Assembly: GCA_035529075.1 (NCBI GenBank)
Contig: DATKXK010000011.1
Location: 128,295-192,294 of the forward strand
Length of the DNA stretch: 64,000 nucleotides
Direction: 5' to 3'
From: Acidobacteriota bacterium
GTDB lineage: Bacteria > Zixibacteria > MSB-5A5 > GN15 > FEB-12
Below are positions 1-64,000 of this stretch, piece by piece; position 1 is the first letter of the stretch; the number at the start of each line of letters is the position of its first letter. The position numbers and the translations under genes are program-made. The notes beneath the pieces were generated by a model. The model searched no databases. It was not told the origin of the DNA and was given only the letters and a program-made list of their open reading frames with translations.

Positions 1-1
1 C

Positions 2-1048
2 GGCGAGATGGGATCCAAGAAGCCGATCCATCCCAACGATGACGTCAACAAGGCGCAGTCGTCGAACGACACGTTCCCGACCGGGATGCACATCGCGGCG
101 GTCGAGGAGATTCATGGCCGGCTGATCCCGATGGTCACGCGGCTGCGGGACACGCTGGCACGGAAGGCCAACGAGTTCAACAACATTATCAAAATCGGCC
201 GGACGCACCTGATGGACGCCACCCCGCTGACGCTTGGCCAGGAGTTCTCGGGCTACGTGCAGATGTTGACGAACGCATTGGCGAGAGTCGATGATTGCCT
301 CAAGCGGCTTTACCCGCTGGCTCTCGGGGGGACGGCGGTCGGCACCGGGCTTAACACGCACCCGGATTTTGCCGTGAAGTCGGCAGCCACGATTGCCGAA
401 CTGACCGGCAAGCCGTTTGTGACCGCGCCGAACAAGTATGAATCCCTGGCCGCTCACGATGCGCTCGTCGAGACATCGGGCGTGCTCAAGACAATTGCCT
501 GTTCCCTGATGAAAATCGCCAACGACATTCGCTGGCTTGCGTCCGGGCCACGGTGCGGTATCGGTGAGATAACGATACCGGCCAACGAGCCGGGGTCATC
601 GATCATGCCGGGCAAGGTTAATCCGACCCAGACCGAGGCCATGACGATGGTGTGTGCGCAGGTGATCGGGAACGACGTCTCGGTGAACGTCGGCGGGTCG
701 TCCGGGAATTTCGAGCTGAACGTGTTTAAGCCGGTGATTATCTACAACGTGCTGCAGTCGATCAGGCTTCTTGCCGATGCGTGCGAGATGTTCAACGAGC
801 ACTGTGCGGCGGGCATCGAGCCGAACGAGACGAACATAAAGAAGAACCTGACCAACTCGCTCATGCTCGTGACGGCCTTGAACCCTCACATCGGGTATGA
901 CAATGCCGCCAAAGTGGCCAAGACGGCCCACGCGGATAACTCGACTCTCAAAGAGGCCGCGGTGAAACTTGGCATCCTCACCGCAGAGGAGTTTGACGAC
1001 AAGGTTCGTCCGGAGAACATGATCGGGCCGAACCTCGGCAAGAAGTGA
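2..1048 (+). CDS. fumC: Fumarate hydratase class II, 5' end outside window
   Basis: Class II fumarase, which interconverts fumarate and malate in the TCA cycle as a cytosolic homotetramer. The frame is already open at base 2 and reads through the conserved [14 protein letters not shown] block, so roughly the first 110 residues lie outside the window. The fumarase/aspartase signature [11 protein letters not shown] is intact near base 594, as are the [10 protein letters not shown] segment and the C-terminal NPHIGYD block. Aspartase and argininosuccinate lyase share the fold, but the residues around the signature and the overall sequence fit FumC best. No partner gene is visible upstream. Confidence 0.95.
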
Positions 1049-1100
1049 ACACCCCGACCCGTCGGGGCGGCCGGTCATCCGGCCCCGCACAAACATAAAA

Positions 1101-1134
1101 GCGAAAGGCGGAAAATCCTGTTTCCGCCTTTCGC
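1101..1134 (-). terminator. Rho-independent terminator between fumC and the molbindin gene
   Basis: A perfect 14-bp stem (1101-1114 with 1121-1134) closes a 6-nt loop. On the minus strand it is followed by TTTTATGTTT, so it should end the leftward molbindin transcript. Two further GC-rich hairpins (1052-1067 and 1069-1084) lie just after the fumC stop and may help end rightward transcription, although no U-run follows them. Confidence 0.7.
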
Positions 1135-1310
1135 CGCTTAAGAGGTACATTGCACGTGCCCCCGTTTGGAGGGCGACACGTCTTTAACCGCTCCGGCGCT
1201 CGAATTGTTTCCGCAGACTCCCCGCATCCGGGGAAATCTTCGCCCGTGCGATCTTTCACGCGCTTTTCCGCCTGACGCAGCCCGGGGTCGCGCCATGGCC
1301 CGGCGAGCGG

Positions 1311-1520
1311 CTACTCCTTCACCGGCAGGACGTGAATGGCTTTGATGACGAGTTGCACCTCGTCACCGATTTTCAGATCGAGATGTTCGACGGACTCAAC
1401 GGTCAGGACCGAGGCCATCTGTGCGGGCATCGCAACGTCGAACTTGACCAGCGACATAACGTCGCCCTTCTTGATTGACTTGACCCTGGCCGTGACCTTG
1501 TTTCTGGCTCCGTATTTCAC
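1311..1520 (-). CDS. Molbindin (Mop/TOBE-domain molybdate-binding protein)
   Basis: A 69-residue protein made of a single TOBE/Mop domain. The pattern ARNKVTARVKSIKKGDVMS, then a valine-rich strand, then SVEHLDLKIGDEVQLVIKA is typical of molbindins, which oligomerise and store or buffer molybdate or tungstate in the cytoplasm. The start is GTG at 1520, preceded by an AGGG purine run. It stands alone, with no modABC genes beside it. It could also be a stand-alone homologue of the ModE or ModC C-terminal domain. The family assignment is firm; the ligand is inferred. Confidence 0.8.
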   Translation of the reverse strand: MKYGARNKVTARVKSIKKGDVMSLVKFDVAMPAQMASVLTVESVEHLDLKIGDEVQLVIKAIHVLPVKE

Positions 1521-1642
1521 GCGTTTTTTCCCTTTCTGCCGGCGCTGACGACTTTGCCGTGACGGCTCGCGCCGGCAGTATACAGGGGGACGGACGTAAA
1601 TACAACCTTGTCCGACACATACAGTGCGGATATATTCGGCCC

Positions 1643-3319
1643 ATGCAAACGGCCCTGCACATCGCGGCCCTTGTCGGTGAGCTTCAACGCGACATAATCG
1701 ATGCGTCCGTTTCGTCCACCGAGTTTTACAAAAAGCAGCGGGCCGCCTATTTCTTTTTCCGACGGCCGCGATCGCATCTGGCCCTGGGTTTTGTCTATCA
1801 CCCTGCCGGGTGGGGGTGTTTTGTAGCGCCGGCCTCCAAGATACGACTTGAGACGGCAGAAAAGCCGTGGCCCGTGTTCGGGCTTGATGGTGCCGTTGTA
1901 GTCGGCGTTGAACAGTTCGGCCTTGATCGGATATTCAGGATAGACGTCACGTTGGAGGGACGCAGGCTGGCGGTGGTTTTTGAGGCTGTGGGGCCCAATG
2001 GAAATCTATGGCTGCTTGACGACGAGGGCGGACGGCGCGCTACCCTCCGCAAACGCGAGTTCGACCCCGGAACTCCGTACGATGTGCCGGCCGTTCCCCC
2101 GGGGCGCCTGAACCCGCTGGAAATCACCGGTCAACTCCTGCGCAGCGCTGCAGGCCGCGCCGCCGCCGGCCAGTCACCGGTGGCCTTCACCGAGAAACGC
2201 ATCGCCAGCTTCAATCAGACTATGGCGAAAGAAGCGCTCAAGCGGTCAGACATAACGGCCGGGTCGCTCGGCGACGTTTCACCTGACGAATTTGACAACC
2301 TGGCCCGGACTGTCCGCCAACTGGCCCGGACCTTTATGACAGCCCGCGATGGATATCTTTATGGCGTGAACGAGAGGCTGGAAGCCTATCCCTTCAAGCT
2401 CTCATTCGTCGAACAGACGCCCGAGAAGTTCAGGACACTCTCGCTGGCGATCCTGAATATGACAGTACAGCGGCAATCTGTAGCCGGAGCCGAGGTCGAG
2501 AAAAAAGCTGTGCTTTCCGCCGTCGAGCGCGCTATCGGGAAACTGGAGCGGCGGCTGGAGAAGCTTGAACATGACATCAACCGGGCGTCGGACTACGAGC
2601 AGGACCGTGTTATCGGCGAACTGCTGCAGGTCAACCGGCAGCAACTGCGCAAGGGTATGACCACCATCGCGCTTGACGATGTTTTCGTCGACCCGCCGTC
2701 CCGGGTAGAGATAGCGCTGAACCCCGCTCAGTCACCCGGGGGAAACATCGAGGCGTACTTCAAAAAATACCGCAAGGGCCGGGAGGGGCTTGAGCTGCTG
2801 GTGCGGCGACGGGAGATATCCGGCGACGAACTCGAGCAGTTACAGGTTATAGGGGCTGATCTCGAACGGGATTTCGAGGCTGCTCGGGAGAGATACCAGA
2901 GTGAGATATCCGGCCTGCTGCCCGGCGTCGCGCGAAAAACGCCGCTCCGACCGAGACTGCCGTATCGCGAGCACACGCTTTCGACCGGGCTGAGGATACT
3001 GGTCGGCCGTGAAGGCACTGACAACGACCGCACAACTTTTGAATTTGCCAAGCCGTATGAACTCTGGTTCCACACGCAGCAGTGCCCCGGCTCGCACGTG
3101 GTAATGAAATTCCCGAACAAGTCCTTTGACCCGTCTCGGCGAGAGATCGAAGAGGCGGCGGCCGCCGCAGCTTTTTACAGTAAGGCCAAGAACGACTCTC
3201 TGGTCCCCGTAATCTATACTCAGCGGCGGTTCGTCCGCAAACCCCGCGGCGTCAAACCGGGTCTGGTAACGGTGGAGCGCGAGAAGTCCATCATGGTGGC
3301 ACCGAGAAAACCGGACTGA
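1643..3319 (+). CDS. rqcH: RqcH/NFACT family ribosome quality-control protein
   Basis: A homologue of bacterial RqcH and eukaryotic NEMF/Rqc2, which binds stalled 50S-peptidyl-tRNA complexes and directs alanine tailing. From the ATG at 1643 it has 558 residues: an NFACT-N domain (about 1-250), a charged helical coiled-coil region (about 280-440) containing NPAQSPGGNIEAYFKKYRK, and an NFACT-R domain (about 445-555) with LWFHTQQCPGSHVVMK. An Asp-Arg pair at residues 95-96 (FGLDRIF) matches the DR pair considered important for tRNA recruitment in this family. Older databases call such proteins fibronectin-binding. An upstream in-frame start at 1559 would add 28 residues that do not look like the family. 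Confidence 0.88.
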   Translation: MQTALHIAALVGELQRDIIDASVSSTEFYKKQRAAYFFFRRPRSHLALGFVYHPAGWGCFVAPASKIRLETAEKPWPVFGLDGAVVVGVEQFGLDRIFRIDVTLEGRRLAVVFEAVGPNGNLWLLDDEGGRRATLRKREFDPGTPYDVPAVPPGRLNPLEITGQLLRSAAGRAAAGQSPVAFTEKRIASFNQTMAKEALKRSDITAGSLGDVSPDEFDNLARTVRQLARTFMTARDGYLYGVNERLEAYPFKLSFVEQTPEKFRTLSLAILNMTVQRQSVAGAEVEKKAVLSAVERAIGKLERRLEKLEHDINRASDYEQDRVIGELLQVNRQQLRKGMTTIALDDVFVDPPSRVEIALNPAQSPGGNIEAYFKKYRKGREGLELLVRRREISGDELEQLQVIGADLERDFEAARERYQSEISGLLPGVARKTPLRPRLPYREHTLSTGLRILVGREGTDNDRTTFEFAKPYELWFHTQQCPGSHVVMKFPNKSFDPSRREIEEAAAAAAFYSKAKNDSLVPVIYTQRRFVRKPRGVKPGLVTVEREKSIMVAPRKPD

Positions 3320-3403
3320 CCCGGGTTCCCGTCCAGCAGCCGCGACCAGCATCATACCTTCGGCCTCCTTGTGAAAACTGTAACAAGAATGTGGAGAAAC
3401 CGA

Positions 3404-3447
3404 TTGACTTTCAGACGCCGACCTGCCTACATTGATGCGTAAATGTA
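3404..3447 (+). promoter_or_regulatory. Promoter with overlapping palindromic TetR operator
   Basis: TTGACT (3404-3409), an 18-bp spacer and TACATT (3428-3433) form a plausible vegetative promoter for the TetR gene. The -10 element is the left arm of a perfect 6-bp inverted repeat with an 8-bp spacer, TACATTGATGCGTAAATGTA (3428-3447). A palindrome lying on the -10 box just ahead of a TetR gene is the usual arrangement for autorepression. The DNA is seen directly; binding is inferred. Confidence 0.6.
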
Positions 3448-3475
3448 AGTTTGCGGCAACTAACGAGAAGCACCA

Positions 3476-4072
3476 ATGGCTCGAGTGTTCGAAGACAGGA
3501 AAGGGCAGATTCTGAGGGAGGCCACCAGCCTCTTCAGCCGGGACGGTTACGACAAAGTGACGGTTAAACAGATCAGCGAGAAGTGCGGCATCACCGAACC
3601 GGCCGTCTATCGGCATTATGAATCAAAGGAGGCGATCTACTATGCCGTGCTGGAGTCGCTGGCGGCTCGGCTCGACCATAAGACAACTTTTGATGCCCTT
3701 GAGACCGAGACCGACATCGAGAGCCTGCTATCCACGCTGGCTACACACATCCTCGCGTTCTTCTCCGAGAATGAAGACATTTACCGACTCCTGTTATACT
3801 CCGCGCTGAGGGGGCACGCCAAGGCGAGCGAGATCTACAACGTTATCCGGGGAACGTACCAGAGTTACCTGACCCGGCAGTTGAATCGCCTGTATCAGGA
3901 TGGCCGGATTGCCAAGAAGAACAACGAGATTACGGCTCGCTGCTTTATCGGAATGGTTTTCGACTGCGCTCTCGGCAAGACCCTCTGGAGGGGAATGCAG
4001 GGAAAGGTTTACGCACCGTCAGAGGTCGTCGCCAACAACGTGCCGATCTACGCCAAGGGTCTTCGAGCGTAG
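3476..4072 (+). CDS. TetR/AcrR family transcriptional regulator
   Basis: A 198-residue one-component regulator. The N-terminal TetR helix-turn-helix is clear: ILREATSLFSRDGYDKVTVKQISEKCGITEPAVYRHYESKEAIY (about residues 11-55). The rest is an all-helical ligand-binding and dimerisation domain of the usual length, with no diagnostic ligand residues. It probably represses itself through the palindrome at 3428-3447. The flanking genes (rqcH upstream on the same strand, ispG convergent) give no clear target. The family assignment is secure; the inducer and regulon are unknown. Confidence 0.9.
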   Translation: MARVFEDRKGQILREATSLFSRDGYDKVTVKQISEKCGITEPAVYRHYESKEAIYYAVLESLAARLDHKTTFDALETETDIESLLSTLATHILAFFSENEDIYRLLLYSALRGHAKASEIYNVIRGTYQSYLTRQLNRLYQDGRIAKKNNEITARCFIGMVFDCALGKTLWRGMQGKVYAPSEVVANNVPIYAKGLRA

Positions 4073-4207
4073 ACTTCCCGACTCCGCCGGTTGCCTCACG
4101 GATGGCACAGCGACGCCTGAGATGCCCGTGAGAGCGTGACCCGGTTCCGCCTGTTAGTTCCGATCAGAAGGTAGGTTGGGAGAAACGGCCCTCGCTCAGA
4201 CGGCCCG

Positions 4208-5296
4208 TCAGCGTTTCACCTTTTCGCCGGTCATAGCCTCGATCTCCTGCAGCAGCGCGGACTCCAGCTCGTCCTCGCTCATTCGCCTGACGATCTTACC
4301 TTTCTTGATCAGAATGCCCTTGCCCTCGCCGCCGGCTATACCGACGTCGGCCGCGGCTGCCTCGCCCGGGCCGTTAACGGCGCACCCCATCACGGCGACT
4401 TTCAGCGGAGCCTTGATGTGTCTGGTCTTTTCGGATATCGACTCGGCTAGCGGTATCATGTCAATCTGGCAACGGCCGCAGGTGGGGCAGGAGATAACCT
4501 CGACACCATCGTGCCTCAGCGAGCAGGAGGCTAGAATCTGCCTGGCCACCCGCACCTCGTGAACCGGGTCAGCCGTCAGGGACACGCGTATGGTATCCCC
4601 GATGCCGGTCAGAAGGATGGCGCCGATGCCGACCGATGATTTGATCGTTCCCGTTTCAAGAATGCCGGCCTCGGTGATGCCGACGTGCAGCGGATAGTCG
4701 CACCGCTCGGCAAGCATGTGATAAGCCCAGAAGGCCGTCACGGTGTTTGTCGATTTCACGGAAACGACGATATCCCGGAAATCCATCTCCTCCAGGACTG
4801 CGATTTCGCGAAGCGCCGCCTCGCAGAAGGCTTCGGGACTGTCGTGACCGTGCCGGGCCAGGACGTCTTTCGGCAGCGAGCCGGAATTGACGCCGATGCG
4901 GATGGGCACACCGGCCTCCCCGGCGGCCCTGGCGACCTCGCGCACTTTCCACTGCGCGCCGATGTTGCCCGGGTTGATGCGGATTTTGTCAAAGCCGGCG
5001 GCGATGGCCTTGAGGGCCAGCTTGTACTGAAAATGTATGTCGGCGACAAGGGGACGGTCGACCTGATCGCGAATTGCCTTCAGATGATCGGCGGCATCGT
5101 GATTGAGCACCGACAGGCGGACAATATCGCACCCGGCGTCGAATAGCTGCCCGATCTGCGCTACCGTAGCCTCGACATCGCGGGTATCGGCGGTCGTCAT
5201 GGACTGTACGGTGATCGGGAAACCGCCGCCGATAATGACGCCGCCTATCTTGACGGCACGGCTGGAGCGCCGGCGAATGGGATAGTCCAGTTTCAT
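4208..5296 (-). CDS. ispG: 4-hydroxy-3-methylbut-2-enyl diphosphate synthase
   Basis: The penultimate enzyme of the MEP isoprenoid pathway, converting MEcPP to HMBPP with a [4Fe-4S] cluster. The 362-residue length matches the short bacterial form, a TIM barrel plus a C-terminal ferredoxin-reductase-like domain. The N-terminal GGVIIGGGFPITVQSMTTADTRDVEAT and the cluster-binding segments SCPTCGRCQ and GCAVNGPGEA are intact. The ATG at 5296 is well placed. It is transcribed alone, divergently from the small membrane-protein gene at 5357, and no other MEP gene is nearby. Confidence 0.96.
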   Translation of the reverse strand: MKLDYPIRRRSSRAVKIGGVIIGGGFPITVQSMTTADTRDVEATVAQIGQLFDAGCDIVRLSVLNHDAADHLKAIRDQVDRPLVADIHFQYKLALKAIAAGFDKIRINPGNIGAQWKVREVARAAGEAGVPIRIGVNSGSLPKDVLARHGHDSPEAFCEAALREIAVLEEMDFRDIVVSVKSTNTVTAFWAYHMLAERCDYPLHVGITEAGILETGTIKSSVGIGAILLTGIGDTIRVSLTADPVHEVRVARQILASCSLRHDGVEVISCPTCGRCQIDMIPLAESISEKTRHIKAPLKVAVMGCAVNGPGEAAAADVGIAGGEGKGILIKKGKIVRRMSEDELESALLQEIEAMTGEKVKR

Positions 5297-5305
5297 AGTT
5301 GCTAC

Positions 5306-5332
5306 TTGACCTTGCCCGGTCAGGGGTATAAT
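5306..5332 (+). promoter_or_regulatory. Sigma-70 type promoter candidate
   Basis: TTGACC (5306-5311) and a perfect TATAAT (5327-5332), separated by a short 15-bp spacer. The expected start is about 18 nt before the ATG at 5357. The spacer is shorter than the optimum of 17, so activity may be weak or depend on another -35 element. Confidence 0.5.
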
Positions 5333-5356
5333 TTACCGGTTCTACGCTTGGATACA

Positions 5357-5758
5357 ATGAAAAGTTGGCCTTACTTCATCTGGCTCAAGCGCTTACTGCC
5401 GCTGCTTCTGGCGCTCGTCATCTGGCAGGGGTATGTTCTCGTTACACGGCTGCAAACTGAGCGACAACAGAACCTGGACCGCCAGTATGCCCTCGTAACG
5501 GCGGACATCTGGATCGCCACGGCTCGCTTTCGTGACGACCCACAAGCGTATATGGCCTACAGGGATTCGGTGCTGGCCGCAAACGGCCTGTCGGCCGAGC
5601 AGATGTTTGCCTACCTGGAACGCCACTGGGATCGCCCGGAGGAATACCACTCGTTTGTGCGAATGCTCAACGAGGTCACTGATTCGCTTGGCCGGATGGA
5701 GGACTCGTTGAGCGTGGAAGCGGAGAGCCTGAAGGCGGACTCAGCCGCCGGCCAATAA
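5357..5758 (+). CDS. Small single-span membrane protein of unknown function
   Basis: 133 residues from the ATG at 5357. A hydrophobic segment (about residues 5-27, FIWLKRLLPLLLALVIWQGYVLV) acts as an anchor or uncleaved signal. The remaining hydrophilic helical domain contains RDSVLAANGLSAEQMFAYLERHW, a pattern common in small FCB-group periplasmic proteins, where a 'substrate lives, then percent survival' type of helix pair recurs. I do not recognise a named family. It is convergent with yraN and has its own likely promoter at 5306-5332. An upstream in-frame start at 5306 would overlap that promoter and was not chosen. Confidence 0.7.
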   Translation: MKSWPYFIWLKRLLPLLLALVIWQGYVLVTRLQTERQQNLDRQYALVTADIWIATARFRDDPQAYMAYRDSVLAANGLSAEQMFAYLERHWDRPEEYHSFVRMLNEVTDSLGRMEDSLSVEAESLKADSAAGQ

Positions 5759-5779
5759 CCACCCTCACCGACGCGGTGC

Positions 5780-6166
5780 TCATTCGACTCTGAACGCGTC
5801 CGGAAAGTGTTCCAGTTCACCATCCACAAACGTGACAACGTCAAACCTCAGATCGCAGTGCTCGATGTTCCTGTCGATGAGAAACCGTCGGGCGGCGTCG
5901 ATCAGGTTGCTGATCTTGCGGCCGTCGACGCGTTCGGCCGGGTGGCCGAACCGACGTGAGGATCCGGATTTGACCTCGACAAAGACGATCAGGTCGGCTT
6001 TCCTGACTATCAGGTCAAGTTCCTTGTGCCCCGCGTGCCAGTTGCGCTCGAGGATCTCGAAACCGTTGTCCTGGTAATACCGGGCGGCCCGCTGCTCGAA
6101 GACCCGCCCCCGGCTGACTTTCCGCCCCGGGGCGCGGCCGCCGCCTTCAGAGAAGGGTGTGCACAT
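5780..6166 (-). CDS. yraN: UPF0102/YraN family endonuclease-like protein
   Basis: A 128-residue protein of the UPF0102 family, which has the restriction-endonuclease-like fold. The core ERNWHAGHKELDLIVRKADLIVFVEVKSGSSRRFGHP shows the E-x-D-(I/L)-x(n)-FVEVKS catalytic-type motif. Its biochemical role is not established. The gene overlaps the 3' end of rnhB by 20 bp, and rnhB-yraN adjacency is widespread in bacteria, which supports the call. The ATG at 6166 lacks a strong ribosome-binding site, consistent with translational coupling to rnhB. Confidence 0.88.
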   Translation of the reverse strand: MCTPFSEGGGRAPGRKVSRGRVFEQRAARYYQDNGFEILERNWHAGHKELDLIVRKADLIVFVEVKSGSSRRFGHPAERVDGRKISNLIDAARRFLIDRNIEHCDLRFDVVTFVDGELEHFPDAFRVE

Positions 6167-6803
6167 TCACGAGTTCCGCGACCGGCTTGTACGTCCTGCG
6201 GTGAATCTCACAGGGGCCGTGTTCTCGCAGTTCGCGCAGGTGAGCCGGCGTCGGGTAGCCCTTGTGGGTGGCGAACGAGTAGGAGGGGAACAGCGCTTCG
6301 TACCGGTCCATCATCCTGTCCCGGGAGACCTTGGCAATGATCGAAGCCGCCGAAACGCACCGGCAGTGTCTGTCTCCGCCGACGATGGCAATCTGCTGGT
6401 GAGAGATGTTGGGAATGCAGTACTTGCCGTCGACAATGACGAAATCGGGGTTCTGCTTCAGGTCCATAATGGCCTTGCGCATGGCCATGAGAGACGCGCG
6501 GTGAATGTTCCATCGATCCACGCACTCGTGATCCATGATGCCGATGGAGCATACGAGTCCCAGGCCGGCGATCTGTTCGAAGACCCGTTCACGGCGCAGC
6601 GGTGTCAGCCTCTTGGAGTCGTCCAGGCCCTCAATGGTTGCCTCTGCGGGTAAAATAACGGCGGCGGCCACGACCGGCCCGGCCAGAGGCCCACGGCCGC
6701 ATTCATCAACGCCGCAGATCGCGCCGTACCCTTTCGCGTACAATGTCCTCTCGAAATCCAGCGTCTGAAGCGTGTCCGAAGAATCTGTCACGTCACGTCT
6801 CAT
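6147..6803 (-). CDS. rnhB: Ribonuclease HII
   Basis: Cleaves the RNA strand of RNA-DNA hybrids and removes misincorporated ribonucleotides. 218 residues from the ATG at 6803, which follows a GGAGG. The in-frame ATG at 6818 has no such site and precedes the GGAGG, so the shorter form is preferred. The family motif CGVDECGRGPLAGPVVAAAV carries the first acidic pair, and DSKRLTPLRRE, ASIIAKVSRDRMM and THKGYPTPAH follow in order. It is co-transcribed with yraN. Confidence 0.95.
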   Translation of the reverse strand: MRRDVTDSSDTLQTLDFERTLYAKGYGAICGVDECGRGPLAGPVVAAAVILPAEATIEGLDDSKRLTPLRRERVFEQIAGLGLVCSIGIMDHECVDRWNIHRASLMAMRKAIMDLKQNPDFVIVDGKYCIPNISHQQIAIVGGDRHCRCVSAASIIAKVSRDRMMDRYEALFPSYSFATHKGYPTPAHLRELREHGPCEIHRRTYKPVAELVNVHTLL

Positions 6804-6951
6804 GTGACCTCCAACCATGTATACGTCATTTCCCGCGAAGATTCAACAGGAATATCGTACTGGTCATAGTATCGACCGTTCAAAACAGTTTTGTTAGCGG
6901 GGTCGCTTCCGTTATCTTGGATTCGGATGATTGTTCACATTTCGTGCAGAC

Positions 6952-7530
6952 ATGTCACGTAAACGGGCCAGGCAGTTTGAGTTCATCGTGATCGCCGGCG
7001 AGCTGAAAGGTCGCAGGGTCACGGCGCCCGACCTCGGCGTCACACGCCCGCCCCTGAGTCGGTTGCGCAAATCCATTTTTGATTTCCTGACTCCGCACCT
7101 TGCCGGGGCACGGTACCTCGATCTTTTCAGCGGCACCGGCTCATACCTGTTCGAGGCCGTCTCGCGCGGCGCCGCGTGCGCCGTCGGCGTGGAAAGGGAA
7201 CCGGCCCTGGTTGAGGCTGTCAATCGCCAGGCCGATGAATTTCACGTAGCCGACCGGCTGCGCTGCCTGCAGAGGGACGTGCAGTCGGCTCTGCCGGAAC
7301 TGGCGGACCAGGGACAAAAGTTCGATATCATTATGATCGCGCCCCCGCAGTACCAGGGGCTGATCGATCCCACCCTTGCCGCTATCCGCACTTGCGGCCT
7401 GGCCGGATCACAGGGGCTGATTGTCTGCCAGCATGATACGTCGGAAACGCGGGAACTCCGGTTTGAAGACTACCCCGTTGCGCAGCAGCGGAAGTACGGC
7501 AACACCACGTTTACCATACTGTCGGCATAA
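6952..7530 (+). CDS. rsmD: RsmD-type 16S rRNA (guanine-N2) methyltransferase
   Basis: A 192-residue class I methyltransferase of the RsmD family, which in E. coli methylates G966 of 16S rRNA. Seen: the N-terminal IVIAGELKGRRVTAPD, the SAM-binding motif YLDLFSGTGSYLFEAVSRGA, and motif IV in the form IAPPQY rather than the usual DPPF/Y. The Asp-to-Ala variant is present in the DNA and may reflect a lineage-specific subfamily. The ATG at 6952 is preferred over the in-frame TTG at 6931. The gene is antiparallel to the flanking rplS and rnhB. Confidence 0.85.
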   Translation: MSRKRARQFEFIVIAGELKGRRVTAPDLGVTRPPLSRLRKSIFDFLTPHLAGARYLDLFSGTGSYLFEAVSRGAACAVGVEREPALVEAVNRQADEFHVADRLRCLQRDVQSALPELADQGQKFDIIMIAPPQYQGLIDPTLAAIRTCGLAGSQGLIVCQHDTSETRELRFEDYPVAQQRKYGNTTFTILSA

Positions 7531-7593
7531 GGGGGGGGTGCCGTTCTTTAACGGCAAGTGCGGCCTGAGGCGTCGGTCCCGGCTTGCGCAAAG

Positions 7594-7615
7594 AAGCACC
7601 CGGCGGCGGGTGCTT
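7594..7615 (-). terminator. Hairpin between convergent rsmD and rplS
   Basis: A perfect 9-bp stem (AAGCACCCG with CGGGTGCTT) with a 4-nt loop, in the 111-bp gap between convergent genes. On the minus strand it is followed by only CTTTG, so it would be a weak intrinsic terminator for the trmD-rplS transcript. Confidence 0.4.
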
Positions 7616-7641
7616 GATTCGCGATCTGGTGGTGACGGCGG

Positions 7642-8052
7642 CTATTTGCCGCTCTGAGGCTCTGAAGGTTTTTTGCCGCCCTTGGCGGCGGTCTTTGCTT
7701 TCGCACTGTCAGCCAGCTCTTCCTTGATGCGCGCCGATTTGCCGGTCAGGTTTCTCAGGTAGTACAGCTTTCCGCGCCTGACCGAGCCGGCGCGCACGCG
7801 TTCCACCTTGGCCACGTTCGGCGAGTGCAACGGGAAGACGCGCTCCACGCCGATGCCCTGCGAGATTTTGCGGACGGTGAAGGTGGCGCCGGTGCCGCTG
7901 CCACGGCGTCCGATGACCGTCCCCTGGAAAACCTGGACCCGCTCTTTCTCTCCTTCTTTGATCCTGACGTGCACCCGGACGGTATCGCCGGCCCCGAAGG
8001 GGGACAGGTCATCCCGCAACTGGCTCTTTTCGATCTGTGATATTCGGTGCAT
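7642..8052 (-). CDS. rplS: 50S ribosomal protein L19
   Basis: 136 residues. The L19 core runs from about residues 5-115, with [41 protein letters not shown] and [20 protein letters not shown] lysine- and alanine-rich tail of about 20 residues follows. L19 sits at the 30S-50S interface. It is the last gene of the rpsP-khpA-rimM-trmD-rplS operon, 18 bp after trmD, in the classical order. Confidence 0.97.
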
Positions 8053-8070
8053 GGGACCATCCTTTCTATG

Positions 8071-8853
8071 CTAAACATCTTTCCTTTGTTCGCTGAGTCG
8101 TTCAACAAGCGCTGCCTCTTCTTCGTTCAGATCCGCCTTCTCAAGCAGGTCGGGGCGGTTTGTCAGACATTTCTGAAGGGCCTCCGTCCGGCGATAGTTC
8201 CTGATCTCGGTGTGATTCCCGGAGAGGAGCACCTCGGGTGCCTTGAGGCCCCGGTATTCGGCCGGCCGGGTGTAACAGGGGTAACCGAGCCGCTGATTCA
8301 TGTACGAGTCTTCCGTGGCCGATTCAAAGTTGCCCAGCACCTTGGGAATCAACCTGGCCGTGGCGTCCACTATCACGGCGGCCGCCGGCTCTCCGCCGGT
8401 CAGGACATAGTCGCCGATCGAGACCTCCTCGAACTCGTACAACTGCGTGATGCGCTCATCCACACCCAGGTAATGACCACACACGACCGTCAACTTCTCA
8501 CACAACGAGTACCTGATCGCCGTCTCCTGGTCGAGCGGTTTGCCGGCCGCCGATGTAAGCACGAGGACGTGCCCGCTCGGAGTGGCTCTCTTTTCCGCCT
8601 TGTGCGGCCAGCCGAGAGCCTCCAGGCACCGGTCCAGGGGTTCCACTTTCAGGACCATCCCGCCCCCGCCGCCATATGGTGTATCGTCGGCCGTCCGGTG
8701 TTTGTCCGTAGCGAAGTTGCGAAGGTCGACCACTGTTATTTCAAAGATCCCTTTCTCCAGCGCTTTGCCCAGCAGCGACTGCCGGAACACCGTGCTGAAG
8801 TAACCCGGGAAAAGTGTCACGATTTCGAATTTCATCGATACGTCGCCGCTCAT
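8071..8853 (-). CDS. trmD: tRNA (guanine-N1)-methyltransferase
   Basis: The SPOUT-class enzyme that makes m1G37 in tRNAs reading CNN and some GNN codons, preventing frameshifting. 260 residues. Typical features are KFEIVTLFPGYF at the N-terminus, DDTPYGGGGGMVLKVEPL, and the trefoil-knot segment EEVSIGDYVLTGGEPAA. The ATG at 8853 overlaps the rimM stop (ATGA). A second ATG at 8835 gives the more usual MKFEIVTLFP start, and either is possible. Confidence 0.97.
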   Translation of the reverse strand: MSGDVSMKFEIVTLFPGYFSTVFRQSLLGKALEKGIFEITVVDLRNFATDKHRTADDTPYGGGGGMVLKVEPLDRCLEALGWPHKAEKRATPSGHVLVLTSAAGKPLDQETAIRYSLCEKLTVVCGHYLGVDERITQLYEFEEVSIGDYVLTGGEPAAAVIVDATARLIPKVLGNFESATEDSYMNQRLGYPCYTRPAEYRGLKAPEVLLSGNHTEIRNYRRTEALQKCLTNRPDLLEKADLNEEEAALVERLSEQRKDV

Positions 8854-9374
8854 GTCTCGTCGAACAGGTCGCCCGGCTCGACCATGATCTTTCTCTCGCC
8901 GATGTCCACCCGCTTAATGTACGGCCGGACCGCCGGAAAGAGCACCTCCTTGCCCGAGCCGGTTCGGATGACGTACACGTCGTTGGCCGGGTACTGCCGC
9001 ACGTCTATCACCTCGCCGAGCATCCGGCCGGAGGTCGCCTCACAGACGGCGCAGCCGACCAGGTCAAACACGTAGTACGTCCCGTCCGGCAACTCCACCA
9101 GCTGATCATCGGTGACTGCCAGTTCCCGGTTGGTCAACCGGGCGGCGTCTTCGGGAGTGTCGACATCCCTGAACTTCAATACGGGCCGAGCCCCTATCAT
9201 ACGGGTCGAACTGATCAGCATCCGATCCCAGCCGTTGCGGTCGGACACATAAATCTCCTTCAGACTCAGAAACCGGTCCGGGAAGTCGGTCGACGGCGTG
9301 ACGTAGATCTCGCCGGTAAGGCCGCGCGTCTTTCCCAGGCGACCGACCGATACATATCGCTTCGCTACAGTCAA
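8850..9374 (-). CDS. rimM: 16S rRNA processing protein RimM
   Basis: Assists maturation of the 30S head with ribosomal protein S19. 174 residues with the two expected beta-barrel domains: an N-terminal RimM domain (VSVGRLGKTRGLTGEIYV) and a C-terminal PRC-barrel domain (GTYYVFDLVGCAV, then LGEVIDVRQYPANDVYVI). No ATG precedes the conserved start. The reading frame opens with TTG at 9374, directly after the khpA stop codon (TAATTG), which implies translational coupling. Confidence 0.95.
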   Translation of the reverse strand: MTVAKRYVSVGRLGKTRGLTGEIYVTPSTDFPDRFLSLKEIYVSDRNGWDRMLISSTRMIGARPVLKFRDVDTPEDAARLTNRELAVTDDQLVELPDGTYYVFDLVGCAVCEATSGRMLGEVIDVRQYPANDVYVIRTGSGKEVLFPAVRPYIKRVDIGERKIMVEPGDLFDET

Positions 9375-9596
9375 TTAGTCCAGCATTTCCGGAACTGCTC
9401 TCATGCCCTGCCGTGCGGCGGCGGCCGTGAGCAGCACGCCTATGGCTTTGGCCGTTTGCCCCCGCTTTCCTATCACCTTCCCAAGGTCACTGTCGCCCAC
9501 TCGCAGTTCGTACACGGTGGTACGGGCACCCTCGACTTCACTGAGAGATATCTTGTCCGGGTGGTCGACCGGCGCTCTAACGACGAACTCTCTCAT
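9375..9596 (-). CDS. khpA: KH-domain RNA-binding protein KhpA
   Basis: 73 residues forming one KH domain, with the GxxG loop in GKVIGKRGQTAKAIGVLL. KhpA proteins usually pair with KhpB/Jag and bind RNA. Its place between rpsP and rimM is the standard one in many phyla. The ATG at 9596 has GGAAG just upstream. The stop abuts the TTG start of rimM. Confidence 0.93.
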   Translation of the reverse strand: MREFVVRAPVDHPDKISLSEVEGARTTVYELRVGDSDLGKVIGKRGQTAKAIGVLLTAAAARQGMRAVPEMLD

Positions 9597-9700
9597 TGCC
9601 GTCTTCCTTTCGAACAGGCCAGCAGTCTTGCGTGAGGTCGTTTATCTGTGTTCGACGGAATCTCCCGGGGGCAGTACGGGCACCTGCGGCGTGCTCCCGC

Positions 9701-10288
9701 CTATTGGGATGATTCCTGGCTCTCGCCCGCTTCCTTGTCGGTTTTTTCGACAGTTTCCCCGGCGGTTTCCTGGGCACTCTCCTCGGCGGTCTCCTCGGGA
9801 CTTTCCTCGGCGGTGGCCTTGGGACTTTCCTCGGCGGTCACCTTGGGATTTTCCTCGGCGGTCTCCTCGGGACTTTCCTCGGCGGTGGCCTTGGGACTTT
9901 CCTCGGCGGTCACCTTGGGACTTTCCTCGGCGGTGGCCGCCACCGCTGCCTTCTTTATCTTGCGCGTTCTCTTGCGACGCTCGGTGATAGTTGACCTGAT
10001 GGTCAAATCGGATACGTCCATTCCGCGCTTCGATTTCTCGTACTTCTCGAGAAAGCCGACGTGGGTGAGAAGGGAACTGACCGTGTCCGAGGGTATCGCG
10101 CCCTCGTCCAGCCACTTGGTCAGCCGCTCCTCCTTGATGATGACGCTGGCCGGCGTGTCCACCGGACTGTAGGTGCCGAGTGCCTCAAGGAAACGGCCGT
10201 CACGGGCACGGCGCGAGTCGGCGGCAACGATCCTGTAGGACGGTTGCTTTTTTTTGCCGACCCGGCGTAGTCTGATATGTACAGCCAA
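9701..10288 (-). CDS. rpsP: 30S ribosomal protein S16 with long acidic repeat tail
   Basis: The first half is canonical S16 (AVHIRLRRVGKKKQPSYRIVAADSRRARDGRFLEALGTYSP). The usual length is 80-95 residues, but this protein has 195. The start is most likely TTG at 10288, preceded by GGAGG at an 8-nt spacing. The ATG at 10303 contains that GGAGG within its own first codons and would add a non-family pentapeptide. After residue 95 a basic linker (ERRKRTRKIKK) precedes eight 8-residue units of the type KATAEESP (residues 117-180) and a Glu/Ser-rich end. The tail is acidic and probably disordered. It heads the operon downstream of ffh. Confidence 0.93.
   Translation of the reverse strand: MAVHIRLRRVGKKKQPSYRIVAADSRRARDGRFLEALGTYSPVDTPASVIIKEERLTKWLDEGAIPSDTVSSLLTHVGFLEKYEKSKRGMDVSDLTIRSTITERRKRTRKIKKAAVAATAEESPKVTAEESPKATAEESPEETAEENPKVTAEESPKATAEESPEETAEESAQETAGETVEKTDKEAGESQESSQ
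9749..9940 (-). repeat. 24-bp tandem repeats inside rpsP
   Basis: Eight in-frame 24-bp units encoding (K/E/Q)-x-T-A-(E/G)-E-(S/N/T)-x. Units also show a higher-order period of 72 bp: two nearly identical triplets of units lie side by side (encoding KVTAEESP, KATAEESP, EETAEE). This points to recent expansion by slippage or unequal exchange. Confidence 0.9.
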
Positions 10289-10315
10289 TCGCTTAACCTC
10301 CATTCTCCGGGCCGC

Positions 10316-11638
10316 TCAGAAGGGCATGATATCCTTCGGCAGCCCTTTGAATTTCTTCTTGCTCATATTTCCGATCATTTTCTGCATGGCGGCAAACTGC
10401 TTGAGCAACTGGTTGACGGCCTGGACGGAATTGCCTGACCCCGCCGCAATTCGCTGCCGGCGGGAGCCGTCGATGATGTTCGGATTGCGCCGCTCTGCAA
10501 CGGTCATCGATTTGATGATCGCCGTCATGCGCTCAATCTCGCGGTCGTCAAAGTTGATCCCTTTGAGTTGTCGGCCGATTCCCGGAACCATCCCGATGAT
10601 CGATTCCAGGGGGCCGAGCTTCTTGAGCTGGCCGACCTGTTCGAGGAAATCCTCGAAGTCAAACTGCGCCTTGAGGATCTTCTCCTGCATCTTCTGCGCC
10701 TGCTTGAGGTCGACGGTCTCCTGCGCCTTTTCCACTAAGGTGACAATGTCACCCATGCCGAGAATGCGCGAAGCCATGCGATCCGGGTGGAACAACTCGA
10801 GATCGCCCAGCTTCTCGCCCACCGAGGCCAGCTTGATGGGGCAGCCGGTGACCTCGCGGATAGAGAGGGCGGCGCCGCCGCGCGCGTCACCGTCGAGCTT
10901 GGCCAGGACCACCCCGGTCAGGGCCAGGCGTTCGTGAAATTCGCGGGCCACGTTGACGGCGTCCTGCCCCGTCATGGCATCCGCCACCAGCAACACCTCG
11001 TCCGGTTTGACGAGCGCCCGGATCTCTTCCAGTTCCTTCATCAATTCGTCATCGACGTGCAGTCGGCCCGCCGTATCCAGAACCACCAGATCGATGAAGT
11101 TCTTGTCGGCGTAGCGCACGGCCTCGCGGCAGATTACCGGGGGAGTCTTGCCGTCGAGATGGAAGTGCGGGACCTGTATCGAGTCGGCCAGCACCTGGAT
11201 CTGTTTGACGGCGGCCGGTCGGTAGGTATCGGCGGCCACCATCAGAGGCTTCTTGTTCTTGCGTTTGGCCATCAGCGCGATCTTGCCCGCCAGCGTGGTC
11301 TTGCCCGACCCCTGCAATCCGCAGATCATGTATACGGTGGGTGATTTGTCGATAGGCGCCAGCGCCTCGGCCTTGCCCCCGAGCAGTCTCACCAGCTCGT
11401 CGTGGACAATCTTGATGACCTGCTGCCCGGGATCTATCGATTGCAGGACACTCGTTCCCGTGGCGGCCTGCTCGACCGCCTTTACAAAATCACGTGCGAC
11501 CTTATAGTTGACGTCGGCCTCCAGCAGCGCCTGGCGAACATCGCGCATGGAAGCCTTGATGTTCTTCTCCGTGAGCTTGCCGTGGCCCCGGATCTTCTTG
11601 AAAGCCAGTTCCAGTTTGTCAGACAGGCTGGAAAACAT
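10316..11638 (-). CDS. ffh: Signal recognition particle protein Ffh
   Basis: The SRP54 homologue that binds signal sequences with 4.5S RNA and delivers ribosomes to FtsY. 440 residues: the N domain (1-90), a GTPase G domain with the P-loop GLQGSGKTT (residues 107-115), VVLDTAGRLHVDDELM and TKLD-type LAKLDGDARGG, then a methionine-containing M domain (about 295-435) with the RNA-binding segment RRQRIAAGSGNSVQAVNQLLKQF. It ends 27 bp before the TTG start of rpsP, so the two are probably co-transcribed. Confidence 0.97.
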   Translation of the reverse strand: MFSSLSDKLELAFKKIRGHGKLTEKNIKASMRDVRQALLEADVNYKVARDFVKAVEQAATGTSVLQSIDPGQQVIKIVHDELVRLLGGKAEALAPIDKSPTVYMICGLQGSGKTTLAGKIALMAKRKNKKPLMVAADTYRPAAVKQIQVLADSIQVPHFHLDGKTPPVICREAVRYADKNFIDLVVLDTAGRLHVDDELMKELEEIRALVKPDEVLLVADAMTGQDAVNVAREFHERLALTGVVLAKLDGDARGGAALSIREVTGCPIKLASVGEKLGDLELFHPDRMASRILGMGDIVTLVEKAQETVDLKQAQKMQEKILKAQFDFEDFLEQVGQLKKLGPLESIIGMVPGIGRQLKGINFDDREIERMTAIIKSMTVAERRNPNIIDGSRRQRIAAGSGNSVQAVNQLLKQFAAMQKMIGNMSKKKFKGLPKDIMPF

Positions 11639-11888
11639 CGCGCCGCGTGAACCCGATTCTAAAACAGTTTTAACCGCTTACTGCAAAGGCGCGGCCGAAA
11701 TGGCAGCGCCCGACCTCTTGAGGATCGATATCCTCTCGCTTGCAACCAGCCAATATACGCAATTCCCGCGGATTGGCAAGGGGTTTGTCCATCTCCCGCA
11801 CTCCCCCGCCGCACCTTCGCCATCGGCCAAGTACCTGTCAGGCAGGCGCTTTCACGCAGGCCGGAGAGGCGGCACGGCCGCCCTCGGC

Positions 11889-12758
11889 TCAGGAATGTCC
11901 CAGGTGCTTCTGCAGCCATTCTCGCCGATACTCGTCTATCTGCCTGTAAGAGCCGTCCTTGAGCGTGACGTGCGTACCGCCTTTTATCGCCACGTATTTG
12001 TGCGGTATTTGTCGCTGCGTCAACTCCGCCGCCAGCGCCTCGGACTGCTCGATAGGTACCACTGTATCGGCGGTCCCGTGCATGAGCAGAATGGGTATGT
12101 TTTTCGGCAGGCGGTCGACGAAGTGAACCACGGACATCTTCTCCATTTCCGTCCGCTTCTCCTGCGGCTCCAGATGAGCGTACTTCCTGTCGAGCAGCCG
12201 GCAGAACTCGCGGTCGCTGCTGCACAGTTTGAACAGGTCGGCGATGCCCGCATAGACGATAGCGCATTTGAAACGATCCTCGATGGTCATGGCGCGGAAG
12301 GTGGTGATGCCTCCCCGGCTGACGCCTTCGATGCCGATTCGCTCCACGTCGCACTCGGGGTACTGCTCGGCCACCCGGATCAGGTTCAGCGCGTCGTGCA
12401 CGTCGCGGCCGCCCCAGTCTTCCTGACCTTCGCTGCCCTTGTTGCCGCGGTACTGGGTGGCGAGCACGACATAGCCCCACGCGGCGGTGCTCGCCAGCAG
12501 CAGCCAGGCGGTCAGGTCATCCAGCGAGCCGCGGTCATGAACCCCTCCCCGGTTCCAGATGAGGACCGGGTACACGCCTGGATCGACGGGCCGGGCCACG
12601 TACCCCCTGATCTTCAAGCCGTCACTCAGGTAGGTGATCCGTTCCAGGATTGTGTCTTCGGTCAGGCGGACGTCATACAGGCGCTGGATGGTGCTTACAT
12701 GGAACCGGTTTGGCTCGACCAGCCGCTGGTCCAGCAGTTTGCCATCGTAATCTGTCAT
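11889..12758 (-). CDS. Alpha/beta hydrolase, prolyl oligopeptidase (S9)-like
   Basis: 289 residues with an S9C/dienelactone-hydrolase-like catalytic domain and a short N-terminal strand region (TERITYLSDGLKIRGYVARP-like) instead of a full propeller. The catalytic triad can be placed as Ser147 in GVSRGG, Asp231 in HGTADTVVP and His263 in GGTHVTL. There is no signal peptide, so it is probably cytosolic. It may be a peptidase or a carboxylesterase, and the substrate cannot be read from the sequence. It lies alone, with gaps of about 205 and 250 bp to its neighbours, in which I see no gene. Confidence 0.8.
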   Translation of the reverse strand: MTDYDGKLLDQRLVEPNRFHVSTIQRLYDVRLTEDTILERITYLSDGLKIRGYVARPVDPGVYPVLIWNRGGVHDRGSLDDLTAWLLLASTAAWGYVVLATQYRGNKGSEGQEDWGGRDVHDALNLIRVAEQYPECDVERIGIEGVSRGGITTFRAMTIEDRFKCAIVYAGIADLFKLCSSDREFCRLLDRKYAHLEPQEKRTEMEKMSVVHFVDRLPKNIPILLMHGTADTVVPIEQSEALAAELTQRQIPHKYVAIKGGTHVTLKDGSYRQIDEYRREWLQKHLGHS

Positions 12759-12963
12759 GATAATACCAATGGGGGAGCCGATTCGGCCTTGTCATCACCT
12801 TTCGCGCAAGGAAACCGAGCGAATTACAGCCGGCCTGCGGCGGCTGTCTGCTCCTGCCGGTCACACGTTTCAATACCGGTTCCGGGGCCGGAAGTCAACG
12901 AAAATCCGCCCGTCGGCCTGTGCCGGGCATGAGAGAGACAAGTGCCGCTGTAAGCTTGTTTCA

Positions 12964-13773
12964 CTACTCGGTGGAGCTGACCACGAGGTCAATCTCGGTT
13001 CCGATGTTCAGTTCGGTGCCCTGCGATTCAGACTGTTCGAGCACCGTCTCGGGAAGGTAGTTTTCGTCCGTCCGGTAGCTGATAAGACCGAGTTTCAGGG
13101 CCTTGTCCTCGAGCCGCTTTTGGGCTTCGTCTATGGTCAGGCCGATCACGTTGGGCATATAGGTGAAATCCGAGGCGCGCCCATGGTTGACCATCAGGTT
13201 GACGTACGAGCCAAGGGGTATTTCGGATCCTGCATAGGGGTAAGAGAAAACGACCACCTTTTCGGGGATGGTGTCGGAAACGGCCCATGCGATTTCGCCC
13301 AGTTTCAGTCCCGCCGACTCCAGTTCCAGCATGGCCTGCCGGACAGACTGGCCGGCCATGTTCGGGATGACGACCTGCTTCTGACCCAGCGAGACAACGA
13401 ACTTGATGTCGCGTCCCGGCTTGACCTTGGTGCCGGCCACGGGATACTGGCTGAGGACCGTCCCGTGCGCCTTTCCGGGGGAGTATTCTTCCGAGGCGAT
13501 CTGGTAGCCCAGGCCAAGATTATCGAGCGAAATCTGGGCTTCGATCAGCCGCTGGCCGGAGAAGTCCGGCAGCGGGAACTCCGCTCCCTGGCGGGTTACG
13601 ATCGGCATTACGATCCTGTCGACTATTATTACGGCAAGGAGAAGACCGATCAGGGGCAGGATGACGGTCAGCACGATTTTCCGCTGACGTGAACCCGGGG
13701 GGAGCCATTTGTCCATCCATCCCCGGCGGCGGTAAGCCGAGTGGCTCAATCTGGTGGCACGTATTTGGTTCAT
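12964..13773 (-). CDS. Membrane-anchored protein with three PASTA domains
   Basis: Up to 269 residues: a basic N-terminus, one transmembrane helix (about 33-52, VLTVILPLIGLLLAVIIVD), then three consecutive PASTA domains (about 65-130, 132-198 and 205-269), seen as repeats of PDFSGQRLIEAQ..L, PNMAGQSVRQAMLEL and PNVIGLTIDEAQKRL. PASTA domains bind muropeptides or lipid II in PrkC-type kinases and PBPs, but here no kinase or transpeptidase domain is attached. Immediately downstream of rsmB, as kinase genes often are. Neither the ATG at 13773 nor the one at 13716 has a strong ribosome-binding site. Confidence 0.82.
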   Translation of the reverse strand: MNQIRATRLSHSAYRRRGWMDKWLPPGSRQRKIVLTVILPLIGLLLAVIIVDRIVMPIVTRQGAEFPLPDFSGQRLIEAQISLDNLGLGYQIASEEYSPGKAHGTVLSQYPVAGTKVKPGRDIKFVVSLGQKQVVIPNMAGQSVRQAMLELESAGLKLGEIAWAVSDTIPEKVVVFSYPYAGSEIPLGSYVNLMVNHGRASDFTYMPNVIGLTIDEAQKRLEDKALKLGLISYRTDENYLPETVLEQSESQGTELNIGTEIDLVVSSTE

Positions 13774-13873
13774 ACTTGTTTTTACTCAGCCCGCAGCAGA
13801 TAGGTTCGGCCTTGTCGGGATACGTTCCGGACTCAGGCGGCTCAAATCAAGGTTTAACAGCACGGCCGTAAGA

Positions 13874-15241
13874 TCAGGGGTTCAGCTTGCGCCTGAGTCG
13901 GGCGCAAAAAGAGCCGTCGAGGCCGTTGTCGGCGGGATACGTTTTGACGAAGCCGCGCTCCGTGGCCAGCGAGGCGTCGAAGAACTGGCCCGCCGGGTCG
14001 ATTTCGAACTGGTCGTTGCGCAGCAGTAATTCTTCCACAATCTGGTCGTTCTCGCGGCGGATTATGGTGCAGGTGGAGTACACCAGTACACCGCCCGGTT
14101 TGACCAGCCGGGCGGCCCGGTCGATCATCATTGTCTGCACCTTGACAAGATTGTCGATATCCTCGGTCGTCTTGGACCAGCGAAGGTCGGCCAGTTTTCC
14201 GGCGGTTCCCCATCCGGAACAGGGGGGATCAAGCAGCACGCGGTCGAACGGTCCGCCGGTGAAATCGGCAACATCACAGACCACCGGGGCAATGATCCGC
14301 AGGCCCAGGCGGCGCGCGTTTTCGGTCAGGAGTTTCAGGCGCGCTCGTGATTTATCGACCGCCGTAACGCGTCCTTTGTTTCGCATGCGCATGGCTGCAT
14401 AAGTCGACTTGCCTCCGGGGGCGGCGGTCAGGTCGGCGACTTCCGAGCCTGGTTTCGGATTCAGCAGTCGCACCGGCAGGCCGGCGGATTCATCCTGCAC
14501 AAAAACCTTGCCGGTTCTGATCAGTTCGGCCTCCAGCGGCAGCCCGCTCATCTCTATGTGTACGAACTCCGGCAGGTACTTGCCGAACGAGAATTCGATG
14601 TTGTTCTTCTGCAGAATGTTGGCTACCTCATCCGGCTTGGTTTTCAGGAAGTTCACCCGGTAGGTGACACGCGGCGGCCGATTGTACGCGACCAGCAGCG
14701 GTTCGGTTGCTTCCAGGCCAAACTCGTTCAGGCAGTATTGCACGAAGTAGTCCGGGTAGCTGTAGTAGTTGCCCAGGAAATTGACCGGGTCCTCGTTCTT
14801 GTCCGGGTAGACCACCTTGTCAGGCTCGCGGAGCTTGGCGCGCATGACGGCGTTGACCAGACGAGCCTGGGCTTCGTCGCCGAAGTGCCTGGCCAGGTTC
14901 ACCGATTCCGAGACGGCGGCGGCGTGAGGGACGCGATCGGTGAACAATAACTGGTAGAAGCCCAGGCGCAGGATGTTCGACAGGTTTATGGGCAACTCCA
15001 GCGAGGGGCGCGCGAGGTAGAACTTCATCTCGAAATCAAGGCGGCGGCGCATCTTGGTGGTGCCGTTGACAAGTTGTTGCAGGAAGCGGATGTCGAGCGG
15101 ACGGAAACCTCTTCTCTGGATGACTGACTTTACGGCGTGGTCGGTCTGTTCGCCGTTCTGTATGCGTATGATCGCCTCCAGGGCGGCCGCACGAACCGTA
15201 TCGTACCGAGTCGTCGAGCCTGTCTTATTTCCCGCGGCCAT
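13874..15241 (-). CDS. rsmB: 16S rRNA (cytosine-C5)-methyltransferase RsmB
   Basis: Makes m5C967 in E. coli 16S rRNA. 455 residues with an N-terminal NusB-like domain (about 10-150, AALEAIIRIQNGEQ) and a C-terminal Fmu/Sun methyltransferase domain: VADLTAAPGGKSTYAAMRM for SAM binding, LLDPPCSGWG with the first catalytic Cys and VYSTCTI with the second. It begins 6 bp after the stop of the radical SAM gene, so both are in one transcription unit. Confidence 0.95.
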   Translation of the reverse strand: MAAGNKTGSTTRYDTVRAAALEAIIRIQNGEQTDHAVKSVIQRRGFRPLDIRFLQQLVNGTTKMRRRLDFEMKFYLARPSLELPINLSNILRLGFYQLLFTDRVPHAAAVSESVNLARHFGDEAQARLVNAVMRAKLREPDKVVYPDKNEDPVNFLGNYYSYPDYFVQYCLNEFGLEATEPLLVAYNRPPRVTYRVNFLKTKPDEVANILQKNNIEFSFGKYLPEFVHIEMSGLPLEAELIRTGKVFVQDESAGLPVRLLNPKPGSEVADLTAAPGGKSTYAAMRMRNKGRVTAVDKSRARLKLLTENARRLGLRIIAPVVCDVADFTGGPFDRVLLDPPCSGWGTAGKLADLRWSKTTEDIDNLVKVQTMMIDRAARLVKPGGVLVYSTCTIIRRENDQIVEELLLRNDQFEIDPAGQFFDASLATERGFVKTYPADNGLDGSFCARLRRKLNP

Positions 15242-15247
15242 AACCGA

Positions 15248-17752
15248 TCATATCTCCATCGCGTCTATTTTCTTGCCGTCCGGCTGTACCCGGTACACTT
15301 CGGACCGGTGGAAGGCAAGTGCGGCGATATCCGTTTTCAGGCCGTCGGTCAGAAACTCCATGACCTCGTCCGGCCGGGTGTACCCGCCCTCGCCAAGGCC
15401 GAGGACCATGCTCAGTTGCCGTTCCCCGACGGAGAGTTCGAATATCGCCGGACGAACGTCGACCTGCCTGGTTTCCTCCTTGCCGCTTCGTGTAACTTCG
15501 AGTGACTCGGTGTCCATGACGTTCACAACGGCGGCACGCAGGGCGGTCACGTCCTGCCAGGCATCCAGCGGCAGCGTGTAGACGACGCGGTTCAGGGCCG
15601 ACGACAGTGAGGCCGTTTTTGCGAGAACCGCTTTAGCCTCGTGCAGTTCGATCTCCTCCGGCAGGGCCTTCGTGAGCAGCTCGATCATGTACGGCATCAG
15701 GTTGGCTTTCAGCGTGATATCGACGTACTCGGCGCTGGAAGTAAACCCGAGCGGCAGCGGCGGCCCGAACGACAGCTTCATCGTCGGGTTGTAACCGAGG
15801 CTGTAAGCTACGGGAAGCCCGGCGCGACGGATCGTCCTCTCTATCATCCGCAGGTTGTCACGGTGCGACATGAAGCGGTAACGCGCCGTCTTGCCCCAGC
15901 GTATGCGTACGCGGTTTTTCGTCGGCGCAGCCTGGTTACGCCCGGCCAGTTTCCTCTTGACCCGACCGAACGTTCTTTCGCCGGAAGCCTCCTCGCCCGG
16001 TTCGTGCGCCGCTGTGAGCGGGCCGGTGTACTGACCTATCTGCGCCGACGTCCGCTCCCGTTCCGCCCTGAGGTGTTCGACCGAGGGGCCTTTGCGGATA
16101 TGTGACCACGGGAGGTTTTGGGAAAAGGGAATGGCCCCGTGGTGTTCGCCGAGATCGATCTTCTGCGTCTCGAAAGCTCTTTTCCATGCCTCAAAGTCAA
16201 AGTCTTCGCTCCAGCTGTCGAAACGGCAGCCATTGCGGAAGGCGCTTTCGACGACGTCGGCCATGCGCCTGTCTCCACGGCCCAGGATTCCCACCAGCAT
16301 TGCCAAGGGGGTGCTGTGGTATCGGAAATGAACCTGTCCCAGCCGGGTGTGCGTTTTGATGAACCTGACCTTGTCATAAATGACGTTCTCGGGGACGATT
16401 TCGTCCCACTGGAACGGGGTGTGTGGTTTCGGCACGAACGGCGACAGGGTCACGTTGATGGTCGTTTTGCCTTCGTATTCGCGGCTGATCCCGTGAATGG
16501 TGCGGCACATATTCACGATCCCCCGCAGGTCGTCCTCGGTCTCGGTCGGCAGGCCGATCATGAAGTACAACTTTATCTTCGAGAAGCCCTTCTGGAAGGC
16601 CAGCCGTATCGAATCATAGATCGCGGCATCCGAAATGTTTTTCCGGATAAACGTGCGGAGTCGTTCCGTACCCGCCTCCGGGGCGAGCGTCAGTCCTCCC
16701 TTGCGGAACCGACCGATTGAGTCGAGCAGCGTCGGCGTGACGGAATCCGGTCGAAGGGACGGCAGAACCAGCGAGACCTGTCGGGGCTCAAGCTGCTGGG
16801 CCAGCGTGGCAGCCAGCGGCTCGATGTCCGGGAAGTCGGAGCTTGACAGGGAAAGCAGGGAGACCTCGCCGTAGCCGGTGTGCTGCAACTGCGTGTCGAC
16901 CTGGTGTACGATGTCCTGCCCGGACCTGAGGCGTACGGGGCGGTAGATGGTCCCGGCCATGCAGAAGCGGCAGCCCTGCGGACAGCCGCGCATGATCTCG
17001 ACACCGAGATGAGTGTGCGCGGTCTCGATAAGCGGCACCAGCGGCCTGGCCGGGTAATAGGCGGGTTTCAGTTGCGGGACGAGGCGCGCCCTGATCTCGG
17101 CCGGTGCAAACTCCGTCAGCGGTACCCGGTTGTCGTCGTAAAATGCCGGTATGTAAACCGATTCGACCGCCCGGCAAAGCGCCTCCAGCTTCTCCGCGCG
17201 GGAAGCCCCCCGCATATCGCCAAGGATGCCGAGTATCTCCGGCAGGCCTTCTTCAGCGTCACCGATGAAAAAGACGTCGACAAACGGTGCGAGCGGTTCG
17301 GGGTTGTAAACGGCCGGCCCGCCAGCCATGACCAGCGGCTGATCGTCGGTGCGGTCCCGAGCTCTCAGGGCAATGCCCGCAAGGTCCAGCATGGCCAGAA
17401 TGTTGGTGTAGACCGTTTCATCCACCACCGTGAACCCGATGGCGTCGAACCGGCTTACCGGCCGGGACGATTCCAGCGAGAAAAGGGGTATATTCTCGCG
17501 CCGCATGATCTCTTCGGCGTCCCGGTCGACCGCGAAAACGCGCTCGCAGAGGAAACGATCGTCACTGTTGACGACGTGGTAGAGTGATTGCAGCCCCACG
17601 TAGGACATCCCGAGCTCGTACTTGTCCGGGTACGCGTGTACGTAGTTTACCCTGCCCTGGGGATTCTTTACAATCCGGCCCGGTTCACCGCCGGCGTATC
17701 GGCCGGGCTTGATGACGTAGGGAAACAGCTTTCTTTCCAGCAGGTCTCTCAT
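15248..17752 (-). CDS. TIGR03960 radical SAM protein fused to a TIGR03936/DUF2344 domain
   Basis: 834 residues from the ATG at 17752 (an ATG at 17800 is also in frame). The N-terminal half is a B12-binding-like region followed by a radical SAM domain with the cluster motif RGCPQGCRFCMAG. The C-terminal 230 residues match DUF2344 (IRWGKTARYRFMSHRDNLRMIERTIRRAGLPVAYSLGYNP and SFGPPLPLGFTS). In many bacteria the two parts are separate genes next to rng/rplU. Here they are one polypeptide. Function is not established; a role in RNA or translation modification is often suspected from neighbours and agrees with tsaD and rsmB on either side. Confidence 0.88.
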   Translation of the reverse strand: MRDLLERKLFPYVIKPGRYAGGEPGRIVKNPQGRVNYVHAYPDKYELGMSYVGLQSLYHVVNSDDRFLCERVFAVDRDAEEIMRRENIPLFSLESSRPVSRFDAIGFTVVDETVYTNILAMLDLAGIALRARDRTDDQPLVMAGGPAVYNPEPLAPFVDVFFIGDAEEGLPEILGILGDMRGASRAEKLEALCRAVESVYIPAFYDDNRVPLTEFAPAEIRARLVPQLKPAYYPARPLVPLIETAHTHLGVEIMRGCPQGCRFCMAGTIYRPVRLRSGQDIVHQVDTQLQHTGYGEVSLLSLSSSDFPDIEPLAATLAQQLEPRQVSLVLPSLRPDSVTPTLLDSIGRFRKGGLTLAPEAGTERLRTFIRKNISDAAIYDSIRLAFQKGFSKIKLYFMIGLPTETEDDLRGIVNMCRTIHGISREYEGKTTINVTLSPFVPKPHTPFQWDEIVPENVIYDKVRFIKTHTRLGQVHFRYHSTPLAMLVGILGRGDRRMADVVESAFRNGCRFDSWSEDFDFEAWKRAFETQKIDLGEHHGAIPFSQNLPWSHIRKGPSVEHLRAERERTSAQIGQYTGPLTAAHEPGEEASGERTFGRVKRKLAGRNQAAPTKNRVRIRWGKTARYRFMSHRDNLRMIERTIRRAGLPVAYSLGYNPTMKLSFGPPLPLGFTSSAEYVDITLKANLMPYMIELLTKALPEEIELHEAKAVLAKTASLSSALNRVVYTLPLDAWQDVTALRAAVVNVMDTESLEVTRSGKEETRQVDVRPAIFELSVGERQLSMVLGLGEGGYTRPDEVMEFLTDGLKTDIAALAFHRSEVYRVQPDGKKIDAMEI

Positions 17753-17857
17753 CTGGGAATCACGTGCTACGGTTACAAGGCAGACCTTTCCCGGTCCCAT
17801 AGATACACGATTTTGCGTTCCCTTGCAAGGCGTAAGTGAGCAGTTTGGGGTGGGCTT

Positions 17858-18859
17858 TCAGGCCTGTTCGAGAGACAGGTAGGGAACGGCGTTGGCGATC
17901 AGTTCGCCCGGACCGACCTTCTTGTATCGGTAATAGCCCGCGGCGGCGATCATGGCCGCATTGTCCGTGCACAGCTCGAGCGACGGATAAAAGAGCCTGC
18001 GGCCGGGGGCCAGTCTCTCAGCCAGCATTTGCCTGAGCCGGCTGTTGGCCGCCACGCCGCCGGAGATCGTAACGTGCCGCACCGCCTTTTCAACGGATGC
18101 CCGGACTGCTTTCTCCACGAGCACCTCGACCACCGCCTCCTGAAACGAGGCGGCGATGTCAGAGAGGTGAAGTTCGAATTCTTCCTTGCCGATGCGACCG
18201 AGGTAGAGAGCCACGGCCGTTTTCAGGCCGGAATATGAAAACTGGTAGTCCTCGTGTCGCAGGGCGCGGGGAAAGCGATGGTAGCCCGGGTCGCCGTCCG
18301 CGGCCAGGCGGTCGATCTCGGCGCCGCCGGGGTAGCCGAGTCCCATCAGTTTCGCCACTTTGTCAAACGCCTCGCCCGCGGCGTCGTCCCGCGTGCGGCC
18401 GAGGATATTGTACTGCCCGAACTCGATCACCTCTACCAGCAGCGTGTGGCCGCCGGAAACGACGAGGGTCAGGTGGTGCTGATCGAGGTCGCGATGCTCC
18501 AGGATATTCGCGGAGATGTGGCCCTCGAGGTGGTTGACCGGGACAAACGGGAGGTCACGCGCGTACGCCAGTCCCTTGGCAAAAGTCAGCCCGACCAGCA
18601 GCGGACCCACCAGCCCCGGTCCCTGGGTGGCGGCAACGAGGTCCACGTCGTCCAGCGTCACGCCGGCTTCCCGGAGCGCTTCCTGGAACGTCGGCACGAT
18701 AGTCTTGATGTGTTCGCGGCTCGCGACCTCCGGGACGACACCGCCGTACTTTGAGTGGACCATCTGGGAGAGGATCACGTTGGAGAGGACCTCGCGGCCG
18801 TCACGCACGACAGCCGCCGAGGTCTCATCGCAGGACGTTTCAATCCCGAGTGTCAGCAT
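17858..18859 (-). CDS. tsaD: tRNA N6-adenosine threonylcarbamoyltransferase TsaD
   Basis: Transfers threonylcarbamoyl to A37 of ANN-decoding tRNAs, with TsaB and TsaE. 333 residues: the N-terminal LGIETSCDETSAAVV, the metal-binding His110 and His114 in NHLEGHISAN, the nucleotide-binding SGGHTLL, and ISGGVAANSRLR. The start overlaps the 3' end of the ybbR-like gene by 20 bp, indicating coupling. TsaB, TsaC and TsaE are not in the window. Confidence 0.97.
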   Translation of the reverse strand: MLTLGIETSCDETSAAVVRDGREVLSNVILSQMVHSKYGGVVPEVASREHIKTIVPTFQEALREAGVTLDDVDLVAATQGPGLVGPLLVGLTFAKGLAYARDLPFVPVNHLEGHISANILEHRDLDQHHLTLVVSGGHTLLVEVIEFGQYNILGRTRDDAAGEAFDKVAKLMGLGYPGGAEIDRLAADGDPGYHRFPRALRHEDYQFSYSGLKTAVALYLGRIGKEEFELHLSDIAASFQEAVVEVLVEKAVRASVEKAVRHVTISGGVAANSRLRQMLAERLAPGRRLFYPSLELCTDNAAMIAAAGYYRYKKVGPGELIANAVPYLSLEQA

Positions 18860-19775
18860 CCTGTCCCAGGATTACCCGGGTGGAGTCGATGGAGGACTTT
18901 TTCACCCGGAAATTGGACGGGCAGTCAATCTTAACGGCGGTGTAGCCGGCGGCGTCAAGACGACGGAAATCGACGGAAACGGTCAGGGCGTTACGATTGA
19001 GAAGGTCGATGTCTTCGGGCGGGCCGGTAAGTTCGATGTCCACGGTGGCCGGATCCGTCAGAACGGCCTGCCCCGGCGGGGCATTGTAGACCACGATGGG
19101 CAGAGCACTGTACACCCTGGTCTTGACGGGGACGACCTCGATCTCGAGCGTGACCGAGTCGGGGCGTACGGTGTACCCGTGCCCGGGCGGGGACATCACG
19201 GCCATGGTTAACGAAATGCTGTTGCGAAGGGACGTCAGCTGCTTTTTCTCCGTAAAGACGCTCGTGAAGCGCCCCAGGGTCGTTCGCGGGCCGCTGAGTG
19301 TCACGTTCTCCGGGGAAGAGACGTAAATCCGGCTGATGGCGAAGCCGTCGTCGGCTTGCGCGGTGATGTCAGGGGTCACCGGCAGACTGACTTCTTCCAG
19401 ATGATCGATGTGCAACTGGATCTCTCTCGGCAGGACGACCTCGTCCAGCGAGATGTCTCCGGAGGGGCTGACCAGAAAGGTGTTGGCGGGCGTGAGAGTG
19501 ATGTTGTAGCGGCCCGCCGGAAACCCGGTGGCGTTGATCCGGACGCCGCGCTCGCGCCACTTTTCCCTGAGCAGTTTCTTGCCGTTGGCCGAGACTGCGA
19601 CCAGCAGCGAATCCGGGGGCTCACGCAACAGGGTAAGGGAATCCTTGAGGATGACCCCGTTCACCGGCAGCTTCAACTCATAATTGTACGTCTTCTCGGT
19701 GGCCACGTGCAACCACACGAGAAAGCCCATGAGCAGGGCAATCAGTTTGAGCCAGAAATTGTCAAGCAGGCGCAT
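18840..19775 (-). CDS. YbbR-domain protein (CdaR-like)
   Basis: 311 residues. The N-terminus MRLLDNFWLKLIALLMGFLVWLHV is the characteristic YbbR start, a single membrane span directing the rest to the periplasm. Two to three YbbR domains follow (LPVNGVILKDSLTLL..PDSLLVAVSANGK and similar). In Firmicutes CdaR regulates the c-di-AMP cyclase CdaA. No cdaA or glmM is visible here, so that role is only a possibility. It overlaps tsaD by 20 bp. Confidence 0.8.
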   Translation of the reverse strand: MRLLDNFWLKLIALLMGFLVWLHVATEKTYNYELKLPVNGVILKDSLTLLREPPDSLLVAVSANGKKLLREKWRERGVRINATGFPAGRYNITLTPANTFLVSPSGDISLDEVVLPREIQLHIDHLEEVSLPVTPDITAQADDGFAISRIYVSSPENVTLSGPRTTLGRFTSVFTEKKQLTSLRNSISLTMAVMSPPGHGYTVRPDSVTLEIEVVPVKTRVYSALPIVVYNAPPGQAVLTDPATVDIELTGPPEDIDLLNRNALTVSVDFRRLDAAGYTAVKIDCPSNFRVKKSSIDSTRVILGQDADTRD

Positions 19776-19879
19776 AGTCTACGTACCCGCTGTAGTTTGG
19801 TCTCGACACACGGGTTCGATGGTACGCGCATAGTCTACGAAATGGACCGCGGTCAATCAACCATTAAAGTGCCAGCCGG

Positions 19880-21352
19880 TCAGTCGATGCGATCGGGATT
19901 GTTCCAGAAGAATCGGGTCAGACCGAGATCGGTCCCGACCCATATGTAGTCGCCGTCAAGGAGAAGGGCATTGACGGTGCTCGAAGCCAGGCCGTCGTCA
20001 GTCGTAAACTCCCTGCTGAACCGGTCCCGGCGGTCCAGAAAGATCAGCGTCATCCCTCTGTCAGAGGCGGCGGCCGCGATTCTGTCGTTGACGGCGAGGG
20101 CCCGACCCCCGGCCCGTCGGGTGAAGTCTCGGAAAGGAACCGTCTCGCCGCTGCTCATATCCAGGCTCAGCAGCCCGTCGTCAGAGGCGAACCAGACCTT
20201 GTTCCCATACGATTCGATGTCGTAGACCCGGGCAAACAGGACGCCGTGAGGATCATCAAACCGCTGCAGGTTCCCCTCAACCAGCGACAGCCGGTAGGCG
20301 CCGATATCGGAGCCGATCCACAGAAAATCGCCGATCACCTCCAGATCGTATATCAGGCGGCCCCCGAACTGGTTCGCGTAGACGTGGCCGATCGAGTCCG
20401 TGGCAAGGTCAATCAGGTCCAGTCCGCGTCCGGTGCCGACAAACAGCGAGTCGTGCCGCTTCTCCAGGGCCAGGATCTCGAAGTCGGAAAGGCCCTGGCG
20501 CCGGCCGAAACGTTCGACAACCTGCCATCGTTGCAGGTCTGCAACGTACAGGCCGTCGGCCGTCCCGATGTAGAGGGCGACGCTGTCCCCTTCGAGGCAG
20601 TAAATGTCGGATGCGGGGAACGATCCCTGCACGCCCGATTCCAGGTAGGCAAACGAGTTGTCGTTGACGTTGAACGCCGTCAGGCCGGTGCGATAGCTGT
20701 TACCCATCCAGCCGGCAATCCACAGGAGGCTGTCGTCGCGATAGAGCGTGTTCACCTGGTTTTGCACCAGGCCGTAGGGCAGCAGTTCCAGCAGACGGGC
20801 CGAGCTGCCGGCCACTCCGGCGCCGTACCCCCAGGTGCCGATCCAGAGGTCGCCGCTCTGGTCGTCGAGGACGTCGACGATGGGGTACGTTCTGTTGTAC
20901 GGATCGACAACGCTCTGGGACTCGACGAAGTTGAGACTGGTCGACGGGATGAGGTCCTGCGGAGTGGCAATGTGTTCGTTGTCCGACTCGATATCAGGCA
21001 ACTCGTTGATAGGGTACCAGCGGTCGAACAGCCGGTTGTACTCGTACAGCCCGGAGCCGGTCCGAACGTAAAGATAGTCGTCGAAGTGCTCCACCCAGAC
21101 GCGGGCGGGTTGTTCGTTCTCCATGCCCTCAGCGCCGGTCAGCGGCAATTCCCATCGGCTCTCGAGCTTGTTGTACCGGATAATGCCGCCGGGCGTTGCG
21201 AAGTAGACGTGCGTCATGGAACTGGCCACGGAGCTGATGTAGTTAAAGTCGGCCCACGTGACCGCCTGGTCCTTCGGGCGAATGCCGCGAGCGTCCGATA
21301 CGATGAGGAGCAACACCGCGGCCGGCAGGATGAAAAAGATGCGGCGAATCAT
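19880..21352 (-). CDS. Exported beta-propeller protein of unknown function
   Basis: 490 residues with a signal peptide (about 1-23, MIRRIFFILPAAVLLLIVSDARG) and repeated blades of the two-component-regulator propeller type, for example GDLWIGTWGYGAGV, DSLLWIAGW, VALYIGTADGLYV, SLFVGTGRGLDLI, DFLWIGSDIGAYRL and DYIWVGTDLGLTRF. Unlike the classical hybrid kinases there is no transmembrane helix or kinase after the propeller. Its start overlaps the stop of the M20 amidohydrolase gene (ATGA). A binding or scaffold role outside the cytoplasm is inferred. Confidence 0.78.
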   Translation of the reverse strand: MIRRIFFILPAAVLLLIVSDARGIRPKDQAVTWADFNYISSVASSMTHVYFATPGGIIRYNKLESRWELPLTGAEGMENEQPARVWVEHFDDYLYVRTGSGLYEYNRLFDRWYPINELPDIESDNEHIATPQDLIPSTSLNFVESQSVVDPYNRTYPIVDVLDDQSGDLWIGTWGYGAGVAGSSARLLELLPYGLVQNQVNTLYRDDSLLWIAGWMGNSYRTGLTAFNVNDNSFAYLESGVQGSFPASDIYCLEGDSVALYIGTADGLYVADLQRWQVVERFGRRQGLSDFEILALEKRHDSLFVGTGRGLDLIDLATDSIGHVYANQFGGRLIYDLEVIGDFLWIGSDIGAYRLSLVEGNLQRFDDPHGVLFARVYDIESYGNKVWFASDDGLLSLDMSSGETVPFRDFTRRAGGRALAVNDRIAAAASDRGMTLIFLDRRDRFSREFTTDDGLASSTVNALLLDGDYIWVGTDLGLTRFFWNNPDRID

Positions 21353-22551
21353 GCGACTTGCTTCCCCAACAGGTCGAGCACGAAGGCGGCGAACAGCGAC
21401 GTGCCGTACACGAGAGCGTCCTCATCGGCCATGAACTCGGGCGAATGCCAGGGTTTGTCGGCCCCTATCTTTCGGTTCCTGATACCGAGGCGGAACATGG
21501 CCCCCGGGACCTTCTGAAGGTAGCGGGCGAAATCCTCGCCGCCCAAAACGAGATCGGTCTGAACGATCTTTCCGTCTCCGAAAAGCGCCCGGTAATTCCT
21601 TTCGTACAGGCGGTTGGTGCCGGGGTCGTTCCTGAGCACGGGGTAGTCGGCGACGGGCTTCAGTTCGCACGTGGCACCGTGAGCCCGACAAATGCCGGAC
21701 GCCGTGCGTTTGATCAGGGACGGGACTTTGCGGTACAGTTCTTCGGAAAGAGTGCGCGCCGTCCCGACCAGCCGAACCCTGTCGGGGATCGTGTTTCTTG
21801 CCCGGCCGCCTTCGACCTGGCCGAACGTGATCACGGCGGGCGCGATGGGGTCGATTTTGCGCGAGACTACCGTTTGCAGCGAGCCGACCACTTCCGCCGC
21901 GGCGACCAGGGCGTCCACCGCCGTGTGCGGCCGCGCGGCATGACCGCCGCGACCGTGGATGATCAGGTCAAAATCGTACACCGCTCCCATGCACACGCCG
22001 TCACGCAGGGATATCTTTCCGGTCGGCAGGTCGGGGTCGACGTGCGCGCCGAGTATCGTGGAAACGCCTTTCAGGGCGCCGTTTTCGATCATCGCAAGCG
22101 CCCCGCCGGGCGGCTGCTCTTCGGCCGGCTGAAAGATAAAGCGCACGTTGCCGTTCAGCCGGTCACGCATTTGGCTCAGTAGCGCCGCCGCTCCGAGTGC
22201 CGTCGCCGTATGTACGTCATGTCCGCAGGCATGCATGCGATCCCTGACCCGTGACCTGAAGGACAACCCTGTTTGTTCATGAACCGGCAGAGCATCGATG
22301 TCAGCGCGAATGGCCACAGTCGGACCCGAACCGCGGCCTGACAGTTCCGCCAGTACGCCCGTCTTCATCTTGAGCGGAAGGACCCTCAAGCCGATCTTCC
22401 TGATTTCCCGCTTGAGAAACTTCGTGGTTTCGAATTCCTCGAAGGAAAGTTCGGGGTGCATGTGCAGGTGCCTTCGCCAGGTGACCTGTTTTCGGTGCAG
22501 TCGCCTGGCGGCCGCCCTGACCTCGTTGATGTGATCCGTGTTCAGGCTCAT
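21349..22551 (-). CDS. M20 family amidohydrolase
   Basis: 400 residues of the M20D group (hippurate hydrolase, IAA-amino acid hydrolase, N-acetyl-L,L-DAP deacetylase). Seen: the metal-binding ACGHDVHTATALGAAALL, QPAEEQPPGGALAMIENGAL, the dimerisation domain with GRGGHAARPHTAVDALVAA, and the C-terminal DLVLGGEDFARYLQKVPGAMFRLGI. A dinuclear metal centre and amide-bond hydrolysis follow from the family; the substrate is not decided by sequence. It lies 25 bp downstream of nfi and is coupled to the propeller gene. Confidence 0.88.
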   Translation of the reverse strand: MSLNTDHINEVRAAARRLHRKQVTWRRHLHMHPELSFEEFETTKFLKREIRKIGLRVLPLKMKTGVLAELSGRGSGPTVAIRADIDALPVHEQTGLSFRSRVRDRMHACGHDVHTATALGAAALLSQMRDRLNGNVRFIFQPAEEQPPGGALAMIENGALKGVSTILGAHVDPDLPTGKISLRDGVCMGAVYDFDLIIHGRGGHAARPHTAVDALVAAAEVVGSLQTVVSRKIDPIAPAVITFGQVEGGRARNTIPDRVRLVGTARTLSEELYRKVPSLIKRTASGICRAHGATCELKPVADYPVLRNDPGTNRLYERNYRALFGDGKIVQTDLVLGGEDFARYLQKVPGAMFRLGIRNRKIGADKPWHSPEFMADEDALVYGTSLFAAFVLDLLGKQVA

Positions 22552-22576
22552 CTCGTTTCTTCTACACGCCAGAGGG

Positions 22577-23296
22577 TTATAGTTGCTCGATCTCCTGGGG
22601 TTGCCGGTGATGGCGGTCCGTTTCGTTGTAGTGCTTATGCTTGTTGGCCAGGAGGTGCGCCACGCGCAGGGGTTCCGGGAGGCGGAAACCTCTCAGGCAG
22701 CGCACCACGATCTCCCGGGCAAAGGTTATGTCGCAACGGTGTCCGGGAGAGACGAAAATCGGCTTTACATTGTCCTTGCTTCGATACACAACGCCCACCT
22801 CGCTGCCGCGGAAGGTGATCGGCTGCCAGGCACCTCGGGCTGTGTCGACCGGCTTCTGGTGGCCTGCCAGCAGCCTGCGAGCACAGCCGATGGTGGGTTT
22901 GTCGAAGGCGATCCCGATATGGCAGGCCATGCCGCACCGTCTCGGGTGAGCGATCCCGTGGGCGCTGACCAGAATCAGGTCGGCGTCGGTGTCCAGGTCG
23001 GCCAGCGCCCTGATGATGACCGGCCCCTCCCGGAAGTAAAAAAGCCCCGGGTAGTACGGGAACGATACCGGCATCTGGGCATAGCTGCGTTCAATTTCCT
23101 GAAGGTCCGGAAACGTCATCACCACGGCTGCTGCATAGATGAACCTGCTGGCATAACCGTACGCCGTGTCGACGGCGGCGATCAGAGACGGTTCCTCGGT
23201 GTCTTCCTGGATCAGAACCGTTCGAGTAGCCTGGTCCTGGTGCGCATAGGCCTCAGGCTTGGTCGCCGGCCACGGATGCTGATACGATAGTTCCAT
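22577..23296 (-). CDS. nfi: Endonuclease V family protein lacking a catalytic Asp
   Basis: 239 residues from the ATG at 23296. EndoV nicks DNA, or RNA in some lineages, near deaminated adenine (inosine). Family blocks are clear: AAVDTAYG (Asp43), YYPGLFYFREGPVI (Glu90), HGIAHPRRCGMACHIGI, PTIGCARRLL and SPGHRCDI. However, the usual V-D-G-H-G is V-S-A-H-G, so the third metal ligand (Asp110 in Thermotoga maritima) is Ser111. The lysine near 139 is Arg. The DNA reads unambiguously as AGC. Reduced or altered activity is inferred. A further in-frame extension to 23446 is unlikely. Confidence 0.85.
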   Translation of the reverse strand: MELSYQHPWPATKPEAYAHQDQATRTVLIQEDTEEPSLIAAVDTAYGYASRFIYAAAVVMTFPDLQEIERSYAQMPVSFPYYPGLFYFREGPVIIRALADLDTDADLILVSAHGIAHPRRCGMACHIGIAFDKPTIGCARRLLAGHQKPVDTARGAWQPITFRGSEVGVVYRSKDNVKPIFVSPGHRCDITFAREIVVRCLRGFRLPEPLRVAHLLANKHKHYNETDRHHRQPQEIEQL

Positions 23297-23435
23297 AAGT
23301 GAATCCGTTGCGATCAGATAACCGGAGTGAACAGAACGGCCGCGTCCGTAAGCCCGAGGTGTCAGTATGTTCTGCCGCGCGTGGTTCCTTGTACCCGAAC
23401 TTTTGAAGATCGCCAGCGGAACAGGTATTACCCTG

Positions 23436-23465
23436 TAAGTACGCACGTTGCTGATCGTTTGTCAA
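23436..23465 (-). promoter_or_regulatory. Promoter candidate for nfi and downstream genes
   Basis: On the minus strand a consensus TTGACA (23465-23460), an 18-bp spacer and TACTTA (23441-23436) lie about 140 bp before the nfi ATG. The rest of the 375-bp gap 23297-23671 between the divergent genes shows no convincing gene. Confidence 0.5.
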
Positions 23466-23671
23466 GTTTGCAGCCCGCCTCTGATCCCCGCGACGTGTTG
23501 AAGCCCTGAAAAAGTGAAAAAAGAGAGTGCCGTCGCGGCGCTTATTGGCTACCATGGGGGCACTGAAAGGGGCTTGTCGACTCTGCGTAAATATTGCCGT
23601 GCGGGCCGGCGGCCTTGTGCAGGAAGTGATCCCGGTGGGGCTCAATCCCGTGGCAGTCTTCGAGGTAACGT

Positions 23672-24778
23672 ATGCCGCCAACCAGCCGTGACAGGTCTGC
23701 GGCCGTTCTTTTGTCCCGCCAGGCCCTGCGGCCGACCGGGCGGTCGCAGTGGGTTTGCCGGGTGGCTGAGGCCGTCCGCTACGTCAAGGAGAAGGGCTGT
23801 TTGCTCCATACCTCCGTCGGTATGCAGACGTGGGACCTGCTCACGGCGCTTGCTTCGATGGAGCACATCCCGGTGCGCATCTTCGTGACTTCCTCCGAAC
23901 CAAACCGGTTCGTGCATCGCCGCCAACGGATACTGTACGACTTCGACCTTTCGCCGCAGGCGACGGATTTCGTGCCGGTGGAGCCTGTTGCAGGCTGCGC
24001 GACCAAAGAGGCCGTGTTGCGGATTCGAGACGAAGCCGTCATCGAGGGTGCCGACCTGCTGGTTCCGGTATCGGTGCGCCACGGCGGACACATGTATACA
24101 TTCATCGCGGCGAGCGGGAAGCCGGTCGTCTCAGATTTTCAGGTCCCGTACCAGCCACGGGGATCAGCGCTGGCCTACCGACTGCCGCCGGACTGCACGT
24201 GGTCCGGCGCGATTCGGTCCGAGGGACAATACCTGTACCACTGGACTCGGGGCGTGAGTCACGCCTGGCCGGACGAGCGTCAGATCGAGTTCTACCGCGA
24301 CGTTATTACGTCCGATGAATGGCCTCGCGGCGCCCTGGCGACCCTGCGGCGGATACTGCGCACTAAACGCATTATCGCTTCCGGGCGCCACATGCCGGGC
24401 GGCGAGCCGACGGTGTCGTTTTCGGCACTGTCGCCGGACGAAACCGTCCCTCTCATGCGCTGGCGGTCTCGCTATGCCGAGATGTCTTTTGAACCCTACG
24501 GCCTGGGTATTGACTGTGCCTGGGCGGAGCGACGAGGAGCACGACCCGTCCGCTATTGTTCGAAGCAATCAGAGGCCGAATCTTCCGAGTCCCCCCTCTG
24601 GTTGCAGCAGTCGGTGGGCCGGGTCACGGACTGGCGGTCAGAGAAGGAGTTCCGTCACCGCGGAGATTTCTCGCTGGAAGGGATTCCCGCCGATCGGATG
24701 GTGCTGCTGTGCCTGCACAGGGATGAAGCTGCAATGCTGGAACGGGAGTTCGGTATATCGTCAATATACGTAAGGTGA
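23672..24778 (+). CDS. Unrecognised two-part protein, SLOG-like then DUF2971-like
   Basis: 368 residues starting at an ATG preceded by CGAGG. I cannot name the family. The N-terminal half has a Rossmann-like rhythm: GCLLHTSVGMQTWDLLTAL, then RDEAVIEGADLLVPVSVRHGGHMYTFIAASGKPVV, which recalls the SLOG/DprA pattern where a helix, ADxVLVV and GKPV form a nucleotide-binding pocket. The C-terminal half contains MSFEPYGLGIDCAWAERRGARPVRY and DWRSEKEFRHRGDF, reminiscent of DUF2971-type proteins. Both matches are by eye and weak. It is divergent from nfi and convergent with the S8 peptidase gene. There is no signal peptide or transmembrane helix. Confidence 0.65.
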   Translation: MPPTSRDRSAAVLLSRQALRPTGRSQWVCRVAEAVRYVKEKGCLLHTSVGMQTWDLLTALASMEHIPVRIFVTSSEPNRFVHRRQRILYDFDLSPQATDFVPVEPVAGCATKEAVLRIRDEAVIEGADLLVPVSVRHGGHMYTFIAASGKPVVSDFQVPYQPRGSALAYRLPPDCTWSGAIRSEGQYLYHWTRGVSHAWPDERQIEFYRDVITSDEWPRGALATLRRILRTKRIIASGRHMPGGEPTVSFSALSPDETVPLMRWRSRYAEMSFEPYGLGIDCAWAERRGARPVRYCSKQSEAESSESPLWLQQSVGRVTDWRSEKEFRHRGDFSLEGIPADRMVLLCLHRDEAAMLEREFGISSIYVR

Positions 24779-24796
24779 CGAAACCTCGCAGCGGTC

Positions 24797-27727
24797 CTAT
24801 TTGAGCAGCATCATTTTCTTCGTGGCCGAATGCTCACCGGCCTCGACTCTATAAAAGTAGATACCGCTGCCATACGCCTCGGCATTCCATTCAATCGACA
24901 CCCGGCCGACACCGGCCCGACCGGTCTCTTCGTGAACGATCTGTCCCAGGGTGTTGAATATGGTCAGCCGGTATTCCGACGCCCGGGGCAGGTCGAACAA
25001 GATGACGGTCGCGGGGTTGAATGGATTGGGGTGGTTCTGGTGGAGCACGAACGTCCGTGGCAGCGGCTTGTCGCCGGAGAAGGGGACATCGGTTATCACG
25101 ACGGAATCCGTGCGCGCGGCGGCACCGCTGATATCTGCAAAGCTGTTGCCGGCCAGAAGGGCAAACGTCACCGTGTCGGACCCCCCCGGCTCGAAATCCA
25201 GCGGCCCGGCGGCGACGAGCTGAAAAAGTGCGTTCGGGGAGTTCCGGTAGGTGTTGGCCGTTCCGAACCCGTCCGTGAGCGCCTGGTATTTCTCCCACAT
25301 CACGAATCCGTCGCCATCAAACGCCGGGATCACTACGAAGGATTCCTTTTCCGTCAGGGCGGTTGCCGGCGGACCCTCGAGCAGCTTCGCTCCCCGGTAG
25401 TCTCTGGGTGAACCGCCGTTGTAGTAGGCAATCCAGGCAAACTCCTTGTCCGCCTCGTAGCCGCCCACGCTCTGGGTGTAGATGCCGGCCGCGTCCCAGT
25501 TCAGATACAGGCCGGTGTAAACGCCGCTGAGGGCCGAACCGCTCCGGTTTTGAAGAATGTACCGCATCACGATGATGTCGCTGTTGCCGCCGGTGCTGGC
25601 AAACGATTCCTGGATGATCTCCAGGCCCAGCGGGTTGGCAGCGTTGCTGTCGTTGAATATCGAATACGTCTGCTCCGTGGCCAGCGGTCCGGGGGACGTG
25701 AACACCAGGTCGCCGCCTGCGGCCACCCTGAAATCGTTCTCGGGTTCAAAGATGTACGTGTGCACGCCGCTTGAAACCCGCGTGTAGTCGTCACCGACAA
25801 TCAGCCCGCCCTCGTACAATTCGTTGGTGCCGCCGTCGAACCGAAAGCCCGCTCCCGGTCCCGGAACGTAGGAGACCGGCCCGAACCCGTAGACGCCGAA
25901 ATTCGACAGGCTGAATTCAATTCGCCCGGTGTTGTGGGTGACGACGGACTTGCCGGCCGGGGGGCCGACCAGAAAGTGCAGCCGTGCGGGCACAGTGAGA
26001 TCGGTCCCGCTGATGAGAAAATCAATCGAGAGGATCTGCCCCGGCGTCACGGTGTCGGAGACAACGGCACGAATGCTGTCCGCGGACCGTACGGTATCAC
26101 GCGGTGACATATTGCCGAAAAAGGCTGATGCGTTGAGCACGGTCAGCGAGGGTTGACTCCCGGTTATCGCGGCCGACACGTTCGTCACGGCGGCACCGAG
26201 GCACTCCAGAACGACCGCACCGGCGACCGTGTCGCCGGGCGAAATCGGCGGATAGTCGAAATCGTAAACGCGCACGTTGGCTGACACCTCCGGGCCGTCG
26301 AGCGAATCCAGCGCCGCCGGGCAGTCAATGGCTCCCCAGCCGAAGTTGTTGTTGGGCAGTGTTCCGAAGTTGGGGTGAGACGTGGCCGAACTGAGAATAG
26401 CCTGCTTGATCTCGTTGACCGTGGCGTTCGGATTCTTCTGCCGCAACAGTGCTACCAGCCCCGATACGTGGGGCGTAGCCATCGACGTGCCGGACATCTT
26501 GCCGTATGTATTGCTCGCCTTGGTGGAGCGGATTTCAAACCCGGGCGCCACGACGTTTGGTTTGACGGCTCCGTTGCAGTCGGATGGTCCCCGAGAGGAA
26601 TTCGGGGCGATACTGTCGACAAGGTGCTTGAGATTGCCGACCGCGAAGCAATCCAGGATATCGTTGGCCCGGTTAGCCGGGTTGGTGATGGTTTGGGTTC
26701 CGAAAAGTCCGCTGTTGCCGGCGGCGAAGATGTTGACGATGCCGAGCGCCTCGGTGTTGTCGATGGCGTCGGAGAAAATGTCCTGGCAATCGATACTCCA
26801 GTCGATCCGGTCGAAACCCCAGCTGTGGTTGATCACGTCCGGAACGTCATCGACCGTGTTAGGATTGCCGTCGGGGTCCGCCGCCCATTCGAAGGCGCGC
26901 AGGATGACCGTAGCACCGACGTCCACCACCGCCGCCGCAATCCACCGGGCGCCCGGCGCGACCCCGGTGGTGTCACCGGCTACGTCGTCGTGCCCGACCA
27001 TGATTCCCATGACGTGGGTGCCGTGGTTGGGAGAGACAGGCTGTGTATGCGGGAACGATTCACCGAAGATGGGGTCAAACCAGGCGGCGGCGGAATCGCC
27101 GTCGTGCCCCTTCCAGTTGCTGAATAAGGCATCGTGGTCGCCGTCGATGCCCGTGTCGAACGAGCAGACCAGTCGCCCGCTGCCGGTGTAGCCCATAGCC
27201 CAGGCCTGGTCGGCTTTGATATAGGCAAGGTTGCTCTGGACGGAATCTGTGCCCAGCGCACCCCCCGGGGAGTTCGGGCGGTCCGGCTCAATCAGATAAA
27301 TTTGAGGCACCGGTTGGATGATCTGGACGTCCGGTCGTTCCGCCAGCGCCCGGAGGCTGGCGGCGGCTACCTGCGCCTCCACCACGTTGACAATCCAGTA
27401 GCCGTGCACGTTGTCGGCCTTGTCCGCCGCCTGCAACTCGCGGAGCCTGCCGAGCAAACTCGCCTGCGCACCGTCATGTTCCGCCCGCAGTCGCGCCAGG
27501 CCGAGAGTGTGCCGCCCGGCACGGGTAGCCGCCTGCTCCTGAAGTACCGCTCCGAGACGCTCCAGGCCGCGGGGTTCAGGCAGCTTGATCCACACTTTGA
27601 TCAAGTCATCGCCCGGCCTGTTTGCGATTTGGCGCTCCAGTTCGGGCGCCAGCGCGCCCGCCCGGGCCGCAGGCATGGTCATCGCAACAACGAAAAGGCA
27701 CAGTGAGAGCATGCTCAGAAGCTTCAT
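24797..27727 (-). CDS. Secreted subtilisin-like (S8) peptidase with C-terminal sorting tail
   Basis: 976 residues: a signal peptide (1-23), an I9-like propeptide (about 40-145), an S8 catalytic domain (about 170-475) with Asp191 in SFDTGID, His235 in NHGTHVMG, oxyanion Asn338 in AAGNSG and Ser415 in SGTSMATPHVSG. A beta-rich region of about 400 residues follows, then an FCB-type C-terminal domain (about 900-976) with HQNHPNPFNPATVI and GSGIYFYRVEAG. That tail resembles the por/type IX sorting or FlgD-Ig-like module. It is probably extracellular or surface-bound. An intact catalytic triad is seen; substrate is unknown. Confidence 0.93.
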   Translation of the reverse strand: MKLLSMLSLCLFVVAMTMPAARAGALAPELERQIANRPGDDLIKVWIKLPEPRGLERLGAVLQEQAATRAGRHTLGLARLRAEHDGAQASLLGRLRELQAADKADNVHGYWIVNVVEAQVAAASLRALAERPDVQIIQPVPQIYLIEPDRPNSPGGALGTDSVQSNLAYIKADQAWAMGYTGSGRLVCSFDTGIDGDHDALFSNWKGHDGDSAAAWFDPIFGESFPHTQPVSPNHGTHVMGIMVGHDDVAGDTTGVAPGARWIAAAVVDVGATVILRAFEWAADPDGNPNTVDDVPDVINHSWGFDRIDWSIDCQDIFSDAIDNTEALGIVNIFAAGNSGLFGTQTITNPANRANDILDCFAVGNLKHLVDSIAPNSSRGPSDCNGAVKPNVVAPGFEIRSTKASNTYGKMSGTSMATPHVSGLVALLRQKNPNATVNEIKQAILSSATSHPNFGTLPNNNFGWGAIDCPAALDSLDGPEVSANVRVYDFDYPPISPGDTVAGAVVLECLGAAVTNVSAAITGSQPSLTVLNASAFFGNMSPRDTVRSADSIRAVVSDTVTPGQILSIDFLISGTDLTVPARLHFLVGPPAGKSVVTHNTGRIEFSLSNFGVYGFGPVSYVPGPGAGFRFDGGTNELYEGGLIVGDDYTRVSSGVHTYIFEPENDFRVAAGGDLVFTSPGPLATEQTYSIFNDSNAANPLGLEIIQESFASTGGNSDIIVMRYILQNRSGSALSGVYTGLYLNWDAAGIYTQSVGGYEADKEFAWIAYYNGGSPRDYRGAKLLEGPPATALTEKESFVVIPAFDGDGFVMWEKYQALTDGFGTANTYRNSPNALFQLVAAGPLDFEPGGSDTVTFALLAGNSFADISGAAARTDSVVITDVPFSGDKPLPRTFVLHQNHPNPFNPATVILFDLPRASEYRLTIFNTLGQIVHEETGRAGVGRVSIEWNAEAYGSGIYFYRVEAGEHSATKKMMLLK

Positions 27728-27919
27728 CGGAGTCTCCAGATTATAGACGGACCGGTGTTGTCATCCTTCCAGCGAAAAGAAGGCCGGCTGCCGACTGCCG
27801 CGCCGGGAGTCCACTTTCGCAGCCGGTTGTAAGATAGTATACTTGGTGCGGTAAGTAAAGCGCCGCATAGACGAACCCCGCGGGGACGGTACCGCAATGA
27901 GGCTGAGTGAGGTGACCGG

Positions 27920-28438
27920 ATGAGCGAGCAACCGACACAAAAGGACCACGCGCTGCTTCGAGGCATGCTGGAAGATTTCGCCAGGAACTGGCTGGCCCAC
28001 GACGGTCTCTGGTTTCAGGCCGTGGAAAAGCGCCTGGGTATTCAAGAGGCGATTGAACTGGACACGGAAGCCTGGGAGGCGTTCACCGTGCTGGAGGCCC
28101 GGCGGATCATGCAACGGCACTCCATTGCCCCGGACAGCGGCCTCGAGGGACTCAAGAAGGCGCTGCAGTTCCGCCTGTATGCCTTCGTGAACAAGCAGGA
28201 AATTCGGAACGAGACGGAGAAGTCGTTCGAGTTTTACATGCTTGATTGCCGTGTCCAGTCTGCCCGCAAGCGCAAGAACATGCCCCTGTTCCCGTGCAAA
28301 TCGGTCGGGCTGGTGGAGTACGCAGGCTTCGCCGGAACCATTGACCGGCGCATCAGCACCGAGTGCATCTGTTGTCCGCCCGATGAGCGGGCCGGCGACG
28401 AATTCTACTGCGGCTGGCGATTCACGCTGCAGGAGTAA
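27920..28438 (+). CDS. DUF6125 family protein
   Basis: 172 residues, start ATG after GAGGTGA. The N-terminal LLRGMLEDFARNWLAHDGLWFQAVEKRLGIQEAIELDTEAWE and the C-terminal cysteine cluster (PLFPCKSVGLVEYAGF, ECICCPP, FYCGWRF) match my recollection of DUF6125, a small family related to the L-2-amino-thiazoline-4-carboxylate hydrolase fold. Function is unknown; the conserved Cys residues could bind metal or a corrinoid. It is divergent from the S8 peptidase gene across a 190-bp gap. Confidence 0.75.
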   Translation: MSEQPTQKDHALLRGMLEDFARNWLAHDGLWFQAVEKRLGIQEAIELDTEAWEAFTVLEARRIMQRHSIAPDSGLEGLKKALQFRLYAFVNKQEIRNETEKSFEFYMLDCRVQSARKRKNMPLFPCKSVGLVEYAGFAGTIDRRISTECICCPPDERAGDEFYCGWRFTLQE

Positions 28439-28497
28439 TTGGCGGTCCGGGCTTGTCTGCCCGGGAACACGGCCGTGCTTCGCCGGGAAGCGCGCAG

Positions 28498-29433
28498 TCA
28501 GCGGCGGTCCGGTCGGCCGAAGAAATCGACGGTCCTGCGCAAACCCTGCTCGAAGTCAACCGTCGGGTCGTATCCGTACTTCCGAAACTTATCCACCGCC
28601 GCGTACGAATGACGGATGTCTCCGGGCCGGGAAGCATCGTACGTGGCTGCAATATCGACACCCATTATGGCGCGGAGCTTGTCCAGCAGGTCGTTGAGCG
28701 TGTACCGGGCTCCGCAGGCCACGTTGAACACGTCGCCCACGATTTCATCGTTGGTCGCGGCCAGCAGGTTGGCCTGCACGGCGTTGTCGACGAACGTGAA
28801 ATCGCGCGACTGGTCGCCGTCGCCGAACACGGTCGGAGGTCGTCCCTCGGCCAGCGCCGTGATGAATTTCGGCACGACGGCGGCATACTCGCCCTGCGGG
28901 TCCTGGCGGGGGCCGAAGATGTTGAAGTAGCGCAGGCTGACGGTCGGAAAGCGATACAATTGCCAGTAAACCCGGCAGTACAACTCGCCAGCCAGCTTGG
29001 TGATTGCATACGGGGAGAGCGGCTGCGGCGCCATGCCTTCGTGCTTCGGCAACTCCTCAGACTCGCCGTAAACCGATGACGAGGACGCCGACACGAGCTT
29101 TTTCACGCCGGCCTGGCGCGCCGCCTCCAGCACGTTAAGGGTACCGTCGATATTAACCACGTTTGACGTCAGGGGATTCCTGACCGAGCGCGGCACCGAC
29201 GGCAGGGCCGCCTGGTGCAGCACGTAGTCCACGCCGGCCATGGCCCGGCTGACGATCCAGAAGTCGCGGATGTCGCCCTCGATTATCTCGACCTGGTCGG
29301 CCACGTGAGCCAGGTTCTTCTGCCTGCCCGATGAGAAATTGTCCAGGACCCGGACCTGCTCGCCCCGGTCGACGAGCGCAGTAACGATGTTTGAGCCGAT
29401 GAAGCCGGCTCCTCCGGTTACGAGAAAGTGCAT
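28498..29433 (-). CDS. NAD-dependent nucleotide-sugar epimerase/dehydratase
   Basis: 311 residues, extended SDR family. The Rossmann motif VTGGAGFIGSNIV starts at residue 5, the acidic residue binding NAD ribose follows in VRVLDNFSSG, and the catalytic Tyr-x3-Lys is SPYAITKLAGE with Ser in SASSSSVYG. The best match is UDP-glucose/UDP-N-acetylglucosamine 4-epimerase or a related enzyme for envelope sugars. It has a promoter candidate of its own at 29550-29578, and a GT-C gene follows upstream on the same strand. Confidence 0.87.
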   Translation of the reverse strand: MHFLVTGGAGFIGSNIVTALVDRGEQVRVLDNFSSGRQKNLAHVADQVEIIEGDIRDFWIVSRAMAGVDYVLHQAALPSVPRSVRNPLTSNVVNIDGTLNVLEAARQAGVKKLVSASSSSVYGESEELPKHEGMAPQPLSPYAITKLAGELYCRVYWQLYRFPTVSLRYFNIFGPRQDPQGEYAAVVPKFITALAEGRPPTVFGDGDQSRDFTFVDNAVQANLLAATNDEIVGDVFNVACGARYTLNDLLDKLRAIMGVDIAATYDASRPGDIRHSYAAVDKFRKYGYDPTVDFEQGLRRTVDFFGRPDRR

Positions 29434-29549
29434 GCGATGTCTATCCTTGTCTTGTCGTCTCCGCTATAAAGTGTCGGCTATTTAACCGCCCCGATTTACG
29501 ATGATATTCTCGTTTGAGAAACTCGAGAAGCCTGTCCTGCTGGTACCTA

Positions 29550-29578
29550 ACAGTAACACTATCCGGGCGGTTTGTAAA
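29550..29578 (-). promoter_or_regulatory. Promoter candidate for the epimerase gene
   Basis: Minus-strand TTTACA (29578-29573), a 17-bp spacer and TACTGT (29555-29550), about 115 bp upstream of the ATG at 29433. Confidence 0.45.
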
Positions 29579-29615
29579 GTAATTCTCTGACCCCGGCAGG
29601 CGGCCTCAAACAGCC

Positions 29616-31037
29616 TTACTCCCGCCGGGAGTACACCGTATAATCCCAGGTCAGGGCGCTAAAGCCGGTCTCCGGGCGGTACTGCTCGAGAAAAACAGAA
29701 TCACCCAGAAAGCCGCTGATGGGGCTTGATCGCGCCGCCACCAGCCAGTCGGGGGCAAAATCCAGAATCGCGGTCCCGTAAGCTCCCTGGCGGTTATACG
29801 GGATCACCTCCGGAGATATCAGGCCGTCGCGGTCCAGAATCCGCCGTTTCGAGTAGTAGCCGAGGTAGCCAATGTCTTCGGCCGCCACAAGGTCGTCCGG
29901 TTCGGCATGGGTGTACAGGTAGTATCCGATCTGCCGGTGCACGCTTTCCAGCCCCTGCTGATACTCACGGTAGCGAGCGACGGGGCGGATGTTCCCTGCC
30001 GCCAGCAGCAGCGCCAGCGCGCCGGTGACGGCGATCCCGATGGCTCTCTGACGCCGGATGGAAAGGTCCACTCCGGCAGATGCAATGCGGTCAAGCAGCC
30101 ACGGCAGGGCCGCAGCCGCGAACAGCAAGTACACCGGATATATGGGCGGAATGTACCAGAAAAAGATACGGGTCGGGCTTAAGGTGAAAAAGAGGATCAG
30201 CGAGACCATCCAGACTATCTCGAGTCGTCCGAAGTACTGCTTGCGGTGCAGCCACCAGCCGCCGACAACGGCCGCAGCCGTCAGCAACCAGCCGAAGGCG
30301 TTATGCCACGCCATCACGTACACCAGGGTTTGCCAGGGAGATCCCGCCCCGAATCGGCTGTACAGAGCCAGCTTGGCCGGAATCGAGTTGGGGACGGGAG
30401 AACCGAAGTAGTACCAACTAAAGGCGCACCAGGGTCCGAGCAGAACCGCCGGAATCAGGAGATAGCGCAGCCACCCGGTGCGATCCGTAAGGACATTGTA
30501 GGCCAGCAACAGCAGCAGCAAAATGCCGCCCTCCGGTCGGGTGGCTGTGGCCAGAGTGGCCATGCCGATGGCATAATACTGGAGGCGTCGGTGCTGAAAA
30601 TAAAGCCCGGCCGTGACAAGCAGCGTGAAGAACGCCGTCTCCATCCCGCAGGCATCGGCGGCCACGGAGCGGGGCCAGAGCACGTACAGGAGTGCGGGCA
30701 GAACCGACAGACGCATAAGGCGCAGCGAGCACGCCCAGCGATAAAGGATCATCGCGGTCAGGCCGGAACTGATTACGGACACGACCAGGGCGGCTGCGAC
30801 CGGTGCAACTCCCGACGTGGCGAACATCGCCAGGACCAGCGTGAACAGCGGAGTGGAGGTCCCCAACACGTGCTCGCCGGCGTTGTACACAAAACCAAGT
30901 CCCGCGACGAGATTGCGGGCATATCGAAACGTGATGAACGCATCGTCGGCAATGAACCCGGTCAGGTGGTGAAAGGCCAGCCGTGCCGCCACCGCGGCGG
31001 TGAATAACCAGATCACGTGGCGCTGTGAAGACGTCAT
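29616..31037 (-). CDS. GT-C fold membrane glycosyltransferase-like protein
   Basis: 473 residues from the ATG at 31037 (an in-frame ATG at 31094 is possible). About ten hydrophobic segments are visible. The first extracytoplasmic loop carries the GT-C acidic pair in FIADDAFITFRYARNLVAGLGFVYNAGEHVLGTSTPLFTL, which resembles arabinofuranosyl- and ArnT-like transferases that use polyprenyl-phosphate sugars. A soluble C-terminal domain follows. Acceptor and donor are unknown. With the adjacent sugar epimerase it suggests envelope glycan or protein glycosylation. Confidence 0.8.
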   Translation of the reverse strand: MTSSQRHVIWLFTAAVAARLAFHHLTGFIADDAFITFRYARNLVAGLGFVYNAGEHVLGTSTPLFTLVLAMFATSGVAPVAAALVVSVISSGLTAMILYRWACSLRLMRLSVLPALLYVLWPRSVAADACGMETAFFTLLVTAGLYFQHRRLQYYAIGMATLATATRPEGGILLLLLLAYNVLTDRTGWLRYLLIPAVLLGPWCAFSWYYFGSPVPNSIPAKLALYSRFGAGSPWQTLVYVMAWHNAFGWLLTAAAVVGGWWLHRKQYFGRLEIVWMVSLILFFTLSPTRIFFWYIPPIYPVYLLFAAAALPWLLDRIASAGVDLSIRRQRAIGIAVTGALALLLAAGNIRPVARYREYQQGLESVHRQIGYYLYTHAEPDDLVAAEDIGYLGYYSKRRILDRDGLISPEVIPYNRQGAYGTAILDFAPDWLVAARSSPISGFLGDSVFLEQYRPETGFSALTWDYTVYSRRE

Positions 31038-31200
31038 CGCCCGCTGCCCGTGATCGCTGTCGCCCAACGGAAGCCCATAGACCATGGATAGCACGCACGC
31101 GTATCAATGTCAACGGACGCTTTTGAAGGGAATGGACGGAGCCTGACGGTACCCGACCCGAGACAAACCGACGGTACCGCTCGGCGGTGCATGGGGCCGG

Positions 31201-32616
31201 CTACGGCGGCGGAGACATCATCTGCTTTTTGTAAGGCACGTGCAGTCCCCGCGCTTTCTCGCCGAGGTACTTCTTTGTCAGTGTGACCATGATGCCCGAG
31301 AGCCCGATAAGCGCCACCAGGTTCGGGACCGCCATCAGGCCGTTGGCAATATCGGCAAACGACCACACGGCCACGAGATCCAGTCGAGCGCCGATGAGCG
31401 TGAAGCAGATGAACACCCACTTGTACGGCTGCTTGGCCTTGACACCGGCGATGTATTCGATCCCCTTTTCGCCGTAGTAGGACCAGCTCAGCACGGTCGA
31501 GTAGGCGAACAACAGTATCGCGCACACGACCATCCAGCGGCCGTAGACCGGCAGCGCCTGGTCGAACGCCGCCATGGTCAACGGGGCGCCGTTGATGCCG
31601 CTGTCCCACAGGCCGGAAGTGATGATCACCAGGGCCGTCATGGAGCAAATGATGATCGTATCGATGAACGGTCCCAGCATAGCCACCATACCTTCGCGAA
31701 CCGGTTCCTCCACCTTGGCCGTCGAGTGCGCCATTGGCGCCGAACCCTGTCCGGACTCGTTGGAGAAGAGACCCCGCCTGAGACCCCACTGGATTGTCAT
31801 CCAGACGGTGATACCTGCGGCGGAACCGCCGACGACAGCAGTCGGGTTGAAGGCGTGGTAGAAAATGAGCTGGAAGGCCGGTATTATCTGGTCGCGGTTG
31901 ATGTAGAGTATCACCAGCGCCGAGCAGACATACAGGACGGACATGATGGGCACCAGGTACGAGGCTACGCGCCCGATGCGCTTGATGCCGCCGATGATGA
32001 CAACGCCCACCAGAGTGCAAATCCCCAGGCCGATTACCCACCGCCACAGGCCGACCTGTTCGGGCGATACTTCGAAGGCGTCCACCAGCGCGTGGGCCAG
32101 GGTATTGGACTGCGCCATGTTTCCGGCACCGAAGGCCGCGACGGCCGTGCACAGCGCAAACATGTAAGCCAGCGGCCGGTAGGCCCTGCCCAGGCCGAGT
32201 TCGATATAATACATCGGCCCGCCACGCACGTTGCCGTTAGACTCGATCTTTCGATACTTGATGGCCAGTGTGCACTCGCTGTATTTGATGGCCATCCCGA
32301 AAAAGGCCGACACCCACATCCAGAAAATCGCCCCCGGGCCGCCGTAGTAAAGGGCGATCGCCACGCCGCCGATGTTGCCGATGCCGATGGTGGCGCTCAG
32401 GGCGGCCGACAGCGCCTGAAAGTGCGTCAGTTGACCCTTGTGTGCGGGGTCGTCGTAGGCACCGCTCGTTATAGCTACGCCGTGCGCGAAACCGCGCATC
32501 TGGATGAACAGCATTCGAAGAGTGAGGAAGAGACCCGTGCCGAGAAGGAGTATGACCAGCGGCACTCCCCAGACCTGCCCGGAGACTTCTTCGAGGATGT
32601 GGTTAAGTTGCTCCAT
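31201..32616 (-). CDS. Sodium:alanine/glycine symporter (AGCS family)
   Basis: 471 residues from the ATG at 32616, the normal AGCS length. Family blocks include ALSATIGIGNIGGVAIALYYGGPGAIFWMWVSAFFGMAIKYSECTLA and GLFSNESGQGSAPMAHSTAK. Roughly ten transmembrane helices are visible. It imports alanine or glycine with sodium. The frame stays open upstream to 32871, but that extension (through the terminator-like hairpin) lacks any family similarity and is treated as untranslated leader. Confidence 0.93.
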   Translation of the reverse strand: MEQLNHILEEVSGQVWGVPLVILLLGTGLFLTLRMLFIQMRGFAHGVAITSGAYDDPAHKGQLTHFQALSAALSATIGIGNIGGVAIALYYGGPGAIFWMWVSAFFGMAIKYSECTLAIKYRKIESNGNVRGGPMYYIELGLGRAYRPLAYMFALCTAVAAFGAGNMAQSNTLAHALVDAFEVSPEQVGLWRWVIGLGICTLVGVVIIGGIKRIGRVASYLVPIMSVLYVCSALVILYINRDQIIPAFQLIFYHAFNPTAVVGGSAAGITVWMTIQWGLRRGLFSNESGQGSAPMAHSTAKVEEPVREGMVAMLGPFIDTIIICSMTALVIITSGLWDSGINGAPLTMAAFDQALPVYGRWMVVCAILLFAYSTVLSWSYYGEKGIEYIAGVKAKQPYKWVFICFTLIGARLDLVAVWSFADIANGLMAVPNLVALIGLSGIMVTLTKKYLGEKARGLHVPYKKQMMSPPP

Positions 32617-32630
32617 GGGGCGCTCGGTAG

Positions 32631-34268
<1,638 letters not shown>

Positions 34269-34299
34269 CAGTTGGTTCGACAGCCCCCCGGTATGCATC

Positions 34300-34328
34300 A
34301 ACGGCAAGACCTTCAAGGTCTTGCCGTT
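34300..34328. terminator. Long palindrome after eno
   Basis: A 29-bp perfect palindrome (14-bp arms, AACGGCAAGACCTT and its complement, around one base) starting 32 bp after the eno stop. It would fold as a hairpin of about 12 bp. No U-tract follows on either strand, so it is an atypical or Rho-assisted 3' end, or a protein-binding site, between the convergent genes. Confidence 0.5.
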
Positions 34329-34410
34329 GTCTCAAGAAACTCGTTGCTGATTCCTGCGGTCGACAGGCCTGCCGGTGCGACCCGCCGGAATAACCGGCTT
34401 CACAATCTGC

Positions 34411-35607
34411 CTAATACGTTTCCCACGGGTATTGACTCCTGAAGACGCAGTGCGTGCCCGACGTCGGTGCGCTCAGGTCGATCACCAAATCCAGTTCCTC
34501 GTCGCCGGACGGTTTGTACGGCTCAATGACGATCAGCCTGTACTCTCCCGGCGGCAGGCCGGTTATCTGATAGTCGACGTCGAACAGACAAAGGCACTCA
34601 CATGGATTGATCAAGGAGTCAAGCTCGTTGATGGTGATGGTAAAATCCGTGACGTCAATCTCGGCCGCGATCACCGGACAACAGTTGAAGCCCGCGTTGA
34701 TGTGCTTGATGGTCAGCGTGTAGTTCTCTGAGTAGCTGAAGTCGATGCAGTCCTGGTCCGAAGGCGGATCACTCACGGGTCGCGCCAGCATTTGCGACTT
34801 GCAGGTTGAATGCGCGGTTACACCTGTGAACCAGTCACCCCACGGGTACTCCGATCGATACACGCAATGCGTGCCTGACGTCGGGTTGCGCAGATCGATT
34901 ACGACATCCAGTTCGTCGTCGCCGAAGGGTCTGTACGGCTCTATTACGATCAGCCGGTATTCTCCCGGTGGCAGGTTGGCTATCTCATAGTCGACGTCGA
35001 ACAGACAGAGGCAGGCACAGGGTTCGATCACGGAGTCAAGTTCGTTGATCGTGATGGTGAAGTCCGTAATGTCGATCTCGGCCGCAATCACCGGGCAGCA
35101 GTTGAAGCCGGCGTTGATGTGCTTGATGGTCAGCGTATAGTTCTCGCCGTAGCTGTAGTCAATGCAGTCCTGGTCCAAAGGTGGATCACCCTGGGGTTTC
35201 TCCTCCAGGAGCGACTTGCAGGTCGAGTAGCCGACCACGGAACCTGACGGGCCTTCGCATGAAAGCAGGCTCCCCTGACTGATGAAGAGATAGTCAATCA
35301 GGGCGGTCAGGTCGCCGATGTCCACTACGACTTCGCGATCTGCATTCAGATTCGCCTCCTCCGGACAGCAAAGCGAAGCCTGGGAAATGAACAGGAAGTC
35401 GATCAGCGCCGTCAGGTCGCCGATGTCGACCACGCCATCCGGACTGCAATCAACGTTACCTCGCACGTCCTGGCAGCACGTTTCCTGTGCGTACGCCGAA
35501 GCCGTGCCGAAACTCAGAAGCAATAAGGCACATAAGAGGACCGTCGTGAAGCCCCCTGGCCGGTCCGGCAATCGAAAAAGCCCCGAGCAGGTGTGCTTAA
35601 ACCGCAT
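34411..35607 (-). CDS. Exported protein with dockerin-like repeats and a duplicated Cys-rich domain
   Basis: 398 residues from the ATG at 35607 (GGGAGG just upstream). A signal peptide (about 18-41) ends near SAYAQ. Two dockerin type I-like Ca-binding repeats follow (about 52-73 and 86-108), each containing VVDIGDLTALID(F/Y)LF. Then come two tandem copies of a domain of about 129 residues (128-256 and 267-395) with YTLTIKHINAGFNCCPVIAAEID and PPGEYRLIVIEPY, each holding seven or so cysteines. I do not know the domain's function. It is probably secreted and disulfide-bonded. The dockerin motif may anchor it to a cohesin-like partner. Confidence 0.82.
   Translation of the reverse strand: MRFKHTCSGLFRLPDRPGGFTTVLLCALLLLSFGTASAYAQETCCQDVRGNVDCSPDGVVDIGDLTALIDFLFISQASLCCPEEANLNADREVVVDIGDLTALIDYLFISQGSLLSCEGPSGSVVGYSTCKSLLEEKPQGDPPLDQDCIDYSYGENYTLTIKHINAGFNCCPVIAAEIDITDFTITINELDSVIEPCACLCLFDVDYEIANLPPGEYRLIVIEPYRPFGDDELDVVIDLRNPTSGTHCVYRSEYPWGDWFTGVTAHSTCKSQMLARPVSDPPSDQDCIDFSYSENYTLTIKHINAGFNCCPVIAAEIDVTDFTITINELDSLINPCECLCLFDVDYQITGLPPGEYRLIVIEPYKPSGDEELDLVIDLSAPTSGTHCVFRSQYPWETY
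34423..35226 (-). repeat. Internal tandem duplication, 417-bp period
   Basis: The two domain copies (34840-35226 and 34423-34809) align with a constant offset of 417 bp and match closely at the DNA level as well as in protein, for example in the GTTGATGTGCTTGATGGTCA stretch. This indicates a fairly recent in-frame duplication. Confidence 0.9.
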
Positions 35608-35837
35608 AAGTCCCTCCCGGTCTGTGAGTGGCGATGGGTACGTAGATGTTGCGCTGGCACTGATGTCAGTAATAACATACAAGTCCATCCACGTTGTGTC
35701 AACAGCTTTTTCGGCCGGCTCAGGCGAAATCCGTCTGAACTTTCTGCCGCTTATCCTGTTATGGTCTTCGGGTTTAGCTGTAAAGGAGCTCTGCCCGAAC
35801 TGCCGATATAATGATAGATGGGCTTGCGGGCGAAATT

Positions 35838-36380
35838 ATGTACAGGTTAACACTTTACATGGCGGTCATTCTCCTGCTCGGAACCATTCCGAGCTGTCAG
35901 ATGGCACTTACCGAGATCTCCGCCCCGTCCCCGCCCCCCCTGGCTGACAGCCTGATGAGCGTCTTCGGCGAGTTGCACCAGGCCGTGCTGCAGGATGACC
36001 TGGACCGGTTTCTTTCCATACTGGACCCGGTGGAGGCCGCCAACCTGAAATCGCTCACGCGGCAGCGGGGGTTCGGGTCGCTGGCGGCCTATCTGCGAAC
36101 TCAGTTTTCGAACTGGCCGAAACTGGATACGCTGCAGTTCGAGAGCCTTGTCGAGGAGAGCGGCTATGCTCGTCTTGGCCTGATCGGGCCGGGCAGCCGC
36201 CTGGGCTTCAAAATCGAGCGAACACGTTATACCTTCCTTCTCTTCAAGTCTCGTGACCAGGACTGGAAACTCAGTGCCATGACGACCATCGAAAAGGACC
36301 GGTACGACCTTTACGGTCACGAAATCACCTATCATGAGACCGATCTTCCCCCGAGGCTGCGTTTCCCCCGACGCTTCTAA
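35838..36380 (+). CDS. Putative exported lipoprotein of unknown function
   Basis: 180 residues from the ATG at 35838 (in-frame alternative at 35811). A hydrophobic N-terminus (YMAVILLLGTIPSC) ends in a Cys that may be a lipobox, although Pro at -2 is not ideal. The rest resembles a small periplasmic alpha+beta domain: VFGELHQAVLQDDLDRFLSILDPVEAANLK, then YTFLLFKSRDQDWKLSAM, the kind of NTF2/SnoaL-like pattern in which a helical half precedes a curved sheet. The family is not recognised. Confidence 0.65.
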   Translation: MYRLTLYMAVILLLGTIPSCQMALTEISAPSPPPLADSLMSVFGELHQAVLQDDLDRFLSILDPVEAANLKSLTRQRGFGSLAAYLRTQFSNWPKLDTLQFESLVEESGYARLGLIGPGSRLGFKIERTRYTFLLFKSRDQDWKLSAMTTIEKDRYDLYGHEITYHETDLPPRLRFPRRF

Positions 36381-36503
36381 TCCCTCAGACTGTACATGGC
36401 CCAGCCGTCACGCGCGGCCCGGGAGCGTGCAGTGAAGGCGCGGTACAGGCCGACCGATCGCTTTTAACTTGCACCCGGGTTGTGCCGCCGTCTAATTCAT
36501 GGC

Positions 36504-36866
36504 ATGCCTCGCCGAGTCAAGCCAAGATCGTCACTGCTGGCGCCTGCCGAGTCGCTGATCAGGCGCCTGTCCGATGCCGACAGGCATATCCGCAGGCGAA
36601 TTATCCGATGCGGACTGCTGGCGATGGCTCTGTTGTTTCTATACTCCCTCATGAGCGGCACGTACGGTCTTCCCCGGATCGTACGCCTGAAGATCGAGAA
36701 GGAGGCATTGATCGAGGCTAACCGGGAGTGTGTTGTGGAGCTTGTCGACATGGCACGGGTGCGCCGAATGCTGAGGTCCGACCCGGCCTATATCGAGCGA
36801 ATAGCCCGCATGCGCTACCACATGGTTCGCTCTGGAGAGACCATCTACCGTTATCGCGGCCAGTAA
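36504..36866 (+). CDS. ftsB: Septum formation initiator, FtsB/DivIC-like
   Basis: 120 residues from the ATG at 36504 (a TTG at 36480 is also in frame). A basic cytoplasmic tail, one transmembrane helix (about 40-57, CGLLAMALLFLYSLMSGT) and a short coiled coil (VRLKIEKEALIEANRECVVELVDMARVRRML) precede the typical ending DPAYIERIARMRYHMVRSGE. FtsB/DivIC proteins form the FtsQLB divisome complex in the periplasm. Followed after 6 bp by recO. Confidence 0.8.
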   Translation: MPRRVKPRSSLLAPAESLIRRLSDADRHIRRRIIRCGLLAMALLFLYSLMSGTYGLPRIVRLKIEKEALIEANRECVVELVDMARVRRMLRSDPAYIERIARMRYHMVRSGETIYRYRGQ

Positions 36867-36872
36867 CTGCCG

Positions 36873-37667
36873 ATGCCACTGGAAAAGTCTGAAGCCGTCA
36901 TTCTGAGGATGTTCAATTGGTCGGAGTCCTCACGAACGGTTGTCTTCTTTACGCGGGACTTCGGCAAGCTTCGCCTGCAGGATAAAGGCGGGCGGCGGCT
37001 GACCACGAAGCGCGGGCGTCTGTTGCCCTTTACTCGAACGGAAGTGACCTTCTACCGCTCCGAGAGGTCCGGCAGCGGCTACATTTCGGACAGCGAAGTC
37101 CTGGAGGCGTTTTCGCTGGAGGGCCAGGGAGAATTGGGCCGGCTGGCGTACGCGTCCGCGGCCTGCGAGTTGCTGTACCTGCTTCTTCCCGAGCAGGAAA
37201 CGCAGCCTGAGCTGTACGAGTATTCGATCGCATATTTAAGACAAGTAGCGGCGGCTGACAGGAGGGCCTTGCCGCCGGTGTTCATCAGCTTCTTTCTGCG
37301 GCTCATGTCACAACTCGGCTACCGTCCTTCCCTGGCCTACTGCGCCGGCTGCAGCACTGCGCTGGACAGGATCATCGCAGCCGGTCAAGGCCTTGTCTTT
37401 GCGCCCGAGCGAGGCGGAGTGCTCTGCCGGGCTTGCCAAAAGGCGGGAGAGCGTTATATTCCCGTTTCGGCCGGCGGCGCCAGGTTGCTTGCGGCCCTTC
37501 AGCGGGCCTCTCTTGCCGAGGCGGCTTCCCTGCCGATAGGATACGAAGACGCCTGCCGGCTGATCGAGGCGCTGACGAAGTTCCTTAAGTATCATTCCGG
37601 TCTGGTATCGGATTTGAAGTCGCTGGCGTTTCTGGAGAAGTTGAAAAACAAGCGACTCAACGGGTGA
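36873..37667 (+). CDS. recO: DNA repair protein RecO
   Basis: 264 residues. Assists RecA loading with RecF and RecR by displacing SSB. The N-terminal OB fold begins SEAVILRMFNWSESSRTVVFFTRDFGKLRL, and the zinc-binding Cys4 motif is present as YCAGC and LCRAC (about residues 163-190). It is co-oriented and tightly spaced with the ftsB-like gene upstream and glyS 9 bp downstream, an operon-like group. Confidence 0.93.
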   Translation: MPLEKSEAVILRMFNWSESSRTVVFFTRDFGKLRLQDKGGRRLTTKRGRLLPFTRTEVTFYRSERSGSGYISDSEVLEAFSLEGQGELGRLAYASAACELLYLLLPEQETQPELYEYSIAYLRQVAAADRRALPPVFISFFLRLMSQLGYRPSLAYCAGCSTALDRIIAAGQGLVFAPERGGVLCRACQKAGERYIPVSAGGARLLAALQRASLAEAASLPIGYEDACRLIEALTKFLKYHSGLVSDLKSLAFLEKLKNKRLNG

Positions 37668-37676
37668 GACAGCGAT

Positions 37677-39035
37677 ATGGGCAAAGACAAAGCTAACGAC
37701 CTGATGGACAAGATCGTCTCGCTGTGCAAGCGGCGAGGCTACGTATACCAGTCATCCGAAATCTACGGCGGCCTGGGGTCCTGCTGGGACTACGGCCCGC
37801 TGGGTGCCGAACTCAAGCGCAATCTCAAGAATTTCTGGTGGGATGCGATGACGAACCGCCGCGACGATATCGAGGGCCTCGATGCCGCGATTCTGATGCA
37901 TCCCCGCGTCTGGCACACCTCCGGACACGTCGACGAGTTCACCGATCCGCTGGTTGACTGCAAGACGTGCAAGGGCCGGTTTCGAGCCGACAAGCTGTCC
38001 GAAAGCCACTGCCTGCTGAAACCGTCAAAAACCCCGCTCGAGTGCGGCGGCGAGTTGACCGAGGCGCGCAGTTTTAACCTGATGTTCAGAACCTTCATGG
38101 GACCGCTCGAGGATGATTCGGCTACCATCTACATCCGGCCTGAAACCGCCCAGGGGATTTACGTCAACTTCCTCAACGTCAAGAACTCCTCGCGCCAGAA
38201 GATACCCTTCGGCATCGCCCAGATGGGCAAGGCCTTCCGCAATGAGATCACGCCCGGTAATTTTATCTTCCGCACCCGCGAGTTCGAACAGATGGAGATG
38301 CAGTTCTTCGTCCATCCGAGCGAGGACAAGAAGTGGTTTGATTTCTGGAGACAGGAGCGCTGGCGCTGGTACGAAGAACTCGGCATCGACCCCGGCAAGC
38401 TCCGGTGGCACTGCCACGAGGAGAAGGAACTGGCCCATTACGCGAAGGAAGCATACGATATCGAGTACGAGTATCCCTTCGGCTGGCAGGAACTGGAAGG
38501 CATCCACAACCGCACGGATTTTGACCTGAGCCGCCACATGGAGGCTTCCGGCAAGGACCTGCGCTACTTCGACGAGCGCTACGACCAGAAATTCATCCCC
38601 TACATTATCGAGACCTCCGCCGGGTGCGATAGGACCCTGCTGACACTCCTGGTCGACGGTTACGATGAAATGGAGATCAAGGGAGAGAAGCGGGTATTCC
38701 TTCGGCTCTCGCCTCGAATAGCCCCCATCAAGGCGGCCGTATTCCCGCTGGTCAAGAAAGAGGGTATGCCGGAATTCGCTACCGCGGTCTACCAGGAGCT
38801 CAAGAAGCGGTTCAAGGTATTCTACGATGAGTCCGGCGCCGTGGGGCGGCGGTATGCCCGGATGGACGAGGCCGGATGTCCTTTCTGCGTCACCATCGAC
38901 GGCCAGACCCTGCAAGATGAAACCATGACCCTGCGTGACCGCGATACCATGGAGCAAGTCCGTATGAAGATCCCCGAAGTTATCCGCTTTCTCGAGCAGA
39001 AAATCAACGGGCAGGACCCGGACCCCCGGCCGTAA
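37677..39035 (+). CDS. glyS: Glycyl-tRNA synthetase, homodimeric class II type
   Basis: 452 residues, the alpha2 (eukaryote/archaea-like) enzyme rather than the bacterial alpha2-beta2 type. Seen: IVSLCKRRGYVYQSSEIYGGLGSCWDYGPLGAELKRN, motif 2 IGKAFRNEITPGNFIFRTREFEQMEMQFFV-like sequence, motif 3 VIETSAGCDRTLL-like, and a C-terminal anticodon-binding domain (LSPRIAPIKAAVFPL). It is the third gene of the ftsB-recO-glyS group. Confidence 0.97.
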   Translation: MGKDKANDLMDKIVSLCKRRGYVYQSSEIYGGLGSCWDYGPLGAELKRNLKNFWWDAMTNRRDDIEGLDAAILMHPRVWHTSGHVDEFTDPLVDCKTCKGRFRADKLSESHCLLKPSKTPLECGGELTEARSFNLMFRTFMGPLEDDSATIYIRPETAQGIYVNFLNVKNSSRQKIPFGIAQMGKAFRNEITPGNFIFRTREFEQMEMQFFVHPSEDKKWFDFWRQERWRWYEELGIDPGKLRWHCHEEKELAHYAKEAYDIEYEYPFGWQELEGIHNRTDFDLSRHMEASGKDLRYFDERYDQKFIPYIIETSAGCDRTLLTLLVDGYDEMEIKGEKRVFLRLSPRIAPIKAAVFPLVKKEGMPEFATAVYQELKKRFKVFYDESGAVGRRYARMDEAGCPFCVTIDGQTLQDETMTLRDRDTMEQVRMKIPEVIRFLEQKINGQDPDPRP

Positions 39036-39160
39036 ACCTGCCGGACATACGCCTGCTCTTGCCGTGAGCCCCTTTACTCGTTGATGATAGTCGGCAACCG
39101 GCCCGGCCGGCCTGCATCAGGCCCGCCGGACGCGTAGTAATCGTCAAGTTCTCTTAGCGC

Positions 39161-39418
39161 TTACAGGCACCAGATGTGTTCTTCGAGGGCACGGGCGATA
39201 TCGTCGAGCGAGGGGTACATTACGGATGAATCGTCGCGGGGCTTACTGCGCTTGTCTCGGAGCGCGTGGCCGTCGATAATGACGGTGGGAGACTTGACTG
39301 CCTGCTCAGTTTCTACGATGTGGGCGAGTATTCCTCGTTCCCGGACAAACTGACGTACGAAATCTCTGGTTTTGGTCTGACGCGGGTCCTTCCGTGAATA
39401 GACCAGACCAATCTCCAT
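39161..39418 (-). CDS. Small glutaredoxin-like protein without active-site Cys
   Basis: 85 residues from the ATG at 39418, which has an excellent ribosome-binding site (GGGAGGA). The pattern MEIGLVYSRKDPRQTKTRDFVRQFVRERGI, then SPTVIIDGHALR and a C-terminal helix, resembles a thioredoxin/glutaredoxin-like fold in which the cis-Pro strand (SPTVIIDG) is kept. The CxxC site is replaced by SRKD, so redox chemistry is unlikely. I do not recognise a named family. It is isolated between glyS and the second GT-C gene. Confidence 0.7.
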   Translation of the reverse strand: MEIGLVYSRKDPRQTKTRDFVRQFVRERGILAHIVETEQAVKSPTVIIDGHALRDKRSKPRDDSSVMYPSLDDIARALEEHIWCL

Positions 39419-39611
39419 AGTATCCTCCCTATTTCCTATACTATAATGCCAAGATCGGCTCGTCAACAAGAATCTCTATCTATGGAACGAATCAGGCGGC
39501 GTGAAAGTGTCACGTCAGTCTCATTTTGTCGAAAAATCGGTCAGGAAAATCGATCCGGACTGCGACAAGCATTCGTCCGCAGGCGATGGGCGGTCTGGTC
39601 CGCCCGCGCTG

Positions 39612-41732
39612 TCACCTGCCGGTGCCGGATGGCGAGCCGGACATCCGGGCGAGAGTCTGCGCATAGAGGCTGTTGGCGTAATCGGCCTTGTAGGGATTGA
39701 GGATGGTCGCCCGTTCGTAATATTTCTGGGCCCGGTACAAAAGCAGGCGGTCCTGCCTGGTCAGAGCCAGGCGCTGCAGGAAGTGGCCGCACTCGAGTTG
39801 GAGGCTGAAGTCGGTGGGAAAGCGCTCGGCAAGTTCGGTCAGCAGTTGCAGCACGTGATCGTATTGCTGTTTGCGCTGCATCAACCGCGAGTACAGGATG
39901 CCGGCGGCCTTTGAGGAATTAACCATCATCGGTACAGAATCCAAGGCCGCCAGGGCGCTGTCGATCTGGTCCCGCTGGAAGTAGTTGGCGGCTCGCTCAT
40001 AGGGAGACTCCGCGTACGCATTCGCCCTGACGTTGGGGAACGTTTTGCTGACGTTATACAGTTCGACCAGATAATCCCGGATCCAGTAAGAGGCCACCGG
40101 TTTCAGGCCGGCCAGAGCCGGGAAGTCAACCACGGCGGCCCGCCAGTTGGACAAGTCTGCAGCTACGTGAGTGATCGGAAAGCTGTCGAACAGGCCGCTG
40201 TCGGACCGGGTCGCCCCGAAGAAATGAATAACCGACTGGTGCTCCGTCTGAAATGTCAGTGTCGGCGCGTATGGCCCGGCCACGACGGCCCCGGGGCCCA
40301 GAATCTGGCCCATATCACTATTGGCTTCAGCCACCGAGAAGTGATGATCGAGGAAGTGCTTGCGGCGGACCCTGAAACCGTTCACCAGAGCAGACGTCCC
40401 GACCAGAAGCGTTGCGAGCATAATCACTGTAGCCCGGCTGAAAAGGCGCGGCCTGCTGCGGATGACCTGTCTCGTGGCCAGGGCCAGGCCGAGGCCCGCC
40501 GCCAGCGAGAGCCACACGATCAGCCTGCGCGGAGCGCTGACGTCGTTGAAGAACCAGGCGTTCATCACCGTATGGAAGGTCAACATCCAGAAGAGCAGGA
40601 CGGCCAGCCAGCCGCCTGTTTTTCGCCATCCGGCGGCGCCTAAAGGCTGCGAACGCATCGACCAGTCGAGGGTCGTAAAACAGAATACGATCACGGCCGG
40701 CACAAAAAACAGACTATAGCGCAGGGGTGAATAGTTCAGCGGCATCAAACTGATCCAGCCCGAGAGAATCCAGAAAAGCGAGTACACCATCGTCGGCGGC
40801 AGGTTCTCAATACGGGATTTGCGGCCCTTTCCGCGGAAAACGAAGAAGAGGCCACCGGCCACCAGAAAGAGCAGCAGGTCCGGATTGAGATAGTACAGAT
40901 GGTTGTCAAAACCAAACGAAACCAGGTGCTCGGCAAACGCCCAGGGGGATTTCAGGCCGTCAGGAAATCCGTGCAGGCCGAAAGATTCGCGGGTGAAGAA
41001 CTGCACCGCTTGAGAAGCGTGTCCCCCGTAAAGCAGAAGGATCGAGGCGGCACCGGCGGCGATAAACCCGATCAACGTCGCCGCTATGTGTTTCCATGGT
41101 TCCGGGCGTCGCAAGGCCAGGATTGACAGAACGACCGTCGGCACCAGCAGGGCGCCAAACAGCTTGCCCGTGACGGCAGCCAGAGCCGCCACGGCCCCGG
41201 CGGCTGCAGCCCCGGAGATCCGGTCGCCCCACCGCGTCCAGATGAGAAAGGCCAGGCCCGCCCAGAAAATCAGCCCGTTTTCCAGGTAGGGGAGCCGGCC
41301 GTAGGTCAGAAGCGTCACGTTGATGAGGTAACACAGGGCCACGGCAGCCGTCACCCACGGGCGGTGATATTTCACCAGCGCCAGCAGGACCAGGAACATC
41401 CCGGCTATGCTCAGCAGCACGCCGACCGTGTTGGCCTCCCTGAGCGTAACATCCGTCAACCGAAGCCACAGGCACGAAACGAGTGACACGAGCGATTTCT
41501 GAAACACGATCCAGCGCGGGTCGTTCAGCGGGTCGAACTCACCGAAGAGAATCCTGTTGCGTGCGTGCAGGCTGTACATGTAGGGGTCGGTGGAAAGAGA
41601 CTGGCCGATCCCCGAAAAGTACATGGGCGGGTCTGACGTCAGGTCCGACTGCCAGAAAGCGAATCCGGCTACGATTACCAACGCCGTCAGCACAAACGCC
41701 CATTCGCCGACTGATTTTACCTTGAGCACCAT
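39612..41732 (-). CDS. GT-C/PMT-like membrane protein with TPR-like tail
   Basis: 706 residues. The first 450 are polytopic membrane with about ten hydrophobic segments. The first loop contains SDPPMYFSGIGQSLSTDPYMYSLHARNRILFGEFDPLND, which has the position and acidic character of GT-C active sites. The C-terminal 220 residues form a soluble helical part with TPR-like periodicity (ANYFQRDQIDSALAALDSVP, AAGILYSRLMQRKQQYDHVLQLLTELAERFPTDFSL). A role in envelope glycosylation or as an O-antigen-ligase-like enzyme is inferred; substrate is unknown. Confidence 0.75.
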   Translation of the reverse strand: MVLKVKSVGEWAFVLTALVIVAGFAFWQSDLTSDPPMYFSGIGQSLSTDPYMYSLHARNRILFGEFDPLNDPRWIVFQKSLVSLVSCLWLRLTDVTLREANTVGVLLSIAGMFLVLLALVKYHRPWVTAAVALCYLINVTLLTYGRLPYLENGLIFWAGLAFLIWTRWGDRISGAAAAGAVAALAAVTGKLFGALLVPTVVLSILALRRPEPWKHIAATLIGFIAAGAASILLLYGGHASQAVQFFTRESFGLHGFPDGLKSPWAFAEHLVSFGFDNHLYYLNPDLLLFLVAGGLFFVFRGKGRKSRIENLPPTMVYSLFWILSGWISLMPLNYSPLRYSLFFVPAVIVFCFTTLDWSMRSQPLGAAGWRKTGGWLAVLLFWMLTFHTVMNAWFFNDVSAPRRLIVWLSLAAGLGLALATRQVIRSRPRLFSRATVIMLATLLVGTSALVNGFRVRRKHFLDHHFSVAEANSDMGQILGPGAVVAGPYAPTLTFQTEHQSVIHFFGATRSDSGLFDSFPITHVAADLSNWRAAVVDFPALAGLKPVASYWIRDYLVELYNVSKTFPNVRANAYAESPYERAANYFQRDQIDSALAALDSVPMMVNSSKAAGILYSRLMQRKQQYDHVLQLLTELAERFPTDFSLQLECGHFLQRLALTRQDRLLLYRAQKYYERATILNPYKADYANSLYAQTLARMSGSPSGTGR

Positions 41733-41910
41733 AACGGTCCGACGGTTTTATCCCTGCTATCGGCAGAGACTACACGCGGCTTGAGAAAAGCGGCACCTGG
41801 CGCGATATCCCGAGCGCGAAACGGCAACGGGCGCCGCCGCTCGAAACGCCATCTGCTCATGGTGAGATGTCAGTGGTAAAATGCGGTGCGCGCTGCCCGA
41901 AGATACCGCG

Positions 41911-42966
41911 CTACCGGACAACTATGGGGTATTCCCCCGGAGGTTCGACTGCACCGACGACTTTTTCCGGCAACCCGTTTTTGGCCAGGGCCTGACTGAA
42001 TTCGTCCGCGCGGTCCGAGGGAATGGCGATGAACAGACCACCGGAAGTCTGGGGATCAAAAAGCACCGCCGCAAGGCGCTTGTCCAGCGAGTCGGCCACG
42101 TGCGCCTTCCCCGTCATGTATTCTCGGTTGTCGCCCGCCCCGGCCGGTATCATCTGCCGCTCCACCAGTTCCCGCACTCGAGGCAGGAGAGGCAGGCTTT
42201 CCGCGAAGATGCGGATGGTAACTCCGGAAGCGGCGGCCATCTCGTAAGCGTGGCCGAGCAGGCCGTAGCCCGTGATATCGGTCGCGGCGTGCACGTCGTG
42301 AGCCAGCATGAGATCAGCCGCGGTTTTGTTCAGTGCCGCCATCTGCGTAATGACGGTCTCGATAAGCTCTTCGTCGACAGCATTGCGTTTGATACCTGTC
42401 GTAATCAAACCGGTACCGAGCGGTTTGGTCAGGAACAGCTTGTCGCCCGGTCTGGCGCCGGCGTTGGAGACGACCCTTCGCGGATCGACCAGCCCGGTGA
42501 TCGCCACCCCGTACTTCAGTTCGCTGTCCTTGATGGAATGGCCGCCCACCACCACGGCGCCGGACTCCTCGATTTTTTCGCTGCCTCCCTTCAGGATTTC
42601 CGTAAAAACGCTGGTCGGCATTGATCCCAGGGGAAAGCCGATGATATTGAGCGCCGTTAACGGTCGACCGCCCATGGCGAAGACGTCCGAGAGCGCGTTG
42701 GCGGCTGCGATCTGCCCGAAGTAGTACGGGTCGTCGACGATCGGCGGAAAGAAATCGACGGTCTGGACCAGGGCCAGGTTCTCGGCAATGATAAACACGC
42801 CGGCGTCATCGGCCTTGTTGAACCCTATCAGCAGGTTTGGGTTATCGGCCTGCGGCAGGTCTTTGAGCGCTTCGGCCAGGAACCCCGGCCCGAGCTTGGA
42901 CGCTCAACCAGCGCAACTGACTTCGGCGGTAAGCTTTATAGCTATCTCACGGCGTTTGTCAACCAT
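41911..42966 (-). CDS. selD: Selenophosphate synthetase, selenocysteine-containing
   Basis: Makes selenophosphate from selenide and ATP for selenocysteine and selenouridine synthesis. The frame runs from the ATG at 42966 to 41911 with one in-frame TGA at 42906-42904. Homology continues on both sides: IAIKLTAEVSCAG-U-ASKLGPGFLAEAL, then NPNLLIGFNKADDAGVF, LVQTVDFFPPIVDDPYYFGQIAAANALSDVFAMGGRPLTALNI. The TGA falls exactly on the catalytic Cys/Sec position (residue 21), so the gene is read as a 351-residue selenoprotein rather than a truncated 295-residue product starting at 42798. A SECIS-like hairpin follows the UGA. No selA, selB or selC is seen in the window. Confidence 0.93.
42864..42906 (-). 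promoter_or_regulatory. Bacterial SECIS-like hairpin in selD
   Basis: The UGA forms the foot of a stem: UGAGCG pairs with CGCUCA (42869-42864). An inner stem GGCCGGG/CCUGGCC (42890-42884 with 42880-42874, one G-U pair) caps a loop containing GGUU or GUU about 20 nt after the UGA. This matches the geometry of the E. coli fdhF element, where the hairpin starts at the UGA and SelB reads a G-U in the apical loop. Confidence 0.75.
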
Positions 42967-43279
42967 TGGACAAAGCTAACATGCCGGGCCGGTGATTTCA
43001 ACCCTGAAGTGCGCCTCGGCGTTGTCCTGTGCAAATAAGGTACAGGCTATGCCGCTGCATACCCCTACAAATCCGCGCCATACTTCCGAAAATAGTACAT
43101 TAGCAGCTTATTCCGGAGGTTTGCGGTCGGACCCGGTCGGTCGGCCGCTCGTCGGGGGCCGCTGCAGTTGCCCGGTGGGCAGGGCGTTCGGTTGCCGGAC
43201 CGCCCGGTTCTCGCCGGAGGATCCATGCGGCTACGGCTCGGACGAGAGTTGAGCAGCGCTTGGGAGATACGGGAAGCAC
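42967..43279. other. Intergenic region between selD and the signalling gene
   Basis: 313 bp between divergent genes. It is unusually rich in GGTCGG and CCGG repeats around 43120-43210, giving many possible stems, but I cannot recognise a tRNA-Sec, riboswitch or promoter. A 19-bp A+T-richer patch lies at 43088-43110. Confidence 0.5.
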
Positions 43280-45418
43280 ATGAAGAACGATACGACAACA
43301 ATGCGACTCGACCAGATCCTTATCTCTGAGGGGCTGGTCACACAGGAGCAGGTAGCCGAGGCGCTGGAGCATCAGAAACAGAACGGCGGAAAGCTGGGTT
43401 CTCTTCTGCTTCGCTTCGGACACGTCGACGAATCCGGACTGCTCAAAGCCCTCGAGAGGCAATTTGGATGCGACAGTGTGCGGCTCTCTGAAATCGAGAT
43501 TCCGGATATGGTGCTCAAGTTCATACCTTCGCGGGTGGCTCGGGCGCGCAACGTCATTCCGTTCGACTACAATCCTGAAACGAACGAGTTGAAAATAGCG
43601 TGCGAGAACCCCGGCGACGAGCACCTCGTCGACGAACTGGGATTTGTCGCCCGCGGCAAAACCGTCAGACTATACGTCGCGGCGGAGATGTCCATTCAGG
43701 CGGCCATTGGACGCTGCTATTCGAGCCCCCCCGAGCAGCTTCTGACACAGCGTATCTCGACTCCGGACAGTGCCGGCCACAGCGAAGTTGCAGCCGGGAC
43801 GCCAGCGGGCGGCCGTAAGTCGCCTTCGGCCAAAGGGGCCGTGCTGCTCGTGACCGACGACCTCAAGGCGGACGATCCCGTCAGGAAAGGGCTGGAGCAG
43901 GAGAACTTCGACGTCGCCATCTCGGATTCCGCAAATGAAGCCATCGGAATGATCGGGGGGCGCAGTTTCCACACCGTCTTTGTTCGGGATTCCGTGTCGG
44001 GTAACTACATGGACCTGATCGATCGGGTCAGAAAGATCTCCCCGAGCACGCGCGTCCGGTATTACGGATCGGCCGGCGAGCTGTTGCTGGACGAGACAGT
44101 GACCTCCGAACAGGCCGACCTGACGGTGATGAATTTCGACCTGCTGACGACCCTGCTGGCCTCGAGGGAGAAGCTGCGGTCGAACCACAGCGGCCGCGTG
44201 GGCCAGTACGTCGATCGCCTGTGCCGTCGGCTCGAACTTCCCGCCAGAGACCGTCTCGCCATCGTAACGGCGGCATATCTTCACGACCTGGCCCGCTACT
44301 ACTATGGAAACTCCGACGAGCCGAACTACGAGCGAACGCTGGTAACGTTGTCCGCCGGCAGTCTCGAGTCATTCAATTACTCGCCTCTGGTGACCGGGAT
44401 ATTGCGGTGCATGTACAAGGACCTGGAAGGCAAGTACACGAAGCGGCTGCCCATAGAGGCGCTCGGCGGCAATATCGTGACGGTGGCCGACATCTTCTGC
44501 GAGGGCATTCCATACAACGAGAAGGTCTCGCTGGACAGATTTGACCGGATAAAACAGACGTTTCACGACCTGGTCGGAAAGCTCTTCATGGCCGAGGTCG
44601 TTGAGGCGTTTCTCAACATGGTGCAGGAGGACATGCTCGCCGTGCAGGAGTCCCGGAGATTCAACCAGGTGATGATTCTCTATGAGGACAGCGAGGCGAT
44701 GGTCCTGGTTGAACAGCGCCTCAGACGGCACGGCTTTCGGACCGTGGTGGTGCAGTCGATTGACGAGTTTGTGGACCTTTACGGGCGCAGCCGACCCGAC
44801 ATCCAGGTCCTGATCAAACACGGCAGCACGTGGCTGGTTTCGGATTTCGTCGGTGTGCTCGTCTCCCGGGGCGTGGCCATCGACTCGGTGGCGACCTTTC
44901 TGTTGGTGGATCACCCCGTCGCGACGGAATTGACGTCCATGGTTGAGAAGGGGATTGAGGATGTCATCCCGATGGATGACAATCTGGATCTCCTGATCGC
45001 CAAGATGAAGAAGATCGGGAGTCGCCTGGAGCTGGCATCGTCCCAGCCGCTGCTGACACTGCAGGACCACGGCACGCGCGGATCGCTCGAGGACATGAAT
45101 CTGATTGACCTTCTCCAGGCGCTGGGCCCGAGCAGGAAGACGGTCAGGCTGGCGGTTTCCTCGGAGGACCGGGAACTGGTGATATTCCTGAACCGGGGCG
45201 ACATCGTGCACGCGGCCTGCAACGACAAGGTGGGTCCCGAGGCGGTCTACGAGGCGATTGTATGGGGCACCGGCAGTTGGGCGGTTGAGCCTGTCGACGC
45301 GGACGACCTGCCGGAACAGAACAATCACTCGTCCAACGAGGCGATTCTCATGGAAGGATGTCGGCTTCTCGATGAACGGGAACGGGCCGCCAGATCCGGC
45401 GCAGCCAGCCCGACATAG
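43280..45418 (+). CDS. Multidomain signalling protein: MshEN, REC-like, HD, REC-like, DUF4388
   Basis: 712 residues. Domains in order: an MshEN/GspE-N domain (about 8-155; RLDQILISEGLVTQEQVAEALEHQKQNGGKLGSLLLRFGHV), known to bind c-di-GMP in MshE; a receiver-like domain (about 185-295) whose phospho-acceptor context is altered (TVFVRDSV); a degenerate HD domain (about 300-440) with HSGRVGQYVDRL and AAYLHDLARYYYG but no GYP; a second receiver-like region (about 465-595) lacking clear acidic pocket; and a C-terminal DUF4388/PATAN domain (about 605-690). It is probably a cytosolic scaffold or c-di-GMP effector. Confidence 0.85.
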   Translation: MKNDTTTMRLDQILISEGLVTQEQVAEALEHQKQNGGKLGSLLLRFGHVDESGLLKALERQFGCDSVRLSEIEIPDMVLKFIPSRVARARNVIPFDYNPETNELKIACENPGDEHLVDELGFVARGKTVRLYVAAEMSIQAAIGRCYSSPPEQLLTQRISTPDSAGHSEVAAGTPAGGRKSPSAKGAVLLVTDDLKADDPVRKGLEQENFDVAISDSANEAIGMIGGRSFHTVFVRDSVSGNYMDLIDRVRKISPSTRVRYYGSAGELLLDETVTSEQADLTVMNFDLLTTLLASREKLRSNHSGRVGQYVDRLCRRLELPARDRLAIVTAAYLHDLARYYYGNSDEPNYERTLVTLSAGSLESFNYSPLVTGILRCMYKDLEGKYTKRLPIEALGGNIVTVADIFCEGIPYNEKVSLDRFDRIKQTFHDLVGKLFMAEVVEAFLNMVQEDMLAVQESRRFNQVMILYEDSEAMVLVEQRLRRHGFRTVVVQSIDEFVDLYGRSRPDIQVLIKHGSTWLVSDFVGVLVSRGVAIDSVATFLLVDHPVATELTSMVEKGIEDVIPMDDNLDLLIAKMKKIGSRLELASSQPLLTLQDHGTRGSLEDMNLIDLLQALGPSRKTVRLAVSSEDRELVIFLNRGDIVHAACNDKVGPEAVYEAIVWGTGSWAVEPVDADDLPEQNNHSSNEAILMEGCRLLDERERAARSGAASPT

Positions 45419-45431
45419 CCGGTGTCACTCT

Positions 45432-46463
45432 TCAGTCACGCGCCCGACGAAGCAGGTAAACCATCTTTTTTCGCTGGCGTCTGCGGACGTCCTGCGGGAT
45501 GTCATCGTAATACTCGCCTACAGCCAGAGCCGCCTGGCGCGCTTCGTCCTTGAGGCGCAACTTCTCCAGGCAACGGCAGATGTGATAATCGCACTCGATG
45601 AGGTTGTAGCAGTTGCCGGGGAGGACGGCCAGCCGCTGACGCAACGTGCGATACACCTGCAACGCCTGATCGTAACGCTCGCTGAGAAACCAGGCCGACG
45701 CCAGGGGCCACAGAAACGACTTTCCTTCAGGATAACTCGCGGCCAGCTCTCCGGCAGCCGCGATCACGGAGTCATACTCCTTCGCGTCCAGCCACACCCA
45801 GGCCAGGGCGCTGCGCGCGCCTTCGCGGGAGATCAGCGAGGAATCGGCCGCGAGACGAAGTTCGCTGATCCCCCGGACCTTCTCGTTCTTGAGCAGGCGC
45901 AGGAAGCCCAGCAATCCCGCCCGCGCGGATTTCCAGTAGTGGTACGATCCCAGGCCGAGGTATAGATCGTAAAGAGAACTGTCGGCTCTCAGGCCCTCCG
46001 TGTAATCGGCGCGGGCGTCGACACCGAGCTTAACGGCCGTGATGAACGACCCGAATCGTGCCTCCCACAGGGATCGGTACGCTTTGGCATGTCCCCTGAA
46101 GAGGCAGAACCAGGCCTGTGTCCGGCCGGAACAGGTGTCGATCTGGCGTTCGACCTTGCGCTCGACCGAATCGATCAGCGACCGGAACGATTCCGGGTAC
46201 AGGTTCTCCTCCCGGTCGGCCATTTCACCCATCAGAGCCGCGGCCTTGAACAAGTACCCGGCGGGGTCGTCGGGATAGACTTCAATGTAACCGTCATACA
46301 GGGCCTGAACGCCCTCAAAACGATCGTTGAACAGCAGCACCTGCCCGGTGTTGAAGATGTTTGCTTTGAGGCTGTCAAGGTACGGTCCGGCGGGGGCGTC
46401 CAGAGGCAGCAGGGGCAGGAGCGCCAGCATAAGACCCGCGAAGAATCCGGCACGTCGCTTCAT
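45432..46463 (-). CDS. Exported TPR-like protein of unknown function
   Basis: 343 residues with a signal peptide (about 1-25, MKRRAGFFAGLMLALLPLLPLDAPAG) and helical repeats of TPR type throughout, for example LYDGYIEVYPDDPAGYLFKAAALMG, LYLGLGSYHYWKSARAG, ARSALAWVWLDAKEYDSVIAAAGELAASYPEG and AWFLSERYDQALQVYRTLRQRL. It is convergent with the multidomain signalling gene and downstream of the sigma/anti-sigma pair on the same strand, 46 bp after the anti-sigma stop, so it may belong to that transcription unit. Confidence 0.78.
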   Translation of the reverse strand: MKRRAGFFAGLMLALLPLLPLDAPAGPYLDSLKANIFNTGQVLLFNDRFEGVQALYDGYIEVYPDDPAGYLFKAAALMGEMADREENLYPESFRSLIDSVERKVERQIDTCSGRTQAWFCLFRGHAKAYRSLWEARFGSFITAVKLGVDARADYTEGLRADSSLYDLYLGLGSYHYWKSARAGLLGFLRLLKNEKVRGISELRLAADSSLISREGARSALAWVWLDAKEYDSVIAAAGELAASYPEGKSFLWPLASAWFLSERYDQALQVYRTLRQRLAVLPGNCYNLIECDYHICRCLEKLRLKDEARQAALAVGEYYDDIPQDVRRRQRKKMVYLLRRARD

Positions 46464-46509
46464 GCCGGTAGTGTATCAGGTCGGGGAAGTCCGGGCAACA
46501 GCAAATGCG

Positions 46510-47307
46510 CTATATGACCGCAGAGCCGGGCACGAATTCGAGAAGCTCGACGTCTCGTGAAGTGGTCGCAGTGATGATGACGGCGTTGCCAACCTGATGG
46601 TACACCAGGCGGCAGCCACGGCAGTTGTGATCGTAGAAGGTGATAGCGCCGATGGTTCTCGGGTTGGCCTTGAGCTCCTCGGGAATCTCGAACGAGTCGG
46701 CGGTGGCCACGAACACTGAAACGCAGCACGTGCCGTTGTGGTACACCAGGTGCGCCACCTCGGATCCCATCAGGTCCTCCGTGTGACCACCGGTCAGGTG
46801 GAAATCGTTCACCACCCGGTCGACACTGTAGCTGACATCAGTGTACACGCGCATCACCGACTGGGTGACGGCGACGGAATCCACATCGGTGCTCGGGTTG
46901 CTGAAAATGCTCCGGTGAGCCTTCTCCAGCGGGATCAGCATGGCCTCATGACGGCGAGCGCCGGAGAAGAACATGTACGCGGCGATCACCAGCACCAGGG
47001 ACGCCGCCGTGGCCAGGGCCCACGACAGCCGCATGAACGGCGGTTGATGGCGGGCGGGGACTGCTCTCTCGCGGTCGATGCCGTCCAACTGGCTGAGCAC
47101 TTTGGACTTGAGAACAGTAAGCCTGCTTAGGGAGTAGTCCGACTTGAGTCTCTCGTTGATAAGCGACTGCACGGACTCTTCCAGCCGGTAGATGTCGGTG
47201 CAGTGATGGCACTCCCTGAGGTGCTCCTGCACCCGTCGGACGTCGATTTCAGAGGCTTCCTTATCAATTATTTCATAGAGCAGTGCTAAGGCTTCCTGGC
47301 AGTTCAT
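46510..47307 (-). CDS. Membrane-bound anti-sigma factor with zf-HC2 domain
   Basis: 265 residues. The N-terminal zinc-containing anti-sigma (ZAS) motif is present as VQEHLRECHHCTDIY, that is H-x3-C-x2-C. One transmembrane helix (about 94-114, LATAASLVLVIAAYMFFSG) follows and the C-terminal domain lies outside the cytoplasm. It is presumed to hold the sigma factor encoded just upstream, since the genes overlap by 4 bp. The external domain has a CC and HNCRGC pair that might sense metal or redox stress; that is inference. Confidence 0.85.
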   Translation of the reverse strand: MNCQEALALLYEIIDKEASEIDVRRVQEHLRECHHCTDIYRLEESVQSLINERLKSDYSLSRLTVLKSKVLSQLDGIDRERAVPARHQPPFMRLSWALATAASLVLVIAAYMFFSGARRHEAMLIPLEKAHRSIFSNPSTDVDSVAVTQSVMRVYTDVSYSVDRVVNDFHLTGGHTEDLMGSEVAHLVYHNGTCCVSVFVATADSFEIPEELKANPRTIGAITFYDHNCRGCRLVYHQVGNAVIITATTSRDVELLEFVPGSAVI

Positions 47308-47891
47308 CTCGCAGTGTCCTTGATGTACCCATTCTTGACGGCATAATCAAACAGTTGCTTCTGCAGGAGTTTCCGGCCCCGGTGTAGCCTCGATTTTACG
47401 GTGCCGATCTGGATATCAGCAATGTTGGCGATCTCCTGGTACGAGAAGCCCTCAAGAAAGGACAGAACCACCACCAGTCGGAAATCGTCCGGCAGCTCTT
47501 CTATAGCTTTCTTGACGTCATCATCGAAGACTTTGGCAAAAAGCTCCTGCTCCGGGTTCTTATCGGGTCCAAGCTGGGCCAGCTGGCCGTAAAGGTAATT
47601 GTCATCGATATCATCCACATCCACCGAGACCGGCGCTCGTGATTTCGACCGGTAGTCATTGATGAAGATATTGGTCATGATCTTAAACAACCATGCCCGG
47701 CAGTTCGACCCTGGCTCAAACTTGTCCCAGTTTCGGTACGCCTTGACGATGGTTTCCTGCACCAGGTCTTCGGCGTCACTCTGGTTCCTGGTCATGCGCA
47801 ACCCAGTGCGGTAAAGGGCGTCCATGTGAGGCAGCGCCTCGTTCTCGAACACCTTCCGCTGGGCCAACTGCGTCGCTGTGCTACCGGGCAT
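47304..47891 (-). CDS. ECF-type sigma-70 family sigma factor
   Basis: 195 residues. Region 2 (about 20-90) has SDAEDLVQETIVKAYRNWDKFEPGSNCRAWLFKIMTNIFINDYRSK. Region 4 (about 130-185) has IEELPDDFRLVVVLSFLEGFSYQEIANIADIQIGTVKSRLHRGRKLLQK. It is probably controlled by the overlapping anti-sigma gene. A possible self-recognised promoter with an embedded palindrome lies 58-85 bp upstream. Confidence 0.92.
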   Translation of the reverse strand: MPGSTATQLAQRKVFENEALPHMDALYRTGLRMTRNQSDAEDLVQETIVKAYRNWDKFEPGSNCRAWLFKIMTNIFINDYRSKSRAPVSVDVDDIDDNYLYGQLAQLGPDKNPEQELFAKVFDDDVKKAIEELPDDFRLVVVLSFLEGFSYQEIANIADIQIGTVKSRLHRGRKLLQKQLFDYAVKNGYIKDTAR

Positions 47892-47948
47892 GCGTGGACT
47901 CCCTGCTTGTTTCCGGCGGCTCAGCTTGACCAGAGACCACTATTGAGT

Positions 47949-47976
47949 AAAACAAGTCGGTCACCGACTAAGTTCC
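47949..47976 (-). promoter_or_regulatory. ECF-like promoter with 15-bp palindrome in the spacer
   Basis: Minus-strand GGAAC (47976-47972), a typical ECF -35 element, is followed after 17 bp by TGTTTT (47954-47949). The spacer contains the perfect palindrome AGTCGGTGACCGACT (47969-47955). A protein bound there would block the promoter. The -10 identity is uncertain. Confidence 0.4.
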
Positions 47977-48256
47977 CTCTAAGCACATAAACATCAACGA
48001 AATAGATAACGTTTAATCAAAGGCGGTGCGGGCAAAGCCGATCATTCTTGGCCAGTTTCCCTCCCCATGATCTCAGAATAACCACTGCTCGCGAATTCCA
48101 CAAGGATTTTCGCCGGCTCATGGTCCCGGACACGTCTGATCGGCGGGTTTTTCCACGTCCTGGCCACAGAATGCAGCGGCCCGGCTTGCCGGACGTTTCC
48201 CGGTCGGGAGGTGCAATCGCGAACCGACCGGCCTCCAAAAGCGTTATACACACTAA
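47977..48256. other. Rest of the sigma-DCC intergenic region
   Basis: The 365-bp gap 47892-48256 holds the ECF-like promoter. In the remainder I see A+T-rich DNA near 47980-48010 (likely DCC or sigma promoter DNA) and no credible gene. An antisense frame at 48017-48253 lacks a ribosome-binding site and family resemblance. Confidence 0.5.
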
Positions 48257-48649
48257 ATGGACCGGTATTATCTGATCTACGATGACTCCTGCCCGATCTG
48301 CCGGTCAGCCGCCCGGCAACTCGGGGCGCTCGACGACGCCGGTGCTGTAAAGCTCGTGCCGCTCTCTGCCCCCAGGCTCCCCGCCGGCATGTCCTTGCCC
48401 CCGCGGCCGGAGTTGGAAAGGGAAATACACCTGGTTTCAATCGACGGCTCGACGGTGACGGGAATCGACGCGGCCGCCAAGCTGGCTCTGCTGCTACCCG
48501 GAAGACGATGGGTCGAGCGGTTGCTCACGGCACCCGGCCTGCGCCGGATCGCCGGCCTGGTCTATGAGTTGATCGCCGGGCACCGTCAGGGACTCTCAAA
48601 GCTGTTTTTTCGCCAGCGCGGCTCGTCCAAAGGTGCGCGGCGCGTGTGA
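48257..48649 (+). CDS. DUF393/DCC family thiol-disulfide oxidoreductase-like protein
   Basis: 130 residues. DCC proteins have a thioredoxin-like fold with an N-terminal DxxCxxC. Here it reads YDDSCPICRSAARQL, near residue 8. The conserved later motif appears as GIDAAAKLALLLPG and a C-terminal helix. The exact function is not established. It faces recA tail to tail, 57 bp apart. Confidence 0.85.
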   Translation: MDRYYLIYDDSCPICRSAARQLGALDDAGAVKLVPLSAPRLPAGMSLPPRPELEREIHLVSIDGSTVTGIDAAAKLALLLPGRRWVERLLTAPGLRRIAGLVYELIAGHRQGLSKLFFRQRGSSKGARRV

Positions 48650-48705
48650 TCAGCCTGACCGTGGCGGCGTCGCCGGCAGGCGTGCCGGTGCCCGGTACCG
48701 GCCGG

Positions 48706-49749
48706 TTACTTCTCAGCCGCAGGCACGGCGTCCGACTTTTCGCGGGCCATGCCCAACTCAGTCTTTACTTTGCCCAGAATCTCACTGTAGATCTCGGTGT
48801 TTTCCTGCAGGAACCGTCTGGCGGCGTCACGTCCCTGGCCGAGGCGGTTGGAACCATAGCTGAACCAGGAGCCGGATTTTTCGACTATTTCATGCTGCGC
48901 GGCCAGATCGAGCAACTCCGCTCCCGATGAAATTCCCTTGCCGTAAATGATGTCGAACTCGGCTTCCTTGAAGGGCGGGGCCACCTTGTTTTTCACGACC
49001 CGCACCCGCGTGCGGCTGCCGATCATTTCCTGACCATCCTTGATAGAGGCGATTCTGCGGATATCCAGGCGGACAGTCGAGTAGAACTTCAGCGCATTGC
49101 CGCCGGTGGTGGTCTCCGGATTGCCGAACATGACTCCGATCTTCATCCGAATCTGATTGATGAACACGATGGCGGTATGTGACTTGGCCGTAATGGCCGT
49201 GAGTTTGCGCAGGGCCTGCGACATCAGCCGGGCCTGCAGTCCCATGTGCGCATCACCCATCTCGCCCTCGATTTCCGAACGCGGTGTCAGGGCCGCCACG
49301 GAGTCGACGGCGATGATATCCACGGCTGACGAACGAACCAGCGCCTCGACTATGTCCAGCGCCTGTTCGCCGTTGTCCGGCTGGGAGATCAGCAGGTTCT
49401 CGATGTCAACGCCCAGCGCCCCGGCGTACGTGGCATCAAACGCATGCTCGGCGTCGATGAAGGCTGCGGTGCCGCCGAGTTTCTGGGCCTCGGCTATAAT
49501 ATGCAGGGTGAGAGTGGTCTTTCCGGATGCTTCCGGGCCGAATACCTCGGTCACCCGGCCGCGCGGTATTCCGCCCACGCCGAGTGCGTAATCAAGGCCG
49601 AGCGAGCCGGTCGGGATGGTCTCAACCTCCAGCACCTGGCCGTTGCCGAGCCGCATGATCGAGCCTTTGCCGAACGAGCGTTCAATCTGGGTCAATGCGG
49701 CTTCGAGAGCTTTTCTTCGGTCTGTAACGGCAGAGGTAGAGCTTGCCAT
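48706..49749 (-). CDS. recA: Recombinase RecA
   Basis: 347 residues from the ATG at 49749; an upstream in-frame ATG at 49791 adds a basic 14-residue leader with no ribosome-binding site. RecA binds ssDNA, promotes strand exchange and activates SOS cleavage. Walker A is [11 protein letters not shown], and the core has [37 protein letters not shown] and [26 protein letters not shown]. No recX follows. I find no LexA-type box upstream. Confidence 0.98.
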
Positions 49750-49998
49750 GTCAGCTTTGCCTTTCTGTATCCTGATTTTCCTGTTCGTCATAGCCGGTAT
49801 ACTATAGATGTTTGATCATGAAATATATCACATTCCGGTTGAAATTAAAGTAATTTCGGCCCCTGACAGGGGGTGTCACCGTGTGGCGGTCATCCCCGGT
49901 CCCGTACCCCCGGCGATTCACGGCAGAACCGTTCGCACGGCACACACATCGGCCCGGTCGGTCATGGTGAATGATTGTGCATAATAATGGTCTATTTT

Positions 49999-50009
49999 GT
50001 AACAATTAC
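49999..50009. promoter_or_regulatory. Inverted repeat, possible enhancer site
   Basis: GTAACAATTAC: GTAA and TTAC around CAA, part of the wider TTGTAACAATTACGA. It lies about 160 bp upstream of the predicted sigma-54 start, where enhancer-binding proteins usually bind. Binding is inferred only. Confidence 0.3.
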
Positions 50010-50136
50010 GAACAGCCTTGCATCCTCAGTCGCCGGACCCTCTGCGGAGCTACGGCGAGCTTTGCAGGCGATCACGTATCCCTTTGGCAACAAACGAGTT
50101 ATCTTGGGGCTTCAATCGTCGGCCTTTCGTTATCTG

Positions 50137-50154
50137 TCGGCATGATTATTGCAG
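50137..50154 (+). promoter_or_regulatory. Sigma-54 (RpoN) type promoter
   Basis: GTCGGCATGATTATTGCA: the invariant GG (50139-50140) and GC (50151-50152) are separated by exactly 10 bp, and flanking bases match the -24/-12 consensus (GGCA and TTGCA). The predicted start is about 60 nt before the GTG of the PEP-CTERM gene. Confidence 0.6.
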
Positions 50155-50222
50155 CGGTTACCTGCGGATAACAATATATGTGCATCACGACAACTATGAA
50201 TGACAGCAACGAGAGGTCCCCT

Positions 50223-50873
50223 GTGAAGAGATTACTCCTGATACTTGCAACCGGCCTGATGGTCGCGCCGTCGGTTCTGGCGGTGCCTCGGATTCAGCTT
50301 TATATCCCCGGAGCCACCTATGACATGGGTACCGAGACCTGGACTACCCCGGCGCACGAATTCGAACTCTGGGTGGTTGCCAGTAATCTTGACAAGGGGC
50401 AGCTCTATGACCTGACGCTGGTGGCATCGCTTGGCGCCGGTGGCAATCCCGTGGGTGGAGCGTTGTCGATCACTGACGCCTCGGCCATTACCACTACTTT
50501 CGGGATGGCGGATTACATGTACGGCACGCCCCCGCCGGGTGACGGGTCAATGCCGGCGCACGGTATCTATCCCTCCTGGTATGCCGAGCATAATGTTGCC
50601 GCCGTGACCGGTTCACCTTACGAGACGGTCATGGATTATACCGGCGACGGTGGCGGCTCGAACGCTTTTGGAAATATCTTCCGGTTTACCGTGAGCACTA
50701 CCTACGAGTACGTCCATTTTGATGCCTACGGTTACTTTGCCGACATAGACGGCCAGTTCAAGTTTGCACCTTTTTCACATGATGCTGAGACGGCGGTTCC
50801 CGAGCCGGCCACCCTGCTTCTTCTCGGTCTCGGATTGGCCGGGGCGGGGGTTGTCCGGCGTTTGAGGAAGTGA
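50223..50873 (+). CDS. PEP-CTERM sorting-domain protein
   Basis: 216 residues from the GTG at 50223, which has GAGAGG 6 nt upstream; an ATG at 50178 would delay the signal peptide. Signal peptide about 1-20 (MKRLLLILATGLMVAPSVLA). A beta-rich middle with Asp- and Gly-rich turns follows, then the C-terminal sorting signal AVPEPATLLLLGLGLAGAGVVRRLRK: the PEP motif, a hydrophobic span and an arginine cluster. Exosortase (EpsH/XrtA) would cleave and anchor it, but none is in the window. Regulated probably by RpoN. Similar to choice-of-anchor proteins. Confidence 0.92.
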   Translation: MKRLLLILATGLMVAPSVLAVPRIQLYIPGATYDMGTETWTTPAHEFELWVVASNLDKGQLYDLTLVASLGAGGNPVGGALSITDASAITTTFGMADYMYGTPPPGDGSMPAHGIYPSWYAEHNVAAVTGSPYETVMDYTGDGGGSNAFGNIFRFTVSTTYEYVHFDAYGYFADIDGQFKFAPFSHDAETAVPEPATLLLLGLGLAGAGVVRRLRK

Positions 50874-50898
50874 CTTTTCTTTCGATGCATGTCAACCG

Positions 50899-50927
50899 AA
50901 AAAGCGGCTCACCCGAGCCGCTTTTTT
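50899..50927 (+). terminator. Rho-independent terminator after the PEP-CTERM gene
   Basis: A 10-bp stem (50901-50910 with 50915-50924, AAAGCGGCTC and GAGCCGCTTT) with the ACCC loop and a run of T at 50922-50927. Confidence 0.9.
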
Positions 50928-51024
50928 CTTGCCTGCTCTCGGACGTCGGAAAGTTTTACGTGCACCGGAGCCGGGTCGTGCGGTGTCGATTCCGATTTTG
51001 TCGCGCGGATTCCGAGTCGCAGCG

Positions 51025-51585
51025 TCAGGGTTGCAGCAGTGCCTCGTGCAGTCGCTCGTAGATGGGGCCGGTCGGAGTCAGGGTCGATTTGAACAGGCAT
51101 ATCCGGTCGAGTTGAATCGGGATGGCCTCGAACTTATACGACTGCAGAAAAGCGGTGAGTTCCTCGATTCCCCGGGAACTGCGAACCCGCCCGAGTGTCA
51201 GGTGCGCCCTGAAGGATTTCTTTTCCGGTTCGAAACGAAGTTTGCGCACTCTGAGTTCGATCTGCCTGGCCAGGTTCGCCATGGTCTCGGTGTTTTCGCC
51301 CAGACCAGCCCAGATGACGCGCGGCCGGTTCAGGTTGGGGAATCCGCCGAGACGGTCGATGGCGGACGCGATGGTCCGAAACTGAGCGGACACCTCGTCG
51401 ATGACTGTTTTCAGGGAGGGCACACGCGCTTGCTCGGTATCGCCGAGAAACCGCGCGGTGACATGGACGTTGTGCGGGACTACCCATTTTACCGGCCCGC
51501 CCGTCTGCCTGCACAGAGATATAATCCTGCCCAGCTGCTCTTCGACGGGCCGGGTCAACGGCAGCGCTATGAACAGACGCATCAT
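51025..51585 (-). CDS. thpR: RNA 2',3'-cyclic phosphodiesterase (2H family)
   Basis: 186 residues with both HxTx motifs of the 2H phosphoesterase family: HVTARFLG (about 40-47) and HLTLGRVR (about 127-134). ThpR opens 2',3'-cyclic phosphates to 2'-phosphates; older names call it 2'-5' RNA ligase. The start overlaps the cinA stop (ATGA), so it is the distal gene of the pgsA-pgpA-cinA-thpR group, a common pairing. Confidence 0.93.
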   Translation of the reverse strand: MMRLFIALPLTRPVEEQLGRIISLCRQTGGPVKWVVPHNVHVTARFLGDTEQARVPSLKTVIDEVSAQFRTIASAIDRLGGFPNLNRPRVIWAGLGENTETMANLARQIELRVRKLRFEPEKKSFRAHLTLGRVRSSRGIEELTAFLQSYKFEAIPIQLDRICLFKSTLTPTGPIYERLHEALLQP

Positions 51586-52823
51586 GAGATGTCGAGTATC
51601 TCCCGGCGAAGCATTTCCAGCGCGGCGTAGCTGGCACGGGCGCGATTGACCTGTCGATCCACGCCCAGCCGGAACAGGCGCGCCTGGTTGGTATGGGCAG
51701 AGGCCAGCCCCACGTAGACGGTGCCGACGGGTTTGTCGTCAGTGCCGCCTTCAGGTCCCGCAATCCCGGTTATTGAGAGCGCATAGTCGGTTCGGAAGAG
51801 CTTGCGTGCGCCGGCCGCCATAGCTTTGGCGCATTCTTCCGAGACCGCCCCATGCTCCTCGAGAACGGCCGGTTCGACACCGAGTTGCTCCGCTTTTACT
51901 TCGTTGGCGTACGCGACAAGGCTGCCGACGAAATACGCCGAGGATCCGGGCACGGAAGTGACCAGCTGACCGAGCAGACCACCGGTGCAGGACTCGGCGG
52001 CACTGAGAGTCTTGTCGTTATCCCTGAGCAGGTAGCCGACTACGGCTTCAAGACGGTCATCATCCCGACCGTAGATGTACCGTCCACAAACCTTCTCGAG
52101 GCGCCGGGCGAGTCCTTCGGCCTTTTCTGCGGCCTCGGCACCGCTTTGCCCCCGGGCAATGATGCGCAAATCGACCCCGCTGTACGACGGCAGGTAGGCC
52201 AGCCTGACGCCGGCTTCGAGTTTCAACTCAACGCCGATCATCTCCGCCAGCCGGGACTCCACAACGCCCGTGGTGCGCAGCTTGATGACCGTGATAGCGC
52301 CGATGCCCTTGAGGCCTTTCAAGTAGGGCACAACGTGGTCGACGAGAATCTGCCGCATCTCCACCGGTACGCCCGGCAGACTGATGCAGATGCGGTCCTG
52401 CTCGCTAATGCAGATGCCGACCGCCGATCCAATCTTGTTCGGGAAGAACCTGGCCCCCTGGGGCAGTAACGCCTGATTCTGGTTGATGGCGGGCATCTCG
52501 ATACCGCGCCTGGCCCAGCGTTCTTTTATGTCAGCCAGAACGTCCTCGTGGAAAACGAGGTTGCGCTTGAATACTCTGACCAGGGCCCGTCGGGTCAGGT
52601 CATCATCGGTCGGCCCGAGCCCGCCGGTGGTAATGACAATCCGGGCACGCTTGAGGGCCAGCCGGAGGGCCTCCTCCATGGCGTCGAGGGAATCACCGAC
52701 GGAGCTGTGGTACTTTACGTTCAGTCCGATGGTGGTCAGCCGGGCGGCGATTTGGGCCCCGTTGTCGTCGACCGTGTGGCCGGTCATCAACTCGTCGCCT
52801 ATGGTGATTATCTCAACGTCCAC
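51582..52823 (-). CDS. cinA: CinA: NMN amidohydrolase with MoCF-like domain
   Basis: 413 residues, GTG start at 52823. The N-terminal molybdopterin-binding-like (MoCF) domain has TIGDELMTGHTVDDNGAQIAARL and TTGGLGPTDDDLTRRAL. The C-terminal deamidase domain has LSAAESCTGGLLGQLVTSVPGSSAYFVGSLVAYANEVK and [24 protein letters not shown]. CinA acts in pyridine-nucleotide salvage and in some bacteria in competence. Neighbour to recA's upstream region but in its own leftward group with pgpA and pgsA. Confidence 0.96.
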   Translation of the reverse strand: MDVEIITIGDELMTGHTVDDNGAQIAARLTTIGLNVKYHSSVGDSLDAMEEALRLALKRARIVITTGGLGPTDDDLTRRALVRVFKRNLVFHEDVLADIKERWARRGIEMPAINQNQALLPQGARFFPNKIGSAVGICISEQDRICISLPGVPVEMRQILVDHVVPYLKGLKGIGAITVIKLRTTGVVESRLAEMIGVELKLEAGVRLAYLPSYSGVDLRIIARGQSGAEAAEKAEGLARRLEKVCGRYIYGRDDDRLEAVVGYLLRDNDKTLSAAESCTGGLLGQLVTSVPGSSAYFVGSLVAYANEVKAEQLGVEPAVLEEHGAVSEECAKAMAAGARKLFRTDYALSITGIAGPEGGTDDKPVGTVYVGLASAHTNQARLFRLGVDRQVNRARASYAALEMLRREILDIS

Positions 52824-52835
52824 GGAGGCTCCGGA

Positions 52836-53315
52836 CTAGTTGCCTGTAACAGGGTAGTGAAAAACGCGCTCGGCCACAAACAGAATCAGCCGCACGGTTA
52901 TATTGGCGTAAAGTCCGGCGGCGACATCGTCCATGGTGACTCCCCAGCCACGAGGGAGCCTCTCCAGGGAACCGACCGGAGGCAGCTTGACGACGTCGAA
53001 GAATCGAAAAGCAAGGAATGCCAGCACGCAGGCGGTCAGCGAATGCGGGACGAACAGCAGGGCCGTGAACATACCCGCCCATTCGTCGATGACAATCCGC
53101 CGCGAGTCGTGGCCGTACAGCACTTCAGCCAGCCCCGATACCCACACCGAGAGAACGATCGCCGCGATGGTCACAAGCAGAAGGATCGCGCCGTGGTTTC
53201 CTATAAGCAGGCAGGCAATCACCCAGGCGGGGATTGTCCCCCAGGTGCCGGGAAACGGCCTGAGGTACCCCGAATACAGGCCGGTAGCGAGGCATTTGAC
53301 GAGCGTGTCTCTCAT
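52836..53315 (-). CDS. pgpA: Phosphatidylglycerophosphatase A
   Basis: 159 residues from the ATG at 53315; the longer frame to 53408 would overlap pgsA. PgpA dephosphorylates PGP to phosphatidylglycerol at the inner membrane. Seen: FPGTWGTIPAWVIACLL, DEWAGM and WGVTMDDVAAGLYAN, with four hydrophobic segments. Eight bases separate it from pgsA, which supplies its substrate. Confidence 0.93.
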   Translation of the reverse strand: MRDTLVKCLATGLYSGYLRPFPGTWGTIPAWVIACLLIGNHGAILLLVTIAAIVLSVWVSGLAEVLYGHDSRRIVIDEWAGMFTALLFVPHSLTACVLAFLAFRFFDVVKLPPVGSLERLPRGWGVTMDDVAAGLYANITVRLILFVAERVFHYPVTGN

Positions 53316-53323
53316 CGCCGCCG

Positions 53324-53911
53324 CTACTTCAGGACTGATTTTATCATGTAGAAGTATTTCACGATGTAATCCACCCCGGACCAGACGGTGATGGCCGCCG
53401 TGACCCACAGTCCCAGGTTGAAGTAGAAGTAATAGTCGAATTCAAGCAGGCCCAACGCCGGGCTCTCCAGTTGCGTAAGCAGGGCCAGCAGGGTGATGTA
53501 GCCGATCACGATGCCGACGACCGTCATCTGCACGAAGGTTTTGAGCTTGGCCCCCCAGCTCGGCGGGATGACTACACCCTTGTAGGCGGCCAGCAGCCTC
53601 AGGCCGGTGATCGCAAACTCGCGGCCGACGATCAGAATGACCGGCACGGCCGACACGAACTTCATGGCGATAAACGTGATAAGAGCGGACGAGACCAGGA
53701 TCTTGTCGGCCAGCGGATCCATGAATTTTCCGAACCCGGTGACAATTCCATACTTGCGCGCATAGTACCCGTCGGCCATGTCGGTGAGCGCCGCCAGGAC
53801 AAAGAGAGCCAGCCCCACAAGCTTCATGTAGAAGTTGTCCACGATGAAGAAGAACATGAACACCGGTGCCAGGGCAATGCGAAGCAGGGTCAAAAGATTC
53901 GGCATGTTCAT
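53324..53911 (-). CDS. pgsA: CDP-diacylglycerol--glycerol-3-phosphate 3-phosphatidyltransferase
   Basis: 195 residues, CDP-alcohol phosphatidyltransferase family. The signature D-G-x2-A-R-x8-G-x3-D-x3-D reads ADGYYARKYGIVTGFGKFMDPLADK. Four to six transmembrane helices. It makes PGP, which PgpA dephosphorylates. It is the first gene of pgsA-pgpA-cinA-thpR. The 280 bp upstream contain no gene and begin at the terminator of the candidate small RNA. Confidence 0.95.
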   Translation of the reverse strand: MNMPNLLTLLRIALAPVFMFFFIVDNFYMKLVGLALFVLAALTDMADGYYARKYGIVTGFGKFMDPLADKILVSSALITFIAMKFVSAVPVILIVGREFAITGLRLLAAYKGVVIPPSWGAKLKTFVQMTVVGIVIGYITLLALLTQLESPALGLLEFDYYFYFNLGLWVTAAITVWSGVDYIVKYFYMIKSVLK

Positions 53912-54191
53912 GATGCGGCAAGGTAGGCCATCCGCCGCGACCAGTCAATCGGGAAAACCCGAAGCGCTGACAAGTTCGGGCAGTCGCGGTCCGCAGGGCC
54001 GGGCGGTTTTTTCCGCACCGGAAGAAGAAAACTGGATTTTGGCGAGGGGAGGGCGGCGCAAGGCGGTGGCATCCCGGAAGATCACACGAGGCTGTGTGCC
54101 GGTCGGCCTGCCGGGCGAAGGCCGGGCCGATCCGGTCGGAGCCTGTGGTGCGGAGGTCTAATCGCTTACGTGAGAATTAATTAGGGACAAT
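53912..54191. other. Gap between pgsA and the small-RNA terminator
   Basis: 280 bp, G+C-rich, with several GCCGG and CGGGC repeats but no gene or clear promoter for pgsA. If pgsA has no promoter here it must be read through from the element at 54192-54306. Confidence 0.45.
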
Positions 54192-54272
54192 AAAAAACCC
54201 AGGCAGGTGGTCAGTCCTACCTGGGCGGACGATATTAGGTAATCCACAGAAAGAGTAACACTTTCCGATTGC
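54192..54272 (-). ncRNA. Candidate ~80-nt small RNA or attenuated leader of pgsA
   Basis: A minus-strand promoter (TTGACA at 54306-54301, 16-bp spacer, TATGTT at 54284-54279) is followed within about 80 nt by a strong intrinsic terminator: 10-bp stem (54225-54216 with 54207-54198, one G-U pair), loop of 8, then TTTTTT. Between them a first hairpin can form (GAAAG with CTTTC, outer AATC with GATT). No open frame of note is present. It could be an independent small RNA or a riboswitch-like leader controlling pgsA, which lies 280 nt downstream. It matches no RNA family I can name. Confidence 0.55.
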
Positions 54273-54278
54273 ACGTCA

Positions 54279-54306
54279 AACATAACATATTCCCCCGGCT
54301 TGTCAA
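54279..54306 (-). promoter_or_regulatory. Strong sigma-70 type promoter
   Basis: Consensus TTGACA (54306-54301), 16-bp spacer, TATGTT (54284-54279), oriented leftward, 145 bp after the nrdJ stop codon. Confidence 0.65.
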
Positions 54307-54450
54307 GGGAAAAATTAAGATTTTTGGGCTTTTGCCGGGGTTTGTGAAACCCCTCGCGGCTTTGCCCGGCCGGCCCGATATCCCGGGCTGGCCGGCGGTG
54401 CCGAACCGGCAGATCGGCGCCGCCGGCTACCCGATGGATGAGAAAGAGAC

Positions 54451-57400
54451 TCAGCTACAGCCTGACGTTGCCCCGCAGGTGTCGCATTTCAGGCAGGTGC
54501 CGTTGCGGATCATGGTAAAGGATCCGCATTCCTGGCACATGTCTCCTTCGTAGCCTCGGAGTCGAGCGAGGGTGATTTCTCGCCGGATGAGGTGCTCTCC
54601 CCTCTCGGCCGCGCCGTCGGTTGCTGTACCGACATATTCAAGCACCGCCTCCGGTTCTGGAGATTCTTCTGCTGGAGCGTGATTCTCCATCTGCTTACCA
54701 CTGCCGTTGCCTCCTTTAGCATCGCCGTTGCCGTCACCGTTGGGGTTGAATCGCAGGTGCCGCGTGCGTATGTCATCCTGGTTGCGGCTGGCCGTAGTGA
54801 GTTGGCCCGTGATCTGCGGCGTGGCCGGCTCCTCGGCCTCCCATTCCGTTGATTCCTCCGCCGGTGTCCCCAGGGCATCCATCCGGAGGTCCTCCTCCGA
54901 GATGTGAGCCAGGTCGTTACGTTCGAGGTAGGTAATGGCGAGTTCCCTGAAGATATAGTCAATGATCGAAGTGGCCATGCGAATCGATTTGTTCCCCTTG
55001 ACTATGCCGTTGGGTTCGAAGCGGCTGAAGAGGAAAGCCTCGACGAACTCCTCCAGGGGAACGCCGTGCTGCAAGCCCAGGGAAACGGCTATCGCGAAAC
55101 AGTTCATGAGGGAACGGAAAGCCGCCCCCTCGCGGTGCATGTCAAGAAAGATCTCGCCCAGGGTGCCGTCGGAATACTCGCCCGTCCTGAGGTAGATCTT
55201 GTGGTTTCCGACAACCGCCTTCTGCGTGTATCCTCCTCGCCGGTTCGGCAGCTTGCGCCGCTTGGCGATGTAGCGGTAGACGAGACGTTCGGTCATCTTT
55301 CGGGCCACGCTGTCCACCGTCAGCTCCTGCTCACCGTCAGTGTCTTCATCAAAGAGCGCCGCACTGAGCGGCTGGCTGAGCTTGGAGCCGTTCCGGTAGA
55401 TAGCCACCGCCTTGTTCATGGACTCCCAGGCGAGGCGGTAGGCCTTCTTGACGTCGTCGATCGTGGCCTGCCCGGGCATATTGATCGTCTTGGAGATGGC
55501 CCCGGAGACGAACGGCTGAGCGGCCGCCATCATGCGGATGTGGGCCTCGTAGCTGATAAACCGTCGGCCGTGCCGTCCGCATTTGCTGGCGCAGTCGAAT
55601 ATGGGCTGGTGTTTCTCTTTCAGGTGCGGGGCGCCCTCGAGGGTCATGGTCCCGCAACAGAATTCGTTGGCTGCCTCGATCTGTTCCCGTGTGAAGCCCA
55701 GCGTCTGCAGCAGGTTGAAGTTGACAGAATCGATGGTTGGCCGGTCCAGCCCGATGGTATCGAGCAGGAACTCCTCGCCCAGGGTGTACTTGTTAAAGGC
55801 GAAGGTGATGTCGAAGACGTCGGCCAGGCATTCTTCAAGGCTCTGCAATTCCGCCTCGCCGAACCCCTTGGCTTTGAGCGACTCGTGATTGATATACGGG
55901 GCGCCTTTGAGCGTCTTGTAACCGGTCGCAAAAACGGATATGTCCTTGATCTCGTCCTCGGAGTACCCGAGTCTCTGCAGGGCGATGGGCACCGACTGGT
56001 TGATGATTTTGAAGTACCCGCCGCCGGCCAGCCTCTTGAACTTGACGAGGGCGAAGTCCGGCTCTATGCCGGTGGTGTCGCAGTCCATCAGCAGGCCGAT
56101 GGTGCCGGTGGGGGCGATTACCGTCGTCTGCGCGTTGCGAAAACCATATACGTCCCCCATCTCGAGCGCCTTATCCCAAGCGGCGCGAGCCGTCTGAACG
56201 ACTTCTTCGGGCAGGTAGGCCGGGTTGATGCCGTTGGGCTTTACGGTCAGCCCTTCGTACTCGGTCTTCTCGGCGTTGTAGGCGGCGCGGCGATGGTTGC
56301 GCACGACGCGGAGCATGTGCTCGCGGTTACGGTAGAAGCCCGGGAACGGTCCGAGTTCCTTGGCCATTTCGGCCGACGTGACGTAAGCCTGGCCGGTCAG
56401 GATGGCCGTGAGAGCCGCGCACCAGGCGTATCCTCGGGGCGAATCGTAAGGGATACCCATGCGCATGAGCACGGTGCCGAGATTGGCATAGCCCAGGCCA
56501 AGGGTTCGGAATTCGAAACTCTTCTGAGCGGTCGCCTTCGATGGGAACGAGGCCATGAGCACCGAAACCTCGAGCACGATCGTCCAGATACGAATAGCGT
56601 GCAGGTAGGCATCAAGGTCGAACCGTCCCTCGTCGTCGAGAAACTTCGCGAGGTTGATCGAGGCCAGGTTGCAGGCCGTGTCGTCAAGGAACATATACTC
56701 GGAGCACGGGTTCGAGGCATTGATGCGGCCGTCCTCCGGGCAGGTATGCCACTCGTTGATCGTCGTGTCGAACTGAACCCCCGGGTCGGCGCAGGACCAG
56801 GCGGAATAACATATTTTTTCCCAGAGACGGGCAGCCGGAATGGTCCGCTTGACGGACCCGTCGGTGCGCTGCCGGAGCGCCCAGTCCTCCGACGCCTGGA
56901 GTTTCTGGAAGAACTCGTTGGGTATCCGGACCGAGTTGTTGGAGTTCTGTCCCGAGACGGTCAGGTACGCTTCACTGTCCCAGTTGGTGTCCAGTGCGGT
57001 GAACTCGATTTCGGTCACTCCCTGAGAGGCCAGTTCGAGAATCTTGTTGATATACGCCGGTGGTACGGCGTAATGCCGGGCGATGCGAAGCGCCTCCTTG
57101 AGCTCCGGATTTTTCTTGGGGTCGGTCTGGACCGTGCTGCCGCCGTTACCGTCGCTGCCGAATGCGGCCGCAAAAATTTCCTGAAGCTGGCGTCGAATGA
57201 CCTTTGAGCCGGCCACCAGGGCGGCGACTTTCTGCTCTTCGACGACTTTCCAGCTGATGAAGTCCTCGATATCCGGATGGTCGAGATCAAGGCAGACCAT
57301 CTTGGCGGCGCGGCGGGTCGTCCCGCCTGACTTGATGGCTCCGGCGGCGCGGTCGCCGATCCGCAGAAACGACATGAGCCCGGAGGATTTGCCCCCGCCG

Positions 57401-58089
57401 GACAGCCGCTCACCGACACCGCGCAGGGGGGAAAAGTTGGTCCCGGTGCCGGAGCCGTACTTGAACAGGCGGGCTTCCCGAACCCATAAATCCATTATAC
57501 CGCCGGTGTTGACGAGATCATCGTTGACCGACTGGATAAAGCAGGCGTGCGGCTGCGGCCGCTCGTAGGCGTTGGCGGCCACGGTCAGGACGTGGCTGGT
57601 CGGGTCGACATAGTAGTGTCCCTGCGGAGAGCCGGTGATACCGTATGCCTCGTACAGACCGGTGTTGAACCACTGGGGGGAATTGGGTGCCGCTACCTGG
57701 TCGGCCAGCATGTAGCAAATCTCATCGTAGAACGTCCGGGCGTCCGATTCACTGTCAAAGTAGTTGAACCGCTCAGCCCAGTTCCGCCAGCAGCCGGCCA
57801 GGCGGTGAAAAACCTGCCGGGCGTCCCCTTCACCGCCGGTCACCGGTTCGCCGTCTTCGTTGACTACGGCCCGGCCGTGTTCGTCGTACTGCGGGACACC
57901 GCGCTTCCGGAAGTACTTTTGGGCCAGGATGTCGGTCGCGACCTGCGACCAGCGCTCAGGGACTTCTATATTATCGAGTTTGAAAACGGTCGAACCGTCG
58001 GGGTTCTTTATTTCTGACGATCGCCGGGCGAAGTTGATTCGGGCATACGGCGACTCTCCTTCCCGGGTGAAATGCCGGCGTATCTTCAA
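54451..58089 (-). CDS. nrdJ: Adenosylcobalamin-dependent ribonucleotide reductase
   Basis: Class II RNR, 1212 residues, the large NrdJ form that reduces ribonucleotides with B12 and needs no oxygen-dependent radical subunit. Start is TTG at 58089 with GGAGG 6 nt upstream. Seen: the N-terminal [104 protein letters not shown] and a C-terminal zinc-ribbon-like [28 protein letters not shown] that carries the redox cysteines. Its leader holds paired NrdR-like boxes; NrdR would repress it when dATP is plentiful. Confidence 0.97.
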
Positions 58090-58325
58090 GCGTTACCTCC
58101 TGTAACTGAGTCCCCTGCACCAACCATCAGGAGACCGCATCCTGTGTTGTCACCTTCGCGGTCTAAAACGGTGTGTCCGCTACCGGCGAGTAGACCCTCT
58201 CGGCGTCAGAGATGGCGAAGTTTCCGGTCTTGCTCCAAGCCCGAAGATCTCCTTCCGATCAAGCTCTCTTTCACAGTTGTTGGGACATCCTAACCTGTCA
58301 GGCGTGGTTTTCCTGTCAGCAAGGA

Positions 58326-58372
58326 CCACAACATATAGTGGTAGCGATAAACACAACTACAAAAAATTGTGG
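58326..58372 (-). promoter_or_regulatory. Paired NrdR-like boxes upstream of nrdJ
   Basis: CCACAACATATAGTGG (58326-58341) and CTACAAAAAATTGTGG (58357-58372), both 16 bp and 31 bp centre to centre, three helical turns. This is the spacing and sequence type (ACAnWATATnTTGT) bound by the NrdR repressor of ribonucleotide reductase genes. They lie about 237-283 bp before the nrdJ start and may overlap its promoter (TTGTAG and ACTATA in this stretch). Confidence 0.65.
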
Positions 58373-59074
58373 TTTTTCATCAGAATCCTGTACTCTCTTG
58401 ACTATCAAGTAAGTATCCGGGCGCCGAGATTTGGCCTGACCTTTCGTTTTTTGACACAACCCCTCAGATAAAAACTTAACGTTCGTAAGTGGCTCGAAAT
58501 AATATAATTACGTGACAGGGACTTGATGCGCCGGGCTATCTGATATGACGTATATTTTTTTCCACAAGTTAATTGCCTGCAAAATAAAGAGTTAGGCAGA
58601 CCCGACCAAGCTATCAACAAATTGTCCACAGCGCCTGTGCAAAAACGTCAGGCCTCAAACGCACTGAAGACTCTCTTTTGGTCCGGGCGGATTTGTTGGG
58701 CGGGGTCAGGGACGGGCGGGCGGCACATGAGATTGGGCTTCTTCGCACCGGGCCGATGGTCCGTCGCCGGCGTGGCATGACTAAGCAGATTCGTTACCGG
58801 TCCCCGGCCCGGCAGCTGGCGTCAGTATCATGCAGGCCCCCGCCGGTTTTACTGTCACAAGTTTCTTTCCGTAACACGGCCGTCTGCATATATATGGAGA
58901 GGCCGGCGCTGATCGCATTCGGATCGTGCCGGTAGTGAACGAGAAACTGTCATGCGTGTGTTTGCAGCCCACAGTAATCATTGCAGGCGGTCGATTACCC
59001 GCTGTCCGGCGGCGGCTCTGCCGGTTGGCACGGCGTTTGATGTTGTATCAGCACGGCGTTGGAGGGTGCGACCT
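58373..59074. other. A+T-rich intergenic region between nrdJ and the DUF5686 gene
   Basis: About 700 bp with no credible gene. It is much richer in A+T than its surroundings at 58360-58640, with a TTGACA at 58447 and two DnaA-box-like 9-mers, TTTTCCACA (58558-58566) and TTGTCCACA (58622-58630). It probably holds promoters for the rightward gene. Confidence 0.5.
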
Positions 59075-61483
59075 GTGCTGAAGAGCCTGCTTATCTCGCT
59101 GATAATTCTTCTTCTGATGGTGCTGATTTTCGGCGTCATCTGCGGCTGGTGCGGTACCGTGCGTGCTGCCGGGGCCGGGATTGTGCGGGGCGCGGTCACG
59201 GACTCTGACACCGGTGAGCCGCTGGCGCGGGTCACCGTGCGCGTGCAGGGCACCGGTTTCTCGACGCTTACCAACGACAACGGGCAGTACCGTCTCGTTC
59301 TGGCTCCCGGGTCCTACGAGCTTAAATTCACTCACATCAGCTACTACTCGGAACCGGTAGTGGTCAACCTTGAAGACACTGCGACAGTCCGCGACGTGGC
59401 CATGCGTCCGTCCGTTACCGACATCGGTACAATGCGCGTGTACACGCGCGCCTATGATCCGGCCCAGCAGATTATCGTGGAGGCGATTCGGCGCAAGAAA
59501 AGCATGCTGGATAAGATCCACGACTACCGGTTTCACGCGTACACGAAGTTCGTGCTGAACGACGAATCACGGCAGGATTCCAGCGAGATTTTCCTTCTCG
59601 CGGAGTCGCAGACCACCGGGTATTGGGAGCAACCGGATAAATACAAGGAAATCATCACGGCGCGAAAGCAGTCGGCCAACCTTCAGTCGGGAAACATCCT
59701 CATTGCCGTCGGGGGGATGCTGAACTTCAACCGGGACCGTATCGAAATAGGCGACTACCTCCTGGTTTCACCGACGGCCAATGACGCCCTCGATCACTAC
59801 GACTTCTACCTGATCGACACGATCACGGTGGACGGAAGGCCGGTGTACCGGCTGGAACTGGAGCCGAAGGATTCGTCGGAAGCGCTGTTTACGGGCGTGA
59901 TTCACATCGTCGATTCCACGTACGATCTGGTCATGGCCGATCTGGGTTTCAGCAAGGGGACGAAATTCCCGTTTCTGGTCAATCCCCGCTATTCTCAGAC
60001 CTACGCCAGGTTTGAAAACGACTGCTGGATGCCGGTAGAAATCAGGTTGAGCGCCGACGTTGACATAAACGCCCCCCTGCCGGGAATCCCGTCGCGCCTG
60101 TCGTTCCTGCACAGCGCCTCCCTGTACGACTTCCGGTTCGACCAGGGAATACCGAAGCGAACGTTCGACGAGTACTTTCTCGAGGTGGCCGAGAACGCGG
60201 ACAACGTCGATACCGCGGCGTGGAACGCCCGGCAGACCATACCGCTGACGGAGCAGGAGATACTGGCGCTACAGCGCATTGACTCCGTCGAGAACGCACC
60301 CAGGTCTTTCGGGCAGCGCCTGGCCCGCGTCGGCCTCGGGCTCAGTTTTCTGCTCGTGGCAGGCCAGGACGACATTTTTCATTTCAACCGCGTGGAAGGG
60401 CCGTACGTCGGGGCCGGCCTTACGCTGCGCCGGCTCGTCCCGCGGGCACGGTTCCGGATAAAGTCCGGCTACGCCTTCGATGGCGAGTACTGGCAGCACC
60501 ATTACGGTGTCACGTACCAATTCGACCGCTGGCACCTGTCCGTAGGGGGAGACTACCACGACGAGGTAATTGCGCGTGAGTCGGCCATGTCCAGCGACGG
60601 CTACAACAGGTCGCTGCTGGCGCTTCTTTACAAGGTGGACTCGCGCGACTTTTACCTGGAACGAGGATTCCGCCTGTCTGCCTCCTTCAGGCCGTTGAAT
60701 TTCACCCGGCTGCGGCTGGGCTATGCCGACTGCAATCACTGGTCGACGCCCGTGCACACAGACTACAGCCTCTTCAGGCGTGACATGGATGCCCGTGCCA
60801 ATCTCGCCGTAGCGGAAGGCAAGTACCGCACGGTCACGGTTGGTTTTACATACGACTCCCGCAGGCGGTTCAAGATCAAGGGAGAGGAAACCTCCATCTC
60901 CAACCCCCAATACACGATCCTTGACGCCGGCGCCGAGCACGCCTCGCCGGATTTCATTGACAATGACTTTGATTTCACCCGGTATCACGTGTCGCTGTTC
61001 AGGAGACAGCGCCTGTTTTCATTGGGCGTTTCGTCGCTGTACGTATACGGAGGCTGGTCGGAACGGTCACTGCCGCCTCAGCGGTTCCATACGGTAGGTC
61101 ACGCCAGCGGCATCCTCTTTGAAATTCCGGGATTCAACACTCTGCATGAGAGCAATTTCGTCGGTACGCGGGCACTGGCGGCGTTCGTCAACCACGATTT
61201 CGGCGACCTTCCGTTTGCCCGGAGCGGACTGCCTCTGCTTACGCATATTCCCTTCACACTGTCGCTGCACGGCGGTGTCTTCCGGACCGAACTGGATGAC
61301 CGTATTGCCCGACCTAAGGCCGGCTGGTACAACACGGCCCCGACCGAGTACACTGAAGCCGGGCTCGGCCTGGCCAACCTGACGCCGTTTCTCATGCCCT
61401 TGAACATGGCGCTGTATTTCACCTGGCAACTCTCCGACTACGACACCGACCGTTTTCAGCTTACGTGGGGCATCAAGCTGTAA
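59075..61483 (+). CDS. DUF5686/carboxypeptidase-regulatory-domain outer-membrane protein
   Basis: 802 residues from the GTG at 59075, which has GGAGG 9 nt upstream; the longer frame from 58952 has a non-signal N-terminus. Signal peptide or anchor (about 1-28, LKSLLISLIILLLMVLIFGVICGW) is followed by a CarboxypepD_reg-like domain (about 35-115; VRGAVTDSDTGEPLARVTVRVQGTGFSTLTNDNGQYRLVL). The large remainder matches DUF5686, with QQIIVEAIRRKKSMLDKIHDYRFHAYTK and a beta-rich C-terminus ending in aromatic strands (LYFTWQLSDYDTDRFQLTWGIKL), as in a membrane beta-barrel. Typical of FCB bacteria; function unknown. Confidence 0.85.
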   Translation: MLKSLLISLIILLLMVLIFGVICGWCGTVRAAGAGIVRGAVTDSDTGEPLARVTVRVQGTGFSTLTNDNGQYRLVLAPGSYELKFTHISYYSEPVVVNLEDTATVRDVAMRPSVTDIGTMRVYTRAYDPAQQIIVEAIRRKKSMLDKIHDYRFHAYTKFVLNDESRQDSSEIFLLAESQTTGYWEQPDKYKEIITARKQSANLQSGNILIAVGGMLNFNRDRIEIGDYLLVSPTANDALDHYDFYLIDTITVDGRPVYRLELEPKDSSEALFTGVIHIVDSTYDLVMADLGFSKGTKFPFLVNPRYSQTYARFENDCWMPVEIRLSADVDINAPLPGIPSRLSFLHSASLYDFRFDQGIPKRTFDEYFLEVAENADNVDTAAWNARQTIPLTEQEILALQRIDSVENAPRSFGQRLARVGLGLSFLLVAGQDDIFHFNRVEGPYVGAGLTLRRLVPRARFRIKSGYAFDGEYWQHHYGVTYQFDRWHLSVGGDYHDEVIARESAMSSDGYNRSLLALLYKVDSRDFYLERGFRLSASFRPLNFTRLRLGYADCNHWSTPVHTDYSLFRRDMDARANLAVAEGKYRTVTVGFTYDSRRRFKIKGEETSISNPQYTILDAGAEHASPDFIDNDFDFTRYHVSLFRRQRLFSLGVSSLYVYGGWSERSLPPQRFHTVGHASGILFEIPGFNTLHESNFVGTRALAAFVNHDFGDLPFARSGLPLLTHIPFTLSLHGGVFRTELDDRIARPKAGWYNTAPTEYTEAGLGLANLTPFLMPLNMALYFTWQLSDYDTDRFQLTWGIKL

Positions 61484-61603
61484 AGTCGGGGTCGGGCTTT
61501 CTTCTGCCTTCGGTTGTCTTCCTGTCCTGAGGTTCAAGGAATCCTCAGAACCTGTCGAAAACGTTACTACACGAAAGTATCCAGCGGAGAAACAGGAGCA
61601 ACC

Positions 61604-62737
61604 ATGTCCGTATTCATTGAGGTAATCGAATGGCTTGACCCCACCGGCGATGAGATGATCTACCGGATTCCGCAGGAGGGATCGGCGGACTTCAAGCTCG
61701 GAGCCCAGTTGATTGTCCGGGACAGCCAGATGGCCATCTTCTTCAAGAACGGCCATGCCGCCGATCAGTTCACGACGGGTCGGCACACCCTTTCGACCTT
61801 GAACATTCCGATCCTGACCCGCCTTCTGGCCTTCCCGCTCGGGTTCAACTCGCCGTTCAGGGCCGAGGTGTATTTTATCAACCTGCGGGTGTTCACCAGT
61901 CTGAAATGGGGGACACGACACCCGGTGACGTTCAAGGACAGCAAACTCGGCCTGATCCGTCTTCGCGGGTTCGGCGCCTTCACGATGCGCATAACCGAGC
62001 CGGCGCTGTTTCTTAATTCCATTGTCGGGCGGCAGGCAAAGTATACGACGACCGAGATCCAGGACTATCTCAGGGATGTAATTGTCGCCCGTCTCAACGA
62101 TCTGCTGGGGGAGAAGCTCGATACGATACTTGACCTGCCGGCCGTTTACACGGAACTCGCCGAGCAGTTCAAGGGGATTGTCAGCAACGAGTTCGAGAAA
62201 TACGGCCTGGAGCTGGTTGACTTCTACATTTCATCGATCACCCCGCCGGACGAGGTCGGCAAGATGATCGACCAGCGCTCCGGCCTGGAGGCGGTGGGCG
62301 ATCTGGACAAGTTTCTCAAGTTCGAAATGGCCAAGGGCCTGGGCATACCGGGGGGGCCGGGAGCGACAGGCTCCGGTATGGGGATGGCGGCGGGCGTCGG
62401 CCTGATGATCCCAGCCATGATGTCAAAGGTCTTTGCACCCGAACAGAGCGAACTGAGCCGGGAGCCGGTGCCGACGGTCACCTGTCCGAAGTGCCATACC
62501 GACACCCCGGAACAGTCGCGTTTCTGCTACCGGTGCGGGCACGCCATGGTTGCGCAGAACCTCTGCCCCGCCTGCCGGCAGCAGTTGCCGACCGAGGCCA
62601 AGTTCTGCTTCGACTGCGGTTTCAGGCTTGACAGCAAGCCGACCTGCCCTCACTGCTCGGCGGAACTTATACCGGGATCCAAATTCTGCGGCGAATGCGG
62701 CAGGGGGGTAGTCGAGGATGACGGCGACGACGGATAA
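61604..62737 (+). CDS. SPFH-domain protein with C-terminal zinc ribbons
   Basis: 377 residues from the ATG at 61604 (ACAGGAG upstream). The N-terminal 230 residues match the SPFH/virion-core (YdjI-like) family: [89 protein letters not shown] glycine-rich linker follows, then three double-CxxC zinc ribbons ([60 protein letters not shown]). No membrane helix. The 3' end overlaps the next gene by 20 bp. Role unknown; SPFH proteins usually scaffold membranes. Confidence 0.87.
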
Positions 62738-64000
62738 GGGCGGTTTTTCAATCGGGGTCGGCTGCCCCGGTTGCGGGGGAGAACTGGAACTTCAGGAGAA
62801 TTTCTTCGTCCTGAGCTGCCCCCACTGTGGTTCCTGTCTTCGTGTGGTTATGCCGGATGTTCCGGCAGCCTTTTTGGTCAAGGGAAAGCTCTCCCAGAGC
62901 GAGATCCGGTTTCACATCGACCGTTTTCTCAAGGAGCGACATCTGCCTTTGACCGGCTCGGGTCTGCAGGTCAAGAACCTTTACTACCCGTACTGGAAAA
63001 TCGACGGAGTACAGGTTCGGGTGCGCAACCGGCTCGAACGGCGCGAGGTTCGTGAGGCTACGGAATACAGCGACGGCCAGTACGTGGAGCAGCAGTTAAG
63101 CGATATCGGCATCGCTCCGTTCAACGTGACGGTTGCCGCCGGGGCCAGGCTGGACGGAGTTCCGGTGTCTATCGGTTTGCGCGCCGAGTACATCAAGATG
63201 TTCCCCTATGCCGACGAGGAGATCGAGGAGTCTTTTGACTCTCTCCCGGTGGCCCGGTCCTCCGATGATGCCCTGGTGAACGTGGCTTCGAAGTTTGCCG
63301 CGGCCGGGGAAGCCGGCTTTAACACGGTCGGCATCAACAAAACGGAACTGTTTGACCCCGTCTTCTCCATCATCTATTTCCCGTACCACGTGGCGGAGTC
63401 CTGCGACAACCACCGGTACAATCGATATGTTCTCGACGGTGTCTCCGGGCGGGTTTTGCACCACACGCATCCGCTGCACGAGAAGAAGCTGCACGACGGA
63501 CACAGGCCGGATATCGGCTTCGAATCGCAGCTTCAGGCGGAGGGTTTCGGCTGGACGGATACCCTCCCGGGCATGGTACCGGACGAAACGCGCCACGAGG
63601 GCGATGAGGAGACGAAACCGTCCGAGGTTCAATCGCTCGAGTTCGGGGCTCTGGGCGTCGAGTTCCATCGATGTCCGACCTGCGGCGAGGATCTGCCCGA
63701 TCGTCAGTCCCATATGTACATCTGCCGCAACTGCCATGAGATGGTTCTGCTGGAACGCTCGCTGGTGCCGGTTCGGGGGATCGCGCGGACGGCTTTCGAC
63801 GATCGCCGCGGTGACAAGCTCTTTCCGTTCTGGTCCTTCACTATTACCGAGGAGACCGGCGCGCCGATAAAGCGGCTCTTCGCCGGTATTTTCGGTTCCG
63901 ACCGGATTATCATTCCGGCCTTCAGGATGCCCAATTTCGAGGCGACGTACCGGCTGGCCAGACGTATATCGACCGCCGCTCCCAAACTCGAGTTTGTGCC
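62718..64000 (+). CDS. Zinc-ribbon protein partner of the SPFH gene, truncated by window end
   Basis: The ATG at 62718 lies within the last codons of the SPFH gene in another frame and the frame stays open for 427 codons to the window edge. The N-terminus has a zinc ribbon ([31 protein letters not shown]). The middle carries repeated segments that are beta-rich ([19 protein letters not shown]). A second ribbon ([24 protein letters not shown]) lies about residues 317-340. I do not recognise the family. Translational overlap implies that the product works with the SPFH protein. Confidence 0.8.

Follow-up and report, generated by a model that had tools for sequence, protein, structure and literature searches.

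The closest described counterpart of the gene considered here is the PEP-CTERM/EpsH regulon of Proteobacteria, in which, in the portions of PMC1569441 drawn on here, single PEP-CTERM genes follow long upstream regions with a sigma-54 -24/-12 site (marked by its GG and GC) about 70 nt before the start and an upstream activator motif, in genomes that also encode an exosortase and EpsI. Among the genomes then at hand, those portions of Haft et al. (2006) place the sigma-54 motif, and PrsR likewise, in Proteobacteria alone, leaving other regulators and motifs for PEP-CTERM genes to be found. PrsR of Desulfovibrio vulgaris is DVUA0057, an NtrC-family regulator that bound PEP-CTERM targets (PMC3333781, in part), and the RpoN1-dependent pepA of Aquincola tertiaricarbonis, with TGGCAC/CTGCTT elements, is an experimentally studied example adjoining prsT in a strain with prsK and prsR (PMC9850573, in part). 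The locus described here resembles the proteobacterial regulon in each of the features listed above, its upstream activator motif being a candidate one, and resembles pepA in being a PEP-CTERM gene with a sigma-54 element. Unlike that regulon, its genome has no PrsR or PrsK; motif 1 of PMC1569441 as excerpted (17 nt ending TTTACA, mean spacer 62.8 nt) was not found, and a TGTGCAA-N4-TTGCACA palindrome occurs instead.

The window, meaning the whole 64-kb stretch of DNA analyzed, is C11:128295-192294 of a 3.04-Mb genome in 21 contigs with a completeness rating of 100%. Its relevant features, in window positions, are as follows.

49964 to 49985, no strand assigned: UAS1-like candidate activator site ATGGTGAATGATTGTGCATAAT, centered 163 nt above the sigma-54 16-mer.
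49999 to 50009, no strand assigned: GTAA/TTAC repeat GTAACAATTAC, judged a chance occurrence.
50005 to 50026, no strand assigned: second, weaker UAS1-like site ATTACGAACAGCCTTGCATCCT, centered at 122 nt, 8.5 to 9.7 bits.
50088 to 50105, no strand assigned: imperfect IHF-like stretch CAACAAACGAGTTATCTT between the candidate activator sites and the promoter, scoring 8.1 with a matrix that included it.
50138 to 50153, plus strand: sigma-54 (-24/-12) promoter element CGGCATGATTATTGCA, matching TGGCACGN4TTGCW at 10 of 12 positions.
50223 to 50873, plus strand: gene for a choice-of-anchor N, PEP-CTERM protein, GTG start, 216 amino acids.
50900 to 50927, plus strand: likely terminator, hairpin plus T-run AAAAGCGGCTCACCCGAGCCGCTTTTTT, read directly off the sequence and absent from the signal-scan listing.

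The sequence-only reading had named this a PEP-CTERM gene, and the C-terminal domain bears that out, matching PF07589 with 32 bits (cut-off, 20.7) and TIGR02595 with 26.9 bits; the protein also matches the choice-of-anchor N model NF038141 (104.5 bits; cut-off, 40) and ends in PEPATLLLLGLGLAGAGVVRRLRK. By eye, GTG 50223 is the best start, followed by a signal peptide (VKRLLLILATG) and preceded by GAGAGG. The gene stands singly on the plus strand between a divergent recA and a LigT-type gene, where pepA of Aquincola adjoins prsT, and has nine clear orthologues in relatives (33 to 55% identical). Elsewhere in the window lie an ECF sigma factor adjoined by a zinc-finger anti-sigma-like gene (46510-47891) and a DCC1-like thiol oxidoreductase (48257-48649). 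As that reading had said, no exosortase or PrsR was found in the window; both exosortase genes of the genome lie outside it. One, at C11:87762-88520 (227 bits), shares the contig of the window gene and has EpsI beside it (C11:87.1-88.5 kb); the proposed search for xrtA/epsH succeeded here with the generic EpsH model (191.6; cut-off, 105.55) and failed with the XrtA model (197.3; cut-off, 208). An XrtH-type exosortase lies on C6 (93.9; cut-off, 86).

Sigma-54 sites were scored against the consensus TGGCACGN4TTGCW. In CGGCATGATTATTGCA the GG (50139-50140) and GC (50151-50152) are correctly spaced, so the GG-N10-GC element with good flanks recognized at 50139-50152 stands, with its end 69 nt, not 60 nt, from the GTG. 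PEP-CTERM matches were found in 78 of 98 genomes (own included, among the matches listed). Upstream DNA came mainly from relatives in the same family and order; among 107 different ORFs recovered by a tail search, 103 were scored after two that were not PEP-CTERM, one without a plausible start and one short of upstream DNA were left out. A site matching at least 9 of 12 positions lay upstream in sense orientation at 80 of the 103 genes (our three included), mostly 33 to 77 nt ahead of the start, compared with 2 of 103 in antisense; among the 23 genes without one, some misses reflect starts wrongly chosen by the script (e.g., L150 and L157). On this comparison, the proposed sigma-54 promoter holds, and most PEP-CTERM genes of the lineage have one.

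Comparison between promoters also brings out a class of putative activator sites. In an unbiased dyad count over the 220 nt above the sigma-54 site of 70 non-redundant promoters, TGCA-N6-TGCA occurred in 19 promoters where 1.0 were expected, and 16 had GCAA-N4-TTGC where 0.85 were. The resulting palindrome, UAS1, was first fitted as wTGTGCAA-N4-TTGCACAw and, without our own genome, as AnTnTGCAAnnnnTTGCAnAnT. Under seven-fold cross-validation it reached at least 10 bits in 50 of the 70 promoters, compared with 3.6 expected in shuffles, with centers mostly about 90 to 122 nt above the -24 element (clusters at 91-94, 101-110 and 115-122). With the matrix trained without our own genome, the other two PEP-CTERM genes, both on C1, have UAS1 at 110 (13.6 bits) and 122 (11.8 bits), and ATGGTGAATGATTGTGCATAAT at the window gene scores 11.8 bits (p = 0.006 as the best in 250 nt), or 12.3 bits after retraining on PrsR-negative promoters only. 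The window-gene sites are weak, and the better one, ATGGTGAATGATTGTGCATAAT, lies outside the usual 90 to 122 nt; six of the nine orthologues (L184, L146, L165, L204, L195 and L169) have UAS1 at 117 to 120, near the position of ATTACGAACAGCCTTGCATCCT.

The core of the IHF consensus, CAANNNNTTR, is likewise frequent in the 85-nt stretches above -24 (25 of 70 in sense, compared with 4.65 expected, and 22 of 70 in antisense), and most sense-strand copies lie 30 to 45 nt upstream of the 16-mer; taken alone, the stretch at the window gene, CAACAAACGAGTTATCTT, is a weak candidate. PMC7962754, in the part consulted, briefly takes up what IHF does in the interval separating activator from promoter. The GTAA/TTAC inverted repeat, which the sequence-only reading had placed about 160 bp above the element, exists roughly 130 nt above it, but was rejected as an activator site: the window has one GTAA-N0-9-TTAC where 1.2 are expected, and 1 of the 70 related promoters has GTAA-N3-TTAC. 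It sits within TGTAACAATTACGAACA, which differs at four positions from a secondary motif found at other promoters, not a significant resemblance. The proposed search for the -24/-12 element plus this repeat upstream of other PEP-CTERM genes bore out the element and not the repeat.

A third palindrome, TGTTCA-N5-TGAACA, often lies near UAS1 (e.g., at L172, L192, L206 and our own C1:49 kb gene); with at most one mismatch it occurs in 10 of 62 PrsR-negative promoters (0.0 expected) and may point to another regulator. A lax composite search returned 49 matches in 10 genomes, compared with 9 for the reversed control; it recovered the window gene, missed the two C1 genes and also picked unrelated loci. 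In our own genome, C3:49588-49704 (L285) and C17:32627 (L284) have 11/12 sigma-54 sites with UAS1 at 95 and 81 nt and are possible further regulon members. Genome G011 has no PEP-CTERM matches; at L226 (G011:C6:131675) a 48-amino-acid ORF, similar to the start of the short (about 100 amino acids) PEP-CTERM family, lies behind a sigma-54 site and a UAS1 of 10.7 bits and appears to be a vestige lacking the sorting tail.

Our own genome encodes at least 15 strong sigma-54 activators among the 20 matches listed, and a scan of loci from this genome found a UAS1 of 16.6 bits about 45 nt below the end of one of them, the response-regulator gene C18:155980-157398. This NtrC-family protein has receiver, AAA+ and Fis domains, and two histidine kinases with GAF domains are encoded upstream of it. 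The UAS1 is followed by a sigma-54 site (9/12) and then by a 150-amino-acid GGDEF-like ORF that weakly matches diguanylate cyclase models and has no Pfam match. Since the matrix was built from PEP-CTERM promoters only, with our own genome left out, this link is independent of training. Orthologues of the regulator are found in 36 of 41 genomes, and comparison of 30 loci, our own included, places a UAS1 of at least 10 bits within 420 nt downstream of the gene in 26 (1.7 expected; the others are L298, L304, L308 and L313), nearly all of which then carry a sigma-54 site and the same small GGDEF-like gene. Neighborhood and co-distribution thus make the C18 regulator the candidate UAS1 activator. 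Phylogenetic profiling, which covered 18 of the 30 fetched loci, is not decisive because the regulator is retained in the PEP-CTERM-negative genomes G011, G034, G041 and G046; in G011 and G034 its orthologue has no good UAS1 next to it.

If the sigma-54 promoter and UAS1 are both correctly identified, UAS1 could still be bound by another of the 15 enhancer-binding proteins, several of which are conserved too, given that the C18 regulator is tied to it by position only. We regard this as unlikely, as none of the 14 other enhancer-binding protein loci of our own genome has a UAS1 above 13 bits (the nearest, L022, reaches 12.8 bits) and the C18 neighborhood is kept in 26 of 30 genomes. A TPR-AAA+ regulator on C11 (L026), first linked through the composite search, was set aside, its adjoining sigma-54 promoter having a different palindrome.

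Two other sigma-54 sites were noticed in the genome. At C11:75236-75370 (L032:9236-9370; L251), directly below a sigma-54 site that is itself preceded by a TCGTA...TACGA palindrome, lies a short transcript-like stretch made up of TTGTCATTTTTACTCC, a hairpin, TTTTCTCTTTGGTG and a strong terminator. It is conserved in L235, L236, L227, L228 and L230, lies downstream of a TPR-AAA+-Fis activator gene in G011, G041 and our own genome, and resembles a small RNA dependent on sigma-54; six loci, five of them carrying the stretch, gave no Rfam match at an E value of 0.1 or below. At C18:143125-143140 (L133), the sigma-54 site CGGCACGCTCTTTGCA stands 48 nt ahead of an ORF that, from its sequence, looks like flagellin.

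That CGGCATGATTATTGCA is a chance match and the window gene is read from another promoter is a far more remote prospect. Bare GG-N10-GC is indeed so frequent (489 on the plus strand of the window) as to be meaningless alone, and 3 of 197 other sampled genes of our own genome also have a site of at least 10/12 within 300 nt upstream. All three PEP-CTERM genes above the cut-off have one, however; the underlying sample comprised 200 genes called in sampled regions, 6 with such a site, 3 of those PEP-CTERM. Sites of this quality occur once per strand across the window, and an element matching 8 or more of 12 positions is retained, at a similar distance, in each of the window gene's nine clear orthologues. 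No sigma-70-like site was listed on the plus strand of the region. A narrower pattern, CGGCAYN5TTGCW, lies 49 to 69 nt ahead of the chosen start at all three genes and has 12 matches genome-wide, 9 of them away from PEP-CTERM genes, but it was picked after inspecting the three genes, and the later counts use TGGCACGN4TTGCW instead. RpoN is present (PF04552, 196 bits, C6:54255-54731), which, with the element at all three PEP-CTERM genes and its conservation in relatives, strongly supports the sigma-54 control in trans that had been proposed from the sequence; the absence of rpoN or an exosortase had been named as grounds for dropping it, and both were found.

The least probable reading is that this sigma-54 promoter is under PrsK/PrsR as in Proteobacteria, which has the known precedent of PMC1569441 and DVUA0057 (PMC3333781), as far as the excerpts go, and PrsR in 16 of the 98 genomes searched on its side, but against it an assembly rated complete in which both proteins are missing, TTTACA in 6 of 70 promoters where 12.9 are expected, and a PrsR-type palindrome (TGTC-N9-GACA) of just 7.8 bits at the window gene, although 12.6 at one C1 gene. 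In our own genome the best score for PrsR (TIGR02915; cut-off, 502.6 bits) is 442.2 among the 15 enhancer-binding proteins, and that for PrsK (TIGR02916; cut-off, 300 bits) is 109.9, covering the kinase part only. In the relatives, PrsR proteins group in a clade of their own, apart from the C18 regulator and 41 to 46% identical to their best match in our own genome, and control by PrsK/PrsR, as the sequence-only reading had suggested, was rejected on these grounds. Judged from that clade, DVUA0057 and the C18 regulator are probably not orthologous, alike as they would be in being NtrC-family regulators of PEP-CTERM genes. The TPR lipoprotein-like protein encoded next to one of the C1 PEP-CTERM genes was also rejected as PrsT (TIGR02917 not matched; YbgF/BamD below cut-offs).

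PrsR-positive relatives offer a comparison. The 16 genomes above the cut-off comprise 2 of 54 in our own family (own genome counted), 7 in family f2, none in f4 and 7 elsewhere in the class. Of 34 further regions fetched, 31 were PEP-CTERM upstreams; with older loci these gave 39 different ORFs, 2 of them short of upstream DNA, and 31 of the 37 scored had a sigma-54 site of at least 8/12. TGTC-N9-GACA occurred in 9 of 31 PrsR-positive promoters (0.13 expected) and reached at least 10 bits under cross-validation in 19 of 31 (1.1 expected). At the same threshold, UAS1 was found in 6 of 31 PrsR-positive and 48 of 62 PrsR-negative promoters, and TGTC-N9-GACA, with a matrix trained on the same PrsR-positive promoters, in 21 of 31 and 8 of 62 (Fisher p about 1e-7 in each case, four promoters of G006 and G009 being left out); PrsR status follows taxonomy, so lineage confounds the comparison. 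G009, a PrsR-positive member of our own family, carries UAS1 (18.7 bits) at one gene and TGTC-N9-GACA (19.1 and 11.2 bits) at two others. Our reading is of a single sigma-54 regulon served by alternative activators. On balance, we lean toward an exchange of activators inside a single bacterial class, with the regulon kept on sigma-54, in which PrsR lineages would use TGTC-N9-GACA and others TGTGCAA-N4-TTGCACA with a different NtrC-family phosphorelay regulator that would also drive the adjacent GGDEF-like gene.

For the window gene itself, we consider it probable that expression depends on the sigma-54 promoter, UAS1 and the C18 regulator, and not on PrsR. Comparison establishes the sigma-54 element, the UAS1 class and the pairing of UAS1 with a promoter beside the C18 regulator; we infer a chain of binding, phosphorylation, bending, expression and sorting. 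The gene would form a single transcription unit, with RpoN-polymerase held closed at 50138-50153 pending an NtrC-family activator. That activator, most likely the C18:155980-157398 regulator once phosphorylated by the two histidine kinases with GAF domains whose genes immediately precede it, would bind the UAS1-like sites at 49964-49985 and 50005-50026 and hydrolyze ATP to open the complex, with an IHF/HU-type protein probably bending the DNA between activator sites and promoter. Once exported, the protein would be sorted by the exosortase whose gene lies on this contig at a distance of about 90 kb.

No prior description of UAS1 or of an alternative activator was found in the open-access full-text literature, a scope with most subscription journals outside it. 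For a lineage that lacks PrsR, a defined alternative would consist of a sigma-54 promoter, a clear site for an activator and a candidate regulator that can be named. If true, the activator was replaced while the promoter class was retained, a naturally occurring example of regulatory rewiring, and the export of surface proteins would be tied to a GAF-domain phosphorelay and perhaps, through the adjacent GGDEF-like gene, to c-di-GMP-type signaling.
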